A DNA stretch of 64,000 bases from assembly GCA_037043015.1 (NCBI GenBank), contig CM073329.1, forward strand, positions 13,222,648 through 13,286,647, given 5' to 3'. Under the pieces are notes generated by a model. It saw nothing but the letters and a program-made list of their open reading frames with translations. It searched no databases and had not been told where the DNA came from. Below are positions 1 to 64,000 of the stretch, piece after piece. This DNA comes from Bryum argenteum (taxonomy: Eukaryota; Streptophyta; Bryopsida; Bryales; Bryaceae). The position numbers were made by a program, and so were the translations under genes. Positions within the stretch are counted from its first letter, which is position 1; every line of letters starts with the position of its first letter.

Positions 1-429
1 GTGGCTTCCGCAATGTGTTGGAAAGGTGACCAACGCTGCAGCCAGTTGAAAGGAGGAGCTTGAATAGAGAAAATGCCTTGCAATCCCCACCACAGAGGTC
101 GACATCTCGCTTGCGAAATTCTTCGGACAGCTTCCAATGCCGCCACTTTCACCCCGAACAACACCAACTGACCCGCCGCACTTGCGAAGTTCACCTTTTT
201 CAACGACTTCACTGGAGCAATCGACTTCCTCCACAATGCTTGCGGGAGGCTTGACCTAGTGCTCCTCACCGTCAATTGCTCATCCTCATTTGCACTGCTG
301 CTACTCTCCTCCATCTCGCTCGATTCCGGCTCCAGAAAATATCGCAGCAGTTACTCAATCGAGTCCATCATTGCTGCGTGATAATGTCATACACACTAAT
401 CAATCGAGTGTAAGAAAAGTAGACACCAG
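1..429. other. left-edge intergenic DNA, no gene supported
   Basis: Only short unrelated reading frames are present. The first 20 codons of frame 1 are open up to a TGA at 61-63 and could be the tail of a gene entering from the left, but that is too short to separate from chance. Confidence 0.3.
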
Positions 430-1290
430 AGTCTTAGGGTTTTGCAATATTCATAATAAACGCCCTAATTCTTGTCTATGTCCAACTATTCCAATGCATA
501 ACAGCTACTGACTTTGAAATTCCGTGTCACAAGGCGACTGCTTCATGCATCCTCTCACAAGAGTCTCTTGTATCCAATGGCCAACCCCAAAAAATCTCAA
601 TTCAAACTACCTCGTCCACGACCAGAAACTACAATACAAATTAGGACTCAATAACCGAATCACTACGAATGATAATTTTGAGCAGATACTCACTCTCGTC
701 AGCTGCTACTTGGAATGGTAAAAATTAGGGTTACGATAGAGGATTTCGATGCAGAATTCTTGCCCTAACTCCGACTATATGATCTCATCCGTGCATAGAC
801 AGCTACTGTAGTCCAGAAAGCCGAATGCTCGATGCATATATCTAAACGTTGTTACTAAACCCACCACTCACCACAGTCCCTTCTATCCAAATTTGAATGA
901 CCACCCCTAACGAATCTCAATTCGAGCACCCTATCCTCCAAGACAGAAACGAGAATTCGAATTACAAATAATTGAACTAATAATAGTTTTGATCAAATAC
1001 TTGCTCTCAGCTGCTAACATTTGGAATATTTGAGATTAGGGTTAATATAATCGAAACCGCAAAATGCAAACTATTCGCCCTAATTCCAACTATTCCATTT
1101 CATCCGTGCATTGACAGCTACCGAATGCTCGATGCATGTATCGCGTGGTGCCTAAACCCACCACTCACCAAGGTTTGTTGTGTTTAAATTTCACTCCAAT
1201 CAATGGACATCCCCAAAATTGTCTCAATTCAAGCTCAAGTCGCGAACACAGGGCTGAAGAACCTCTCGATCAATCAAATATCCGTCTCAC
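430..1290. repeat. degenerate tandem repeat, about three copies of a ~300-320 bp unit
   Basis: The same ordered landmarks recur three times: a 'CGCCCTAATTC' or 'GCCCTAACTCC' segment, then 'CAGCTAC' at about 499, 798 and 1119, then 'CCAATGG'/'CCACCACTCACCA' stretches, a run like 'AATCTCAATTC', and 'CTGCTA(A/C)' followed by 'TTGGAAT'. Spacing is 299 and 321 bases. Copies differ by many substitutions and small indels, so the array is old. No coding frame is kept across copies. Confidence 0.55.
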
Positions 1291-2270
1291 GAACCCGTAA
1301 ACACCATGATTCGTAAGGGAATACGTACTTTCAGCTTCTAAGATTTACATTCTTAGTGACGACGCCGCCAGGCACGATGAAGTTTGAGCTTGAAGCTGCG
1401 GTTTGAGGGGGAAGTAAAACCATGAAGTGTCGCTACACTCCAAAGATTGGTGTGCCGAATGATTTGTCGGAGGTGGATCGGAAAGAAGGTGCGTTAGGAA
1501 TGTCCAACCACGCGTCGGAGGAGTAATTGGCAGGACGATCGAATTTCGCGGGTGAGGTAGTGATAGCCTGCTGTTCTGTACCGACGTTTTGTTTGTTTGG
1601 GAGCTTCCTCGGGCAGTCGGGCCCGACTGCCCCAATGAACAAACCTCTCTTTACACTTGGGATTCAAGGCCAACAAATCTTCAAGCTAATTCACTTACAT
1701 TGTAAGTTCAATTGGAGTAACCTTCCCATGTATCAGATGTTGATTTGAAAATTTTAGAAGGTGCTTTACAGTGTGGATCAAGAGCCATGATCGTGGAATT
1801 TTAAAATTTGTGATTGAAGAGTAACGTGCTCTGTGTCCATTTGGTTTTACACTATCTTGTAATAAGGAGAATGGTCACTAACTTTGAGGTTCTCAAAAAC
1901 GCTGAATTTTCCCAAGTAAATAATGGTTTCATGGTCAACTAGATTATAGTCGAGGGTTCCTTTACACTATGGACCAAGAGCCATGATCAAGAAAATTCAA
2001 ACCATTTTAAATCAAAAATGGAATTTTGAGTGGTTCTAATTTCCCGGAGATCACCTAAGAACCGGTTTTCCAATGGTCTCCCAAATAATAGTAAATGCAC
2101 TCAAAATTCTACTTTAATTGACTAAATACGACTCCATGTTAAATTCCTTGAAATACGTTTTGATTTGTTTACCACGCTGACTTTTATATGACTTTTGGTT
2201 TCTTAGAACTCACATATACTTCTCTACGCAGTGAAAAGTATGAAGCTTTCAAAGAATGGAAAGTATATAA
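1291..2270. other. intergenic DNA with one small ORF
   Basis: A 34-codon ATG-to-stop frame lies at 1422-1526 (+), in locally GC-richer sequence. It has no recognisable motif and may be a short coding or uORF-like sequence; confidence in it is low. A short direct repeat around 'CAAGAGCCATGATC' occurs near 1780 and 1976. Nothing else is supported. Confidence 0.3.
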
Positions 2271-2732
2271 CCTTAATTATATTAAAATGATGGTATGTTA
2301 GCGTAATGGCACATTTGGAATAGTAGAATTTTGAGTGCATTTACTATTATTTATAATAATAATATAATAATAAAAATTGGTAGGACAATATTTTTTGAAC
2401 TTGTAGTTTCAAAATCATTGTTGTTTTTGAAAGGCCGTTGAGAAGATATCCGTTTTGATAAACAAGAATGTTTTTGAACTGCAGTTCAATAATATTGACA
2501 TTTGACCAATTTTCAACTGACAAAAAACATCAAAATGTATGATACTAGGAAAATATGGTGATATTATAGAAATCAAGTTCATATAATAAAATACCTGGGT
2601 GATATTAATAAACATGTCTCTTTATAGGCACAAATATTTTTGAAATGCGGTTCACGAATATGACTGTAGAATGGCATATCAAGGTTTTGACAAAATGACA
2701 CATGGAATAACGCCATTTTAACGAAATTGAGG
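2271..2732. mobile_element. MITE, 3-bp-TSD family, long subtype (decayed)
   Basis: The left end, CCTTAATTATATTAAAATG, is a decayed form of the family terminus CCTCAATTCCGTTAAAATGG. The right end, CCATTTTAACGAAATTGAGG, matches its inverted copy. The interior shares with the copy at 11792-12215 the 'TTGTTTTTGAAA' stretch, a 'TTGAACTGCAGTTCA' palindrome and scattered 'ATATCA' motifs. It is about 460 bp long with no coding capacity. Confidence 0.6.
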
Positions 2733-3344
2733 TTTGTTCAGAACATACATGAGTCCCAAGTATCTCATACTTGGAACGTAAGATCAATGACTCATAAGAC
2801 TTACTACTGCACTAAAAATGCTTCCGATTCTCTATCCAACTACCCAAAAAATGGTAAAATAACTGCAACTTTTTTAATTTCTTGTAATGTTCTCCTTGGA
2901 ATGTTCGCAAATACCGTGACTTTAAACAGAAACTTCACAACAAGTACAAAAGAAATCACAGGCCTCCTTCAAAAACAGCTTCGGAAACACATTGTACCAA
3001 TTATAATGGGAGTAAAGTAAACCAAAAGGGCTCGAAGTGTCCGGAAAGCCAAGCCTTTGGGAATCACATTTTACCAGCAAAGTCCTTTCGGTATTAAAAA
3101 ATATAAACAAAACAAGCTAGAAAACACTTTAAGTATCCAAAATTGTTAACTTAAAATCAAGAATAATTCTTCATCAACCATGTATATTCTTGAAAAAAAA
3201 TAAAAATAAAAAATCACTTAATAGTTAATACTTAAGAATTACAATTTATACACTAAAATATAAAGTATACCTTGTTGTTTCTGTGCAAGTGGCCCTGATG
3301 GTGGCGCTGGAGGTGGCCCTAGAGCTGGCATGTGAGGCTTCATG
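2733..3344. other. intergenic DNA, nothing recognised
   Basis: The sequence is AT-rich. Open frames here, including a 97-codon frame at 2727-3020, show no domain, no good start context and no splice partners. Confidence 0.3.
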
Positions 3345-3640
3345 GAAGATGATGCTGATAGAAACTCTAGTTCCTTTCTAAGGGGCCGGTGTGAATGAAG
3401 TGTCCGTTTGTAATGCTAATATCTCGATGACCACCGAACAAAGGGAAACTGGAACAATACTACTTACCCTCTCAAAGGTACTTGACATAGCATCCCCCAA
3501 AATGCTTTGAGCTACCCATACAACAAGGTTCAAGGACCCCCCTACAATAATATAGTGGTGAACACCACGCCGGATTGGGGATTAGAACCCATAGATGTGT
3601 CCAAAGCTTGCAACCTTCCTTGCGAGGCCTCATTGCACAC
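3345..3640 (-). repeat. SINE-like dispersed repeat, copy 1
   Basis: This stretch aligns with 29889-30220: both carry a 'TTTCTAAGG.CCGG.GTGAATGAAGTGTCCG' block, 'GGAACAATACTACTT' and 'CCCATACAACAAGGT.CAAGGAC'. On the minus strand, 'GGGTTCTAATCCC' resembles a pol III B box (consensus GGTTCGANTCC). A tRNA-derived SINE is inferred from this box and the dispersal; no A-tail or flanking duplication was found. Confidence 0.45.
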
Positions 3641-4217
3641 AAGAGAAAGACTAAATAGATTGTTACTCATTATTTTGGAATATACACTCAGTTGATAATT
3701 CTTAAGACAAAGGTGAGTAAATATTTTGTTGGAAGGTTTTCTTTTATTATCATAGTTTAGAAAAGTATTTCGTATCAAAAATAAAATGTGTCCAAGAGCT
3801 AAGACATTATTATCTTGTACTTAGCTGCGACGTGAGCATGAAACAATCTCATCCACTTTATGTGATCTAAGATCAAAATTAAAAATTGTACGATTGATAT
3901 CTCAATAGATCATCATCATTTGCATCCACAATCTTCACTTTTGAAGGATTAATGATTCAAATCTAGAAATGCCACAAGGAGTTTGGTTGTCAATCACTTT
4001 CTACTTTGGAATCCACTATTGGAACTTCTATCCAAGTTTCTCATCGTCGATTTTTAATAACTATGGCACTTTGCAACATAAATGCTCATTCTATACATAT
4101 TGACTTAATGGCAAAGTATTGGTGGTATGCTCGTACTCCATCCGATTTTTGAAACATCACCCCTTCTTATTGTCTCGTGGCGCCTTAGGATTGGAGTTGT
4201 GAAAATCTGCGACAACA
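3641..4217. other. intergenic DNA, nothing recognised
   Basis: The region is AT-rich with no frame or repeat that can be supported. Confidence 0.3.
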
Positions 4218-4361
4218 TCAGGAGCATACTTCCAAATTATCAACAGGTTCCCAAGAATTTTCATCCGGCCTGTATCCTTTCCACGAAACTAGGTACTGTA
4301 ATTTTTTCCATCGCCCAAAGAATCGTGAATTCAAGATTTTGTCCACCTGGTACTCCAAAGC
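4218..4361 (-). pseudogene. chromodomain remnant of a Ty3/gypsy chromovirus-type integrase
   Basis: The minus-strand frame ending at 4218 contains a chromodomain signature: 'YQVDKIL' at its start, a basic 'RFFGRWKKLQYLVSWKGY' stretch, then 'NSWEPVDNL'. The aromatic residues and the W-K-G-Y and W-E-P motifs are those of the methyl-lysine reader carried at the C-terminus of chromovirus integrases. The frame is open further upstream to about 4544, but no integrase core, reverse transcriptase or LTR is visible nearby and the frame breaks downstream. A host chromodomain gene fragment is a weaker alternative. Confidence 0.6.
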
Positions 4362-6123
4362 ACCTTCACTGGTCACGATAGCTCGGGGCACATTTGTAGC
4401 ATGTCGAGCTACATAGCTGTCCATACAATTCAATATTTGAACATTACTCGGCCCGTTGTCCCTCTCCATACCGAGGGGATCATTGCTTCCAACGGAGCTG
4501 GAAGGCAAACTAGGTGTCTTCATCTCCATCGTCTCTTGCACCAAGCAGCCATGCCCTTACTTCCTCCTCTGTAAGTGACTAAATCCTTTCACCATAACTT
4601 GCTATGTTGTTTGTTTCAATGCTAGGTTCCACTTCATACGCTGGCCTAGCACTCTCTTCCTCTGGAAGGCTCAGCTACATAGCAGAGATACCGACGGTCC
4701 CCTTCACATTGATGGGTTATATTGTATATGTACTCTAGAAAATAGATGCATGGAGAGATCATTATGAATATATCTTGATTTATCTTTCAAAATAATATGT
4801 CAGTATAGAAGGCTCTACTATAAGGGCTGGTTGACACTTTGGTAGGGAAGTCCTCCCCTCTTGGGAAATAGGGAAATTTTCAGTTGTAATTGGGTGAAAG
4901 TGCTACTCTCAAGTCTCAACCGGTAAGTATTTGGACTATGACCAAGAATTTAATTTGGTGACCTTTTGGATGTATGATAACATAACATGGCTACCTACAT
5001 CGCAACACTTTTTGGGGAAGGAATTCTACAAGACAATAGTTTTTTGTCCGCCTTAAGAGGCCAGACAACAAATACTCTTCTGGAGAACTCCTTCTCGATA
5101 AAATGATAATGCTTTATTTTACTATTTAGACTCAATTTCGTACAAAGGATTTTAGACTTCAATGGTACGATGCTCATGTATGGGCACAAAAATGGGAGGA
5201 AGACTAAATAAATTTGGCCCTCTTGGTATGTGTCAAGTCAATACAATACCCAACTTGTCAACATGCAACTTGTTGATTTCCTTGGTCTTTTGACAAGGAT
5301 GAAATACAATGTAAGGGGAGGAAATATTGCTTATGATTTGATCCTTTTGTTTTTTCCTAGGTTAGACAACCTGTTCATAGTGAATGAACAACGATATATG
5401 GAAACATGCATCATATATCTTATTAAAACAAGTAAACAATGAGTAGGTGCCTTTATGAGTTTTTGCATTTTGAGAAAAAAGATTTCCAAAAAATTCCAAA
5501 ATCTCAACTTTTGACAAAGATTAAAGAAGATTGTTTTTGTAATTTCTCAAGACTGCCCTTATAAGTATTTTTGTTAACTGTTAACACATTTAACATTCAA
5601 ACCTACTGGCTAGCGACCCCAGGTTCCCATAAGAATTTGGTAAAGTGGTAAATGCCATCCTTTCATCAATATTTGAAGTGTTTAGAAAATTTTAAAAAAT
5701 TGCTTTTCACATTCCCCTCCTTGAGGTGAATTCAAAACTACATATATCTTTTCTTGTTGAGTTTTTAAACAAGATGCAATATCATTTCTGAAACCCAGGG
5801 CCCACCAATTGATTCATTTATAGTGTGCAATATGTGGGGAGTAGAAGAAAGTCAACATCTACAGAGATTTGATATTTAAATCTAGAGAGATTTAATATTT
5901 GAAGGTATAACATTTATAGAGGTTGTACAGTAAGAGGGTCAAGATGCGGTGAACAGCCATGAATATATACACTGTTCTTAAATAACAAGCCCTTAAATAA
6001 TGAACTTGATTCCTGAGCGGCATCCATTGTGGATAGCACCGAGTACCGTAAAGTGCCATTCACTCGTGCATTGACTTTGCTCTCTTATTTTATGCTTTCT
6101 ACGTTTGATTCGAACCGCAACAG
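4362..6123. other. intergenic DNA with a probable piggyBac-family relic
   Basis: No gene is recognised. The stretch around 5370-5580 resembles, in reverse orientation, the interior of the TTAA-flanked element at 20484-21427 ('GAGTAGGTGC', '(T)TTTGAGAA', and an 'AAAATCTCAA' block), so it is probably a decayed fragment of that family. The rest is unique AT-rich sequence. Confidence 0.3.
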
Positions 6124-6199
6124 CCTTGAAGTAACATTTCGATATACTGTATCACTTCAATCCTTGAAGTACCATTTCGATATACTGTATCACTTCAAT
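6124..6199 (+). repeat. 38-bp tandem duplication
   Basis: Two adjacent copies of a 38-bp unit beginning 'CCTTGAAGTA' and ending 'CACTTCAAT' differ at one base (AAC versus ACC near the start). This is a recent slippage or duplication event in non-coding DNA. Confidence 0.75.
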
Positions 6200-6623
6200 G
6201 GTATCATATCGATCCACGTTTCCAGAACTACACCTCAATTTCATCCTAACATTCTTGAAGACTCGAAAATGATTGAGCATGGAACATTAATTGACGTCAA
6301 ATTACTGAGCCAGTTTGAGATGTAATTTTGCATTGAGTCATGCTTATCATGTATCAAAGTTCAACCATTAGTTCTATCCAGCAATAAGCCTTGTGTTGAT
6401 CACATTCTTTCTGCTCTAGAATCCACAGTTTCCATTTTTCGTTCTCAATCGCGGTAGAAGCGCCAGGTTAAAAGTGTTCGTGGTACCGCGAAGTGCGATC
6501 GAGAAATTAGGATACACACACGTTGTTTGTGCAGTTGAGATATTCTTGAGTGTACTTGTGTGACTAGATTGAAGTCTTTCGACTCTTTCCTGACGAGCAG
6601 TAACTCCGGTTCACTTGTTCCAG

Positions 6624-6896
6624 ATGTACCTCAACGGTGAGCCTGATGATTGGAACTGTAGAAGTAAATGGCGGCAAGTGTTGAGTGAATTGTGCAAACT
6701 GCAACTGATGAGCAACATGCTTCCGGTAACTTCCCTTGTAAACGAAGTTTCAGGAGCTCACGAGTGTCCATGTGGGGCTCCGGATCAGAAGCAAGCGGAA
6801 TCAGTCAATTTGGCAGCAGGGAGGTTGCTGAACCAAATTATTGATAACAACTTGCAGTTCGACAGCTGCTGCAAAAGCAGCTTCGGACATGCTTAA
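6624..6896 (+). CDS. hypothetical small protein, 90 aa
   Basis: An ATG at 6624 opens 90 codons to a TAA at 6894-6896. The product is cysteine-containing ('CPCG' near the middle, a 'CC' pair near the end) with no signal peptide or membrane segment. The reading frame is more GC-balanced than its surroundings. No family is recognised. It could be an exon of a larger gene, a decayed gene, or chance; its position about 640 bases upstream of the polyphenol oxidase may be coincidental. Confidence 0.25.
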   Translation: MYLNGEPDDWNCRSKWRQVLSELCKLQLMSNMLPVTSLVNEVSGAHECPCGAPDQKQAESVNLAAGRLLNQIIDNNLQFDSCCKSSFGHA

Positions 6897-6899
6897 GAC

Positions 6900-7259
6900 A
6901 TGCCGACACGGAAGACTACGACGAAAGGTCAATGCCATTGTCAAATTGACAGGGATAAATCAGGAAAGGTCAACGAAAAAGTCAGCTCGCACACGAGTAC
7001 AAGTGCATGTATAAGATCGTCACATCCCGATCATCGTCGCAGGTAATTCAGTCCTGGTCCCTTGCGGTCTATGATCGTCCGGAGGACGATCGAGTCAATA
7101 ACGTAGGCTCGTCCCATGCCGTGCCGAAATCGAACTCTTTGAAGTCCAGGTATTATACTACCCACTACCCATGCCCGTTATCGTGTATGTTGTCGAGCAC
7201 CATCGGCTCAGTGATAGATTAATGGTTTCCTTAATTGATCATCTCGAGGTTAGTCAACC
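6900..7259. other. intergenic DNA upstream of the polyphenol oxidase
   Basis: Nothing coding is recognised. The stretch contains several 'CGATCG'-like and 'GATCGTC' words and probably belongs to the distal promoter of the next gene. Confidence 0.3.
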
Positions 7260-7481
7260 TCATTTCTTATAATCGAGATACGTAGTTATCTATGCTCAAA
7301 AAGTATTTTTAATGTTTGTGTCATCAACAGGGTAGTATAATTGTGATGAATGATCAAAGAGTTGATTTCCTACGTAGTACTTTTCATGTGTTTGTGAAAG
7401 ACAGGGTAGTATTATCTAGGTTCGTAGCGATTGATCGATTTCTTACGTAGTACTTTTCGTGTGTGTGATCGACAGGGTAGT
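7260..7481 (+). promoter_or_regulatory. imperfect ~71-74 bp direct repeats in the polyphenol oxidase promoter
   Basis: The word ACAGGGTAGT occurs at 7327-7336, 7401-7410 and 7472-7481, spaced by 74 and 71 bases. Each is preceded by a 'TACGTAGTAC'-type palindrome followed by 'TTTTCnTGTGTnTGTG' or a decayed version of it. The array ends about 55 bases before the start codon, so it probably lies in the proximal promoter or 5' UTR. TACGTA is a bZIP/ACGT-core type palindrome; a binding role is inference. Confidence 0.5.
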
Positions 7482-7535
7482 CATATTTGACTGCATGGTC
7501 AAGGGCTGTATAGAAAGCTTCGATTTGTAGCAGCC

Positions 7536-9307
7536 ATGAGGACATCATGGGCTCTCGGGGTGACCATGGTACTGGCAGTACTTGTGGTGGCGGTGACCGC
7601 GAAACCATGGCCAGCGCCAGATTTTAAGAATTGTATCGACTTGCCGATCGAGAGCTGCTGCACACCAGTTCTGTACAATGGCACCGCCAGAAAGTTCACA
7701 TACCAGTCATGGTTACCGATGCGTACCCGCCCGGCCGCGCATCTCGTGGACGCCGCCTACACAGCGAAGATCCAGAAGGCTTACGCTCTAATGCGGGCGC
7801 TTCCAGACACTGATCCGCGCTCATTCAACAACCAGGCGAAGCTGCACTGCGCGTACTGCGATAACCACTTCTTTTACCCGGAGTACCCGAACTCCCGTCT
7901 GGAGATTCACCGCAACTGGCTGTTCCTCCCCTGGCACCGCCTGTTCGTGTACCATCACGAACGCATTCTCGCTAAACTTCTGGGTGACGATACATTCGCT
8001 CTGCCCTTCTGGGACTTCGACAACCAGTCCGCTGAGAAGCCCGAAGGAAACACGTATCCGTTACTGTACCGGACCCCCACGGGATTCGGTCCGTTCGGCA
8101 ACAGCTCCGCTTTGTTCGATCCGCTGCGACTTGCTAGCTCGTCGTATCCCCGACTTGTGGACTTCCAGGATCCGTTCCAATTCTATCCCAACAGAACTGA
8201 CGATGATCAGAGGATCAAAAACGCCCATGCTATGTATACACAGATTGTGGCGACACCCGTGTTGCCGACGTTGTTCATGGGTGAGCCGTATCGATATGGT
8301 GATGTTGGAGCTGTTGGCGGCGGGACGATCGAGAACAAGCCCCATGGAAGTATGCATGTTTGGGCGAATCTGATTAAAGCGCAGTTCACGAACTCAGCTT
8401 CTGATCCGGTCTTTTATGCTCTTCATGCGAATGTCGATCGTCTCTGGAAGATCTGGAAGAAGATCCCGGGTGGTGTGAGGAAGGACCCCACTGATCCCGA
8501 CTGGCTTAACACCGAGTTCACGTTCTACGACGAGGATGGCAAGATCGTCACTGCCACCGTCCATCAAGCCCTCGACACGAATCTCCTCAGGTCCCATACT
8601 CTGCCCTCGACACAAACCCTCACGAACCCTTGAATCCAATCGTAATGGATCCTCTTGTTGATGGTTGTACTGATTGCATCTTTTATTGATCAAGTGGAGT
8701 TGACTATTGTTACTCATTTGGTAAATGGTCGGGTGCCAGGTACAAGTATCAGAAGGTGCCGATTCCGTGGGTGCGAAAGGGCGCAGTGGAGCCAAAGACG
8801 AAGGGTACACAGTGGGCGCCATGCAGTTCCCACAACACATCGGCAGCGATCGAGGCGTTGATTGCTGCAACCCCAGAGTTCAAGGCGCCATTGAACTACA
8901 CTAATTTCACGCCTCTCACATTCAAGCTCGAGAGACCAGCACCGTTGCCTTCATATATGGGAGAGGAAGTTCTGGAGATTCGCGGAAACAAAGTGAACTG
9001 GACGGAAGCGTCGGAGTGGATGGCGTACTTGTACATGCCAGAGGCTCAGTGGCATACGTCCGTAAGCTGCCCCGAGTGGTTGGGAGTGCTTGGAGATATC
9101 CCGCATATCGGCCAGCCCCCGAATCAGAAGGATACCATGATCTGGCGCGTGGGACTTCGACAGAAGCTCGCAGATGTGCACCAGAAGTATGCTAAGCATG
9201 TTGTGGTGACACTGGCGGGTCCGACTGGCGGTCCTCCTGGTCCTGGCGCGCCTCCAGATCAGCCCTTCATGCTCACTAGCGCCAAGATTGTCTACCAGAA
9301 GTCCTGA
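7536..9307 (+). CDS. PPO: polyphenol oxidase (tyrosinase/catechol oxidase), secreted
   Basis: This binuclear type-3 copper enzyme oxidises phenols to quinones. Exons are 7536-8590 and 8740-9307, joined by a 149-bp GT-AG intron (phase 2) that fuses the frame into 540 aa. CuA ligands are H104 (HCAYC, with C108 as the likely thioether cysteine or its neighbour C105), H125 and H134 (HRNWLFLPWH). CuB ligands are H270 and H274 (HGSMH) and H297 (ALHANVDRLW). A DWL-type motif follows at about 330, then a C-terminal domain from exon 2. The N-terminus (residues 1-22) is a hydrophobic signal peptide, not a plastid transit peptide, so secretion or vacuolar targeting is expected, as in bryophyte enzymes. 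Potential N-glycosylation sites are NGT (48), NSS (189) and NRT (219). The ATG sits in a good context (GCAGCCATG). Nothing is missing; the gene looks intact. Confidence 0.93.
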
Positions 9308-9779
9308 TCCTCGATCACTCCTTCTTCCCCCCATTCTCCGATCGATCTCTTGACTAGCATCCGGTACTGCGATTGATCGATCCATGTGTAATAAGACCGG
9401 AATCGATCCTTTCGGCACATTCTTTTAGGATTTTGTACATCTCATTTGAACATGTTGCGATTTGGTATACTAATTTACACATCCTGCAATTTGGGTCGAC
9501 ATGGACACGGTTTTACATCGCTTGTGAAGCGACTATGCGGAGTATAGTGTGTGGGCTTTGATGGATTTATTGATATTAAGGCAGCTTGTGTGTACTTGCA
9601 ACCTTCATGTATGTTTCTAATTGAAATATATACATGTAACATTTAGATACATTTATTTTAAATTTCAAATTTCCACTTCACCTTATATTGGTTCTTAGAG
9701 TATTGATCATGCTTAGGACTTACGTAATGGAAATAAGATTCACTTTTCAAAGGTTTTGGGTGTTGTCAAACATAATTGA
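9308..9779. other. 3' flank of the polyphenol oxidase, no gene
   Basis: This is the presumed 3' UTR and downstream sequence. No further coding frame is recognised. Confidence 0.35.
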
Positions 9780-10110
9780 ATTTTGGACACAACCAATTGT
9801 TAAGGTTTCATGACATGATTCCAAACCAAAACCAATTTTTGAACGGTGGAATAAAACTGGTTCTTGAACAAATCCAAACTCAAAGGTTGGGATGGTCAAA
9901 AAAAGCACTTGAATGTTGAACAAAACTACCTAAATGTTCAATCGAAACCATTTGAGTGTTGGAACAACTCCAACAACTTCAACGCTTGAACAAATAGCTC
10001 TTGAAGGCTTCAACAAATAGCTCTTGAAAATTGAACAAAACCAACTCTCGAATGTTTGAAGGAAACAATGTTTTCAATGTTAGAGCAATTATTGAATGAA
10101 ACAAAAAGCT
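9780..10110 (-). repeat. degenerate ~25-45 bp minisatellite-like region
   Basis: Variants of 'GAACAAAACCAA', 'CTTGAATGTT' and 'TTGAACAAA' recur many times, for example at about 9869, 9917, 9990, 10012 and 10035. The same words appear on the opposite strand at 21720-22130. Copies are too diverged to set a period. Confidence 0.4.
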
Positions 10111-10111
10111 T

Positions 10112-10560
10112 TCATTCCGTTAAAATGGAGTCATTTCATGTGCCATTTTGGTCAACCATATGTGCCAGTTTGGTCCACATTATATTATATGCACTTCTCA
10201 AGTTCATTTAATATCTCACAGAACTTTAGTATCAGTACAATGGTATTATCTTGCCAAAATGACACATTTTAGGGCTTCAAAAGGTGACAAATAACATAGC
10301 TTTTTGTTAGCTTTTGGCCTTTGAGCACCTTCTAAGGGCAAATATTACTCAGCTTGCTGTTCAATTCTTAAACGACCGCTAAGAAATATTTGCCCTTCTA
10401 CGAGGTATTTTTTAAACCCTAAAGTCGAAAACCACCAAAACTCCAAAACTCCTCAAAACCACCCTTTTTCAACGCAAGATGGAAATTTACAACTTTTGAC
10501 GTAATTTCAACTTTTCAAGTACCTAACCGTAAGATCTTATACCTAACTTGTCCATGTATG
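10112..10560. mobile_element. MITE left-end fragment and piggyBac-family relic
   Basis: At 10115 'CATTCCGTTAAAATGGAGTCA' matches the left terminus of the 3-bp-TSD MITE family, and the following sequence keeps its 'GTGCCATTTTGGTC' block and, further in, an 'ACGACCG' and 'AATATTTGCCC' stretch; no right end is found. The part from about 10385 to 10560 contains 'ACCTAACCGTAAGATCTTATACC', which in reverse orientation matches the subterminal part of the TTAA-flanked element near 21290-21320. Confidence 0.4.
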
Positions 10561-10872
10561 TGTGTACCAAAACTAAGTTTCTTATTCCTTACCAATTGTG
10601 ACGAAGGTCCGGACATCCACTCTAGTACGAATTCCAAGGTGAGAGGAGTCTCACGAAGGGGCAACAACGCTTCCAACCAAGAAACAAGTTATCGAGATCA
10701 GGGTCGAGGTCAATGGGGAGGACGTGGAGCCTCTTCTGGCTCTCGTTAATTGACTATTTGGCCTTCGTGTTGTACTTGTTTGATAAGAAGACTCCATTTG
10801 AGTTAGACCGTTGAGTAACTAATGTAGACATTCACAATCTTAGCAATAGGGAACTCTCATTTTCAGAATGAT

Positions 10873-11132
10873 CCTCAATTCAATTAAAATGGCGCTATGG
10901 CGCTATGCCGCTAAAATGGCAAACCTCAACTTTCTGAAGTGCAGTTCAATAACCATGTGATATAACAGAATTTGAATATGATATTATGGAAAATGAGTGA
11001 CAATGTATATAAAAGAGTGATATTATCAAAAAATTATGATATTACAGAATACACCATTCCATGTGAGCACGTATGTAAGATTTGGGGTGACAAAATGGCA
11101 CATGGCATAGTGCCGTTTTAACAAAATTGAGG
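10873..11132 (-). mobile_element. MITE, 3-bp-TSD family, short subtype
   Basis: Left end CCTCAATTCAATTAAAATGG; right end inverted as CCGTTTTAACAAAATTGAGG. The interior is the reverse complement of the copies at 14627 and 36293, with the 'TGCAGTTCA', 'CATGTGATATAACAGAA' and 'GTATATAAA' blocks in inverted order. Length is 260 bp. It has no coding capacity, so it must be mobilised in trans. Confidence 0.7.
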
Positions 11133-11311
11133 TTAATGACAACTATTAGGCTTAGGATTAGATTACATACGAGAACCCAAGCCCCCTCCTACTTATGTTT
11201 TACGTTATGAATAGTGATGAATACGAGTCGTCAGGACGACGCATCTGCATGCGGTGGTTTTTTCGTGAAGATGACTAACTGGTTATTAGCCCTTGGCGCA
11301 TCCTTAATCCC

Positions 11312-12600
11312 TTGTGGATTCCAAACAAACGACTCTCTGCGCTCGAGGACGCCCTTTTATTAGGTGCTCTTGTAGTTGAAGAAGCTATGTGCAACACACC
11401 TTTCAATAGAAGAAAAGGTCTTCCCGAGGTTTACACGTGGCCCTCAATAACCTTCGTCACGATACTAACATCGTCATCAAGCCAAAAGATAAAAATCTTG
11501 GGCTAATCCTTATGGATAGGTCTTGGTATGTACAGAAGGCAACCCGCTAGCTTTGTGACACTCAGGTTTAGGCTAGAGTTGACACTGTATCCTAGAACGA
11601 GCTTGAATCGAGGCTAGAGTGTTTCAAGGTTAAATTCAAGCAAACCATCACCGATAATTAGTGGCGTTTTATCCTTAGTAGCACCTCACGGAGATAGCCT
11701 TGTATTACAGACTTCCTTCCTAAGGTCCACAAGCATGTAATGGTGGGCAGACCCATCTGTACTATATTGGCTACTTCCTCGAGAAGACTTAATCTCAATT
11801 CCGTTAAAATGGTGGTATTCTTTGTGCCGTTTTACCAAATCCCTATGAGCCATTTTGCTCACATTCTAAAACGTGCCATTTTACAAGCATATTTTTGAAC
11901 TGAAGTTCATAAGTATTTATGCTTGCAAAATGACATGTTCATTAATATCACACATGTACTCCGTAATATCAAATGGTTTCTGTAATATCACCAAATTTCC
12001 ATAATATCACACATTTTTATGATTTTTGACCTTTGGACATAGTCAAAGGGCAATATTTCTAAACGACCGTTCAAAAACATTGTTGTTTTTGAAATGCCGT
12101 TAGAAATATCTACCTTACCATGTCAAAACTCAACAAAACCAACATTTTTTCTCCATTTTAAGAACCCAAAAAAGCGCCATTTTACCGGAATAACGCCATT
12201 TTAACGGAATTGAGGTTACTTCCATCTGGCCGCACTTCCAATTGCTGCCAATCCTGACTGCCCACAAGAATCATGTAATGGACTCAGGTACGGTGTTGAG
12301 GGAGGTACTTGCTTTAGATGTGCAAGCGGAGGTTATTCTCTTCACCTTCGACGTGGAGAGCCTCTACGTGAGCATCCTGACATGCAAGGACCTTCAAGCT
12401 CTTGAAAGATGATCCATGGGAAGTTTTCAATTTCCAAGGCCGAGCAGATCAAATCTTTCGCGAAGTTGGTTTTGACTCAGCACGATCTTCATTTCCGCAA
12501 CAACACTTACCGTCAGGTATGTGGGACTGCGATGGGGAGCAATTTTGTAGTTGCCTAAACTTGTTTGGTCTTGTGTGATATTGAAGCCGAGGTGGAGATC
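11312..12600 (+). pseudogene. Penelope-like element reverse transcriptase relic
   Basis: Plus-strand fragments in order encode 'NIVIKPKDKNLGLILMDRSW' (about 11448-11507), 'FLPKVHKHVMVGRPI' (about 11716-11760), 'ILFTFDVESLYVSI' (about 12336-12377) and 'YRQVCGTAMGS' (about 12507-12540). This order (K-x-DK..D, LPK.HK..GRPI, FDV.SLY, G.AMGS) is that of Penelope-like element RTs, which lack LTRs. Stops and frameshifts interrupt it. A MITE (11792-12215) splits it, and removing the MITE plus one TSD restores a continuous frame across the junction. No GIY-YIG endonuclease part was recognised. Confidence 0.65.
11792..12215 (+). mobile_element. MITE, 3-bp-TSD family, long subtype, inside the Penelope relic
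   Basis: The element begins ATCTCAATTCCGTTAAAATG and ends CCATTTTAACGGAATTGAGG, with TTA at 11789-11791 and 12216-12218 as target duplication. A second inner motif near the right end (CCATTTTACCGGAATAACG) partly repeats the terminus. It is 424 bp and non-coding. The target duplication is supported by the host reading frame: excising 427 bases joins the reverse transcriptase frame without a stop. A 3-bp target fits the PIF/Harbinger superfamily, which is an inference. Confidence 0.75.
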
Positions 12601-12622
12601 TTGGTCCTAGGATTTAGGGTTT

Positions 12623-12677
12623 TGAGGGATATGATTTGACTAATTTTAGAGAAGAATTAGTCAAATCATATCCCTCA
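12623..12677. other. 23-bp perfect inverted repeat with a 9-nt loop
   Basis: The arm at 12623-12645 (TGAGGGATATGATTTGAC...) pairs with 12655-12677 (...GTCAAATCATATCCCTCA) without mismatch, across a 9-base loop. As RNA it would form a strong short hairpin, and as DNA a cruciform. It lies just beyond the Penelope relic. It could be a small-RNA precursor-like hairpin, a transposon end pair, or a replication scar. Confidence 0.7.
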
Positions 12678-13639
12678 TCCTCACAATGTGTGCTTGATCC
12701 TATTTTGTGTATGTAGTTTTATCTGCTTCATTGAGCGTCATACTTTGTAATTGCCGGTCTCAGCTATTGTAGACGGCTATTATTATAAGGCTTACCACCC
12801 GTAATATAATATTTCTTTTTCTTTTTCTTTTTCTTTTTTTAAAAATTATAACGTAAGGTGAATTATTCAAGTGGTTTAAAGAGGCAAATCATACACATCT
12901 GTATCTATGCGCAAGTATGAGTGAGTTTGTGACTTAAAATTTATTCCATCCAAAAAGTGAGTGATATTTCAAACTTGTGTATAACTCCAACAACTTCACA
13001 TGTCACGAAATTTTAGTGAATGGCTTCATAAATCATTGCTAGAACTTGTTACAACGTTTTTTGCCAAACATTTCTAAAGTGATGCAACATTCTCAAACTT
13101 GCTTTACCAACGTTTCAATAAACTTCTTAGTTGTGAAGTAAGAAAATTGTTGAAGCAAGTACCAAGACGTTGTTAGAATTTATTGAAGTTTTTTTGAAAA
13201 TTAAAAATAACATTGCTAAGCCCCCCCCCCTTATATATACTAAATAAGTAGACATTTGAGTGAAGACTAGTATATTCTTCTTCTCTATTAGTCAAGATGA
13301 AGATCTTTGAATACTATTAGAATCAGTACTTTTGGTAATATTTTAAAAAGAATAAAAGCTTATAGCACTTTCAAATCTTACTATGACTTCACATTGATCT
13401 AACCATTTAGTGCAGTGAACTTATAACACATTTGCACCTCGCACAATCTCACATACTTTATGGTTGGATCAATTTCACTACTTTATTGCTTTAGCAATAT
13501 CACTTTGGTTACTCAATCTCCACCCCTAAGTATTTTCATAACCCAAAATGAGCAGCCCATTTGAAGAGGTTAAAATGAATGTTCTTGCCCAAGATTTTTA
13601 CTGAGTGCTCCCTAGTAAGCAGGATGAGTCTCTAAATTT
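12678..13639. other. intergenic DNA with simple repeats
   Basis: A (CTTTTT)n tract runs from about 12808 to 12840 and a run of about ten C residues sits near 13220. No gene is recognised. Confidence 0.4.
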
Positions 13640-13920
13640 CAAAAAAGCGGAATGAGTCTCTAAAATTTTGCATGAGCATACCGAACTTCATTACCTACTT
13701 GGAAAAAAATATGCCCAAAATGTTTGTGGTAACAGACTTCAACTTTTCCTTGGCACCATTTACACTATGTGTCCCTGACAATGGCCAAAAAAACTTCTGC
13801 ATCAACTTCAAACGCTACGATCTCACAACTAGAGAATATCCAATTGCTGAAAATTTCAGAGTAGCTCAAAAACAAGTAAAGTACAAGATTCTACGGTTTG
13901 AAGTCTACAAATAAATAAAA
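13640..13920 (+). mobile_element. relic of a piggyBac-family right subterminal region
   Basis: This stretch aligns with 21050-21330 and with the last bases of the window (63935-64000). Shared landmarks are 'CATGAGCATACC(G/C)AACTT', 'ATTACCTAC(T/A)(T/ TG)GAAAAAAA', 'CCTTGGCACCATTTA', 'TACGATCTCACAA' and 'ATCTTACGGTT' variants. An 80-codon open frame across it is probably fortuitous, since the other copies break it. Confidence 0.5.
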
Positions 13921-14626
13921 AGAATTGATTCACATGGCCAAGAATGCATTGGACTTAGAAAAAGGTAGTCTTCAGACTTCTTCCTTCCGAAACAACAAGA
14001 AAATTTAGCGGTTAAGAACTTTAGCTTGTACACGGTCACTTGGACACGAATTGAAGCTTATGAACTTGTTTATAGATTACATTAGAATCGATGAAAATCC
14101 CTAAATAAATAATTATAGATTTTATTACTATTGCACTATTGTTTGCTATTATTTGAATTATTTGTATGATTTTGATTCGTTGTGGATTGAATGTGTTGTC
14201 AATTACGAATATGCAATGAACAACAAAACCGTTTTTACAAATGCATCTCCCTCAAGAGGAGGATTTCTCCGTAGTGTATTTCCAATGTGCAAGGAGTTGC
14301 TAATAAAATATTAGTCAAAAATAGACTACTCATATAGACCTCCTCAAAACCTGTGTAAGAATCAAAGCCCTTCCATATAGTACAGTCATATTCTTGCTAA
14401 TCATAAAACCATCGGATCTATGAAGGTGAATTGCAATCATGTTTTGGAAAAAAAACAACCATCCGCGAAGGTAAAAGAATTTTGACCGTGCATTTGGAGA
14501 TCTATAATTTAAGGCATGTAGTTTGTTTTGCGAGTGACAGTATGATCTCTCGCATTGCTTGTCTGATTGCTGCTCATTTGTATGAGTGTGTCAATGCCGC
14601 ACAGACGTACTAGCTAGGATAGTGCA
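13921..14626. other. intergenic DNA, nothing recognised
   Basis: The sequence is AT-rich and unique, with no coding support. Confidence 0.3.
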
Positions 14627-14883
14627 GTGATCCGTTAAAATGGCACTATGCCATGTGCCATTTTGTTACACTAGATCTTACATTTGTGCTTATATAAAAT
14701 GATATATTCTGTAATATCACAATTTTTTTTTTTTGTAATATAACTTCTTTATATACATTGTCACTCATTTTCCCTAATATCACTTTAAAATTCTGTTATA
14801 TCACATGGTTTTTGAACTACAGTTCAGAAAGTTGAGGTGTGCCATTTTACCGGAATAATGCCATTTTAACGGAATTGGGGATT
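14627..14883 (+). mobile_element. MITE, 3-bp-TSD family, short subtype
   Basis: This copy closely matches 36293-36550 over about 250 bp. Its right end is the intact CCATTTTAACGGAATTGGGG, but its left end begins at TCCGTTAAAATGGCAC, with the outer 'CCCCAAT' lost or mutated. The interior carries CATGGTTTTTGAACTACAG and a 12-base T run. Confidence 0.7.
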
Positions 14884-17000
14884 TGGAGTTGAAGACTTCA
14901 ATTCCAAGACAACCCTAGAAGATGTGATCCAAATCATAGCGGAGACAAAACACGACTTTGTGGCCTTTCTAATGCATAGCAAAATGACGTGCACCATCGA
15001 CTTGAACGCCAAATGCAACAAATTCTCCATCGCCATTTGAGCCCAACATCACAGCATTGTTGTCGAGGAACAGAACCTAAATCCAAACGGCCCCTCATAA
15101 TCGGACAACCTAGAATGAAGATTTCATTGGATAGTATATTCCTCATATATACATGCAGTATGGTGAATGACTATAGGTGTACCTTTTTTTAGTCTATTCT
15201 ACAATTTGTAGTTGAATATGTAAGTGCTTAAAAATACCACAAAAATACTAAAATAGTGAAACCTTGTTTTTTATATTTTTTAATATCCACAAAAAGTAGT
15301 GAATCACATGTATTATTACTCCAAGTATGGTGAATAGCTTAAGTGTTAAAAAATAGGTGTACGTATCCTACCCAAAGGTTGCAATTTACATCAAGCAAGC
15401 ATTCCTTCTCAAAGGAGCAACAATGAGTCTCTCTGCAACCTTTGCGAGGTCTCGCTCATTTGAGGAGTCAAGACGACGTGTGTTGTACTTTATAGCTTGA
15501 GCAACTTAGTACAACTCCCATCAGTAGAAATATTGTTCAAAAATATTGTTTAGACTAACTTCTCATTATAAACATAATGATGTGATAATAATAGAATTTT
15601 ATGACATTTTGGATGTGTTCTTCCTTAGTAACACATCACAAATTGTTGGGAAAAGATAGATATCTAATTTAAGATAGATTTTCATAAAGATTTCATAGAT
15701 TTTATGAGATTTTTTTGCGAATGCACTAAAGTAAATAGTGTTCAAAATCTGTCCGGAATGACTTGCACATTATGACACAAGACTACCTGATTGAATAATG
15801 CCTCTAATGACATCAAAATTAATTCTTAAGATGGTTACTTATTTTTAAAGAAAAATCTATTATAGTAAACAATACCAAAACCTACTACACTAGTACACTA
15901 ATAGAAATTTGAGTTAAAGTAACAGCTTCAACAATTGAATTTGATGTTATTAAAAACCCAATTTAACCCCTAAATGTCATAAACGACATTTTGGATGAAG
16001 GGCAAAAATTTTGAAGAATGATAACTTCTTCATCCAGAGCTTTTTTTTTAAGAAAATTACTTGGATTGGGTCCATATTTGGACTACTTTTGTGGTAAAAA
16101 TTTGAGACCCATACAATGAAATATGAATTAATGACATGCATTAGTGAAGGCACTTTTTGTTTCTAGGTCTTCAAACATGGGGCGTGTTTTACTATTGCAA
16201 GCCCTTTATGAGAAATTCAAAATAGCTATATATAGATGTTTTTTAGGAAAGGCATGATCCTAAGATGAAATCTAACAACTTCCTAGTTTATAGGATTTTG
16301 ATTCAAATACTTTTGATATTAGACTTGCAATGATGTTTCTTCAATGAAAAAAAAGAAAGAAAAATGGATGGTTTTTGAGGAGCTATATCTCCTTCTTCCA
16401 CTATTGGATTTCGACAATAATTTTGGGATGGATACCAATTACAGTTTAGTTTTAGTGGTGGAAACCTTAACTTTATAAAAGAATTTGTGAAGATAAAGCA
16501 TTTATTGAATCCTAGTGCAAACGCCGTAGTTTTAGACTATTTCGTGTATAAAAACATGTGGTTTTTGCCATTGCAAGGTTATTATTTTAGCCAAGACATT
16601 TTTTTGATGGCTTCTTTTGGTACGAGAGTATTGTTAAGATGAAGGTAATTAAACAACTTCTGAGAGGGGGACTTTTTTCATTTTAATGGCTTTGTTGATA
16701 GAATTTTCATTTCAAAGTGAAAATGATGAAATTTTGTAGTTTGTTTTGAGTACTAACATGTCATAATTTTACAATTTAAGACTCAAATTTTTCAACTGTT
16801 GCATTAACTTTTATGAAACATTGTGCATGTATTGCCAATCCTGCTATTTTACAATGGAAAAATAGGTTGACTTAAAAAAATTCCTAGATGCCCATTTCCA
16901 TTTTCAACTTTTATACTCTTCTATCTCTGAAGTCACATATACAAATGAAATTACATACCCAAATAGATCTCTAAGAGTAATACCAATCTTCAAAGTAAAA

Positions 17001-17031
<31 letters not shown>

Positions 17032-17299
17032 AATAAATTAATAAAATAATAGACCTTAGAATAAGGCCCTATCTAAAATCTAGAAAACACCCAGAGTCCC
17101 ATAAAAATAAATTCGCAAGCCCTACCTGCCTACTAAAACTTTCCAGAATTTGAAATTGTGGAATGCTTATCGGGTTCCTATCATGTCCTTCAGAAGCAAA
17201 ATGTCAAAAAAGTTGAAACCAGAATGCCTCATCTGTACAAATTTCAAGCCCATTTGTCTCCAGAGTAAATTGCCTGGGGTGTAACAATTATCCAAAAGA
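14884..17299. other. intergenic DNA; one broken open frame and an (AAAT)n microsatellite
   Basis: Right after the MITE, about 14876-15040 (+) reads for some 55 codons with balanced composition and then hits stops; it may be a decayed exon and has no recognised family. At 15963 'TTAACCCCTAAATGTC' looks like a piggyBac-type left end without a visible partner. A (TAAA)n tract occupies about 17000-17030. The rest is AT-rich and featureless. Confidence 0.35.
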
Positions 17300-17360
17300 G
17301 TGGAAGCATCAAGAAGAAACCGAAGTCGGTGTACAAAAGACCCTGCAGGCAGTTCCTTGA

Positions 17361-18416
<1,056 letters not shown>

Positions 18417-18429
18417 GTTCTTACACTCG

Positions 18430-19230
18430 AGATGACATGCATCCCGTTTCTATAGATGAATTTTGTATACTCTGTACTTTGATCAATATGTAAATACTGT
18501 GCAGCGGACCATTTCCCGCCCGTCCACGGTTTCGAAATTTAGCACTTCTTCGCGTCCAGATTGTTACTCAATTTGTATTTTCAAGTCGTCACACGTTCTG
18601 TCCCTCCCATTCAGCGATTACACCCGAAACCTATTGCCACAACAATCATCTCCATCTGATTCTATATGCCACATAAACCATCGTCTGCTTTGCTTCATAT
18701 GAACACTATCGGTAGCATGTAAGGATAGTGCCCCTCGGTTACATGAAAGCGGGAGACGATTCTGCGTCGAATTCAAGGAAGCCTCCTTGGTGTCCGAATG
18801 CTTAAAGTGTGTGCTTGCTGTCCTTGCCTACGTCTATTGTAGCTCTTCCTCTACTGTAGCTCTTCCTTTCAAATGACATGCAGTCCATTTGTCTCCACCA
18901 TACTCTACACTCTGATCAATACTGTGCAGCGGACCATATTCCGCTCGTTCACAGTTCAAAACTCTGCATTTCGTAGATACAAGTGATCAGAACATGCTGT
19001 CAATGACTACTGAAATCGATTGTCACGACATGACTCTAGAATGATCATCAGCATCTGATTCTATATATTACATGTTTTTTTCTTCATTTTGAAAGTAATA
19101 TAGCATGTGATGAGGTGTTCAATCGCAGTGCGCCATGGTGGCGGCAGACGATCTTGCTTCGAAGTCAAGTAAGCTCTTCTTGATGTCGAGACCAAATGCG
19201 TAACCTGTGAGCTTGCCGTCCTTGCCTACG
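18430..19230. repeat. tandem duplication of the alkyltransferase 3' end and its flank
   Basis: Sequence at 18430-18835 is repeated, diverged, at 18873-19230. Shared landmarks are 'TGACATGCA', 'TACTGTGCAGCGGACCAT', 'CATCTGATTCTATAT', and then a block 'AGACGATnnTGCnTCGAA' to 'TTGCTGTCCTTGCCTACG'. The right copy includes the true last codons of the alkyltransferase; the left copy holds a decayed version of them. Confidence 0.7.
18735..18832 (-). pseudogene. duplicated, broken C-terminal fragment of the alkyltransferase
   Basis: On the minus strand this stretch reads VGKDSKHTL, a stop, then AFGHQGGFLEFDAESS. It aligns with VGKDGKLTGYAFGLDIKKS and DFEARSS of the intact gene at 19119-20136. It is only the last third of the protein, contains an in-frame stop, and lacks the PCHRV active site. 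Confidence 0.65.
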
Positions 19231-20136
19231 ACACGATGACAAGGAACAATGAGGCAAACAGGATTACGGCCGTTCGCCATACCAACAGCGCGTGCCTTGC
19301 CCGGCTCTCCCATGAGCTCAGCTTGCTCCGTATAGGAAATGGCCTTGCCGTAGGGTATCTTCTCCAACGCCGCCCACGCCTTCTTTTGAAATGGAGTGCC
19401 GTGAGGTGCAATCGGCAAAGAAAACGTGCTTCTCTTCCCTGCGAAGTACTGCTCCACTTGCTCTTTGGCCTGCTCGACACAAAAGAACTCAGCCAAGAAT
19501 TGACAAAAACTCCGTTCTCACCATCCTTACACTGCGATTGTGTGTGTACTGATTCTATTTTCAAACTGCAATTACTAAACGTCCTTACAGCCGCTTACAT
19601 ATTCTTGAAATTAATTGACGATCGTTGGAACATGCTCGGCCAAAAATTGACATGATCGGGTCTCCATAAACTCCGTTCTCGCCATTTTCAGTCTGCAATT
19701 TTATTTCAAACTGCAACTACACGTCCGGGGACTAGAAAATGCTTTAAGGTTTAAAAGATGTATTTGAGGAGCGATTCACGCACAATAACCAGAAAACGTT
19801 CAAACAGGAGCTTCGACATTGTTGGAATCATTGGACGATCCTTGAACATACTCGGCCAAGTATAGAAAATCTTAACATGATCGGACCTACATAGACTCCG
19901 TTCTCACCAATTTTTAGTCTGCAATTCGGACTCTATTTTCAAATTTCAAGTACACATACAAGGTTTGAAAAACGGAGCGATTTACGCACCAGAGCTAGAA
20001 CAGGCTGCTTGATAGAGCTGTCCAATGCAAGGCTGTCGCTAGGTTCACCGAAGTACGCCTGGTGAACAGCTTCATCGGATGCGCCGAGAGTGAACGGTCC
20101 CATCGGCGTGTTCAAAACCACATACGAGAGCGCCAT
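19119..20136 (-). CDS. MGMT: methylated-DNA--[protein]-cysteine S-methyltransferase (O6-alkylguanine-DNA alkyltransferase)
   Basis: This suicide DNA-repair protein moves alkyl groups from O6-alkylguanine to its own cysteine. Proposed exons (minus strand) are 20136-19990 and 19469-19119, with a phase-0 GT-AG intron of 520 bp; product 165 aa. Exon 1 holds the N-terminal domain ('LNTPMGPFTLGASDEAV'). Exon 2 holds 'YFAGKR', 'GTPFQKKAWAALEKIPYGK' (helix-turn-helix with the wing), 'ARAVGMANGRNP', and the active site PCHRV with nucleophile C126, then 'LTGYAFGLDIKK'. All expected catalytic elements are present. The organisation matches bacterial Ogt-type proteins in length. The donor used (GTGCGT) is weaker than an alternative GTAAAT three bases on, but only the former keeps the frame. 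An ATG 60 bases further upstream (20196) is possible. Flowering plants are generally said to lack this enzyme, so transfer from bacteria is plausible but unproven. Confidence 0.82.
19494..19990. repeat. repeats within the alkyltransferase intron
   Basis: A unit containing 'CTCGGCCAA', 'ACATGATCGG', 'ACTCCGTTCTC(G/A)CCA', 'CTGCAATT' and 'TTTCAAA' occurs at about 19617-19735 and 19834-19960, with a partial third copy at 19494-19585. The last bases of each reach 'GAGCGATT(C/T)ACGCA', which in the rightmost copy overlaps the donor site. The intron has therefore grown by duplication of its own boundary sequence. Confidence 0.6.
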
Positions 20137-20483
20137 TGCTTTCCCAACGATTCCGTCCGCGCTTGACACTAATGCTTGTCGCGCGCACAATTTCATTCGC
20201 AAGAGTTTTTACGCTTCTAACTCGATCGGACAATGTCGAAGTCGAAGCAGCAGGGCGATCTTCCAGGAACGGGCATTGGAATTGCTCGAAGCTTCAAGGC
20301 GAAGCTTGATCGGAGAGGACCTGAGGCCGCGGCTATGGTGATATGATATTGATAATGTTGACAAATTTTTGCAAGTGAAAACTATGAGGTCTTCTATATA
20401 CCTATAAGCTAAGGAAAGTCTATTATAAAATTATCACGTACTTTGATTTAGAGTTAATTTGAAAGGTGTAGGATTGGAGTTAA

Positions 20484-21427
20484 CCTCTAAAAATCCAGGA
20501 AAATTGATTCGGTTTTTTGAGATTTCGGGCAGCTCATTTTAAGGAGTTAAATTGATTTTTTTTTCCTAAGATTTTTATTGGGTTCTCCCCATACTATAAT
20601 ATGTATGTGGTAAAATTTGCAAAGCCAAATTTCAATTCTGTAACCTTCATTTAGAAATTTTAGGTTTCAAGTCCGAAACGGGCAGTGTAAAATAATTTTT
20701 TTTTAAGTATTTTTTTTTGGAAATATGTTCATTACCAAATACTATTCAAATTCTGAAATGTCCGAAGTCAAAAAGTTGACCAATTTTACAAGGGCAGCCT
20801 CCAAAACTTTCAAACACAATCTTCACAATTTCTAGTAATTTTTACAATTTTTTTCTTTCAAAGATTGCCAAAATTTGAGATTTTGGATTTTTCCAAGATT
20901 CTTCTTCTCAAAATTCACATTCTCATAAATGCACCTACTCACCGTCAAGATTTTTCTCAAACTAAATATATCATATGTGGTGCTTGTTCTACTATATTGT
21001 TGTTTTTTAGACCTTCTTTCATAAAATAATTTACATTAAGGTCAAAAAGTGGAATTGGTCTCTAAGATTTTTCATGAGCGTACCCAACTTGATTACCTAC
21101 ATGAAAAAAAATGAGGGAAAAATATTTGGTGTAACAATCATCAAGTTGCCCTTGGCACCATTTAGACAATGCCTCTCATGCAACGGCAAAAAAAAGTGTT
21201 GGACAAACTTTGATTGTTATGATCTCACAAATGACAAACATCCAACGGTTGAAATTTTGATCAGTACTTTGTATACAAGTTAGGTACAAGACTTAACTTA
21301 CCAAGATCTTACGGTTCAAAGTCTAAAACCAGAAAAAAAAGTTTCTCAATTTCCCCATTTCCCAACAGAGGTGAAAAATGGCAGTTTTTGGTTTTGGAGG
21401 TCGAGGAAAGGCTTGGATTTTTAGGGG
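20484..21427. mobile_element. non-autonomous piggyBac-type element, 944 bp
   Basis: It is flanked by TTAA at 20480-20483 and 21428-21431, the piggyBac target. Termini are CCTCTAAAAATCCA and its inverted copy CCCCTAAAAATCCA (13 of 14 match). The left subterminal sequence resembles that of the large element at 58365 ('GAATCGG.TTTTTGA', 'AAGGAGTTAAA', 'TGTGGTAAAA.TTGCAAAG'). The right part matches the last bases of the window. It has no transposase frame and looks like a deletion derivative mobilised by the large element's enzyme. Confidence 0.75.
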
Positions 21428-21719
21428 TTAATAAGAAAGTGAATCAAATAAGTGAAATTCATGTAGAGGTAGGAATTCTTGATTATAGATATGATTATTA
21501 AATAAGGATGACAAGTTACACAAAAAAACATACAAAGTTGTTACATGAGATCAAGAAAAATAAGGACTTTGATCATATTGCACAATCTTTATGCAATTTC
21601 GTCAAATAAAAAATGGTGTCAATCTTGTGCTATGCGTGATTCAAATTGCAAGTTACTAAGTGGTATAGCAAATGAGTAGTTTGGTTTCTCAAATATACTA
21701 TTCTGAAGCGTTCAAAATT

Positions 21720-22130
21720 GAGAATGTCTTGGAATGTTTAAAAACCTTCAACAATCAATAATTCATTTGGTTTTGTCCTAAAACCTCCACCATTCAAGAA
21801 TTGATTCTGATCCACAATAATGAGGAATTGGTTTGATACTAACGTTGAATTTTTTTTTTGTCCGCACGTCCAAGAATTGCTTTTGTTGGAATGTTGTAGA
21901 ACTATATTTATTCCAAAGAGCTGGTTTTGTTGGGACCTTCAAGAAATAAATTGATTCCAATGTTGAAGATTACGTATTCTTTCAAGGTCCAAGAATTGGT
22001 TTTGTTTCAGATCACCATAAACCTCGAACTTAAGTTAGTCAACGTTCCAATGATCAAGACTTGATCTTCTTTCAATGTTCTATTCCAACGTTGGTTCGGT
22101 CCCTTATTTACAAGTTGGTTTGAACCGAGA
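21720..22130 (+). repeat. degenerate minisatellite-like region, opposite orientation to 9780-10110
   Basis: Variants of 'CAAGAATTG(G/C)TTTTGTT' and 'TTCAAGAA' recur roughly every 40-100 bases (about 21795, 21870, 21940, 21990). These are the reverse complement of the words in 9780-10110. Copies are too diverged to define a unit. Confidence 0.4.
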
Positions 22131-22234
22131 CTTTAGAGGATCCTTAAACTTCTACTTTGCCTTTTGTAGGACGTTAGGTCGAAACTTACAACAGTTGGCG
22201 AGCTTACCAAAAACTTCCACAAGAACATGTTAAC

Positions 22235-22494
22235 CCCTAAAGGTCCTTGATACAAAATTGTTTAGATTATCAAAAAGAACCTTCTTCTACTTCAGGTGCA
22301 AAAGAAACTCAATCTAAGCATTGATTAGAAGATCTAACCGTAGGATCTTGAAGTTAACTTGACCCTTTTCTCGAATGTCAAATTTGAACCGTTAATTTCT
22401 CTCTAGTTTTGAGATTATAATGGTCAAAAATGGCTGAATTTTCTCCCTGCGGAAATTCCAAAAAGCGATTTCCGCTTTCTTGAACCTTTAGGGG
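22235..22494. mobile_element. piggyBac-type MITE, 260 bp
   Basis: TTAA at 22231-22234 and 22495-22498 flank terminal repeats CCCCTAAAGGT and its inverted copy. The interior includes 'TAACCGTAGGATCTTG', related to a motif in the right arm of the 944-bp element. There is no coding capacity. Confidence 0.75.
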
Positions 22495-22498
22495 TTAA

Positions 22499-23128
22499 AT
22501 CATGAATATACCAAAAACAACAAAACATAGCAAAGGCAACACAAAAGTTGCAAATGCTAAAACAAAACAAAAATTTGAGGGTATACCCTTTTACAAGTGA
22601 TTAATATGTCTCCCTTTCCAGAAGCACCAAGTCTCCCTTTCCTATACAAAAACCAAAACAAAACTCCATCTAAATTTATCACTTCAACCATCTATAACAA
22701 GAGCAATGCTTCGGGCATAACTTCAACAAGGCAAATATCTACTTACCACCACTTCCTTCCTAATCTTCCCCATGAACTCTACCCATTCCATTAAGTAGTT
22801 ATTTGTCATGAGGTAATAACAAACTAACCATTATATCATATAAAATAATGAAAATGACTTTGTGATAGAAATGATATTATTTCATTCCAAAGTTGTTTTA
22901 CAAATTGTAGTTGAATAGGTGTTTTATTAACTTGCTACTTTTGGATTATAATGAGACATCCTTATTCCAAAATTACTTCAGAAGTTTTCCCTATTTATTG
23001 TAGATGATATGTCATAACACAAACTCACATTCACGATCAAGTTGAGGGATTGTATAATGAAGTGTTATTTCGTAATCTTACACATAGACATTTAATCTTA
23101 TTATTCATGTTCTACAATGAAATTAGTC
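22499..23128. other. intergenic DNA, nothing recognised
   Basis: The sequence is AT-rich between two TTAA-flanked elements. No supported feature is present. Confidence 0.3.
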
Positions 23129-23132
23129 TTAA

Positions 23133-23577
23133 CCCTTTAGTGACCACAACACCAGAAAGTGGTTGCAGGTGTCACTTAATTGCAAAATGTGGGCAATGTG
23201 TGCAAAATTGGGATTTGCTTCATATCCAACAGATGAGCTGGTGAACCATGCGCTCAAAACGCAACAATCAGATTTCGGACCGGATCAGTCCAACGGCTAA
23301 AAAATGGATCTATACTGCAAAACTAACTGAATACGGGGTAGACGCCTTCGAAACAAGCAGGCAAGCACACCCCTTAAGCCTCTTGAGAGCTTGACATCTT
23401 CACACATGTGCGATGAAATACTAAAATAATTTGAAGGCATCTCAAAAATCCAGCACCGAAAACATCCAACCAGCCCGATTAAGTAAAACAGCCGTGATTC
23501 TTTGCGAAATTGACCGGAAACCGAACTACCCCCTAGAACTGTCACCGGTGACCAGGATGGTTGCGGTCACTAAAGGG
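23133..23577. mobile_element. piggyBac-type MITE, 445 bp, second family
   Basis: TTAA at 23129-23132 and 23578-23581 flank 18-bp termini, CCCTTTAGTGACCACAAC on the left and the inverted CCCTTTAGTGACCGCAAC on the right (one mismatch). The interior is GC-richer than its surroundings. The terminus differs from the CCCCTAAA type, so a different source transposase or an older subfamily is likely. No open frame of note. Confidence 0.82.
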
Positions 23578-23581
23578 TTAA

Positions 23582-25359
23582 ACGACATTTTGAATCATTT
23601 TAGAACCGTTAAGAGACATCTCCAAGATAATATATTTCAAATAAGATAATTGTCCTTCCATGTTGAGTCACAGTTTTGAAAACTTATTTTCTAAATATAT
23701 AAAGCTCCAAAAATGTATTTCAATATTCTTTGTGACCACTGCTCACTTCATACGGAGGATGTGACCACATTCAATGCACATTCAAAATAATTCTACCCAA
23801 AAAATTAAGTCCTGTGATGTGGCAACCAGCAATTTGGCATCACCATCAAGGAACTCACCATCAAATGAATGTTATCATCATCATCATAAGTTATGCCACT
23901 TTATGGACCACATGCAATGTACCCCATCTTGTGATCACATTCAATGTATGGGGAAAAAATAATAAAAAAGAAATATTAAAAAAATTTAAAAAATCTTCAC
24001 ACAATGAAGGCAGGTTGAAAATCCCTAGTGCCATCATTCTGTGATGATACTGATGTGTATGGTTAGTGCCGGTTACCAAGGAGGATGGAGGAGGGGTAAT
24101 GAGCCCCCTAATTTTTTGATGTATAGACATTAAATGCCAAGGTGTAGGCTCCCAGTGGTAACTTGGGGTCGCAGACCTCAAATTTGAATTCAAAATTATC
24201 ATAAATGGCCTTGGGAGGTTCCCACTGATTCTATGGTGCCTCCTTGGTAGCTGCTACAAACCATTTGTCCGTTAGTGCCCACAATAAGGTCAGCCATAAT
24301 GAAACTCACCCGTACCTGACGTGTAAGTGTAATAAGACGATGTAAATGTAAAATGTGTAGTACAAGTATGTGCGCATTATTTTAAAAATGAGGTGTATTT
24401 TTCATTTTAGGGTTGTTTACCTTGGCAAGATTGAACATTTTATTCATTGCTAGAATGAGGAGCAATTTTATAGAAAGAAATCCCATAGGATTCTGTAACA
24501 ACAAATGATGTACTATTTGGATAGTCTATGCAAAAGTTATCATACTTAGTTCTAATTTTTTAGTTATTTATCTTCTAGGGTTTTTTTAAAGTGGAACATG
24601 TGAAAGGTGTGTCCTGAGGATTGTGTCATCTAAAATTAAATGTATTGTTGCGAACCCAATTGTGCCATGGGTTGTACGTCACAAAAATCAAGTGGTACTT
24701 TTGAAGAGCAAGAGGATACCTGCTTGTGCATATAAATGTAAATATGGGTGTCTACTTGACTTTATTCATTTCATCATTCCAATTTTTCAATATTATTGTA
24801 CAATCAAAGGCTTGTTCTACTCTATAACGTTTGCAAGAGGTAAGTTCATTTTCAACACATTGTCCATACACTACACCCCCTTTTCTAGAACTTTCATTTT
24901 TAAAATCAAAAGAATTTCATGTTACATATATTTGGACCCCTGTTTTTGAATGCAATCACATTCATATCTCCATCAACTTACAATATAAATCGATGTTCAC
25001 TTCTATGTAACAAATATGGAGGAAGAATAGATGTTTATCACATGAAGAACTTATCCAAAAGAATATACAAGCTTGCAAATACTTACAAGACATGGTATTT
25101 AATAGTAGTCAGAGAATACAATAACATCAACTTGAATTTGATGTTTACTAAATCAAACTATCAAATGACCAATTCAATAACTAAAAGAAACAATTCAATC
25201 TAGAACTTGAATGATTCAACCCCACAATTAGCGAGGGAGGAGAGTCACATGGTACCATGACTTAGTCACTGCTGCTAACGGGGGCAAAAATCTAAAACTA
25301 AAATGTACACTAAAATGGTAAAAGGCAACTGTACAAATAAAAATCCTGCCAAATGAAAA
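23582..25359. other. intergenic DNA, nothing recognised
   Basis: Open frames of 90-108 codons here (for example 24623-24949) are AT-rich, lack domains and have no splice or start support. The last part is presumably the 3' flank of the minus-strand gamma-glutamyl hydrolase. Confidence 0.3.
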
Positions 25360-27972
25360 CTAGGCTTCCAATTCAAAAATGTACGCTTGATCAAAAGTGC
25401 CTCTCCTGAATCACAAAACCACCAGAATCCAATTGCCAAATGTCATAATACCATCAACATGGACTTCAATCAAAACAAACATCCTTTAGAAACTTTTAAA
25501 AATAATAATTAAAAGATCAATTTTTATCAAACAAAAAAGTCTAATATATTGAAAAATGCATGAAAGACACATACCCATCTTTGCTTGTATACACAGGATC
25601 ATAGTTGTAGATTAGAAGTGCCTCTTCTTGCTTGTGAGATGTTGGTTTGTGGGAGCACATCCGTGCCTCACTGCAAGAAATTCAAAAACCACCCAAATTT
25701 CAAGTTAGCAAGTTCTCCTATCAAGTGAACAACTTGATTATTCTATAAAAAAATGTACAAAGCTTATAAAAGATCGTTCAATACGAATCATAACTCATTG
25801 ATCGATGAAGATGTAGGGTATCCTAAACGATCCTCCCTAAAATATCCGCTATAAGTAAATTGAACTCCGCACCTAAAAAAAGAGTCATTTTCTATAAACA
25901 TCATCAAAAAGAGATAGATTGACATACGCAATGAAGTAGTTGCCAACACTTTGAGTGACTTGGATTGCGTCTTGGCTATGAGGAATCATGTCCAACCCCC
26001 ACTCATATGTGTTTTTCTGCACACACACAACCTTCAACGTCACAACTTTCCAAAAGAATGCTTCTCGGACATGCACTGTCTTCTTAACTTTCCAAAAGAA
26101 TGCTTCTCGGACATGCACTGTCTTCTTAAGAATTGAAACATGCACTTCAAGCTACAACGAAAAGAGTATAGAAATGTGTTACCTCGGGATGCCACTGCAC
26201 ACCCAGAAAGGGATACTCACGAGCCTCCACAGTCGAGACGTATAGCTACAATTACAACAACAAGCATCATGTCAAAAAAATGGAAACATTTGCTTCCGAT
26301 TGCTGGGAATGTGTTGTGTGTACTGACCTTGTTATTGCGATCGGGAGTGACGGTGAGCACTTGGAAGAAATCATTTAGTTCTGGTGTCGAATACCATGTC
26401 TCTGGCGATAAGCCCCACTTGTGGTTTTGCATTGCAAGCTTGCGGTTGTCAAGCTCGTCAAGGATCTTCAATGGAACCCTGCATCATCGTCGAAGGTAGA
26501 AAGAATTAGAGAAGTAGGTTCTTCAGAAGGGTAGCTGTTGTTGTGAAGAAAATGTGAGATGTAACGTACCAATCAAAGAGACCGTGGCTCTTTGCGCCTT
26601 CGTTGACGAAGCGCAGGGGACCTGGAAGGTTCTTCGCCTCGAATGGCTCAAGAATGTCATGGTTCTGCAAAGCAATCGCGAGATGAGGAACCTCTTCGAG
26701 TGTCGATGTATTCGGAGGAAGGAGTCTCCTCTCAATTTTGACCTAATTTAGTAAAACTTGGGTGTGTTGACGTGTGCAGAGCAAGAAGAACTGTCAATCA
26801 AGGTGCTCTCTACGGAAGAGAATAGTAAGTAGTGGTCCAAATAGGGAGGGAGAAAGTTTGATTGACTGAAGAATAATAAGCACAATTCAAGTGTTTGTTT
26901 GACCTATTCTTAAATGTTCATATTCACATGACGTAACACTAGGTGTTAGATAAACCTTCTCAAACTAAACTTGTTCCTAGTTAGTCATTAGTGCCTAAAC
27001 GCCAATAGAGCAAGGAGATATGCAATTAGGGTTTTGAAAAAGTACCTCCGTTACAAAGATGCTAAGAAGCTCAAAGCCAAGACAAACGCCATAGACAGGG
27101 AAGTAATCGCCTCGGTCGTTCGCTTCAACAGCCCACTGCAAAATTCCAACACAAAAATAAGTGCTGGAAACGACCACAGCAGATTTAAACGCAATTTGCA
27201 AAAAAGGAGAAGATTGCACGCACGTTGAAAAGCTTCTTTGCAACGATGTAGAAAGGACTGTCCGCCGCCAAAGAAGAACCACCTCCAGGCAGCAAGATCC
27301 CATTAATCGCTGCAAATTTCTGCCCAAAAACCACCCAAACACACAAAAATCAGATAAACCTCCCTCCCATACCAACACAATCACAACCAGATTCTTGCAA
27401 AATTAAACCCTGTTTCACAATCTTGGGTGAGTAAATCAGCAAAAGATCCCTACCATGGCAACAAAATCATAACCAAAATTTCTGTTTTACAGTCTTGCTT
27501 GTGTAAATCAGGAAAAGGTCCCTACCATGGCAACAAAATCTTACTACTATGACCAGATTCTTGCAATAAAGGCATGTTTTGCGACAGTCTGCTTGTTGCA
27601 ATAATAGAAGAGCTATGGTGGGGGTGAGCAGGGGACCTCTCGGAGGATATGTTCGGGTTCGTTGTAGATGAGCGGCACAACACGGGCACCGGAGGCCTCC
27701 ACGAACTTGACGTAAGAGGCGGCGATGTACGAGGTGGTGTAGTTGGGCGGGAAGGGCTGGTCTCCTGTCTCTCCTCCCACGGCGTTCCAGTCGCCGGCGA
27801 GCGAGTATTCCATTCCATCTCCAGGCTGCGACAAGATTCCCACCAGCGGCCGGGTCGTCACTGCGCTGCGTTCGCTAGGAGTGCGTCGCGAAGACGGTAG
27901 CTTGATCGTGCGCGCCCCCGCCACGCATTGCACTGCCAAGAGCAGGCATAGCAACCGCACCACCGACCCCAT
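25360..27972 (-). CDS. GGH: gamma-glutamyl hydrolase (folylpolyglutamate hydrolase)
   Basis: A peptidase C26 enzyme that trims glutamate tails from folates, usually in the vacuole or secretory system. Nine exons on the minus strand: 27972-27637, 27319-27224, 27135-27046, 26664-26570, 26478-26328, 26245-26183, 26016-25928, 25670-25575, 25405-25360. All junctions are GT-AG and phases match, giving 353 aa. Residues 1-19 form a signal peptide. Class-I amidotransferase landmarks are 'RPLVGILSQPGDG', 'INGILLPGGGSSL', nucleophile C162 in 'YGVCLGFELL', and catalytic H275 in 'GVQWHPEK'. The family segment 'PHSQDAIQVTQSVGNYF' and a C-terminal 'FDQAYIF' confirm identity. Exon 4 could start 75 bases earlier at another AG, but the chosen site has the better pyrimidine tract. 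The gene looks intact. Confidence 0.92.
26046..26129. repeat. exact 42-bp tandem duplication in intron 6 of the hydrolase gene
   Basis: Two adjacent identical 42-bp units (26046-26087 and 26088-26129) begin CTTTCCAAAAGAATGC. They lie between exons 6 and 7, just upstream (in transcript sense) of the exon 7 acceptor. Perfect identity implies a recent event. Confidence 0.85.
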
Positions 27973-28408
27973 CCCTTCCCCTGCTCAAAACTCACACACC
28001 TTCCCTACACACCCAAACACACCTCAGAAAAGAGCTCCAAAAATTCACCACTCTTTGCCCCCCTTCACCTCGCATTCTATCTCACGCAAGTCACAAAACC
28101 AGCGTGCACTTCTGTATAGTGCAAAGAACACGCAACACTCATGAGCTGTCATGAAGCTACTGTAACTGCCATAAACTCACCCTGCTACAAAAGAAATTAT
28201 AAAACAGCAACAGTCTCCATCACCCAGCAGGACTCCATACCCCAGCAACTGACTCCATCGCCCAGCTACTATCCAGCAAAGGCCAGACTCGCGAAACTCC
28301 CTCCTAAGAATCTCTCTAAAAACTCACAAAATCTCACCGTATGTGTACAAAACACGCTACACTCAAGAGCATCATAAAGCTGACTGCCACTGCTACGAAG
28401 AAAATGTA
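27973..28408. other. 5' flank of the gamma-glutamyl hydrolase
   Basis: This holds the presumed promoter and 5' UTR of the minus-strand gene, rich in CA and CT dinucleotides. No TATA box is clear. Confidence 0.35.
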
Positions 28409-28542
28409 ACAGCAACAGACTCCATCATTCAATACAAGAACTCCATAACTCAGCCGAGCACTCCATCACCCAGCAAAGACTCCATCACTCAACAAAAGAC
28501 TCCATCACCCAGCATACGACTCCATCGCCCAGCAAACAATTA
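28409..28542 (+). repeat. ~19-bp minisatellite
   Basis: About seven variants of GACTCCATCACCCAGCAAA occur head to tail. Related, more diverged copies begin near 28215. The tract lies upstream of the hydrolase gene and is not coding in any conserved frame. Confidence 0.7.
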
Positions 28543-29888
28543 AATTGTGCAGGATTCCATTGTCAAGATTCAAGAGCTACCGGAGATTCTGTGTGTGTTG
28601 GCGAGGCTGGAATCTATGCCGGCAGAGGAGAAGTTAGAGTGCGGTACCTGAGAATGTGAAGAAAGCAAAGCTTAACTGACTGACACAGGATCAGGAAGTG
28701 AGTAACCGAAGAGCAGGTTCTGTTCATGAAGGAAATCGGCCGGAGGTCGGAGCGTTGGGTGGTTGGGTTGGGGCTCCAATGGCTGGGGAAATTCCGAAAT
28801 CAACGGTCAGAGCAGAGGTTGGACGGAATGACCAAAAAGCGGAGATTCCAACACTTGTTGCGTGTGCAAGTGTGTCGCTCGGTATGGAAAGTAACGAACG
28901 CTGTTTTTAAGCTGGAGAAAGTCGTATTATCCTTTTACCTCAGGAGATGACAGAGGCTTGTGAGGAGGGGATCAACTTGAATGTGTCTCTATATTTTGAT
29001 TTCAATTTGTATAAGAAATGAAGGAGACACTTTGTACAGATTTAGATTATTGTTTTTCTTTTGTACCTCTGAATACTGAAATTAGGGAATAAGATTCTGT
29101 AAGTGTGTTGGAGAAAAAACTGGGCTTTGTATATGAGTTTCAGGTTACCTTCAGTGGGGGACAAGTAATGACATGGCCCTTGCTCCAAAAGTTGGAAGAT
29201 ACTAGTATGGAAGGCCAATTCATGACTTAGAGACCGTTGCTTGATTTCATTACAAAATCATTATTTCACTAAAGGATATTTTCGTGAGGCATGGAATGTA
29301 GCAAATACTACAAATTGGCCTCATGACCTTGTTTTCCCTTCTACAAAATTGACCTCTACACATGGGGGAATTGGCCTACACCTTATTATTCGTTTATTGC
29401 ATTCTCCAAGTAGTCCATGGAACCAGTTGGGGTTCAAAATGTAAGTGAATCGAGATAATTTGTTGGCCTTAACTCCCCATGTAAAGCATCCCTAAACACT
29501 GTTTCATGTTCTAGAAGTAAGATTGTATGAACAGTGCACAGTCCCCTGAATTGTGAATGTAAAAATTGGACAGTACCTGTGTTGTGAATTTTCACGTCAG
29601 GTTACGTAACGTACCAGGGACGGTGATTGCAACGATTTAAAAGAATTTCGAGGAAATGAAAATAATTCACCAACGTGGCAAGCATGTTGATGAGTTTGTC
29701 CCAAAACTGAACAGTCTACGTAATCGACGGAGAACATGATGCCTGCTTTTTCATTTTAAAAATTTCAAAATGCGCCAGGATGTGTTTATAATACCCCTTT
29801 TCACATGCATGACATCAAGTAATCATTTGTGAAATGGGCAGATTGTGAGGTTGACCAGGTGCATCTGAGGCTATCCCTTGGGCTTTTA
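28543..29888. other. intergenic DNA, nothing recognised
   Basis: A 74-codon frame at 28726-28950 (+) is GC-rich but has no recognisable domain. The remainder is AT-rich without features. Confidence 0.3.
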
Positions 29889-30290
29889 ATGATAATAGAA
29901 ACTCCGGTCCCTTTCTAAGGCACCGGCGTGAATGAAGTGTCCGTTCCTATCGCTAATATCCCAAGGCCACCAGACAAGGGGAAATTGGAACAATACTACT
30001 TCCTCTCTCAAGTGTGGACACTATAATTACACTGGTTTCCAGCTAGTTACTAGTGCCTTGAAGATACTTCACATATTGTTCCCCCAAAGGGCTTTGAGGT
30101 GCCCATACAACAAGGTCCAAGGACGACCCCACAACAGTTGGGTGGATTATAGTAATGAGCACCACGCTGGCATGGGGAAAAGAACCCGCGACCTCCTCAT
30201 TGCACGCCATGAGCCCTAACCACCAAGGCAAGGCTTGTGGTGCCTCTTGTGGGGTTACAAGACTCGAGTTTGAGTACCTCCCTACGCTCT
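29889..30290 (-). repeat. SINE-like dispersed repeat, copy 2
   Basis: This is the fuller copy of the repeat at 3345-3640. Read on the minus strand, 'TGGTGGTTAGG' resembles a pol III A box. About 37 bases on, 'GCGGGTTCTTTTCCCC' resembles a B box. The rest of the unit, up to 'TTTCTAAGG.ACCGG.GTGAATGAAG', follows. A tRNA-derived SINE is inferred. Confidence 0.5.
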
Positions 30291-30613
30291 CCTCTAACGT
30301 TGAGCTATGTGACAAGGGGGGGGGGGGGGCTTTTCTTGGTCTATACATTGAAGGCCCTTTTTGGGAAAATTAAAGAAAACTGATTACAAGGCTTAAGCCT
30401 AGTCAGGAGAGGGAACTACCTGACTTTGGTTGTTTTCTTGGTCTATAAAAGCTTGTACCGACTTCCCAACTACGATGTCACCTCATACAAAGATTCAAAT
30501 TTTCTTGAACTCCATAGGGGTCTCCACGTGGTTTTCCTCATTTATTGAGGCCCAAGGGGTTTTACCCAAGGGGTTTTACACAGAGCCAGTGTACTGAGTA
30601 TTCGGTGACATAA
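30291..30613. other. short intergenic stretch with a G homopolymer
   Basis: A run of about 13 G residues sits near 30318. No gene is recognised. Confidence 0.4.
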
Positions 30614-30670
30614 TCACTACTTCCCCTCTACTGGGCCCGTCTAAAACAAGCTCCTCTCAAGCCATAATTG
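30614..30670 (+). repeat. unit 1 of a ~60-bp tandem duplication that hosts two insertions
   Basis: The unit 'CACTACTTCCCCTCTACTGG' and onward to 'CTCCTCTCAAGCCATA' recurs at 36283-36595, where it is split by a MITE. In the ancestral site the two units were adjacent; the copia element entered at the end of unit 1. Confidence 0.7.
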
Positions 30671-30915
30671 TATTGAGATTGAAGGGAAAGACTTTACTTA
30701 GATGGTATTGGATAGTTTCAGCCATGCAAGGGCTGAATACAAGTAGGAGGAAGCCTCCTCTACATATCTCCTAACCATGTGGGATAACTCACCACTATGG
30801 GCTGCCTTTGACTATTAGCAACACCTAATGGAGTCTATGAACTAACTAAGTGTGTAGTTCTACTCATATGCCTCCATGTACACTATCTACTCCAATAGGT
30901 ACATGTTTCTCAACA
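30671..30915 (-). repeat. copia 3' LTR
   Basis: 245 bp, identical to the copy at 36028-36272. On the element strand it starts TGTTGAGAAAC and ends CTCAATA. Confidence 0.95.
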
Positions 30916-30925
30916 CTCCCACTTT
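30916..30925 (-). other. copia polypurine tract
   Basis: On the element strand AAAGTGGGAG directly precedes the 3' LTR, the expected place for the plus-strand primer. Confidence 0.75.
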
Positions 30926-31005
30926 GCTAGTGGGCAAAGGCACCAAGGCCCATCTTCTCAATCAAGATCAAGTGTTGTGACTTTCCAAGGGCCTTGGTTA
31001 AGACA

Positions 31006-34000
31006 TCAAGAACCATATAGCTTGGGATAAGACATACTGAGCTCAATCACTTCGTCCTCCACTTGCTCACGAATAAAATGATGTTGCACATCAATACGCT
31101 TTGTTTCGCGAGAGTGGTGTGGATTCTTGGCCAAGCGCAATAGCTCCTTGGTTGTCACACAACACTTGTGTGCCTTCTTGTTGAACAAAGCCAACATCAT
31201 CCCCAAGAGTTGCCTCAACCAAATGGCTTCCTTGGTACATTGGATCGTGGCCATGTATTCGGCCTCCGTCGTAGAGAGAGTGCTATGGTGGGTCGCTCTT
31301 AGAATTCCATGAAATGGCACCCACTCCAAAGATAAAAACATAACCGGTGGTGGATCTCCTATCTCCTTCATCACCGCCCAATCGCATCACAATAGCCACG
31401 TAGCAACAAATTTGAACCTCCAAGTTGCAACTCTAGCTTAAGTGTACACTTGGAGGTACCTCATCACCCTCTTTTCACCGCCCAATGCATTGGGCCATAC
31501 TTGGACATGTGTTGACTCACAACACTCACGGGAAAGGCCAAATCGGGCCTTGTAGCCACCATGGCATACATATAAGGCACCCAACCGCAAGCCTCAGATG
31601 GCACACTTGCCATTTCAGCCTTCACCTCTTCAAAATCAGCCTCCGTGAGCTTGGGCAACTTCACATGAGTGTCAAGTGGTGTACCTATGGCCTTGCACTC
31701 CTCCATGTTGAATCTCTTGAGAATCTCCTCAAGGTACTTGTGTTGACTCATGGTGATGGTGCGGGCAGCCCTATCTCTCTTGAACTCCACTCCAAGGCAA
31801 AAGCTTAGCTCTCCCAAATCGGTCATCTCATACTCCTCCTTGAGCATAGCCTTCACCTCCAACATCTTGGTCATGCTACTTGCAAGGAGGATCAAGTCAT
31901 CCACATACAAGACAACAATCACAAGAAACTCACAACTTTGCATGATATACAAAGAGTGATCAGCGTGGCCTCTTTGGAAGCCTTTCCTCACAAACATGGC
32001 ATCAATATCTTGATACCATGCCCTCCCGGATTGCTTCAAACCGGGAAGTGCCTTCTTCAACTTGCACTTGAGATGCTCCTTGCCTTGTTGCACAAATCCT
32101 TGGGGTTGATCCATGTAGATGACCTCCTCCAACTTGGGGTTGAGGAAGGCGGTCTTCACATCCATGTTGTGCATCTCAAGGTCCATGGCTGCCCCAATGC
32201 TCACAACACACCGAATTGTGTTGAATTTTGCAACGGGAGCAAATGTCTCATTGAAATCTACCCCCTCCACTTGGGTGAACCCCCGTGCAACCAGCCTTGC
32301 TTTATACCTCACCACATGCCCCAAAGCATCCCTTTTGGTGGAGAAAACCCACTTACAACCCACACTTGATCTATTGGGAGGAAGGGGTGCAAGCTCCCAA
32401 GTGCCCTTGTGAATGAGGGCCTTGTACTCTTCTTCCATAGCCACCTCCCACTTGCTTGCATCTTCACAATTCAGCACCTCTCCAAGTGTAGATGGGTCTC
32501 CAAGAAATGCCACATTTGCTTGATCTTCACGTGGTGGAGGAAGAATATGGTTCATCCACCAATCCCCAAGTGGCTTGCGAGTCCTTGTGGGATATCTTGG
32601 CTCCTCATGGGGCTCCTCACGTGGCTCCTCCATGGACTGGTCCTTCTCTTGCTCCTTTGGCAAGCAAGTAGTTGAAATCTTCTTGCGCTGCGGTAACACC
32701 ACCTCCTTCTTGGGCTCCTCCAAATCTTCTTCATCTTCATCTCCCACTTCTTCAATGTCAATTCTTGGAGTTGAGCCCACACTTTGGGTTGGTCCTCCAC
32801 TTCTCCCACTTGGGCTCACCTCCAAGTGTTTAAAATCAGCTCCTCCATCTTCCAAGAACGTCACATCCCTACACTTGATGATGGCCTTGGTGTCCACTCG
32901 CATCAGCCTATAGGCCTTAGTTCCCTCACAATACCCAAGAAAAAGACATTTGATGCCCTTGGCATCCAACTTGGTCCTCTTGGCATTTGGAACCAACGCA
33001 TACGCAATGCAACCAAAAACACGCATATGGGACACATGGGGCCTCACTCCACTCCAAGCCTCTTGAGGTGTCTTGCTTACCAATGCTTGAGTGGGGCAGC
33101 GGTTCCTTGTATACACCGCATTGCTCACGGCCTCACCCCATAGCTCATACTTGAGCCCTTGGCCATGAATCATGGCCCTTGCCATCTCCACAATGGTGCG
33201 GTTTGCACGCTCCGCAACACCATTTTGTTGAGGCGTATAAGGGGCTGATGTGTGGTGCTCAATGCCATGGGCTTTGAGGAAGTTCTCAAATGCCTTGGAC
33301 ACATACTCCCCTCCATTATCCGACCACAGCACCTTCACCTTGCAATCAGATTGGGCCTCCACAAGCGCCTTCCAAGTCTCAAAACGCCCAAACACCTCAC
33401 TTTTGCACTTGAGCATATACACCCATATCTTGCGTGAGAAATCATCTATAAAGGTGACAAAATACCTTGCTCCTCCAATGGAAGTGGTCTTCATTGGCCC
33501 GCACACGTCCGAATGCACCAACTCCAATTTCTTGGTGGCCCTTGTTGCTCCATCCTTGGGGAAGGGCTGCCTTGCTTGCTTGCCCTCAATGCACCCCTTG
33601 CAAGCCAAGGAACTCCAATCGTGCTTGCAAGAAGAGAGGTCCAGCCCCTTAACAATGTGTTGGAGGCCCTTCAAGCTCTTCAAATTCAAGTGCCCAAGCC
33701 TCCTATGCCAAAGATTGACAAGCTCTTCATGGGCTGATCCATGAGCCACACAAGCAAATGAACTCCCATTCACCTTGGTGAATTTGAGTAGGTACAAATT
33801 GCCCTCACGAGGGGCTGATGCAATCAAAAGCCCACTTGGTGACCTCACAACACACCCCACATTGTTGAATTGCACCTTCAAACCTCCCAAAGCCAATTTG
33901 CTTACCGAAAGCAAGTTGGCATGCAACTTGGGCACATGGAGCACCTCACGGATGGTGATCCTCTTGGGCTGGCCCTTGTCTTGCACCTCCACATGCACCT

Positions 34001-34958
34001 CTCCTATGCCAAGTGCTTCCACCATGCCATTGTCTCCCATGTAAATCTTCTTTCCCGTAGTGGATTGATAGGTGTGGAAGGCATCTCGATGGCTGGTCAT
34101 GTGTTGTGTGGCCCCCGAATCGACAATCCAAGTGAACATGTCAGCCTTCTCTCCTCCTCCATGTGTAGCAAAGGCGAAATCATCTTCATCCTCCACTTTG
34201 GAAGCTTGATGTGCACTCTCCTTGCCTTGAGCTTGGTTGGCCCTACAAAACCGAGCAATATGGCCTAGTTTGCCACACTTGAAGCATGTTCTTGTGTCCT
34301 TGGAAGCCTTGGTGTTGCCTCCCTTGCCAAATCTTGACACAAGCGCTGATCCCTCTCCATGGGGCTCATTCTCCTTGCGCTTGGTGACCTCATGCATCAA
34401 ACGGGCTGTAACAAACTCCAAGGTCAGCTCCTTCATTGGCCTTGTCTCCAAAGCGGTGATGAGGAACTCAAAGGAGGGTGGTAAGCTCTCCAACAATGTC
34501 ATGACCACATCTCCTTCCGTGACGGGTGCCTCCAAGCAAGCCAACTCATGCGCCAATGCTTTGATCTTGTTGACATGATCCAACAAGTCATCCTCCTCTT
34601 GCATCTTGGTAGTGAAGAAGCGCCGCCGAAGAAATAGGATGTTGGAGAGACTCTTGGTCTAATGGATGTTGCAGAGGGTTGTCCACGCTTCCGCTGGTGT
34701 TTTACAATGGCGGATGTGTGCAATTTGCTGATCCGCAAGATTGGTCACAATGAGAGCAAAAGCCTTCTTCTCCCGCCTCTCAAACGCCTTTTTGGTCTTG
34801 AGATCCGCATCAGCACTTGGAGGCTCCTCACCTCCATCAGCCACATCCCACAAGTCTTTCCCCGCAAGAATCATCTCCATCTTGAACTTCCACATGCCAA
34901 AGTTGACACCATTGAACTTGTCGATGATGCGCACGCCATCTCCTTCACTCGCAGCCAT
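31006..34958 (-). pseudogene. copia gag-pol, interrupted
   Basis: The frame starts at the ATG at 34958 (MAASEGDG) and encodes a gag with a UBN2-type region. A TAG at 34661-34659 interrupts it, after which the same frame runs on to 31464. Downstream of the stop are a zinc knuckle (CFKCGKLGHIARFC), protease IVDSGATQHM, a GAG-pre-integrase segment (LWHRRLGHLN), an integrase core with DNGGEYVS, reverse transcriptase with KARLVARGFTQ and the YVDD box (VVLYVDDLILL), then the frame is lost near 31466. RNase H continues in another frame (TLSTTEAEYMA, about 31260-31310), with the first RNase H aspartate region also broken. The element therefore cannot make a full polyprotein. Confidence 0.92.
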
Positions 34959-34991
34959 GTTGAAGTAGCTCCCACTTGAGGGCAGCACCTA

Positions 34992-36010
34992 AGGAAGCTA
35001 GGGGAGTTGACAAACTCAATTCAGCCTCCCTACACTCCCTAAAACAAAGGCAATGGGCTGAAATTGCACCAACCAGCCCTTGCAAGGTCCTCACAAGGAG
35101 ATCTCAACCCTATGGACCACAAAAGCACCTCCCTCAAGTAGATCACCTCACTCACCACCAAATCAGACCCTAATGTGGCTCAAAACACCCACATGAGCTT
35201 CCTAAACAAGAACTTCTTGAATTCAGCCACTAACTCACAATGTAGTCCAATCCACAACGCAAAGAGCTAAGAGACTCCCAATCAGCCCTTGCAAGGGATC
35301 CAAATGAGCAAATGACTCCAATTGACTCACAATCACTCCCCAAAGCTCACAAGGGCTGAAATCAGCCCTAATGGACACTCAAACTTGCCCTAATCACTCA
35401 CACAAGTGTAATCAGCTCTCTTGCAATCACAATTGCAAGAAGCTCGCCTCACTCACTCAAAAGGGTACAAATCAGCCCTCTCCAACTCACCAATGCACTC
35501 ACTTCACCAAACCAGATTTAGATCTAGATCTAGATCTCTCTCCAACTCACCAATGCACAAATGTGCCGCATTCACTCACAAGAGCTCAAATTCAGCCCTC
35601 TAATGAATGGCAAACTCCTCAATCAACTCAAAGGTGCTTCAAAAACACTCAAAACACTCTCACAAGATTGCAATTGCCTCAATTGCAACCCACAATGCAC
35701 CCAAGTGCACAATCAGCCCTAATTGGCTCCCAATGTGCAAATCTAAGCACAAACTCAATGAAAAAGCATGCAACCAGCCCTAACAAGGTCTGATCTCTCT
35801 CAAAACACAACCTCACACTCAAATGCACTCAACAACTCCAACTTCAGCCAACAAACTCCAAAGAAAATGCACTTCAAGACTTCTCCTTTGGAAATGGACT
35901 TACACCAATTGGATTGAAGGTGCACACATGTAAACAAGGCTGGTTTTGTCCCACAAGCTCCACGATCCTCTCCAAATGATGTGAATTTCTCCTTCAAGCG
36001 CACCACCACG
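34992..36010 (-). other. copia 5' leader, non-coding
   Basis: About 1 kb between the primer-binding site and gag. It is rich in repeated 'AGGGCTGA' words and contains a short (AGATCT)n tract near 35518. No coding frame is supported. Confidence 0.6.
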
Positions 36011-36013
36011 TGC

Positions 36014-36027
36014 GTGGGCCCATAACC
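36014..36027 (-). other. copia primer-binding site, initiator-tRNA half-molecule type
   Basis: Directly next to the 5' LTR, the element strand reads GGTTATGGGCCCAC. Its complement, GTGGGCCCATAACC, is the anticodon arm of plant initiator tRNA-Met (anticodon CAT inside it), not the tRNA 3' end. Drosophila copia is known to prime from such an internal tRNA fragment. Confidence 0.8.
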
Positions 36028-36272
36028 TATTGAGATTGAAGGGAAAGACTTTACTTAGATGGTATTGGATAGTTTCAGCCATGCAAGGGCTGAATACAAG
36101 TAGGAGGAAGCCTCCTCTACATATCTCCTAACCATGTGGGATAACTCACCACTATGGGCTGCCTTTGACTATTAGCAACACCTAATGGAGTCTATGAACT
36201 AACTAAGTGTGTAGTTCTACTCATATGCCTCCATGTACACTATCTACTCCAATAGGTACATGTTTCTCAACA
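36028..36272 (-). repeat. copia 5' LTR
   Basis: 245 bp, identical over its whole length to 30671-30915. Confidence 0.95.
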
Positions 36273-36292
36273 AATTGTACTACACTACTTCC

Positions 36293-36550
36293 AACCCCAA
36301 TTCCGTTAAAATGGCACTATGCCATGTGCCATTTTGTCACACTAGATCTTACATTTGTGCCCATACAGAATGGTGTATTCTGTAATATCACAATTTTTTT
36401 TGTAATATCATTTCTTTATATACATTGTCACTCACTTTCCCTAATATCACCTTAAAATTCTGTTATATCACATGGTTTTTGAACTGCAGTTCAAAAAGTT
36501 GAGGTGTGCCATATTACCGGAATAATGCCATTTTAACGGAATTGGGGATT
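36293..36550 (+). mobile_element. MITE, 3-bp-TSD family, short subtype, best-preserved copy
   Basis: Terminal repeats AACCCCAATTCCGTTAAAAT and the inverted end form a near-perfect pair. TCC at 36290-36292 and 36551-36553 is the target duplication. The unsplit duplicate of the host site at 30614-30670 gives the empty site and confirms both borders. It is 258 bp and non-coding. Confidence 0.85.
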
Positions 36551-36599
36551 TCCCCTCTACTGGGCCGTCTAAAACGAGCTCCTCTCAAGCCATATTTGA

Positions 36600-38111
36600 A
36601 CTAGAGTACCTCATCCACATGATGCAAAAAACCACCAGCTTCGCACTCCATGTGTGTCAAAATAAAAAAATATTCACTTTCTTATTCCACAAAAGCTGTG
36701 TAACCTACGATCTGTTGAAATACATGTGTGCGGCAATCAAATAGTATCTCCTCTGACCTTATTTACACTCCTGAATTTATAGCTGCAACAAATAAATTAG
36801 AGTAGTCAATTGAGTCGGCACACTAGTACTTGAGTGCTGTGTATATAATTCTATCCTACAATTCTCTTTCTGCACAAACGAAACTCCTGCCAAAAGCTTA
36901 AAGGCTGCTGCCGTATAACCTACGAACACCACCGAAATCAGTGACAGAAGTCAGCTCCACGGCTCCAATCAAGATTACATGTTAGTACAAGACTACCCTT
37001 GCTTGTAATTGGTGGGGATTTGGATTGACCTAACTCTGTGTATATTTAGCTTTTCGGAATGTTCTGTTTCCCAAAATCACTCGTCCAAAGGTTAGTCGAC
37101 ATGTAATTGAAACAATCTCACTTGTAATCGAGTCATTCGTCAGCTCGTGTTCGCTGATGAAGTTACGTAGTTTAGAGTATGCCGCGTGCATGGCTGCTAA
37201 CCTGATCCGTGGTGCATATCTAGAACGTGTTCGCAAAACGGGTGACTGTAAGCAGGTGAAGGTGCGTAAGCATAAAGATCATACTTACGTCAATGTAAAG
37301 CTCAAAATGTATCTGGCGAGAATTTATCATTGGATTAGCCTGGAGCTGCGTTGACAGCATCCTGCTGATCACAGCACATTGTGTGTAAATGTCTTTGGTG
37401 ACAAATACCGTTTAGGAAGTGGACGAACACGAGGCAGCCAACGTGAGGTTTACCAGTTTCATTCGGCGGTGACTGTGATCTGGTCTTATCCACCCTGAGT
37501 TGCATAAAAAGGTCATACTGTAGAGTTGCCTTGCAACATAGGAGTGATAGGACAAGGGCAATACCATATTAGGAAGAAAATATCTGTATGCAGATAAGGA
37601 CGTTAGAGCTTTTGCCACCTCATAGTTCTCTTTCCTTGATTAGAGTATCTCTGCACAACAAAAATTTACCTTTTTGTAAGTATGTGTAGAAAAGCTAATG
37701 TTCAATGACTTCATGGGAAGGGTAGGTAGCAGCAGGCTAGTAAGAAGGAGTGTAAGAGCATTCCTTTAAGTCTCTTCTCTGTCCCTAAACGTTTAGGAGA
37801 AAGAGTTTGATACATCTATGAATACAAAAAGTACAAAAGTGCATCAAACCAATTTGTCTCCAAAATCTATGGGTGTAAAATACATATTGGATTCTGCATC
37901 TCAAAGGCAGATTGGGGCCAATACAGATTGGGTTCTGCATCATTTTGGTTACTTGTGAGGTTTGCTTTGTGATGACAATATATAGATATGTAGCAGCTAG
38001 TACGAATGCTAGCACGCATGTTGTTATCATGCCCCTAAATGCCCAAATTGTACGCCATAGGGCATAGGCGCGCATTTGATGTCTACCACCACCCCCAAAA
38101 CGATAAATTCC
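36600..38111. other. intergenic DNA, nothing recognised
   Basis: Small frames near 37157 (+) and 37785 (-) lack motifs. No repeat was recognised. Confidence 0.3.
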
Positions 38112-38115
38112 TTAA

Positions 38116-38332
38116 CCCTTAAACGCCTAAGGTGACCCGAGGGGTCCTTGGTCCTTTTCCAACAGAATCTTCTCCGTAGCTCTCAATGTACTCAACTTTT
38201 CACTTATATTTTGATCTCAAACTGTTCACCTTCTTCTGATGCATTCAAAATGTGAAAAGTTGAGTACATTGAGAGCTTTAGAGGAGATTCTCTTGGAATC
38301 AAGCCCCTTGGGCTTGCTTGGGCGTTTAAGGG
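38116..38332. mobile_element. piggyBac-type MITE, 217 bp, palindromic, third family
   Basis: TTAA at 38112-38115 and 38333-38336 flank termini CCCTTAAACGCC(T/C)AAG. Inside, arms at about 38161-38202 and 38251-38295 ('CTCTCAATGTACTCAACTTT' and its inverse) are nearly perfect inverted repeats, so most of the element can fold on itself. Confidence 0.82.
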
Positions 38333-38336
38333 TTAA

Positions 38337-39943
38337 GCGCCAACTCAGAATCCTTCAGCCTATACCTTCTTCCTTGATTTATTAGTTTCTGCTTATGTAG
38401 AGCATCCTCCATGCATCCCCTGAAAACATCCATGAACAAAACTTTTCGGGGTCTGAACAAAGTAGTCCCCTCAACCCACCTTTGATGAAACCCTCAAATT
38501 TTGAAGACTCCACACATTAAGCCTCCTACTCGCTACATTTGAGCCCTTTTTGCAGCCATGAACATCCCCTAAAAATAAAGTAGTGCACTCAACTGCAACT
38601 ATAGAAGTCAACCCCCCCCCCCCCTTGTTCCGTTGATAACCCCACACTTGCCGCATCGCTTTAGTTGACACAAGTGAAGGAGATTCACGTCGCGTTTCCC
38701 ACATCACCTTTATTTTCACCTATGTAATCGCTACCACGTCAATTTCACTACCGTTTAAGGATGCGTAGGTACTAAAAGGCTCACTATGGGTTTAGGCGAC
38801 CTACCCTAGATATCTCTTGTCGTTTGTATTGGGCTTGCTAGAGCTCCCTCTACTTCCTTATACGGGGGCATTTTTCAGGGCATGCATTGGGGATGCCCTT
38901 ACCACTGAAAATGGACACTTGGGTGCCGGCCGTGGGTGGCTATGCTCTATCGTGCAAAGATGCAAGCGATGGATTCTCGGGAGCAAAAATCGGTAACTGC
39001 ATTTTTGCTTCATACAGTACTGGGCCACCCCGCTTATGTCAAGCTTCCCAGTCTCTTCACGTGAGTGCTGCATTGGGAGAACAACCTTACTTTTCAACAT
39101 TCCTGGGTATACCTTTCTTCTTTCAAAATCTTATAATATGAGAATATTCTACTTTCTATTGGAATTTTGGAATGTTGATGCCGGTCAATACGTTTCTCGT
39201 GACACTGAACACGACAATTGCATACATTCTATTCAGGACACAAAACAACAAACTAAGGTTTCCCTTTTTGAGTCTGATAAATCAGATATGTATCTGCAAC
39301 TTTGGAATCTGTAGTAGCCACAAGCCCGCTTTCTCTGATGGCACAGTCCCACATAACTTACGTTGGGCAAGGGCATGATATGGGTACCACTAAGACGCGT
39401 CTCATGATGTGTGACCTATGTCTATTTCATTTCATTACGTATGTGCCAGAAATTCCTTTTTTAACCCCATGTATATAACTATAGCCATGTTACCTATAAT
39501 ACCATGTGTAAGAAGAGTTCAAAAATTATGATTCCAAATGATCCAACTTCCCACAGCCTTTGCACATTCTTCAAAAATGATTCCCTAAGCACCCACATTG
39601 AGCTTGCTACTCTGAAATTGAGCCTATGCATGAGTTGATGCAGAGGTCAATGCAAAGATCTCTGACTCAGACGGCAGAAGAAGCTGATGAAGATTGTCTA
39701 ATGACATAGCCACATAGCAAAAAAAAACGCTCAATCTGAACAACAAACTTCTAAGTAAGAAATTATCAGTGAGATATCACAGATGTCTTATTAGAATTTG
39801 GAACGAGGCCTTTGCAGCAGGCATAGCTACAAATTTAAGTGTGCGGCATTTGTTCATACTATTCACAACTTGAAAGCCACTTTATGTCGAGGGAGATATA
39901 ACTCTCCCCCATCCCTAAACCTGCCCAAAAAATAAAAAAAGGT
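38337..39943. other. intergenic DNA with a C homopolymer
   Basis: A run of about 14 C residues is at 38611. Frames of 80-90 codons around 38860-39310 have no recognisable motif. The right part is 3' flank of the phosphoglycerate mutase gene. Confidence 0.3.
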
Positions 39944-42292
39944 TCAAATCAGAGAATCCGTCTCTCCCTTTTTCAAAACTGATGAAACGCCCAGCGGTGC
40001 ATTGTCCAAAGGATGGTTGGCATTGTCCCTGGGCGGCAGAATGCAACACTCCACAAATCCCTCCCCGTTGTATGTATACGAATACGGCAAGGCAGTCAGA
40101 ATCTGCATAACGACAAAAAGCGAACTGAAATCAGGATCAGCTACAAAGTGTTGCTGTTTCGCCAGGATCATGTGCTGCTAATGAATCCGACAGCAACGTC
40201 CCAATGCAATGAGAGCGAGAACTCTACTGTTGACCAAACAGTGGGAGCTGCGGTATAATTCATTTGACCAATAGTGTGTGTTGCATGTTGAGAGATGATA
40301 TTGCTGGACGATTCTACCCATTTTCTATACTAAAGTAAGTACCTACTCAAACTTCATTCCTTGTCCAAAAAAGTACCATATAATACTCATTAAATGTTCG
40401 TGGCATACTGGAGTGGCCTCCTGGCTTACTGGAGTGCCTTAGCTTCTGATTGAGTCAGGCATCAGCGAGGAAAGAAACAAGTGTTGCGTGGTGGCTTGTT
40501 GGCCCTATTGGCCCTTTTTAGGTTTACTACTTTGTTGTTCAACCCCTTTCACACAGCTGAAATCAAAACCAGCTCAACATTCCTTTTCACCTCGTCTATT
40601 TGTACATTGTTTGTTTGCTCAGTGTTGCTTGTACAAACTCAACTTGACTGTAGCGAACCGATTAACAGGGTCCTTTGTATCTATCGATACTTTGTTACTC
40701 TTAAGCGCTCCCAAACAAGAAGAATACTTTAGCCGCCGTGGATTACCAATACTAAGGCTGTTCTACACGAAAGGTTCTGTTGGCCCATGAGAACGTATGT
40801 AATCACTGATATGCCCACACCGAGCTTCATGAAAGTCAAGAGTACTGGTGACAACATTCATGAGAAAATAGATTGACTTGGTGATTGCAATGGATTACCT
40901 GCAGGCGAAGCATTTCAAGGTCTGAGTAGCCGGCGAGATGCGAGATGAGGCAGCGCAGAACATTGCCATGAGCCACAAGGAAGACATTGCAGCCTTCTTT
41001 CAAGCGCGGCTCGATGGTGGAAGTAAAGAATCCCACAGACCTTGCGTACGTATCCTACACCCACAATCAGCAACAACACGTTTAGCTTTTCCAAAGCCAA
41101 GCAAAGAGCGGCTTAATTCCCAAAAGGGATCTCGAGATCTCCTCCCTGTAAGAGGGCAGCTTCAGACGCTTTGTTCCTTTTAGCTGTTCCCCTCTTTGCA
41201 AGTATGGTAAATGCAAGCAGTAGTATACTAGACTACAAAAAAATGAACAAGAGACATGCAATGAAGCTTTTGACCCTTTAGGTTCAATCTCTTACTTGTA
41301 AGCTCTCTCCATTGGGAGGCCTTGTGTCGTAGCTTCGTCGCCATTTCGTCACCGTTTCCTCCCCAAACTCCGCCACAGCTGCAGTCTTGTTCAATCCCTG
41401 CAATGCAACAGACTCTTCAATCATGTGTAAACCATCCTCTGGAAGACAAATGATGTAAAGCCTAACATTATTCGACCTTGTTGAGAGATCTCTCTGCAGA
41501 TAAGCTAACCTGGAGATCTCCATAGCAACGTTCGTTGAGAGCAGGGTCAGCATACATAGGCAGCATTCGACATGAAGCAGTTTCCAGTGCCTTGGCAGCT
41601 GCATCACGTAATCGAATCCGGTTGGCGTCTCCTGTTTTGCCTTTTCCATAGAATCCTCCTCTCACCAACACTGGCACTCGCTTGAACTTGCTCTGCTCGC
41701 ATACAAATCACCTTATTAGAATAATCTCTTCATAATGAGCTGACACCAGATGAAACATTGCATGCGTCGGTGAATTCGAACCTGGGTCATTGCAATGAGA
41801 GCAGTTTGCTTGGCACGAACAAGACGACTAGTGAACACAATATCAAAGTCGATCTCACTGACAGCTCTCCCACCAGCGAGTGCTTCCGTTATACCCTTCT
41901 CCGTCAACGGAATGTCAACATCCCTGTTCAAGAACCCCAATTCAAAACCTCAAATTCTCCAAATTAGGGTTTCTCAAAGCTCAAAACAATCTCAACATGG
42001 GTATCAACATACCCCGTGAACAGCTTCAAGTCATTCCACATGCTTTCACCTGCTCCACCACCCAATTCAAAATCAATAAAAATCCCGAAAAATTCTCGGA
42101 ATTCAAGAAATTGGGGTAGTTCGAATTACCGTGGCGCATGAGGATGAGCTGGGATTGTACATTGGTGCCGACATTGGAAGGAACGAACGGCATAGGCACC
42201 CTCCGTTGCTGCTGCTTGTCCGGGGGTACGGTAACTGCTTGAATGGGATTCCGGCCTACGCCATAGCTCAGTTGCACACGGCAAGCTGCCAT
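39944..42292 (-). CDS. 2,3-bisphosphoglycerate-dependent phosphoglycerate mutase, probably plastid
   Basis: This glycolytic enzyme interconverts 3- and 2-phosphoglycerate through a phosphohistidine. Seven exons on the minus strand: 42292-42130, 42049-42013 (37 nt), 41923-41782, 41692-41510, 41397-41296, 41054-40899, 40102-39944. Phases are consistent and all introns GT-AG, giving 313 aa. Landmarks are 'LILMRHGESMWN' with the phosphorylated H54, '[13 protein letters not shown]', '[12 protein letters not shown]', '[15 protein letters not shown]', '[10 protein letters not shown]', 'GESLQDTYARSV' and '[10 protein letters not shown]'. The first about 45 residues are basic, serine/proline-containing and lack acidic bias, compatible with a plastid transit peptide. 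Exon 4 carries a family insert ('[20 protein letters not shown]') not found in bacterial enzymes. The C-terminus diverges from the family after exon 6, so the last exon is less certain. Confidence 0.88.
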
Positions 42293-45200
42293 TGAATTCC
42301 CCCGAAGAACTCAATTGCAGCAGAATTGATTGATACAAAAGATTGTACGCAAGCTGGAGCGTATGAGGAATGCGATACGATGCCTGAGAGTGATTGTTAT
42401 CGGAATTATCACCAACCTCGTGTGAGTGAAGTAGCGACGAGATGAAAGGAGGACTGCTGGCCCAATTGCCTTTCTTTTCGAGATTTTGCAAGAAATCAAG
42501 GCAATGGAGGAATGGCCTCACATGGCTTCAATCCTCATTGTTGATTGGTTAAACTTGCAATTAATATCATTTTCTTTTCTTTCCATTCACATTCTTGTTT
42601 TTTGTTCCAAACATGAAAGGTAGATTGAATCTTTGAAAACGTTTTAGAAAAAAAGTCGTCTCTCTTGTCTTGGAGGTTTCCTGAAGGAGATTTCATTGGA
42701 AGTCTACTTGGAAGTGGCAAGTGCTATGAGAAGAAGTTGATAGCTAAGGGCTACTTTATGCGAAGAGTCAAGCCATCGAAGCTTAAGGCAATATCGTCTC
42801 ATATGATTGGTGTATTTTCTTGGAATTCATGATAAATCTAAAATGAAGTTTTTTATTGATCTAATCTTCTACATAATACGCATAATCTCCAAGATTGGCT
42901 CCCTTTACCACTCCCTTCCAAGCTTATCAATCTTGACTTTGCGCGGTACTATACCTTATGACAACGCAAATCCTACCAAAGATTATTGATTATTTTCTTA
43001 TTACTTGGTTTGGTTTTCGCTTACTAACAACAGTCTGTCTTCCACATCTCGTGTAAATAATATAGTGTGTAACTAGTAAGCCCATTTGCTGACTTTGAGG
43101 CCTTCAAAAGGCACTTGATGCGTTCATATGCATTCTAAGTTCTCATAGTTGACTTCCGTCAAATTGATTCGTGACATGCTTTGCCATATTGATTCGAAGT
43201 ATGTTTCCTTGTGTTAATCACCCCTAAAACATCGGAGCCCATTACTGTGGATGATGAGAAAGTTGGGAAAATGATTTTGGATGAAAAAGATGTTGTATAT
43301 CATCTAGTACGAGATCTCAAATTCATTTATTGGACACTTTGTGTCCGCTTAGACATTTTAGAGTTAGCTCATGCCCCCCTTTCAAGGAATTTGAAAGGGA
43401 GTCGCTTCACAACTATGACGCATTTTTTTAGGACCTCCTTTGCACGACTCATTCGAGCACCATGGCATTATCAGTGATGCTGCAATTGCACAATGCAATG
43501 ACAAACTTAATCAATTGATGGAGAATTGTAGTTGCTGCTTATATAGAAAATCCTCTATGGGCTAGGGGTGGCCGTGCACAGAATAGAAGATTGGGCTTGT
43601 TACAATCATAATTACAATAATTTGCGTATTTTTTGAAATTTTATACATTCATTATTTCTAAAAAAACTCACCTATTTAACTGAAAATTGGCTTTTAGAAA
43701 CATTGTTTCAAAAGTTCCCTTAAGAAATACTTTGTGAGGGTACTCAAGCATCAAAAGAGACATAAAATTTTAGCATATTTATTAGTAAGACTACTAGATA
43801 TAATGTCCAAAAGTATATTTGGAATGACTTGTTCATAATAACTCAAGAATACTTGTATGAATTGTGTCTCGAATTATACATTTATTATAATTATTATCAC
43901 GATAGTGTATTAGGCTCTAGTAATGATTACTAGTGTAGAAGAAATTCAAGAGTAAGTGACAATCCTAATAATTCATATTGATGACATTAGTTTCACAATT
44001 TTTATTAGCACTCTTGTATGAGTATGAACCATCGAATATAGACAAAAAGTTTAAACATTGTTTCTTCAATCTAGTGTAGACATGATGATATTTGGATTTG
44101 CTTGGCTTTGTATGTGATAATTAAATTCTAAAGTCGTACCAAAAAATTAAAAAGTTTGGTTCAAACCTCCGGGATTTTATTTCTTTGATTCTTACACATT
44201 TAATTGTTTTAAACTCAATATATATCTACAGTTTGAATGTGCCATAGTAATTGTCAATGATCAGAAAAACTAACAGTTAGTTCATTAATGGATCATTATG
44301 AGCCGATGGAAATAACGTATTAGCCACTCGATTCTTGAAAACATTGGCTAAAAATCAACGAAAATCACAAGAACTTTTCTATTCTCAGTATAAAATGAAA
44401 CAATTACTGGAATGGTTTCACCCAACTCTGATCACAAAGGAACTAGGATATTAGCCAGTAAGGATGAAATTATTTCCCGAACCCTGGTAACTATGGTCAC
44501 AATCCAGTTGACTTGCAAACAACTGCTCCGAATTTACACTCCGAGAGCTGCCGCCCTTTGTCGCAGCATTCGGAACCAGCTTTAAGAACTCTTCATTCCT
44601 TCCAATTTTGTAACAACGAGAGAGTCACGTACATGCCAGATTGTGCAAGCGCCATCACTTCTGTAGCCCACACAGCGGACTCGTGATTGATCTTGATGCC
44701 TGCATTTCCTCATCTCGGACGGATCAAACATAAAAGAGCTTGTGTTGGATACAAGTCCATCAATTGCTGCTTCGGAATTGTTCGATAGTAACGGGTTCTG
44801 AAGTTCACATGTGGTTGGTTTCCTTCGAAACGATTGTTGCAGGCGCGCTTTCTTGAGTTACAGAAGAGTTCGTAGATTGCACATAGTTCAGAGCTTCATA
44901 TACAGGGAGACCACACTCAAAATCAATTAAAGCCGATTGATCGAAGAGGTGTACCTGAATGTTATCTGAACTATATTGAGATCGCCACCTCTTCGTTCCG
45001 AAAAGGTGCTCTCACTCAATATCCGTATCGCATAACGCAACTTCTCGGGGGATTTGAAAGAATCAAAAGACGGTATCGCTTCCATGCTTTAGGGTTAGAG
45101 GACCGACAGGCAGAATGTCAATTGCAAGCGCATGAATTAGGGTTTGATCTTTTCCTGCTTCAATGTAACCCTCATCTGATCGGTGACATAAATCTGAACA

Positions 45201-45325
45201 AGAATTTGAGACCAATTTGTTGGGGTTTCTATCGACAGCGAGAATGGCAATCACATGTGTGTAAGTGAGGGTTTGATCCAGTTGTGGTTCGAGCAGGACG
45301 TGAGTGGATTTTACGGGTGGGCAAG
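42293..45325. other. intergenic DNA between the two mutase-fold genes
   Basis: No gene is recognised. A frame at 43211-43477 (88 codons) lacks motifs. The last few hundred bases (from about 44460) are GC-richer and probably hold the promoter of the next gene. Confidence 0.3.
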
Positions 45326-46456
45326 ATGGTGAAACCATCAGGAGCATACCCGATGGCCCGGAGCAAGATAATTCACCTGGTGCGCCACGGTCAAGCGACG
45401 CACAACAAAGCGCGCGACGATTTTCCGACCGATGACGTATACGTTGACGAAGCTTACTTCGACGCGCCGTTGACAGATCTGGGGTGGAAGCAAGCGCAAT
45501 TCCTGCGCGAGCACGTTGCCAATACAAACTCCATCAAGCCGCAGCTGGTTGTGTGCTCGCCGCTGTCGCGCGCTATCCAAACTGCCATCGGCGTGTTCGG
45601 ATCGGGCAACTCGCTGCGCCCCTCTGAGTCCAAGTTCAATGCCCTCATGCTTGACAATGTCGCAGGCTAGTTGGTTATCCTCTTTCCATTGGGGGGGGAG
45701 TCTTGGGAATGAAGTCGGGGGGTCTTGGGATAAGCTCTGGCTTTTACTGGTGAAAGGGAAAATTGGCCATACTGTGAAATTGCCTGCTCAGTTTCTTCAT
45801 TGATTTTGACAAAATGGCGGTTTATTGCTGAAAAAGAAGAATTGGATCTATTCTTGCCTGCTTGATTATGAGATTCAAGACCCTCAATCCTCTTTATTGA
45901 GATGATATTATCAAACATGATCAACCTCATCAATCATCAGTTTCTCTTAAATTTCATTCATAGAAACAAGTGTTAGTTGCTTATAGGCAAGCGCCCTGGA
46001 ATCTCAGCAGAGAACTGTCCCAGATTCCAAGTAGTAGAATGGTGCAGAGAGTGCATAGGAGAACACCCATGCGACAGACGCCGCGCCGTCTCCGAGTTAC
46101 AATCCCAGTACCCAGCAATCGACTTCTCAGACATAGTGAACGATGAAGACGTGCACTGGAAAGTGGACAAGCGTGAGAGGACGGAGGATGTGCAGTACCG
46201 AGCGGCAGTGTTTGCGAACTGGCTCTTGAATCAGACAGAGCAACGGATCGCCGTGGTGGCGCACAGTGGGTTCATCTGGGAGTTTACACGGTTGTTTGGA
46301 GAGGATTTGAGTACGTTGGTGAGGAAGGAGTTGCAAGATGGGTATGGGAACTGTGAGCTCAGGAGTATTGTGTTGGTGGATAAGCAGGGGCTTGGACAAC
46401 CGTTTGGTCGGACTGATTTTCCTGGCTGCTCTGCTGCTTACTTTCCTGGACAATAG
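45326..46456 (+). CDS. histidine phosphatase superfamily protein (phosphoglycerate mutase-like)
   Basis: A branch-1 histidine phosphatase related to plant 'phosphoglycerate mutase-like' proteins; the substrate is unknown. Two exons, 45326-45665 and 45987-46456, give 269 aa. Catalytic elements are H21 in 'HLVRHGQATHN', the 'CSPLSRAIQTA' arginine, 'CRECIGEHPCDRR' and the second histidine in 'VVAHSGFIWEF'. The intron joins best as GC-AG (donor CAG|GCTAGT, acceptor TTATAG), phase 1; a GT donor at 45659 with acceptor TTAG at 45976 is an alternative that keeps frame. No transit peptide is evident. The stop codon TAG at 46454-46456 overlaps a MITE: only its T is host sequence. Unlike the mutase at 39944-42292, this gene lacks the bisphosphoglycerate-mutase insert regions. 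Confidence 0.85.
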
Positions 46457-46836
46457 AGAAATCCGCTAAGTAGTCCCCAGCTTGGACCTTAGTTGATCCC
46501 CAGTTGGTCCCCAGTCCGTCGTTTCGTGCCCAGTTTTCGGTTATCCGCTAAGTAGAGCAAACTAGGGACCAAATGCACGAAATTGGGGACCAGATGTTCG
46601 GCGCTCGGCGCTGCCCCTCTGAACTCTTCACTCTAGCTTCTCGCTGTGCTACGGACTGGGCACCAAGTCGAACTAGGGACCAAACTCGGAATACCATCAC
46701 AATCGGTGCATTCTTGAGTTTAGCCCTCAGTTCGATCGTAGTGTAAAAAGTTGGTGCCCAGTTCGACGTTTCGTCCCCAGTCCGACCAAAACTGGGTGTT
46801 CTCGTCCCCAGTCCGTCGTACTTAGCGGATTTCTCT
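46455..46836. mobile_element. MITE, 382 bp, inserted in a stop codon
   Basis: Terminal repeats AGAGAAATCCGCTAAGTA are perfect inverted copies, and AAT at 46452-46454 and 46837-46839 is the target duplication. The interior is packed with copies of GTCCCCAGT or GTGCCCAGT in both orientations, many followed by CCGTCG, as in subterminal transposase-binding arrays. A third copy of the terminus (ATCCGCTAAGTAGAGCAAA) lies inside at about 46541. It is non-coding. It differs from the CCTCAATTCC family. Confidence 0.85.
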
Positions 46837-46839
46837 AAT

Positions 46840-48116
46840 AAATTTGCTGTTTCCAGGGCATTATTTATTGTTGGTGTTCTACCGTGTCTCATTCTTGAGT
46901 ACCAAAATAAAACTATGATATGCTACATTCAACCAATTTCAGGCAGAGTTGATGAGTTCATTTTCTCATTACTGTACGAGGTGTGAATACATAGAGCTTC
47001 AATTTGTAAAATTGATATATTCTGCAAATATGGTACTTTTTGGTAGGTGAGAGTTCATCAGAAAGTCACCAAATACAATGTAGAATTGAACCACTTTTGG
47101 ACCAAAAGTGGGCAAGGCTATATTGTTTGAGAAGTGTCGTTGTGAAATCTTGATATTATTACAGAGTCTGATGGTGATATTGTAAGCGGTGAAAACTTTG
47201 GCATGGCTAAATGGCACTATCACAATGCATTTGAGCATTTGGTCAGCATGAAGATAATTGGGGAGCAAAAACTATCACAGAGACTTTTGAGGAATTTGTT
47301 TTAGCCTACTGTACATACAGTAGTTGAAAGCACCAAGCACTCCACCGAGCTTGAAACAAATGAGACAATTTTTCATACCAAAACTACCATTTTATCACAA
47401 AGCACCAATTTGGTGGCATATTTGATTTTAATTTCAAAACAACAATTGTCATCTCAAAAGGTGTACCGGATGGTTGCTATCCGTGTTGTTTGATCAGAGA
47501 GCATGCCCAACCCGCTCTATAGGCTAGAGCATGCAGCCAGATTTGGAGTGTGAGGAACCCCAACCCATGCACTATTTGTAAACCGATCAAGAGGGTTGAA
47601 GTCTCTTAAAGTCTAGGACACCACAACTCCAAGTTATCCATGCTTGCATTCACATTTTAGCGTCCCTATTAACGAATGGAAGAGTACCACGTGACAGAAA
47701 CTTTATTGGGAGAAGATAATGTTGATTATAACTCACTTGTCAGCAAATATGATTGGTGAGCTGCTCTTTCCTTCGCCCTGTCTCCTGGCACGGGTTGCGA
47801 CGCCTAGCCGAGCGGTGCCTGCAAGCTTTTCATGCAGCCAAGCGGCCCGGCCTAAAGCACAGGGCTGGGCATGCTCTGCAATTTCAACGGGAGTAGGGTA
47901 AAGAGTGGCTCTCAACACGAAGAAGTCTCCCCTATCACCACCCGTCCCTCGAGCACTTATCAGAAAACAGAGGTGCCAGCTTCCCCACTGTCGCCACATC
48001 CAAATTCGCACATTCAAGCACTTCCAAGCATAATCACACCGAATTATTTTCCAATCAAAATCTCACACCTCCAATCGTCTTTCACTGCACCATCACCTTG
48101 CTCGAATTTCGCCCCA
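46840..48116. other. intergenic DNA; promoter of CRR7 at the right
   Basis: No gene is recognised in the AT-rich left part. From about 47740 the composition becomes GC-richer and leads into the CRR7 start; the frame of CRR7 is open upstream to about 47871 but the ATG at 48117 fits the family better. Confidence 0.35.
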
Positions 48117-49403
48117 ATGGCGGCTCAATGCCTCCTCTGTTCTCGAGGAGTGATACCTACATCGTCTCTCACCAAATCTATTATCTCTTCCTCTCCGCCA
48201 CTGCAGGTTCGTTCTTGCTCTTGCCCATTACTGTGAGACAATTGCTGGAATTGAGCTAAAATAGATCATTCGTCTCTCATTGTACAGGTGCCAGGAAGCG
48301 CGTTTCCGAAAATTGCATATAATTTGACCAGAGCTCGTGAGGTTGCTCAGCGAGGTGGAAGAGGATCCCAGGTTTGCCTCAGAGTTACCCTTCACTTGTA
48401 CGTTCCTTTCACAAAGAGCATGAAATTGGAACCCTAATATGCTCTATGGTTCCAAATTTAAACTAGCGGCTCTCTTCATTCTGTCGCCCGACAATAAGTA
48501 CTCTTTAAAGGCATTGTATAATTCATCAGTGCGTAGGATAGTGTAAGATTTTGACTAGAATGAAGAGGAGTGCAGAATTTGATGAGTTTGGGGATGAGTG
48601 CAGATTGTGGTCCAAAATCGGTCAGGTCGGAGTGCATTGTACGGAGACGCAGAAACGTATGTATTGATGGAACCTGGTGAAGATGAGCAATTCGTCACCG
48701 CTGACGAGCTTCAAGAAAGACTTAAGGTTCTAAGCCCATTTCAATGTTGAATGATATGTTCGCTGCTGATTCATGCTTGTACTGTTGAGAACACTAGGAA
48801 GGGAAGCTCAGTCCACTGTAGGAATCACTTCTTCTCTTCTAGAAACCTCGTGATCTTCAACACCTCCATAACTCAAACACGTTCATCATATTGAAACAAA
48901 CCCTGCAGCACCTAAGATGCCTCATGATTAGAGAGCTCTTATGACTAGAATTGAGTGTTGCATCTGTGAACGTGGCATAACTCATCAATGACATTTGCTC
49001 ACCATGTACAATATTCAATTCATCAGTAGAATTGTGACTGAACAGGCAACATCTTCTACCAGTAGACATGTCAAGCAGTAACGAATTCCAACGAGATGAA
49101 TTCATGGAATTTAAAAGAGAAAGAGAAGTATGGAAGGTGATGTGTAGTTAGTATTTGCTCTGTCACAGGAATGGAGTTGGTTTTGATTGAATGTATATCA
49201 GTTCCTCCCACCTCTCATCGTTCTTGTGTGTGTGTGTGTGGCAGAAATGGTTGCAAGAATGGCCGGGAGAGAAGCTTCCTATCGACGTAACACAGTACAA
49301 GAGTGAAGACGAAGCAGTGCAGTTTTTGTTAAATGCTGTGTGCGAACTGGACTTGGGAGATGGCCAAGGCTCCCTCCAATGGTACCAGGTTCGCTTAGAT
49401 TAG
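48117..49403 (+). CDS. CRR7: chlororespiratory reduction 7 (NDH-complex assembly/stability factor)
   Basis: CRR7 is a small plastid protein needed for accumulation of subcomplex A of the chloroplast NAD(P)H dehydrogenase-like complex. Exons are 48117-48206, 48288-48371, 48604-48726 and 49245-49400 (stop to 49403), all phase 0, all GT-AG, giving 151 aa. Residues 1 to about 60 form a serine-rich transit peptide. The conserved part contains 'YVLMEPGEDEQFVTADEL' followed by 'WLQEWPGEKLPIDV', 'AVQFLLNAVCELDL' and 'GSLQWYQVRLD' at the C-terminus, a pattern specific to this family. Exon 3 uses the AG at 48603; the AG 18 bases on would break the frame. Length is close to the seed-plant protein (about 156 aa). 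It appears intact. Confidence 0.9.
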
Positions 49404-49936
49404 GAGTAGGCTTGTGAATTGTTTCTAGTATTTACATGAATTTCGATTTTGATAACACTCCATGTTTTGATACCGTTTTGAAAAGTTGGGCTGATTCTCT
49501 AATCACACACATATTCAGTATTGTTTTTCTTGTGGAGGGAGAAGAGAGTGTTGGACTAACTTGTGGAAAGCAAGTTCAGTTGGCTCATTAAAGAAGGAAA
49601 ATGCATCAGGGACACGCTCAATGCTGGTTGATAAATTCATGTGTGTTGCCAGTGCGGATGAGGTTGCAAGTCATTAAAATTTGAGTCTTCATCATACAAA
49701 TTTAGTGCCTTCACTGTTGTTGAATTGGGTACGTTACATGTGACATTTTTGGATGTATCGATGTGTAGTGAGAAAGTCAATGTAGTTATATGATTATATC
49801 AGTGGTGTGCCGTTTGAGATAATTTTTAGTAATGGAGGTAAATTCAAATTAAGAAGGTCAATGGAAATTGCAGGCAACTCTTTTGGATTAATATGAGCTC
49901 TAACATATTATAGAAAGTTAAATCGGAAAGGATGTG
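49404..49936. other. 3' flank of CRR7, no gene
   Basis: AT-rich downstream sequence. No coding or RNA gene is seen before the tRNA. Confidence 0.35.
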
Positions 49937-50267
49937 GCATCTGCGAGCGACCGTATTCGAGTTGGGCCCACCCAGCAGGCGGCGTCCGCACATGGTCCCG
50001 TAGTCTAGTGGTCAGGACATTGGACTCTGAATCCAGTAACGCGAGTTCAAATCTCGCCGGGACCTCTCACGTGCATTTTCCCTTTTCCTTTTGTCTGTGA
50101 AGCTTCCCACCTGATCAAGAGTCCTCGCCGTTGAGCTGACTCTTTGGCGACAGCGCTCGACTACAGTAACCGAAGACCAGGGGCTGACTTGCTGCAGGTC
50201 AAGTCTAATCCTTGCCATCATCGAAGACCTTTATCAATATCTGCGCTTTACGGATATTCATGGCTAC
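49937..50267 (+). repeat. left copy of a ~330-bp duplication carrying a tRNA gene
   Basis: From 'GCATCTGCGAGCGACC' through the tRNA to 'TCATGGCTAC', this block matches 53729-54068, with strong conservation of 'TTGTCTGTGAAG' and 'GAGCTGACTCTTTGGCGACA' beyond the tRNA. A copia element is inserted right at its end. Confidence 0.85.
49994..50065 (+). tRNA. tRNA-Gln (CTG anticodon)
   Basis: A 72-nt cloverleaf. Acceptor arms GGTCCCG and CGGGACC pair fully, with T as discriminator. The D arm holds 'TAGTCTAGTGGTCAGGA'. The anticodon stem TTGGA/TCCAG encloses the loop CTCTGAA with anticodon CTG. The T arm reads GCGAG-TTCAAAT-CTCGC. A T-poor stretch 'TTTTCCCTTTTCC' downstream could be the pol III terminator region. 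It looks functional. Confidence 0.93.
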
Positions 50268-53200
50268 TGAAGACAACAAAGTCTTTTGTGCATCAAGACG
50301 ACTTCGACTTTTGACAATACAAACTAGATCACTCCGTGAATGCAGAGAATACCACATGATTCCATATGCACGAATAACAAATAACAATTTGTACATGTAG
50401 TGCGTCAATCACATGTATGCTGCTCTACACAACATTCTTTCGTCATATGTAAGCCAAGTAGGAAAAGAATAAAGAGAGTCAGAGCTACACTAGCCTTGTA
50501 AGTGCCACTGAAGCATAATATGTTCCCATGGTCATGAGAATTCTTGACAGAGTTTTTGATAGACCTTATCCAGAAATGATGATGTAGAGCTCATGTCCTA
50601 CGTTGTCGTGCTTTTCGCCTACAGGAGGTGATGTCGATACCCATGCATCTTGAACTTATTGAATGGTGAAACTAGTAAGTCCCTCAAAACTCCCACTCGC
50701 ATCACGTATCAACATACCTGATACCGAGGATGCCATACAAAGACGCTCAAAACGATCACGTGATAATGATTTCACCAGTAAGTCGATTAAGTCGATCACC
50801 TGATCGTTGGTGCTGATGTAGTCGAAACAGGCTCACACCACTGGCATAAGCCTCTCAAATAATATGGAATTTTACATCGATATGCTTCGTCCGGCGATGA
50901 AACTCGGGGTTCGCCGTAATACCCTTCTTGCGTGAATCCCATGCGTGAATCCCATGATATAGGGCCGCCATTCAACTTGTGAACAAAGCCAGACCTCGAT
51001 TTTCTTGTCATCTAGATCCATGGCATAATCTGCACCGCAGAAACCTTCAAGAGTATGCTGATTATTCCTACAATTGTATGTGATGCGCACGGAGCTTCTT
51101 TCTCGCAGGTATTTCACGTTGTGCTTAACTGCGTTTACATGGGGAGCCATAGGTCGGGATATAAATTTAGTAGCATGTGCGACACTATATGAAATGTCAA
51201 ACCTGGTACCGAGGTGGGCAAATTGGAGGCTCATGATCACTTCAACGTAAGAATATTGGTTATTCACCTCGCTTCCGTCTGTCATATGAGTGCTAAGATC
51301 GGTTACGCTATTTGGGACGCCATGGATAGATACTGAATTGTAGGTGTCGAAGCCATACTTCTTCAGTTTTGACAAGATGTACCAGGTCCGGTCATGTATA
51401 ACTCGCCCAGCCCATATAGCCCCTTTCGCAATCGGCATACCATGCCGACCTAGTCTGGATCCTCAAAACCTAGCGGCTGTCTCATATAGATCTCCTCCGT
51501 AATCTCACTATAAAGGAAGGCGGTTTTGACGTCGAATTGACTAATGCTCATATCTTTGACTGCTGCAATGGTTAAATTTGTACAAATCGAATCAAATTTT
51601 ATTACCAGTCTGTAGGTCTCGGTAAAGTCCTCGCCTTCCTTATGTGTGAATCCCTTAGCGACGAGCCGAGCCTTGAATCGATCCACGCTTCCGTCTCTTG
51701 CTAGCTTAATCTTCTACATTCACTTGTTCTTAATTGTTTTTCTTCCTTCGGGTAGGCGTTAGTACTCCCAAGAGCGATTCTCCATCAGTGAGTCGAATTC
51801 GTCCTCCATTGTTTGTTGCCATTGCTCTCCATGTGGTGATCGCATAGCTTGTTTGAAAGACTCTCGTTCATCTGGAATGTCATACGAACTAAATGTGGTG
51901 CAAATATATGAAATATTTTGCTTTTCCAACACTAATTTGACACATGGGTCCGCATAAGTTTGTATGCGCAAGATCCCCAGACATCGTCAATCTTGTTCTT
52001 GGATCGTTCCTTGGAAATGGGCTCATGTGTATCTTGACACATGGGTCCGCATAAGTTTGTATGCGCAAGATCCCCAGACATCGTCAATCTTGTTCTTGGA
52101 TCGTTCCTTGGAAATGGGCTCATGTGTATCTTTCCATATGCACGGCATGTGTAGAACTCGTTATCTTTTCCCTGCAAAATAAGCCCATCGACCAACCATG
52201 TGGCCTCCATTTTCTTGATAATGCCGTGATTAACATGGGCTAATCGCCGATGCCAAACCGCCAAGGCCTGAGTGGTGTGTTTCTTTGTTTCCACTCCAAA
52301 GGACCTTGCTAAAATTGCTTGTGCAGGTGGCGACAACATTGTTTCCATCTTCAACCGGTTCAGCTTGTTCTTAGTGACTCCCATCATAACAAGGTTTCCA
52401 TTTTCGATTAGGTGACATCCATGCTTCATGTAGAGGGTAGAAATCCCTCTCTGAGCAGCCCTATAACATGAGAAAACGTTACGGCCAAGATCTGGTACAA
52501 ACAGTACTTGAGATAAAATACTAATCTCGTGGCCTGAAGAAGTTTTCTCTCAAACAAGAATGTCCCCTGCACCTTCTGCCCGTGTTTCGAATCCCTGGAT
52601 GCCTTCTACGGAGCATTCAATTGATGACTTGATTGACTAGAAAGTGTAAAACAACACTCTCATGTCCTCATGTGTTGGGTGCAGCCGTTGTTGGCATACC
52701 AATCATTGCTTACAAGCTGTGAGGTGTTGACTACAAACGCCTTGTAAAAGCTCACTTTCTTTCCTCCGATGGTCTCATCCTTTCCAATATCTTCTTTAGC
52801 AGAATTTGGGCATTTTGAGCCTAATGCTCCACCTCTCTACAATTGTGACACTCAATAGTCTTCTTCTTCTCAAGATTCTATTTCTTTGCGCCTAGCTTGG
52901 CGCTCTTCTTATGTGAGGTTCGATCTCTGATTGTTTGTCCTTGTTGACTTTTTCCCGCTTGTAACCTTGCTGGAAGCAAGGTAGGCACTAACCTTCTCCA
53001 ACTGCTCCGCTCAATTCTTGAGCCTCACCTCTTGCTGGAACAGTCTCAGTGTGAGATTTCCAAGTGTTTGGTCTGCAACGGGTGTGCATTTCGATGCCGC
53101 CAAAACGCTGTCATAGCAACGATTGCCTTTGACTGACCACCATGTCCATCTATCCAAGAAATGTTGTCAGGCTTTCTCCCTACTCTATCGAGCACTTAAA

Positions 53201-53728
53201 GAACTTTTGCTATAGAGCATGGACACTTTCTCCCGAGCCCTCCTCTTGGAGGATTCTAATCTTGTCCCAAATGGCATGGGAAGACGTAAAGGCTACAAAA
53301 TAACCTAAATACTTCTTGTCCAATGCTTAGCAAAGAAGGCTAATGGTCTGACTATCACGCTTAATCCAAGCCGTGTGGTCGACTCCACTGTTCGCTAGCT
53401 TCTTTTTAGTGCCATCTACTATCGTAAGCAATTCTTTGCCTCTGAATACTGCACGCATTTGAAACTTCCATAAATGGAATTTTTCTCCATCAAATTGATC
53501 TCTGTTACTCAGGCCTCTGTTGCCATAGTCTGCCATAACTGACGCTCATGATAAGTTAAAGCAACAACAACAAGGACAGTAAAAGGTACTCACACAGTAT
53601 TGCTATAAACCGGTGAGTGGGCCATAACCTAAAGCCATCAAAGTCTTTTGTGAATCAAGACGACTCTTGACAAGACAAACTCGATCACCCGGTGAATGCA
53701 GAGAATACCAAACGACTCCATGACTGTG
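50268..53728 (-). mobile_element. second Ty1/copia element, decayed, with truncated 5' LTR
   Basis: Read on the minus strand, fragments appear in copia order: gag start (RDQFDGEKFHLWKFQM, 53536-53327), GAG-pre-integrase (AVWHRRLAHVNHGIIKKM, about 52260), reverse transcriptase start (KARLVAKGFTHKEGEDF, 51686-51450) and the RT/RNase H boundary (51438-50872). Stops and frameshifts are frequent and an internal duplication of about 97 bp repeats at 51940-52034 and 52037-52131. The 3' LTR spans about 50268-50690, next to a purine tract (GAGTGGGAG) at 50691-50699. The 5' LTR keeps only about 100 bp (53628-53728). Its primer-binding site, GGTTATGGCCCAC (53615-53627), is a one-base-deleted version of the half-tRNA site of the first copia element. 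Confidence 0.82.
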
Positions 53729-54068
53729 TTTGCATCTGCGAGCGACCCCCTTCGGTGACGGGCCCACCCGGAAGTCAGCGCCCGCACCTGGTCCCGTAGT
53801 CTACTGGTCAGGACATTGGACTATGAATCCAGTAACGCGAGATCAAATTTCGCCGGGACATCCGGCGTACATTTTCCTTTTTCCTTTTGTCTGTGAAGTT
53901 TCCCACCTGATCAAGAGTCCTCGCCGTTGAGCTGACTCTTTGGCGACAGCGCTCGACTACAGTAACCGAAGACCAGGGGCTGACCTGCTGCAGGTCAAGT
54001 CTAATCCTCGCCATCATCGAAGACCTTCTCATCTTAAAACCAATATCTGCGCTTTCCGGATAATCATG
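53729..54068 (+). repeat. right copy of the ~330-bp tRNA-bearing duplication
   Basis: This block matches 49937-50267 and continues past the site where the left copy is interrupted, showing the empty sequence 'CATGGCTACATATTCG'. It begins exactly where the truncated LTR ends. Confidence 0.85.
53790..53861 (+). pseudogene. tRNA-Gln pseudogene with changed anticodon
   Basis: This is the duplicate of the tRNA at 49994-50065. The anticodon loop reads CTATGAA, so the anticodon is ATG instead of CTG. The T-loop start GTTC has become GATC. The D-loop GTGG has become CTGG. The last acceptor base pair is lost (GGTCCCG against CGGGACA). The lost T-loop and D-loop contacts argue for a non-functional gene. 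Confidence 0.8.
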
Positions 54069-54213
54069 GCTACATATTCGATTCACCTTCCCTTCAATCT
54101 AGGCTCATTCCATTCTTCCTGCTCGTGCATGCACCAACATTCATGTCTGCAGCATCATTCAACAGTCGAGGTTTAATTAGAGCCTGGCAGAGAGTCTGAT
54201 CGAAGCTCGGAAG

Positions 54214-56834
54214 ATGAGTACGTTGTGGCGTTACCTTAGAGGAACTCCAGGCAAAAGTGGGTTCGGATCAGCATCCACAGCGGACGATGTCGCCGAAGGC
54301 CTGGATCTCAAAGACTGTACAGCCATTGTCACAGGTGCGGTCGATCATGTCTGCTTGTGCGACACTTTTCCCAATCTGAATGGTTTCGTTCTTGTCCAGT
54401 TGCAGTATTTGAGCTGGTCTTCAGCAGGAAATGGTTTCGTGTGACTGTGTCTTATTAAGTGAGAGTGAGCATAGTTAAATGCTATAAGGAATGTGGTGCG
54501 GTATTATGCAGACTCTAGTGTGGATGGTTACTCTATCCACATCTTGAATTGTCTCGTAAATGGCATAATCTCAAGTGCCATTTCGACATATCTAAACTAC
54601 TATTTATATCAAAGTGTTATATCAGTGACTTACAACGCTATAGAATCACATAAGAATCATAATTATGCTTCTTTGTATTTTCACTAACCTTGTAATAACA
54701 GTCTCTCATTTCATTGAATTTTGGCCCTAAGAATGCCATGTTAGGCCATTTTTACGGAATAGAGGTTACTGTAGATGTGAGGAGGTCTTTGATACATGCG
54801 TGGAAGAATTTGAAAGGGCTATCGATGGTGGAGGCGCTGGAATGAGTGAGTGGCTCCTTCGATTGAGTCTGTGGCATGTGGTGCAGGAGGATCGTCGGGG
54901 CTGGGACTGGAGACGGCGAGGGTGCTGGCGAATCGAGGAGCGCGAGTGATTTTGGCCATTCGGAACTTGAAAGTGGGCGAGACCGCGAAGGCGCAGATCG
55001 TGGAGCAGACGGGCGTCGATGGAGCGCGCGTGGTGGTGATGCATTTGGATCTGAGCGATCTGGCGTCGGTGCGCAAGTTCGTTGCCCAGTTTCGTGATGC
55101 CCACCTCCCTCTCCACATTCTAATGTGAGTACCTTCCCCATCCAGCTGCGCCAACCATTGCTATGAAACAGCACTAAATTACCTCCTTTACCTTCATTGT
55201 GAGGCAAGTTGTACGAGAGTTACTGGATTGTGAATTTGTCTTCACTCCTAGCAAATGTGACCAATTTTCTTGTGTGTTTGTACCCACGTAGTAATAATGG
55301 AGGGATCACGTTGGTAAAGGGTGCTAAGAATACACCAAATGGCTTGGAGCTCATGTTCGCAACAAACTATTTAGGTACTACCAAATACACATGTTTCATC
55401 ACTTTGATTCACTAGTATTCGCACCAAGTCTAGATATGCCCAGTTCATGAGCTTCATTCTGGGTGCAACGCAGGTCACTTTTTATTGACAGAATTATTAC
55501 TGGACACGATGAAGGCAACTGCGAAAGAAAGCGGCATCAAAGGACGCATAGTGATCGTGGCCGGTGCAATCTACTCTTTCACTCCAAAAGCTGGCATTGA
55601 ATTTGACAAATTGATCAACACCGACAAGTAAGTGACGGAACCGATGTATTTCAGTGCATTTAGATCATTCGCAAACAAGTACATGAACTCTACGGATCTC
55701 AATTTCCCATTGCACTAGCAATTTTAACTTCCAGTGTTGGGTCACAGAATTTGGGGATTCTCAGGCTACGGTCAGTCGAATCTGGCGCGCATTCTATATT
55801 GCAAAGAGCTTGCTGCTCGCTTGAAAGTAAGCCAAACCTGCTCATGAACAAAATATGACTGGATCCCAGCCACCATAATATTCTCATCTCAGTAATTCGA
55901 GACTCCTAAATGTGCCGAATTTACTGTAGATAGTCTTAATTTCTGCAACTTTAGCAATGAATGGTCGTTGCTGGGAAGTAAACATTGCTGGTGATCGAGT
56001 GAGAAATTACTTTGATCTTAGTTCTACTTAAACTTTTCTTTCATGAATCAAGATTCTGAAGAATCCAAAAAAACGTTGTGTTCCTATTGTGAACCCAAAC
56101 GTACACTTCTGAATGTTGAATCAATTTCGAACCATGCACACTACAGCAAGTATGTGTTTGCCGGTCGAAAGGTTGGAATAGAAAAATGTAGGGATGCTTC
56201 ACTAACTTACGAAGAGATTGATGATTGTTCGACACTCAGGAAGAGGGAGCTCCGGTGACTGTAAATACACTTCATCCCGGCGCTATCAGGACAAAGCTCA
56301 CCCACCTCGATGGCCTATTGGGCTTCATCTCAGGTACAAGACAAAATCATTCACAAATGTACTTGTTGAAAAGTGGAAGAATCTCTTTCCCTGAGAATGT
56401 ACATTTATCAGAAAACTCGAATAGGATCAATGTGATACATATTTTGTTGCACTAGAATCTTGTTTCAAGTTTAAGAAAAACACATATGCCTGAATGTGCG
56501 TTGTGTGTGCACTAACCATCATTGCGTACTCAGGAATGCTGCCTCAATTTGTGTACAAAAATCTACAACAGGTACGACGAGCAGTCGAAATTCTTCTTCT
56601 TTTCATGAAAAATCTAGTTTATTTCAACAAATTATGGGTTGATATGAATGTGGTTGGCAAAATTGATAGGGTGCTGCAACACAAGTGTATGTGGCAACAA
56701 ACCCTCAGCTTGGAGGAGTGAGTGGGAAATATTTCCTGGATTGCAATGAATATCCTCTGGAAGGCAAAGCATTGGACTTGGAGTTGCAGCAAATGCTCTG
56801 GAAGTGGACGGAAGAATACATCCGCAACAACTAG
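54214..56834 (+). CDS. short-chain dehydrogenase/reductase, retinol-dehydrogenase/TIC32-like, catalytically atypical
   Basis: Eight exons: 54214-54334, 54887-55124, 55292-55374, 55474-55627, 55748-55826, 56240-56333, 56534-56571, 56670-56834. All GT-AG with matching phases, giving 323 aa. The NAD(P) motif TGGSSGLG spans the exon 1-2 junction. 'ILAIRNLKVG', 'MHLDLSDLASV', 'LINNGGIT' (usual NNAG), 'FATNYLGHFLLTELLLD' and 'VNTLHPGAIRTKL' follow in classical order. Two catalytic positions are changed: the usual SS in 'RIVxVSS' is AG (RIVIVAGA, 177-178), and YxxxK is YGQSN (Y206, N210). The fold is therefore kept but the standard Ser-Tyr-Lys mechanism is not. It may bind nucleotide without classic reductase activity. 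A decayed MITE end lies in intron 1. No transit peptide is clear. Confidence 0.87.
54700..54765 (+). mobile_element. MITE right-end remnant in intron 1
   Basis: 'GAATGCCATGTTAGGCC' and 'TTTACGGAATAGAGG' resemble the right terminus of the CCTCAATTCC family. No left end was found; the intron has AT-rich sequence upstream. Confidence 0.4.
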
Positions 56835-57778
56835 ATATAAAAGAAAATTTAGGGTTAGTGGAGAAGGTCAGTGATCGGTCAAGAATTTGTGCCCGTGTGC
56901 TGGAGAAGGTTTTAAGACGATAAATTAAGTCTTAAGAAGTCCCGATTGGTTGTAGTATGGTTCATGTGTAATATACACCATGAATACATCAAATCTAGAC
57001 TTGAGAACTATAATGTACCTCCTGCTTGAATACCCCTAGTGTATGATTTCCAGAACCTAAGTGGATTTTGAGCCTCCTACCTTAATAACATCCTCTCTCT
57101 CTCAAATACTAACTTATTATATTGAACTTGCTTCTCTAAAATTTTGTAGGAAGAATGACAAGTGTCTTTAACAGAAACTTTGATGCCTAAGTAATTATTT
57201 CAATCGATGTCCAAATCCAAATATGTTTATAACATCAGAAGCATAATTCCAACTCACCTGGTCTGACGGTGCATCCCCAGTCATCTTGTCACTTTTCAAA
57301 GTTTCTTGTGATGCCAGATGTGCTTACCCTACAACAGGCTCCAACTTTTCAAAATACATCTGATGAAATGATAAGTTTTTTATTCATTGCGAAAATGAGG
57401 GGAAAGCACAATCCTGAAAACTCATGTTGATTCATGAGGCTTATACTTGTTAGCTCGTTTCATGATTTCCAGTTTTGTATTTATCAATTAAAGAATACAT
57501 TCGAATCATAGCACTAACTTGCGTGGAGAAGTAACAACTAGACACCCATGTAGTGAATGGTGAATGTGAGAAGGAGAAGTTGGGGACTCTAGAGAAAATT
57601 TTCCATGGGTGAATGAGAGAGATGCCATGTCAAGAACAACTCAACTCTAGTAGTAAAAACAATAGAAGGTAACTGAAAGGAGTCAAATCTATTTAAGAAT
57701 TTAGGACTATGTCGAGGATAGAAGTGGATCAAAGAAGTAGCTGCAGTATGTAGCCAAGCTACATTGGTAGCTTATACG
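56835..57778. other. intergenic DNA, nothing recognised
   Basis: 3' flank of the dehydrogenase gene, then AT-rich sequence with no supported feature. Confidence 0.3.
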
Positions 57779-57792
57779 AAAGCCCTCCAAAT

Positions 57793-58192
57793 CATTTGGT
57801 TGGGCCTGGTTGACTATGGGAGCCAGGGTATCATGGCAGAAGACTCTGAAACGCATCAAGCAGCATCCGGATTTGACTACCCAACTTCATACCAACTTTC
57901 AGCAATCATGGTGTCGCAACAACGTTCTTGCTACTTACCTCCCTTTAGAGAACAAAGTCCAATGGGTACTCGCAGGACCCATAAACTCGTACCGTTCTCT
58001 TTTCCGGGTGTTATACCAATACAATCTCATAGATAGCTAACTTAGAGTCTCTAAGAGTCTCTAGTCTTGCTTGGTCCTGCGTCCGGTATTGCCCTGGCCG
58101 ACCTTGGCTGGGAGTCACCAATGTTGTTTTTTTTTCACTTGCAATTGATTAATTTAATTTGTTTCAAAAATTTAAAAAAAATTAAAATAAAA
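57793..58192 (+). mobile_element. retroposed sequence with 14-bp target duplication and A-rich tail
   Basis: AAAGCCCTCCAAAT occurs exactly at 57779-57792 and 58193-58206. Between them lie 400 bp that end in an A-rich tract (AAAATTTAAAAAAAATTAAA and on). This is the hallmark of LINE-type retroposition. The 5' part is open for 76 codons (57810-58040, +) with a coherent protein look ('WQKTLKRIKQHPDLTTQL', 'NVLATYLPLENKVQW') ending in TAG about 150 bases before the tail. It is either a 5'-truncated LINE or a processed copy of a host mRNA; the protein was not recognised. Confidence 0.7.
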
Positions 58193-58206
58193 AAAGCCCT
58201 CCAAAT

Positions 58207-58360
58207 ATTCTCATCAGACTACCTCTCCTCAGATAGCTCGTTCACACCACCTTCAAAACGCACGTGCGTGCGGTGGGCTTGGAGTGCAGCAACACATCCA
58301 CCCTCTGCGGTTCCATTCACAGCCAAGGCATACCAACGCATACATTGCCTTCAGAGAATT
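58207..58360. other. short spacer
   Basis: Unique sequence between the retroposed copy and the piggyBac left end. Confidence 0.3.
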
Positions 58361-58965
58361 TTAACCCCTAAAGATCCTTGCAAGCCGAATCGGCTTTTTG
58401 ACGTTCTGGTCACCTATGTTGAAGGAGTTAAAAAACAAATTTGGGGTCGAGATTTTTACAGGAGGTGGGGAAACATGTAAGTTCGGTGTGGTAAAAATTG
58501 CAAAGGTAAATTCCTATTTTTGAGCCTAAATTTGCATATTTTCAATTTTCAATTTGGGGAGGGCAGGGTGGGCAGGGTCGAGAACCAACGAGGAGCGAGC
58601 TTGGCAATCGGGCAGTTTTGCCCGTTAGCTCATGTAATTAGATAGGGGCAGGGGGTTTAGAGTGGGCTTAGTCTGAACCCATGATTCTTAGAAGGGAAGG
58701 TGGCAAACAGAATCAGCCTCCCTCATAAATGGTCAATCCGTTGGGGTTATTACCAACATAGCCACCACTTTCGCATGACTGTTGGAATTGCTACAAATTT
58801 GAATTCAAAACCATCAACCAATATTGCAAACGATACACATACAAGATGGAATTCACCTATTGCCTATGTTCCTTGAAACCAAACTTCCATGCATGTACAC
58901 AATGTGAGATTCGGAAAGGAGAACAAGAACATGAGCTTCAGATTGAGAGTACATCGATCCAATAG

Positions 58966-59898
58966 AGAGAAACTAGACAGATCCAATTCCGTAGCTCCAT
59001 AGACAATTTAGATTGCTTGCAAGAAGCTCCTGCAGATTGTAGTGATTGCGGTTTAGTTGCTGTACAGGTATCTGGAAGTGCGAATCTGCAGGATCAGTGG
59101 TTGGAGCCACGGCGGCAGCTTCACATCGGCATCGGCCTCCCAGCAGCAAATCTTGTACGCAGCAGTGCGAATCAAGGTCACCGTTTTCCATCGACAGGCA
59201 GCAAGAGTGTGGCGGGCGGTGACCCAACGGAGCAGAGAGGGCTTGCCGAAATCGTGGGAGACACTGACCGTCGGGTCCAGCGCGTGCTCGGAAGTGGCAG
59301 AGAAGGCACGGAGCACCGAAGGCTCGCCGAAGTCGGTGAAGATGCGACGGCAGATCTCCCAAGTGCTGACGCGGAGGTTCAGATTGAACTTGTGGTGAGG
59401 ACGAAGTGCGGCAGATTCGGCGAGGATCTGGAGGTGCGGTGCGGCGACCCAACGGAGGTCAACGTCAACCTCGACTGGATCGATCCATCGGAGCAGGCAG
59501 CCCAATCTGCAGATCGGCAAGTGGTGCAGCAGACCGGCCTCGACTCTCCCTTGGACCAGACCGGTGATGCAGCCGGTGGTAGCTCTGCTGGAACAAAGCG
59601 TGCTTGGGCAGCGACTGCATCCAAAATTGACCTTCAAGCTAAACAGCAGCTGCGTGCTTGGGCAGTTGGAAGAAATCTTAGTGAAGATCGAATTTGTCGA
59701 TTATTGTCTTTGCTTGATCCCTCATATCTTTGTAGTCTTCCTGTGAGGAAAAAGAGTAGAAAGTGGCCTACAAATCCACAAGCAAATACATTTAGGCACC
59801 ACTTCTACCGCCAAGCTGCACATGTTTTAGGGTGGAAAGAACAACACAATTTTGATCCCGAGTTCCTCAACATTGTAAGATCGGTTTGGCAAGACTAA
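58966..59898 (+). CDS. piggyBac accessory ORF1, function unknown
   Basis: The frame is open from 58966 to the stop at 59896-59898 but contains no ATG, so it needs an upstream exon or a non-AUG start, or is not translated. The first two thirds are charged, rich in D, E, G and Q. The last about 100 residues look like a folded domain: 'KQQLRAWAVGRNLSEDRICR', a basic 'VRKKSRKW', then 'FRHHFYRQAAHVLGW' and 'FDPEFLNIVRSVW'. The spacing of basic and aromatic residues could suit DNA binding, but no family is recognised. A comparable open frame exists on the opposite strand (59053-59637) because the region is GC-rich, which lowers confidence. Confidence 0.4.
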   Translation, partial: RETRQIQFRSSIDNLDCLQEAPADCSDCGLVAVQVSGSANLQDQWLEPRRQLHIGIGLPAANLVRSSANQGHRFPSTGSKSVAGGDPTEQRGLAEIVGDTDRRVQRVLGSGREGTEHRRLAEVGEDATADLPSADAEVQIELVVRTKCGRFGEDLEVRCGDPTEVNVNLDWIDPSEQAAQSADRQVVQQTGLDSPLDQTGDAAGGSSAGTKRAWAATASKIDLQAKQQLRAWAVGRNLSEDRICRLLSLLDPSYLCSLPVRKKSRKWPTNPQANTFRHHFYRQAAHVLGWKEQHNFDPEFLNIVRSVWQD

Positions 59899-59902
59899 TA
59901 AA

Positions 59903-62621
59903 ATGCCGAAGCGTCGATCGCACAAAAGGGGGAAGCAGGTAATCTCTAATTCAATGACATACAAAAGTCATGAGAATTGAGTGTCCAACTTACGATGACT
60001 TTGTATCTTGTTCTTGCTAGATGGAGTGGGATGGGATTCCAATTCGCAAGAGTGGAAGATTGCAGCGATCTCCACCTCCAAGCCCACCTCCACCAGATTC
60101 CCCACCTCCTGAAGTTCACGTTCATGTTCCAATCACAGATCTCCCTGACTTTGGATCTGGCGGTCTAATGTTCCAATTCAATGATACAGATGAAGCATTC
60201 GATGGTCATTACTTGATGTCACAAGAACCTCCTAGCATTGAGTATGCTAGTGATGAATTCCTATGCTCGCATGAATCTGACACTAATCTTGAAGGAGGCG
60301 GTCTAGAAGACATATTGTGGCCTCCGGAGATGCTTCTGCAGGCAAGAAACTATGGAATGAAACGATCGAAGAGGGCGCTGGAGAGTGACACAAGTTGCTT
60401 GGACGAAAATGAATCTGCAATTCGAGCGTTACGAGCTGTTGAACGGGCAGGAGGTGCGGGATCGAGCGCCGAAGGCGCCCTGGCAGGAGTCGCCGAGCGC
60501 GCTGAAGTTTTCGCCGAGGTCGCCTCTGCATGCGACATGGGGAGTTACGGGCTCGAGGGCATCGGAGGCTGCCCAGATTCGGCGACTGCAGGACTGCCGC
60601 GCGGCGCGCGATGGGCGGACTTCTCCAACTAGCGGGAGGGGTTCGGCTCTTTGGCCGGGTACGTTTTGCAGGGGCTCAGCCTGCCTGGCGAGGCCGTATG
60701 TGTCCCTTTACCGGCCGCGACTGCTCCCTTACCGGCTGCCCCCATACCGGCCCCGCATGCTGCTGCAGAGGAGGCTGGAAATTCGCTGCCCTTCTCCACC
60801 CAGACAACAGGTACGTATCCTAACTGGGACTATTTCACACAAGAAGAAAATGAGATGGAAGAAGAAGATAATAATGAAATTCCATACCGCCGAACTAATG
60901 GTGTAATACAAGGAAATGATAGCGAGGAATGTCCCGAATTTGGTAGTGATTTTGGAAGTGATGGGGAAGATGGAAACATTGGCTTGCAAGATAATCAAAC
61001 CGGTCTAAAGTGGGAATTTAGGGACGAAACGTGGAAGGATTCAAGTTTCTACTACCAACCCAACCCTTTGCCTTTTAGTGGAAGACCAAAGGGTCCTTCC
61101 ACAAACTACCGTGGTGTTCCAACTTTCAAGACCTTGTTTGCTCTTTTTTGGACCCCGGTCATGTTGCAGTCCATTGTAAGAGAAACCAACCGCTATGCCA
61201 GTGAACCACTAGATGATCAAGGTAATACAAAAGGAGGCTCTAAGTGGGAGGATATGACTGTCAATGAACTAAAGGCATTCATGGCACTAGCAATTTACAT
61301 GGGTTTGAAACACCAACCTAACTACTACACATATTGGATGCAAAATAAACTATTTCGATGCCCCGTGATTTCTTCTATCTTGACTAGAGCTAGGTTCCAA
61401 GCACTTAGAAGATGCCTACACCTAACTAACATGCATGGAGTTTCTAGAGGTGACCCGGGCTATGACAAAATAGGACAAACTAGATGGCTTGTAGATGCAA
61501 TTAGAGAAAGATGTAAATTGGCATGGTGTCTTGGTAAGTATTTGACCGTCGATGAAATGATGATCCGCTACAAAGGTACGTATTCCCCTATCCGTCAATA
61601 CATGCCTAAAAAACCCCAAAAATGGGGCTTGAAGGTATGGTGTCTTGCTTGCTCCATTTCAAAATATGTGTATAACTTTGAAGTATATTGTGGTAAAGAA
61701 AACATTGTTCTACCTTCTCTTGGTGAAACTGTTCAACATGCTCCTACAATTGGTGAAACTAACTTAGCCCAAAATGTAGTTATGAGGCTAGTTGAGGGTC
61801 TTTGGAATTTAGGACATTGCATCACTATGGACAATTTTTTTTCGAGCATTAGCCTATTCACCTCTCTTCTAGCACGTGGCATGTATGCTACAGGTACAGT
61901 TAGGCAAAACCGTATTGGGCTTCCCACAGATTTGAAGAACTTGGGAGCATTCAAGAATGTGCCTCAGGGCACCACTCTATGGAGAATGCATGTAAGTCGT
62001 TCCATTTCTTCTCTAATGTGGAAAGATAAAAAAACTGTTCTACTAATTTCTACTCACAGCATGCCAATTCAAGCTCCATGTGAATTCCCTGTTGTTACGG
62101 TGCCTCGCCAAAATGGTGCTATTCGGGAGTTGGTTCAAACTTCTCCTATGTTGAAGGAATACACCACACACATGCGCGGGGTGGACGTAGCGGACCAACT
62201 CCGGGCCTCTTACTCATGTCAGGTACGAAGCCACAAGTGGTGGCATTGAATCTTCTTCTTCCTGTTGGATGTCACCGTTGTAAATATGTATATTTTTTAC
62301 TTGGAATGTGTGGCAAACTATAACCCTCGCAAGCCGGTCACTCCAATGACGCATCTCCAGTTCAAGCAAGGTCTATGTGAGTATTTATTAGCAGATTGGC
62401 CAAAAAGAACACCACAACCTGCAAACATCATCCCGGGACCACACCGACCGATAATATGTGTTCCTACTCATACCACATTACGTAGACAATGTGTTGTATG
62501 CAAGGTGAGGCAACCACATTATTTTTGTCGTAATTGTGGTGACAAATGGATGTGTCTAAATGAGGGTTGCTATGAGAGGTGGCATACGGCTTTGGCATTA
62601 CGACGGCAACAACAACATTGA
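59903..62621 (+). pseudogene. piggyBac transposase with N-terminal extension, two in-frame stops
   Basis: A first exon (59903-59938, MPKRRSHKRGKQ) splices through an 82-bp GT-AG intron to 60021. The frame then runs, with TAG at 60630-60632 and TGA at 62247-62249, to a natural stop at 62619-62621. The N-terminal part is acidic and proline-rich. The catalytic domain (DDE_Tnp_1_7 type) has its three aspartates at 61551 (LTVDEMMIRYKG), 61830 (ITMDNFFSS) and 62184 (MRGVDVADQ). 'WKWEDMTVNELKAF'-like helices precede it (KWEDMTVNELKAFMALAIYM). After the TGA, a cysteine-rich zinc-binding tail (CVVCKVRQPHYFCRNCGDKW) is typical of piggyBac. The TGA replaces the arginine expected after 'HKWWH'. The transposase cuts and pastes at TTAA and leaves no footprint in this superfamily. 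Confidence 0.88.
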
Positions 62622-62699
62622 TTATAGGTACGTTCCCAAAAAAATTTCTATTTCCCTTTCAAATTACTTCTCAAATTCTTTGCATTTTCAATTACATGC

Positions 62700-63187
62700 A
62701 CTCATACAATTTTTGCTTTGCCTTTTTTTCTTTGCATTTTTTTCTTTGCACTTGTTTCTTTGCATTTGTTTCTTTGCATTTTTGCGTTGCATTCTTATCT
62801 TTGCATTTTTTTCTTTGCATTTGTTTCATGGCTTTTCTGTCTTTGCATCTTTTTCATTGCATCATTTTCCTTTGCATTTGTTTCTTTGCATCTTTTTCAT
62901 TTGAACTTCTTGCTTTGCATTTTTTGCTTTGCATTTTTTATTTGCATTTGTTTCATTGCATTTTCGTCTTTGCATCTTTTTCTTTGCATTTTTTTCTTTG
63001 CATTTGTTTCTTTGCATCTTTTTCATTTCCATTTTTTGCTTTGCATTTTTTTCTTTGCATTGTTTCATTGCATTTTTTCCTTTGCATTTTTTTCTTTGCA
63101 TTTTTTTCTTTGCATTTTTTCCTTTGCATTTTTTTCTTTGCATTTTTTTCTTTGCATCCTTTTCTTTGCATTTTTTTATTTGCAAAC
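62700..63187 (+). repeat. TTTGCATTTTTTTC satellite inside the piggyBac element
   Basis: About 35-40 head-to-tail variants of TTTGCATTTTTTTC (12-15 bp) start right after the transposase stop. Long open frames on both strands here (FFAFFSLH or KKMQRKKC repeats) are by-products of the repeat. Confidence 0.88.
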
Positions 63188-63557
63188 AGGGGTCACTATT
63201 AGCCCAATCTTCAGAAATAAAGTGACTGAGGCAGGAGCCACTGCGAACTGGAGTGGCCAGGAGCCAGCGGCTTTTACCGGCCTTCGGGTTGCCGGCCACT
63301 CACGGGCGAGCTGCTAGGACTACTCTACACGGCAACCGGCAACGGTGGAAAGGCAACCCCCCTGCAGCTGCGGCCACCCAACGGACCTGCTAAATGAACG
63401 GAGCTGGCAACAGCAGATCGGAGCTGCATTGCCCAAGCTGGCTTGACGGCATCGGCCTCCCCTGGATCGACAGCTGGAGCGGCGCCCTCCCAATCTCGGC
63501 ACCATCGCTGACCTTTATGCTCATGTTCACTCCCCATATTAGACCCCCTTTTGCATC

Positions 63558-63565
63558 TATAAATA
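63558..63565 (+). promoter_or_regulatory. possible TATA box in the piggyBac right arm
   Basis: TATAAATA is set in GC-rich sequence (63190-63680) with no gene in the remaining 435 bases of window. If real, transcription would run rightward out of the element. The motif alone is weak evidence. Confidence 0.3.
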
Positions 63566-64000
63566 CCTTGGCCCCACAACTGACAATCTTTCAAAGCTGT
63601 AGTTATTACTATAGTCCTTCCAATCAGTAATTGATCGAATGGGCCCGGGGAAAGAATGAGAGACCCCAGAATCACATGGCTGCCCACCTTGTATTACACT
63701 ATATTCTCTTATACATGGCTTCGATAATTCATAGAAATTTGAAATTTTGAAATTTTTCAAAAAAATTTGGATACAAATTTCCATCACTCATAAGGCAAGA
63801 ATGCCACTGTTCAGTTTCTTGAAATTCAAATTTTTCATTTTGTGACGCAAGTTTTATCCTAAACAAGGTACAAACTGTAGTTTTTGACCTCCGGTTACGC
63901 CACAATTTTGATGAGGGTTCAAAAGTCCAAATCGACGCCCAAAATTTTGCATGAGTATACTCAACTTGGTCTCCCACATGAAAAAAAATTTGAGCATGAA

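What the first reader, a model, noticed from the sequence alone, without database searches (positions are those of the whole stretch)
58365..64000. Large piggyBac element with accessory reading frames in a land plant
The sequence shows a TTAA-anchored element with a DDD transposase, a cysteine-rich tail, a spliced N-terminal exon and a separate upstream frame (ORF1). piggyBac is well known in animals but little described in land plants, and a second gene is not part of the standard element. The accessory frame plus the acidic N-terminal extension could be a plant-specific two-component organisation, as PIF/Harbinger has. The two-component idea is inference.
Basis: partly seen in the sequence, partly recalled or inferred. 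Interest (0 to 1): 0.8.

Follow-up and report, generated by a model that had tools for sequence, protein, structure and literature searches.

The report
Plant piggyBac transposon with second protein
This is a worn-out copy of a piggyBac-type jumping gene in a plant genome; its relatives there carry, next to or fused to the cutting enzyme, a second conserved protein part that the best-known insect element lacks.

Summary
A piggyBac-superfamily element starts at 58365 beside TTAA. DDD triad, Cys-rich tail, 36-nt first exon and 82-nt intron are present. This copy carries two in-frame stops (60630, 62247).

The upstream frame is real in its last ~95 codons (59611-59895). The same domain lies upstream of the transposase in 21 of 21 loci read (two of them over 6 kb away) and in at least 84 of 116 scored loci. 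In 10 of 10 copy pairs tested it shows purifying selection. In the window's subfamily the transposase ATG sits exactly 16 nt after ORF1's WPD-type codon, one frame over, in 9 of 9 copies. In sister elements the domain is fused in frame to the transposase. So the two form a linked pair: two overlapping genes here, one protein elsewhere.

ORF1 is predicted as a small helical domain without a convincing family match. Its second half shows a weak, above-chance resemblance to the P2X7/KolX "ballast" domain, an accessory protein of some transposons. Function is inferred.

The parts
58361..58364 (.). TTAA target site, left copy
   Evidence: right copy at window-equivalent 64291-64294
58365..58380 (+). 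Left terminal inverted repeat CCCCTAAAGATCCTTG; its partner ends at window-equivalent 64290, outside the window
   Evidence: 15 of 16 bases match
58365..64000 (+). piggyBac-superfamily element (part inside the window; whole element 5,926 bp)
58966..59610 (+).
59611..59895 (+). ORF1 conserved domain (~95 codons, predicted helical, WQD at its end); stop TAA 59896-59898
59903..59938 (+). Predicted transposase exon 1, ATG exactly 16 nt after the start of ORF1's W codon, +1 frame, basic peptide MPKRRSHKRGKQ
   Evidence: ATG at the same place in 9 of 9 subfamily copies
59939..60020 (+). Predicted intron of the transposase gene (82 nt, GT-AG); donor GT at the aligned place (36 or 39 nt after the ATG) in 9 of 9 subfamily copies
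   Evidence: no RNA data
60021..62621 (+). Transposase exon 2 (acidic N-terminal region, DDE domain, Cys-rich tail), interrupted by TAG 60630-60632 and TGA 62247-62249
61545..61562 (+). First catalytic D motif (TVDEMM)
61824..61841 (+). Second catalytic D motif (TMDNFF)
62172..62198 (+). Third catalytic D motif (MRGVDVADQ)
62490..62585 (+). C-terminal cysteine-rich stretch
62710..63184 (+). 14-bp tandem repeat (TTTTTTCTTTGCAT, 33.9 copies) in the 3' non-coding part of the element

Best explanation
A decayed member of an old piggyBac lineage, abundant in this plant genome, whose mobile unit codes for two linked products: a DDD transposase and a small helical ORF1 domain. Shown: the ends and target site, the transposase motifs, the conservation and co-inheritance of ORF1, the fixed overlap of the two frames (transposase ATG one frame over, right after ORF1's WPD-type codons), and in-frame fusion in sister elements. 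Inferred: that the two are made as separate proteins in the window's subfamily, from one transcript (by leaky scanning or re-initiation) or from two, and that ORF1 works as a subunit of the transposition complex, for example in binding the ends or bridging transposase molecules, as the fused form suggests.
For: ORF1 domain upstream of the transposase in 21 of 21 loci picked from the upper part of the transposase list before any genome-wide ORF1 result was in: 14 of 21 by tblastn, 20 of 21 by HMM (7 of them trained it), the last, L029, by tblastn and a rebuilt HMM (28.7 bits). At least 84 of 116 scored transposase loci have a scored ORF1 match 1.4-6.5 kb upstream on the same strand. Both ends were read by eye in 14 of the 21 loci, with ORF1 between them in all 14. 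Own-frame pN/pS 0.15-0.37 in 10 of 10 pairs tested, against 1.05-1.75 one base over; Fisher 9.7e-5 to 4.2e-18. ATG at +16 in 9 of 9. Fusion read in L034 (994 aa, own Met) and L032 (1056 aa); C8:13617068/13618709 has one frame length, 1059, for both matches. Domain scores 42.8-60.3 bits in L032-L034, which did not train the HMM. Deep branches of the two trees agree in part.
Against: No RNA or protein data. ORF1 in the window has no Met and no clear 5' exon was found. In the TTAACCCTT family (L010, L011, L018, L023, L027) there is no conserved overlapping ATG; a conserved donor-like sequence sits on ORF1's stop instead, so the layout is not uniform. Off-frame ATG scarcity in ORF1 is modest: 14 seen, about 26.6 expected over 14 related loci (summed), and no single one of these loci reaches P 0.05. 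L013 and L022 have ORF1 over 6 kb upstream, so it may belong to another element there. 32 of 116 transposase loci had no scored ORF1 match (two of them, L012 and L029, do have the domain when read). L029's ORF1 has a stop; of 150 matches, 49 by my count carry stops. L034's frame ends before the Cys-rich tail, and L032 has no Met ahead of the domain, so neither fusion is a perfect gene.
Confidence: 0.62

Rival explanations
1. One protein after all: ORF1 is an N-terminal exon or domain of the transposase, joined by splicing or frameshifting in every family, and the apparent second gene is an artefact of reading genomic DNA.
For: The domain is fused in frame in L032 and L034; in the window a donor-like ATT|GTAAGA in ORF1 is in phase with the exon-2 acceptor (phase worked out by hand); the L010 group has a conserved G|GTGAG on ORF1's stop.
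Against: That in-phase donor has no GT in L019 and L020. The transposase ATG with its basic peptide is held at one exact place in 9 of 9 copies, which a pure fusion would not need. Phases of the L010-group donor and the acceptors looked at did not agree across copies.
Confidence: 0.3
2. ORF1 is a captured host gene fragment or a chance frame carried by some copies.
For: The 5' two thirds of ORF1 differ from copy to copy and lack Met in the window.
Against: The domain is shared by all three deep transposase clades read here and is under purifying selection in 10 of 10 pairs tested. Stand-alone host copies were not looked for separately.
Confidence: 0.04
3. Ordinary single-gene piggyBac with an unrelated neighbour gene upstream.
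For: None found beyond the usual single-gene layout of animal piggyBac (PMC12732532, PMC10140906, passages read).
Against: ORF1 lies between the ends in 14 of 14 loci with both ends read and overlaps or abuts the transposase frame.
Confidence: 0.02

Closest known systems
piggyBac superfamily (Trichoplusia ni piggyBac, bat piggyBat)
   Same: TTAA target site, TIR beginning CCC, PF13843 DDD transposase, C-terminal Cys-rich stretch
   Different: 5.9 kb against 2.1-3.5 kb in beetles and 1.4-3.5 kb in bees, a conserved second coding region, predicted spliced transposase start; the bee and beetle elements are described as single-ORF (PMC10140906 and PMC12732532, passages read)
Kolobok (Kol0 lineage) with KolX, and the few piggyBac families said to encode a KolX-like protein (PMC9587614, section 12 and passages read)
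   Same: TTAA elements with a DDD/E transposase plus an accessory protein; ORF1's second half resembles the P2X7/KolX ballast C-terminal part, without its cysteines, as reported for those piggyBac families
   Different: Kolobok is another superfamily with other termini; the resemblance is weak (hhalign probability 33%); the paper's piggyBac sequences are in a supplement that I could not see
PIF/Harbinger with ORF1 and transposase
   Same: Two coding regions in one cut-and-paste element (PMC2528002, passage read; Myb-like nature of ORF1 recalled)
   Different: Other transposase family and target site; ORF1 here has no Pfam match at E 0.1 or better
Teratorn (piggyBac joined to a fish herpesvirus; PMC6431247, passages read)
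   Same: piggyBac transposase with extra genes
   Different: 41-182 kb and viral; no such genes were seen in the frames of this element

Membership tests
piggyBac superfamily | TTAA target site at both ends | tested here: met
piggyBac superfamily | Terminal inverted repeats beginning CCC | tested here: met
   15 of 16 bases
piggyBac superfamily | PF13843 DDE domain with DDD triad | tested here: met
piggyBac superfamily | C-terminal cysteine-rich domain | tested here: met
   motif recalled and seen by eye, not scored by a family model
piggyBac superfamily | Precise excision and active transposition | not testable with these tools
   this copy has two in-frame stops; a related family has 58 ORF1 matches of equal score and two copies 99.84% alike over 4.3 kb, which suggests recent movement
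Canonical single-gene piggyBac organisation | Transposase is the only conserved coding region | tested here: not met
PIF/Harbinger two-component element | Harbinger transposase, three-base target site and Myb/SANT-like ORF1 | tested here: not met
P2X7/KolX ballast (PF20478) | Score over the family's HMM threshold | tested here: not met
P2X7/KolX ballast (PF20478) | Zinc-binding cysteine clusters | tested here: not met
   alignments, by eye, against the consensus in PMC7016195 (passages read)
P2X7/KolX ballast (PF20478) | Same profile and fold in the C-terminal half (helix with RxxxYRQ, helix with IRxx[F/Y]P) | tested here: inconclusive
   hhalign P 4.6e-4, 0 of 400 permuted profiles reach it; helix register agrees by eye with a low-confidence ballast model; no ballast row among the Foldseek and VIA rows shown

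The most novel reading that the evidence does not exclude
A plant piggyBac lineage in which a cysteine-free relative of the P2X7/KolX ballast domain is a required partner of the transposase, made from a gene overlapping the transposase by a fixed frame-shifted start in many copies and fused to it in others. That would extend to plants a domain whose authors could not detect it there (PMC7016195), and give one element lineage in which fused and split forms of a two-part transposase can be compared.
Probability: 0.33. Interest if true: 0.78.

Novelty: new variant of a known kind. Interest (0 to 1): 0.62.

Why it matters
piggyBac is a widely used gene-delivery tool and is treated as a one-protein system. 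A conserved partner, separate in some elements and fused in others within one genome, offers a natural experiment on what a second part does. Overlapping frames in a nuclear plant transposon also pose a testable question of how the second protein is translated. If the ballast resemblance is right, it links accessory proteins of two TTAA-targeting superfamilies (Kolobok and piggyBac).

Tried and rejected
Considered and rejected: ORF1 domain as a chance frame; ORF1 as a Myb/SANT protein (no Pfam match at E 0.1 or better; the weak rows were TEA 0.12, Pet100 0.21 and BH3 0.3, one member each); a general ORF1-to-transposase splice from ATT|GTAAG (no GT in L019, L020); a conserved 5' exon for ORF1 in the window's subfamily (none clear); a +1 ribosomal frameshift site (no conserved slippery stretch seen by eye). 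L033 first looked like a fusion (1290 aa), but it keeps the +16 ATG and a donor-like CAG|GT, so its fusion may be an open intron; I do not rest the claim on it.

Literature: ten searches; in the listings I saw no title or abstract start on a second conserved protein in plant piggyBac. Only open-licence papers are held. piggyBac in plants is not new as such: PMC4438587 Table 2 lists it among superfamilies found in all groups studied, PMC6890710 annotates it in a fern, PMC12477816 in a brown alga; PMC12732532 says 'occasional' in plants, and PMC2528002 (2008) did not list it for plants (passages read in each). The one 'piggybac' passage shown for PMC10619864 (moss) is the word piggybacking.
Full report
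What is there. The window's last 5.6 kb holds most of a piggyBac-superfamily element on the + strand. The left end is TTAA (58361-58364) followed by CCCCTAAAGATCCTTG. The adjoining stretch of the same genome (L009) shows the right end 291 bp past the window: the complementary CCCCTAAAAATCCTTG next to TTAA at window-equivalent 64291-64294. The element is 5,926 bp without the target site. The transposase matches PF13843 at E 1.1e-75 and solved piggyBat at E 3.1e-25, has the three D motifs and a Cys-rich tail, and is predicted to begin in a 36-nt exon (59903-59938) joined over an 82-nt GT-AG intron to 60021. This copy is defective: TAG at 60630 and TGA at 62247 lie in the transposase frame. The TGA breaks the conserved KWWH/IFFF stretch; the TAG lies in a poorly conserved stretch and could be in an unrecognised intron. 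The genome is a 258.8-Mb assembly in 25 pieces. A plant-type polyphenol oxidase gene in the window supports a land plant; that it is a moss is my inference only.

ORF1 is real in part. Its first ~215 codons are not kept as a frame: in the closest copy (C2:13031799) they are 78% identical over 196 codons but carry 2 stops, followed by a frame break, while the last 116 codons are 97% identical and open. The last ~95 codons are another matter. Searching the genome with ORF1 gave 128 scored matches out of 377 candidates, 118 of them without inner stops by my count. Two divergent ORF1 queries gave 150 scored matches each, of 383 and 318 candidates, with overlap, 49 of 150 carry stops by my count. 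The 21 loci read (L009-L029) were picked from the upper part of the transposase list before any genome-wide ORF1 result was in. Of these, 14 gave an ORF1 match by tblastn, L009 itself included, and 20 by HMM (7 of them had trained it); the last, L029, matched by tblastn and by a rebuilt HMM (28.7 bits). L013 and L022 have it more than 6 kb upstream. In the 14 loci whose two ends could be read by eye, ORF1 lies between them. Of all 116 scored transposase loci at least 84 have an ORF1 match upstream on the same strand at 1.4-6.5 kb (lower bound, see the tried field).

Selection. In 10 of 10 pairs of copies that I chose, the ORF1 domain has pN/pS 0.15-0.37 in its own frame, and 1.05-1.75 when the same DNA is read one base over; one-sided Fisher values run from 9.7e-5 to 4.2e-18 on rounded counts. 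dN/dS was 0.10 (L017/L026), 0.30 (L009/L025) and 0.31 (L019/L020); L010/L011 (0.16) rests on 3 changes, and L014/L021 has 2 nonsynonymous and no synonymous change.

How the two frames sit. In the window's subfamily (L009, L014, L019, L020, L021, L024, L025, L028, L030) the transposase ATG lies exactly 16 nt after the start of the first codon of ORF1's WPD/WQD/WQE/WQG/FPD/YPD motif, in the +1 frame, in 9 of 9 copies. It opens a basic peptide (mostly of the type MPxRRxxKRxKQ; L025 deviates) that ends at a GT donor 36 or 39 nt on. The same +16 ATG is in L029, L033 and L022; L016 has ATG at +13 and +16, L017 and L026 at +10, L015 at +13 after a frame slip (read). ORF1 either stops just before this ATG (L009, L025, L028) or runs over it. 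Off-frame ATG codons are scarce in the ORF1 domain (4.1 per kb against 17.0 in the transposase), about half of what synonymous resampling predicts over 14 loci, though no single one of these reaches P 0.05. This fits translation of the second frame by leaky scanning or re-initiation but does not prove it.

Fusions. In L034 the domain is the N-terminus of one 994-aa frame with a Met right before the domain, running into the transposase but ending before the Cys-rich tail. L032 has the same layout in 1056 aa with the tail, but no Met ahead of the domain. A third locus (C8:13617068 and 13618709) shows one frame length, 1059, for both matches and was not read. L033 (1290 aa) also reads through, but may be an open intron. 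L032 and L034 lie in another deep clade from the window, rooted on piggyBat. The TTAACCCTT family next to them (L010, L011, L018, L023, L027) has no conserved overlapping ATG. There ORF1's stop falls inside a conserved G|GTGAG, so splicing to the transposase is possible, but I could not find acceptors of matching phase in all copies. Fused and split forms thus coexist; which is older is not settled (two changes of state on the tree).

Evolution. The transposase tree has three deep clades, and the ORF1 tree (91 columns) recovers one main grouping (L012, L029/L033 and the window's subfamily on one side), with weak support elsewhere; it does not join L032/L034 to the L010 group as the transposase tree does. 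Both are quick trees, and the program warned of long branches. On balance this points to long co-inheritance. There is also exchange: L019 and L020 share their 3' part at 94-96% but their 5' parts, with ORF1, only at 77-79% (synonymous divergence 0.03 against 0.47).

What ORF1 may be. AlphaFold2 on the window's domain with ten database relatives (all unnamed but one 'hypothetical protein', on contigs under 5 kb) gives a confident helical domain (pLDDT 89.2, pTM 0.77). Pfam, PDB sequence and fold searches give no convincing relative. PMC9587614 (section 12 read) led to one test: KolX, the accessory protein of some Kolobok transposons, is a P2X7 ballast domain, and a few piggyBac families are said to encode a protein similar to its C-terminal part, lacking most cysteines. 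Comparing an ORF1 profile (35 sequences) with a ballast profile (120 sequences) gives hhalign score 27.0, P 4.6e-4, probability 33% over 46 colinear columns; 0 of 400 column-permuted ballast profiles reach it (best 23.5). An earlier ORF1 profile had 26.8 (P 7.7e-4), and 24.7 (P 0.0021) with query and template swapped, with 0 of 200 and 0 of 200 permutations above 25.5 (best 20.1). Sixteen comparisons of the two profiles with transposase windows reached at most 15.1. In both predicted structures the RxxxYRQ motif and the IRxx[F/W]-P/Q motif sit in helices at the same register, by eye, though the ballast model is of low confidence (pLDDT 70.9). Against: the comparison was chosen after I saw the motif; the first half of ORF1 does not match; HMMER with PF20478 does not find ORF1; a single P2X7 sequence gave nothing and a three-row profile only P 0.007, probability 5%; the cysteines are absent. 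I treat it as a lead of about even odds.

Mechanism. Most likely the element moves by piggyBac cut-and-paste at TTAA, with ORF1 as a second part of the transposition machinery: made separately from the overlapping gene in this subfamily, fused in others. The partner role is inferred from co-inheritance, selection and fusion. What it binds is unknown; the domain is mildly basic in the subfamily members counted (net charge +2 to +8) but not in all families (-4 in L029).

Novelty. piggyBac in land plants is on record, if thinly (PMC4438587, PMC6890710; passages read). An accessory protein in some piggyBac families is on record in one sentence (PMC9587614). A plant lineage with a conserved overlapping or fused ORF1 did not show in the listings of ten searches of an open-licence library. 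I therefore call it a new variant of a known kind.

Noticed in passing
L009:6711-7735 (window-equivalent 64563-65587): Right beside the element lies a ~1-kb stretch bounded by TTAACCCCTAAATTTCCTTG and a nearly inverted copy: a likely non-autonomous piggyBac derivative.
   Followed up: partly
L019 and L020: Two elements share 94-96% of their 3' part but only 77-79% of their 5' part with ORF1: a recombinant or swapped 5' module.
   Followed up: partly
L030 (C9:4433900-4440400) and L031 (C2:424800-429300): A related piggyBac family with 58 ORF1 matches of equal score; two copies are 99.84% identical over 4.3 kb, one with small indels in the transposase: recent amplification.
   Followed up: partly
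window 62710-63184: 14-bp tandem repeat of 33.9 copies in the 3' non-coding part of the element.
   Followed up: no
window 31464-34658, - strand: A Copia-type retrotransposon reading frame of 1064 aa without inner stops.
   Followed up: no
window 7491-9307, + strand: Plant-type polyphenol oxidase gene in two frames (tyrosinase, DWL and KFDV domains).
   Followed up: no
window 49994-50065 and 53790-53861: Two Rfam tRNA matches (71.4 and 48 bits).
   Followed up: no
L010, L011, L018, L023, L027, end of ORF1: The ORF1 stop TGA falls inside a G|GTGAG splice-donor-like sequence at the same place in all five; no phase-matching acceptor was found in every copy.
   Followed up: partly
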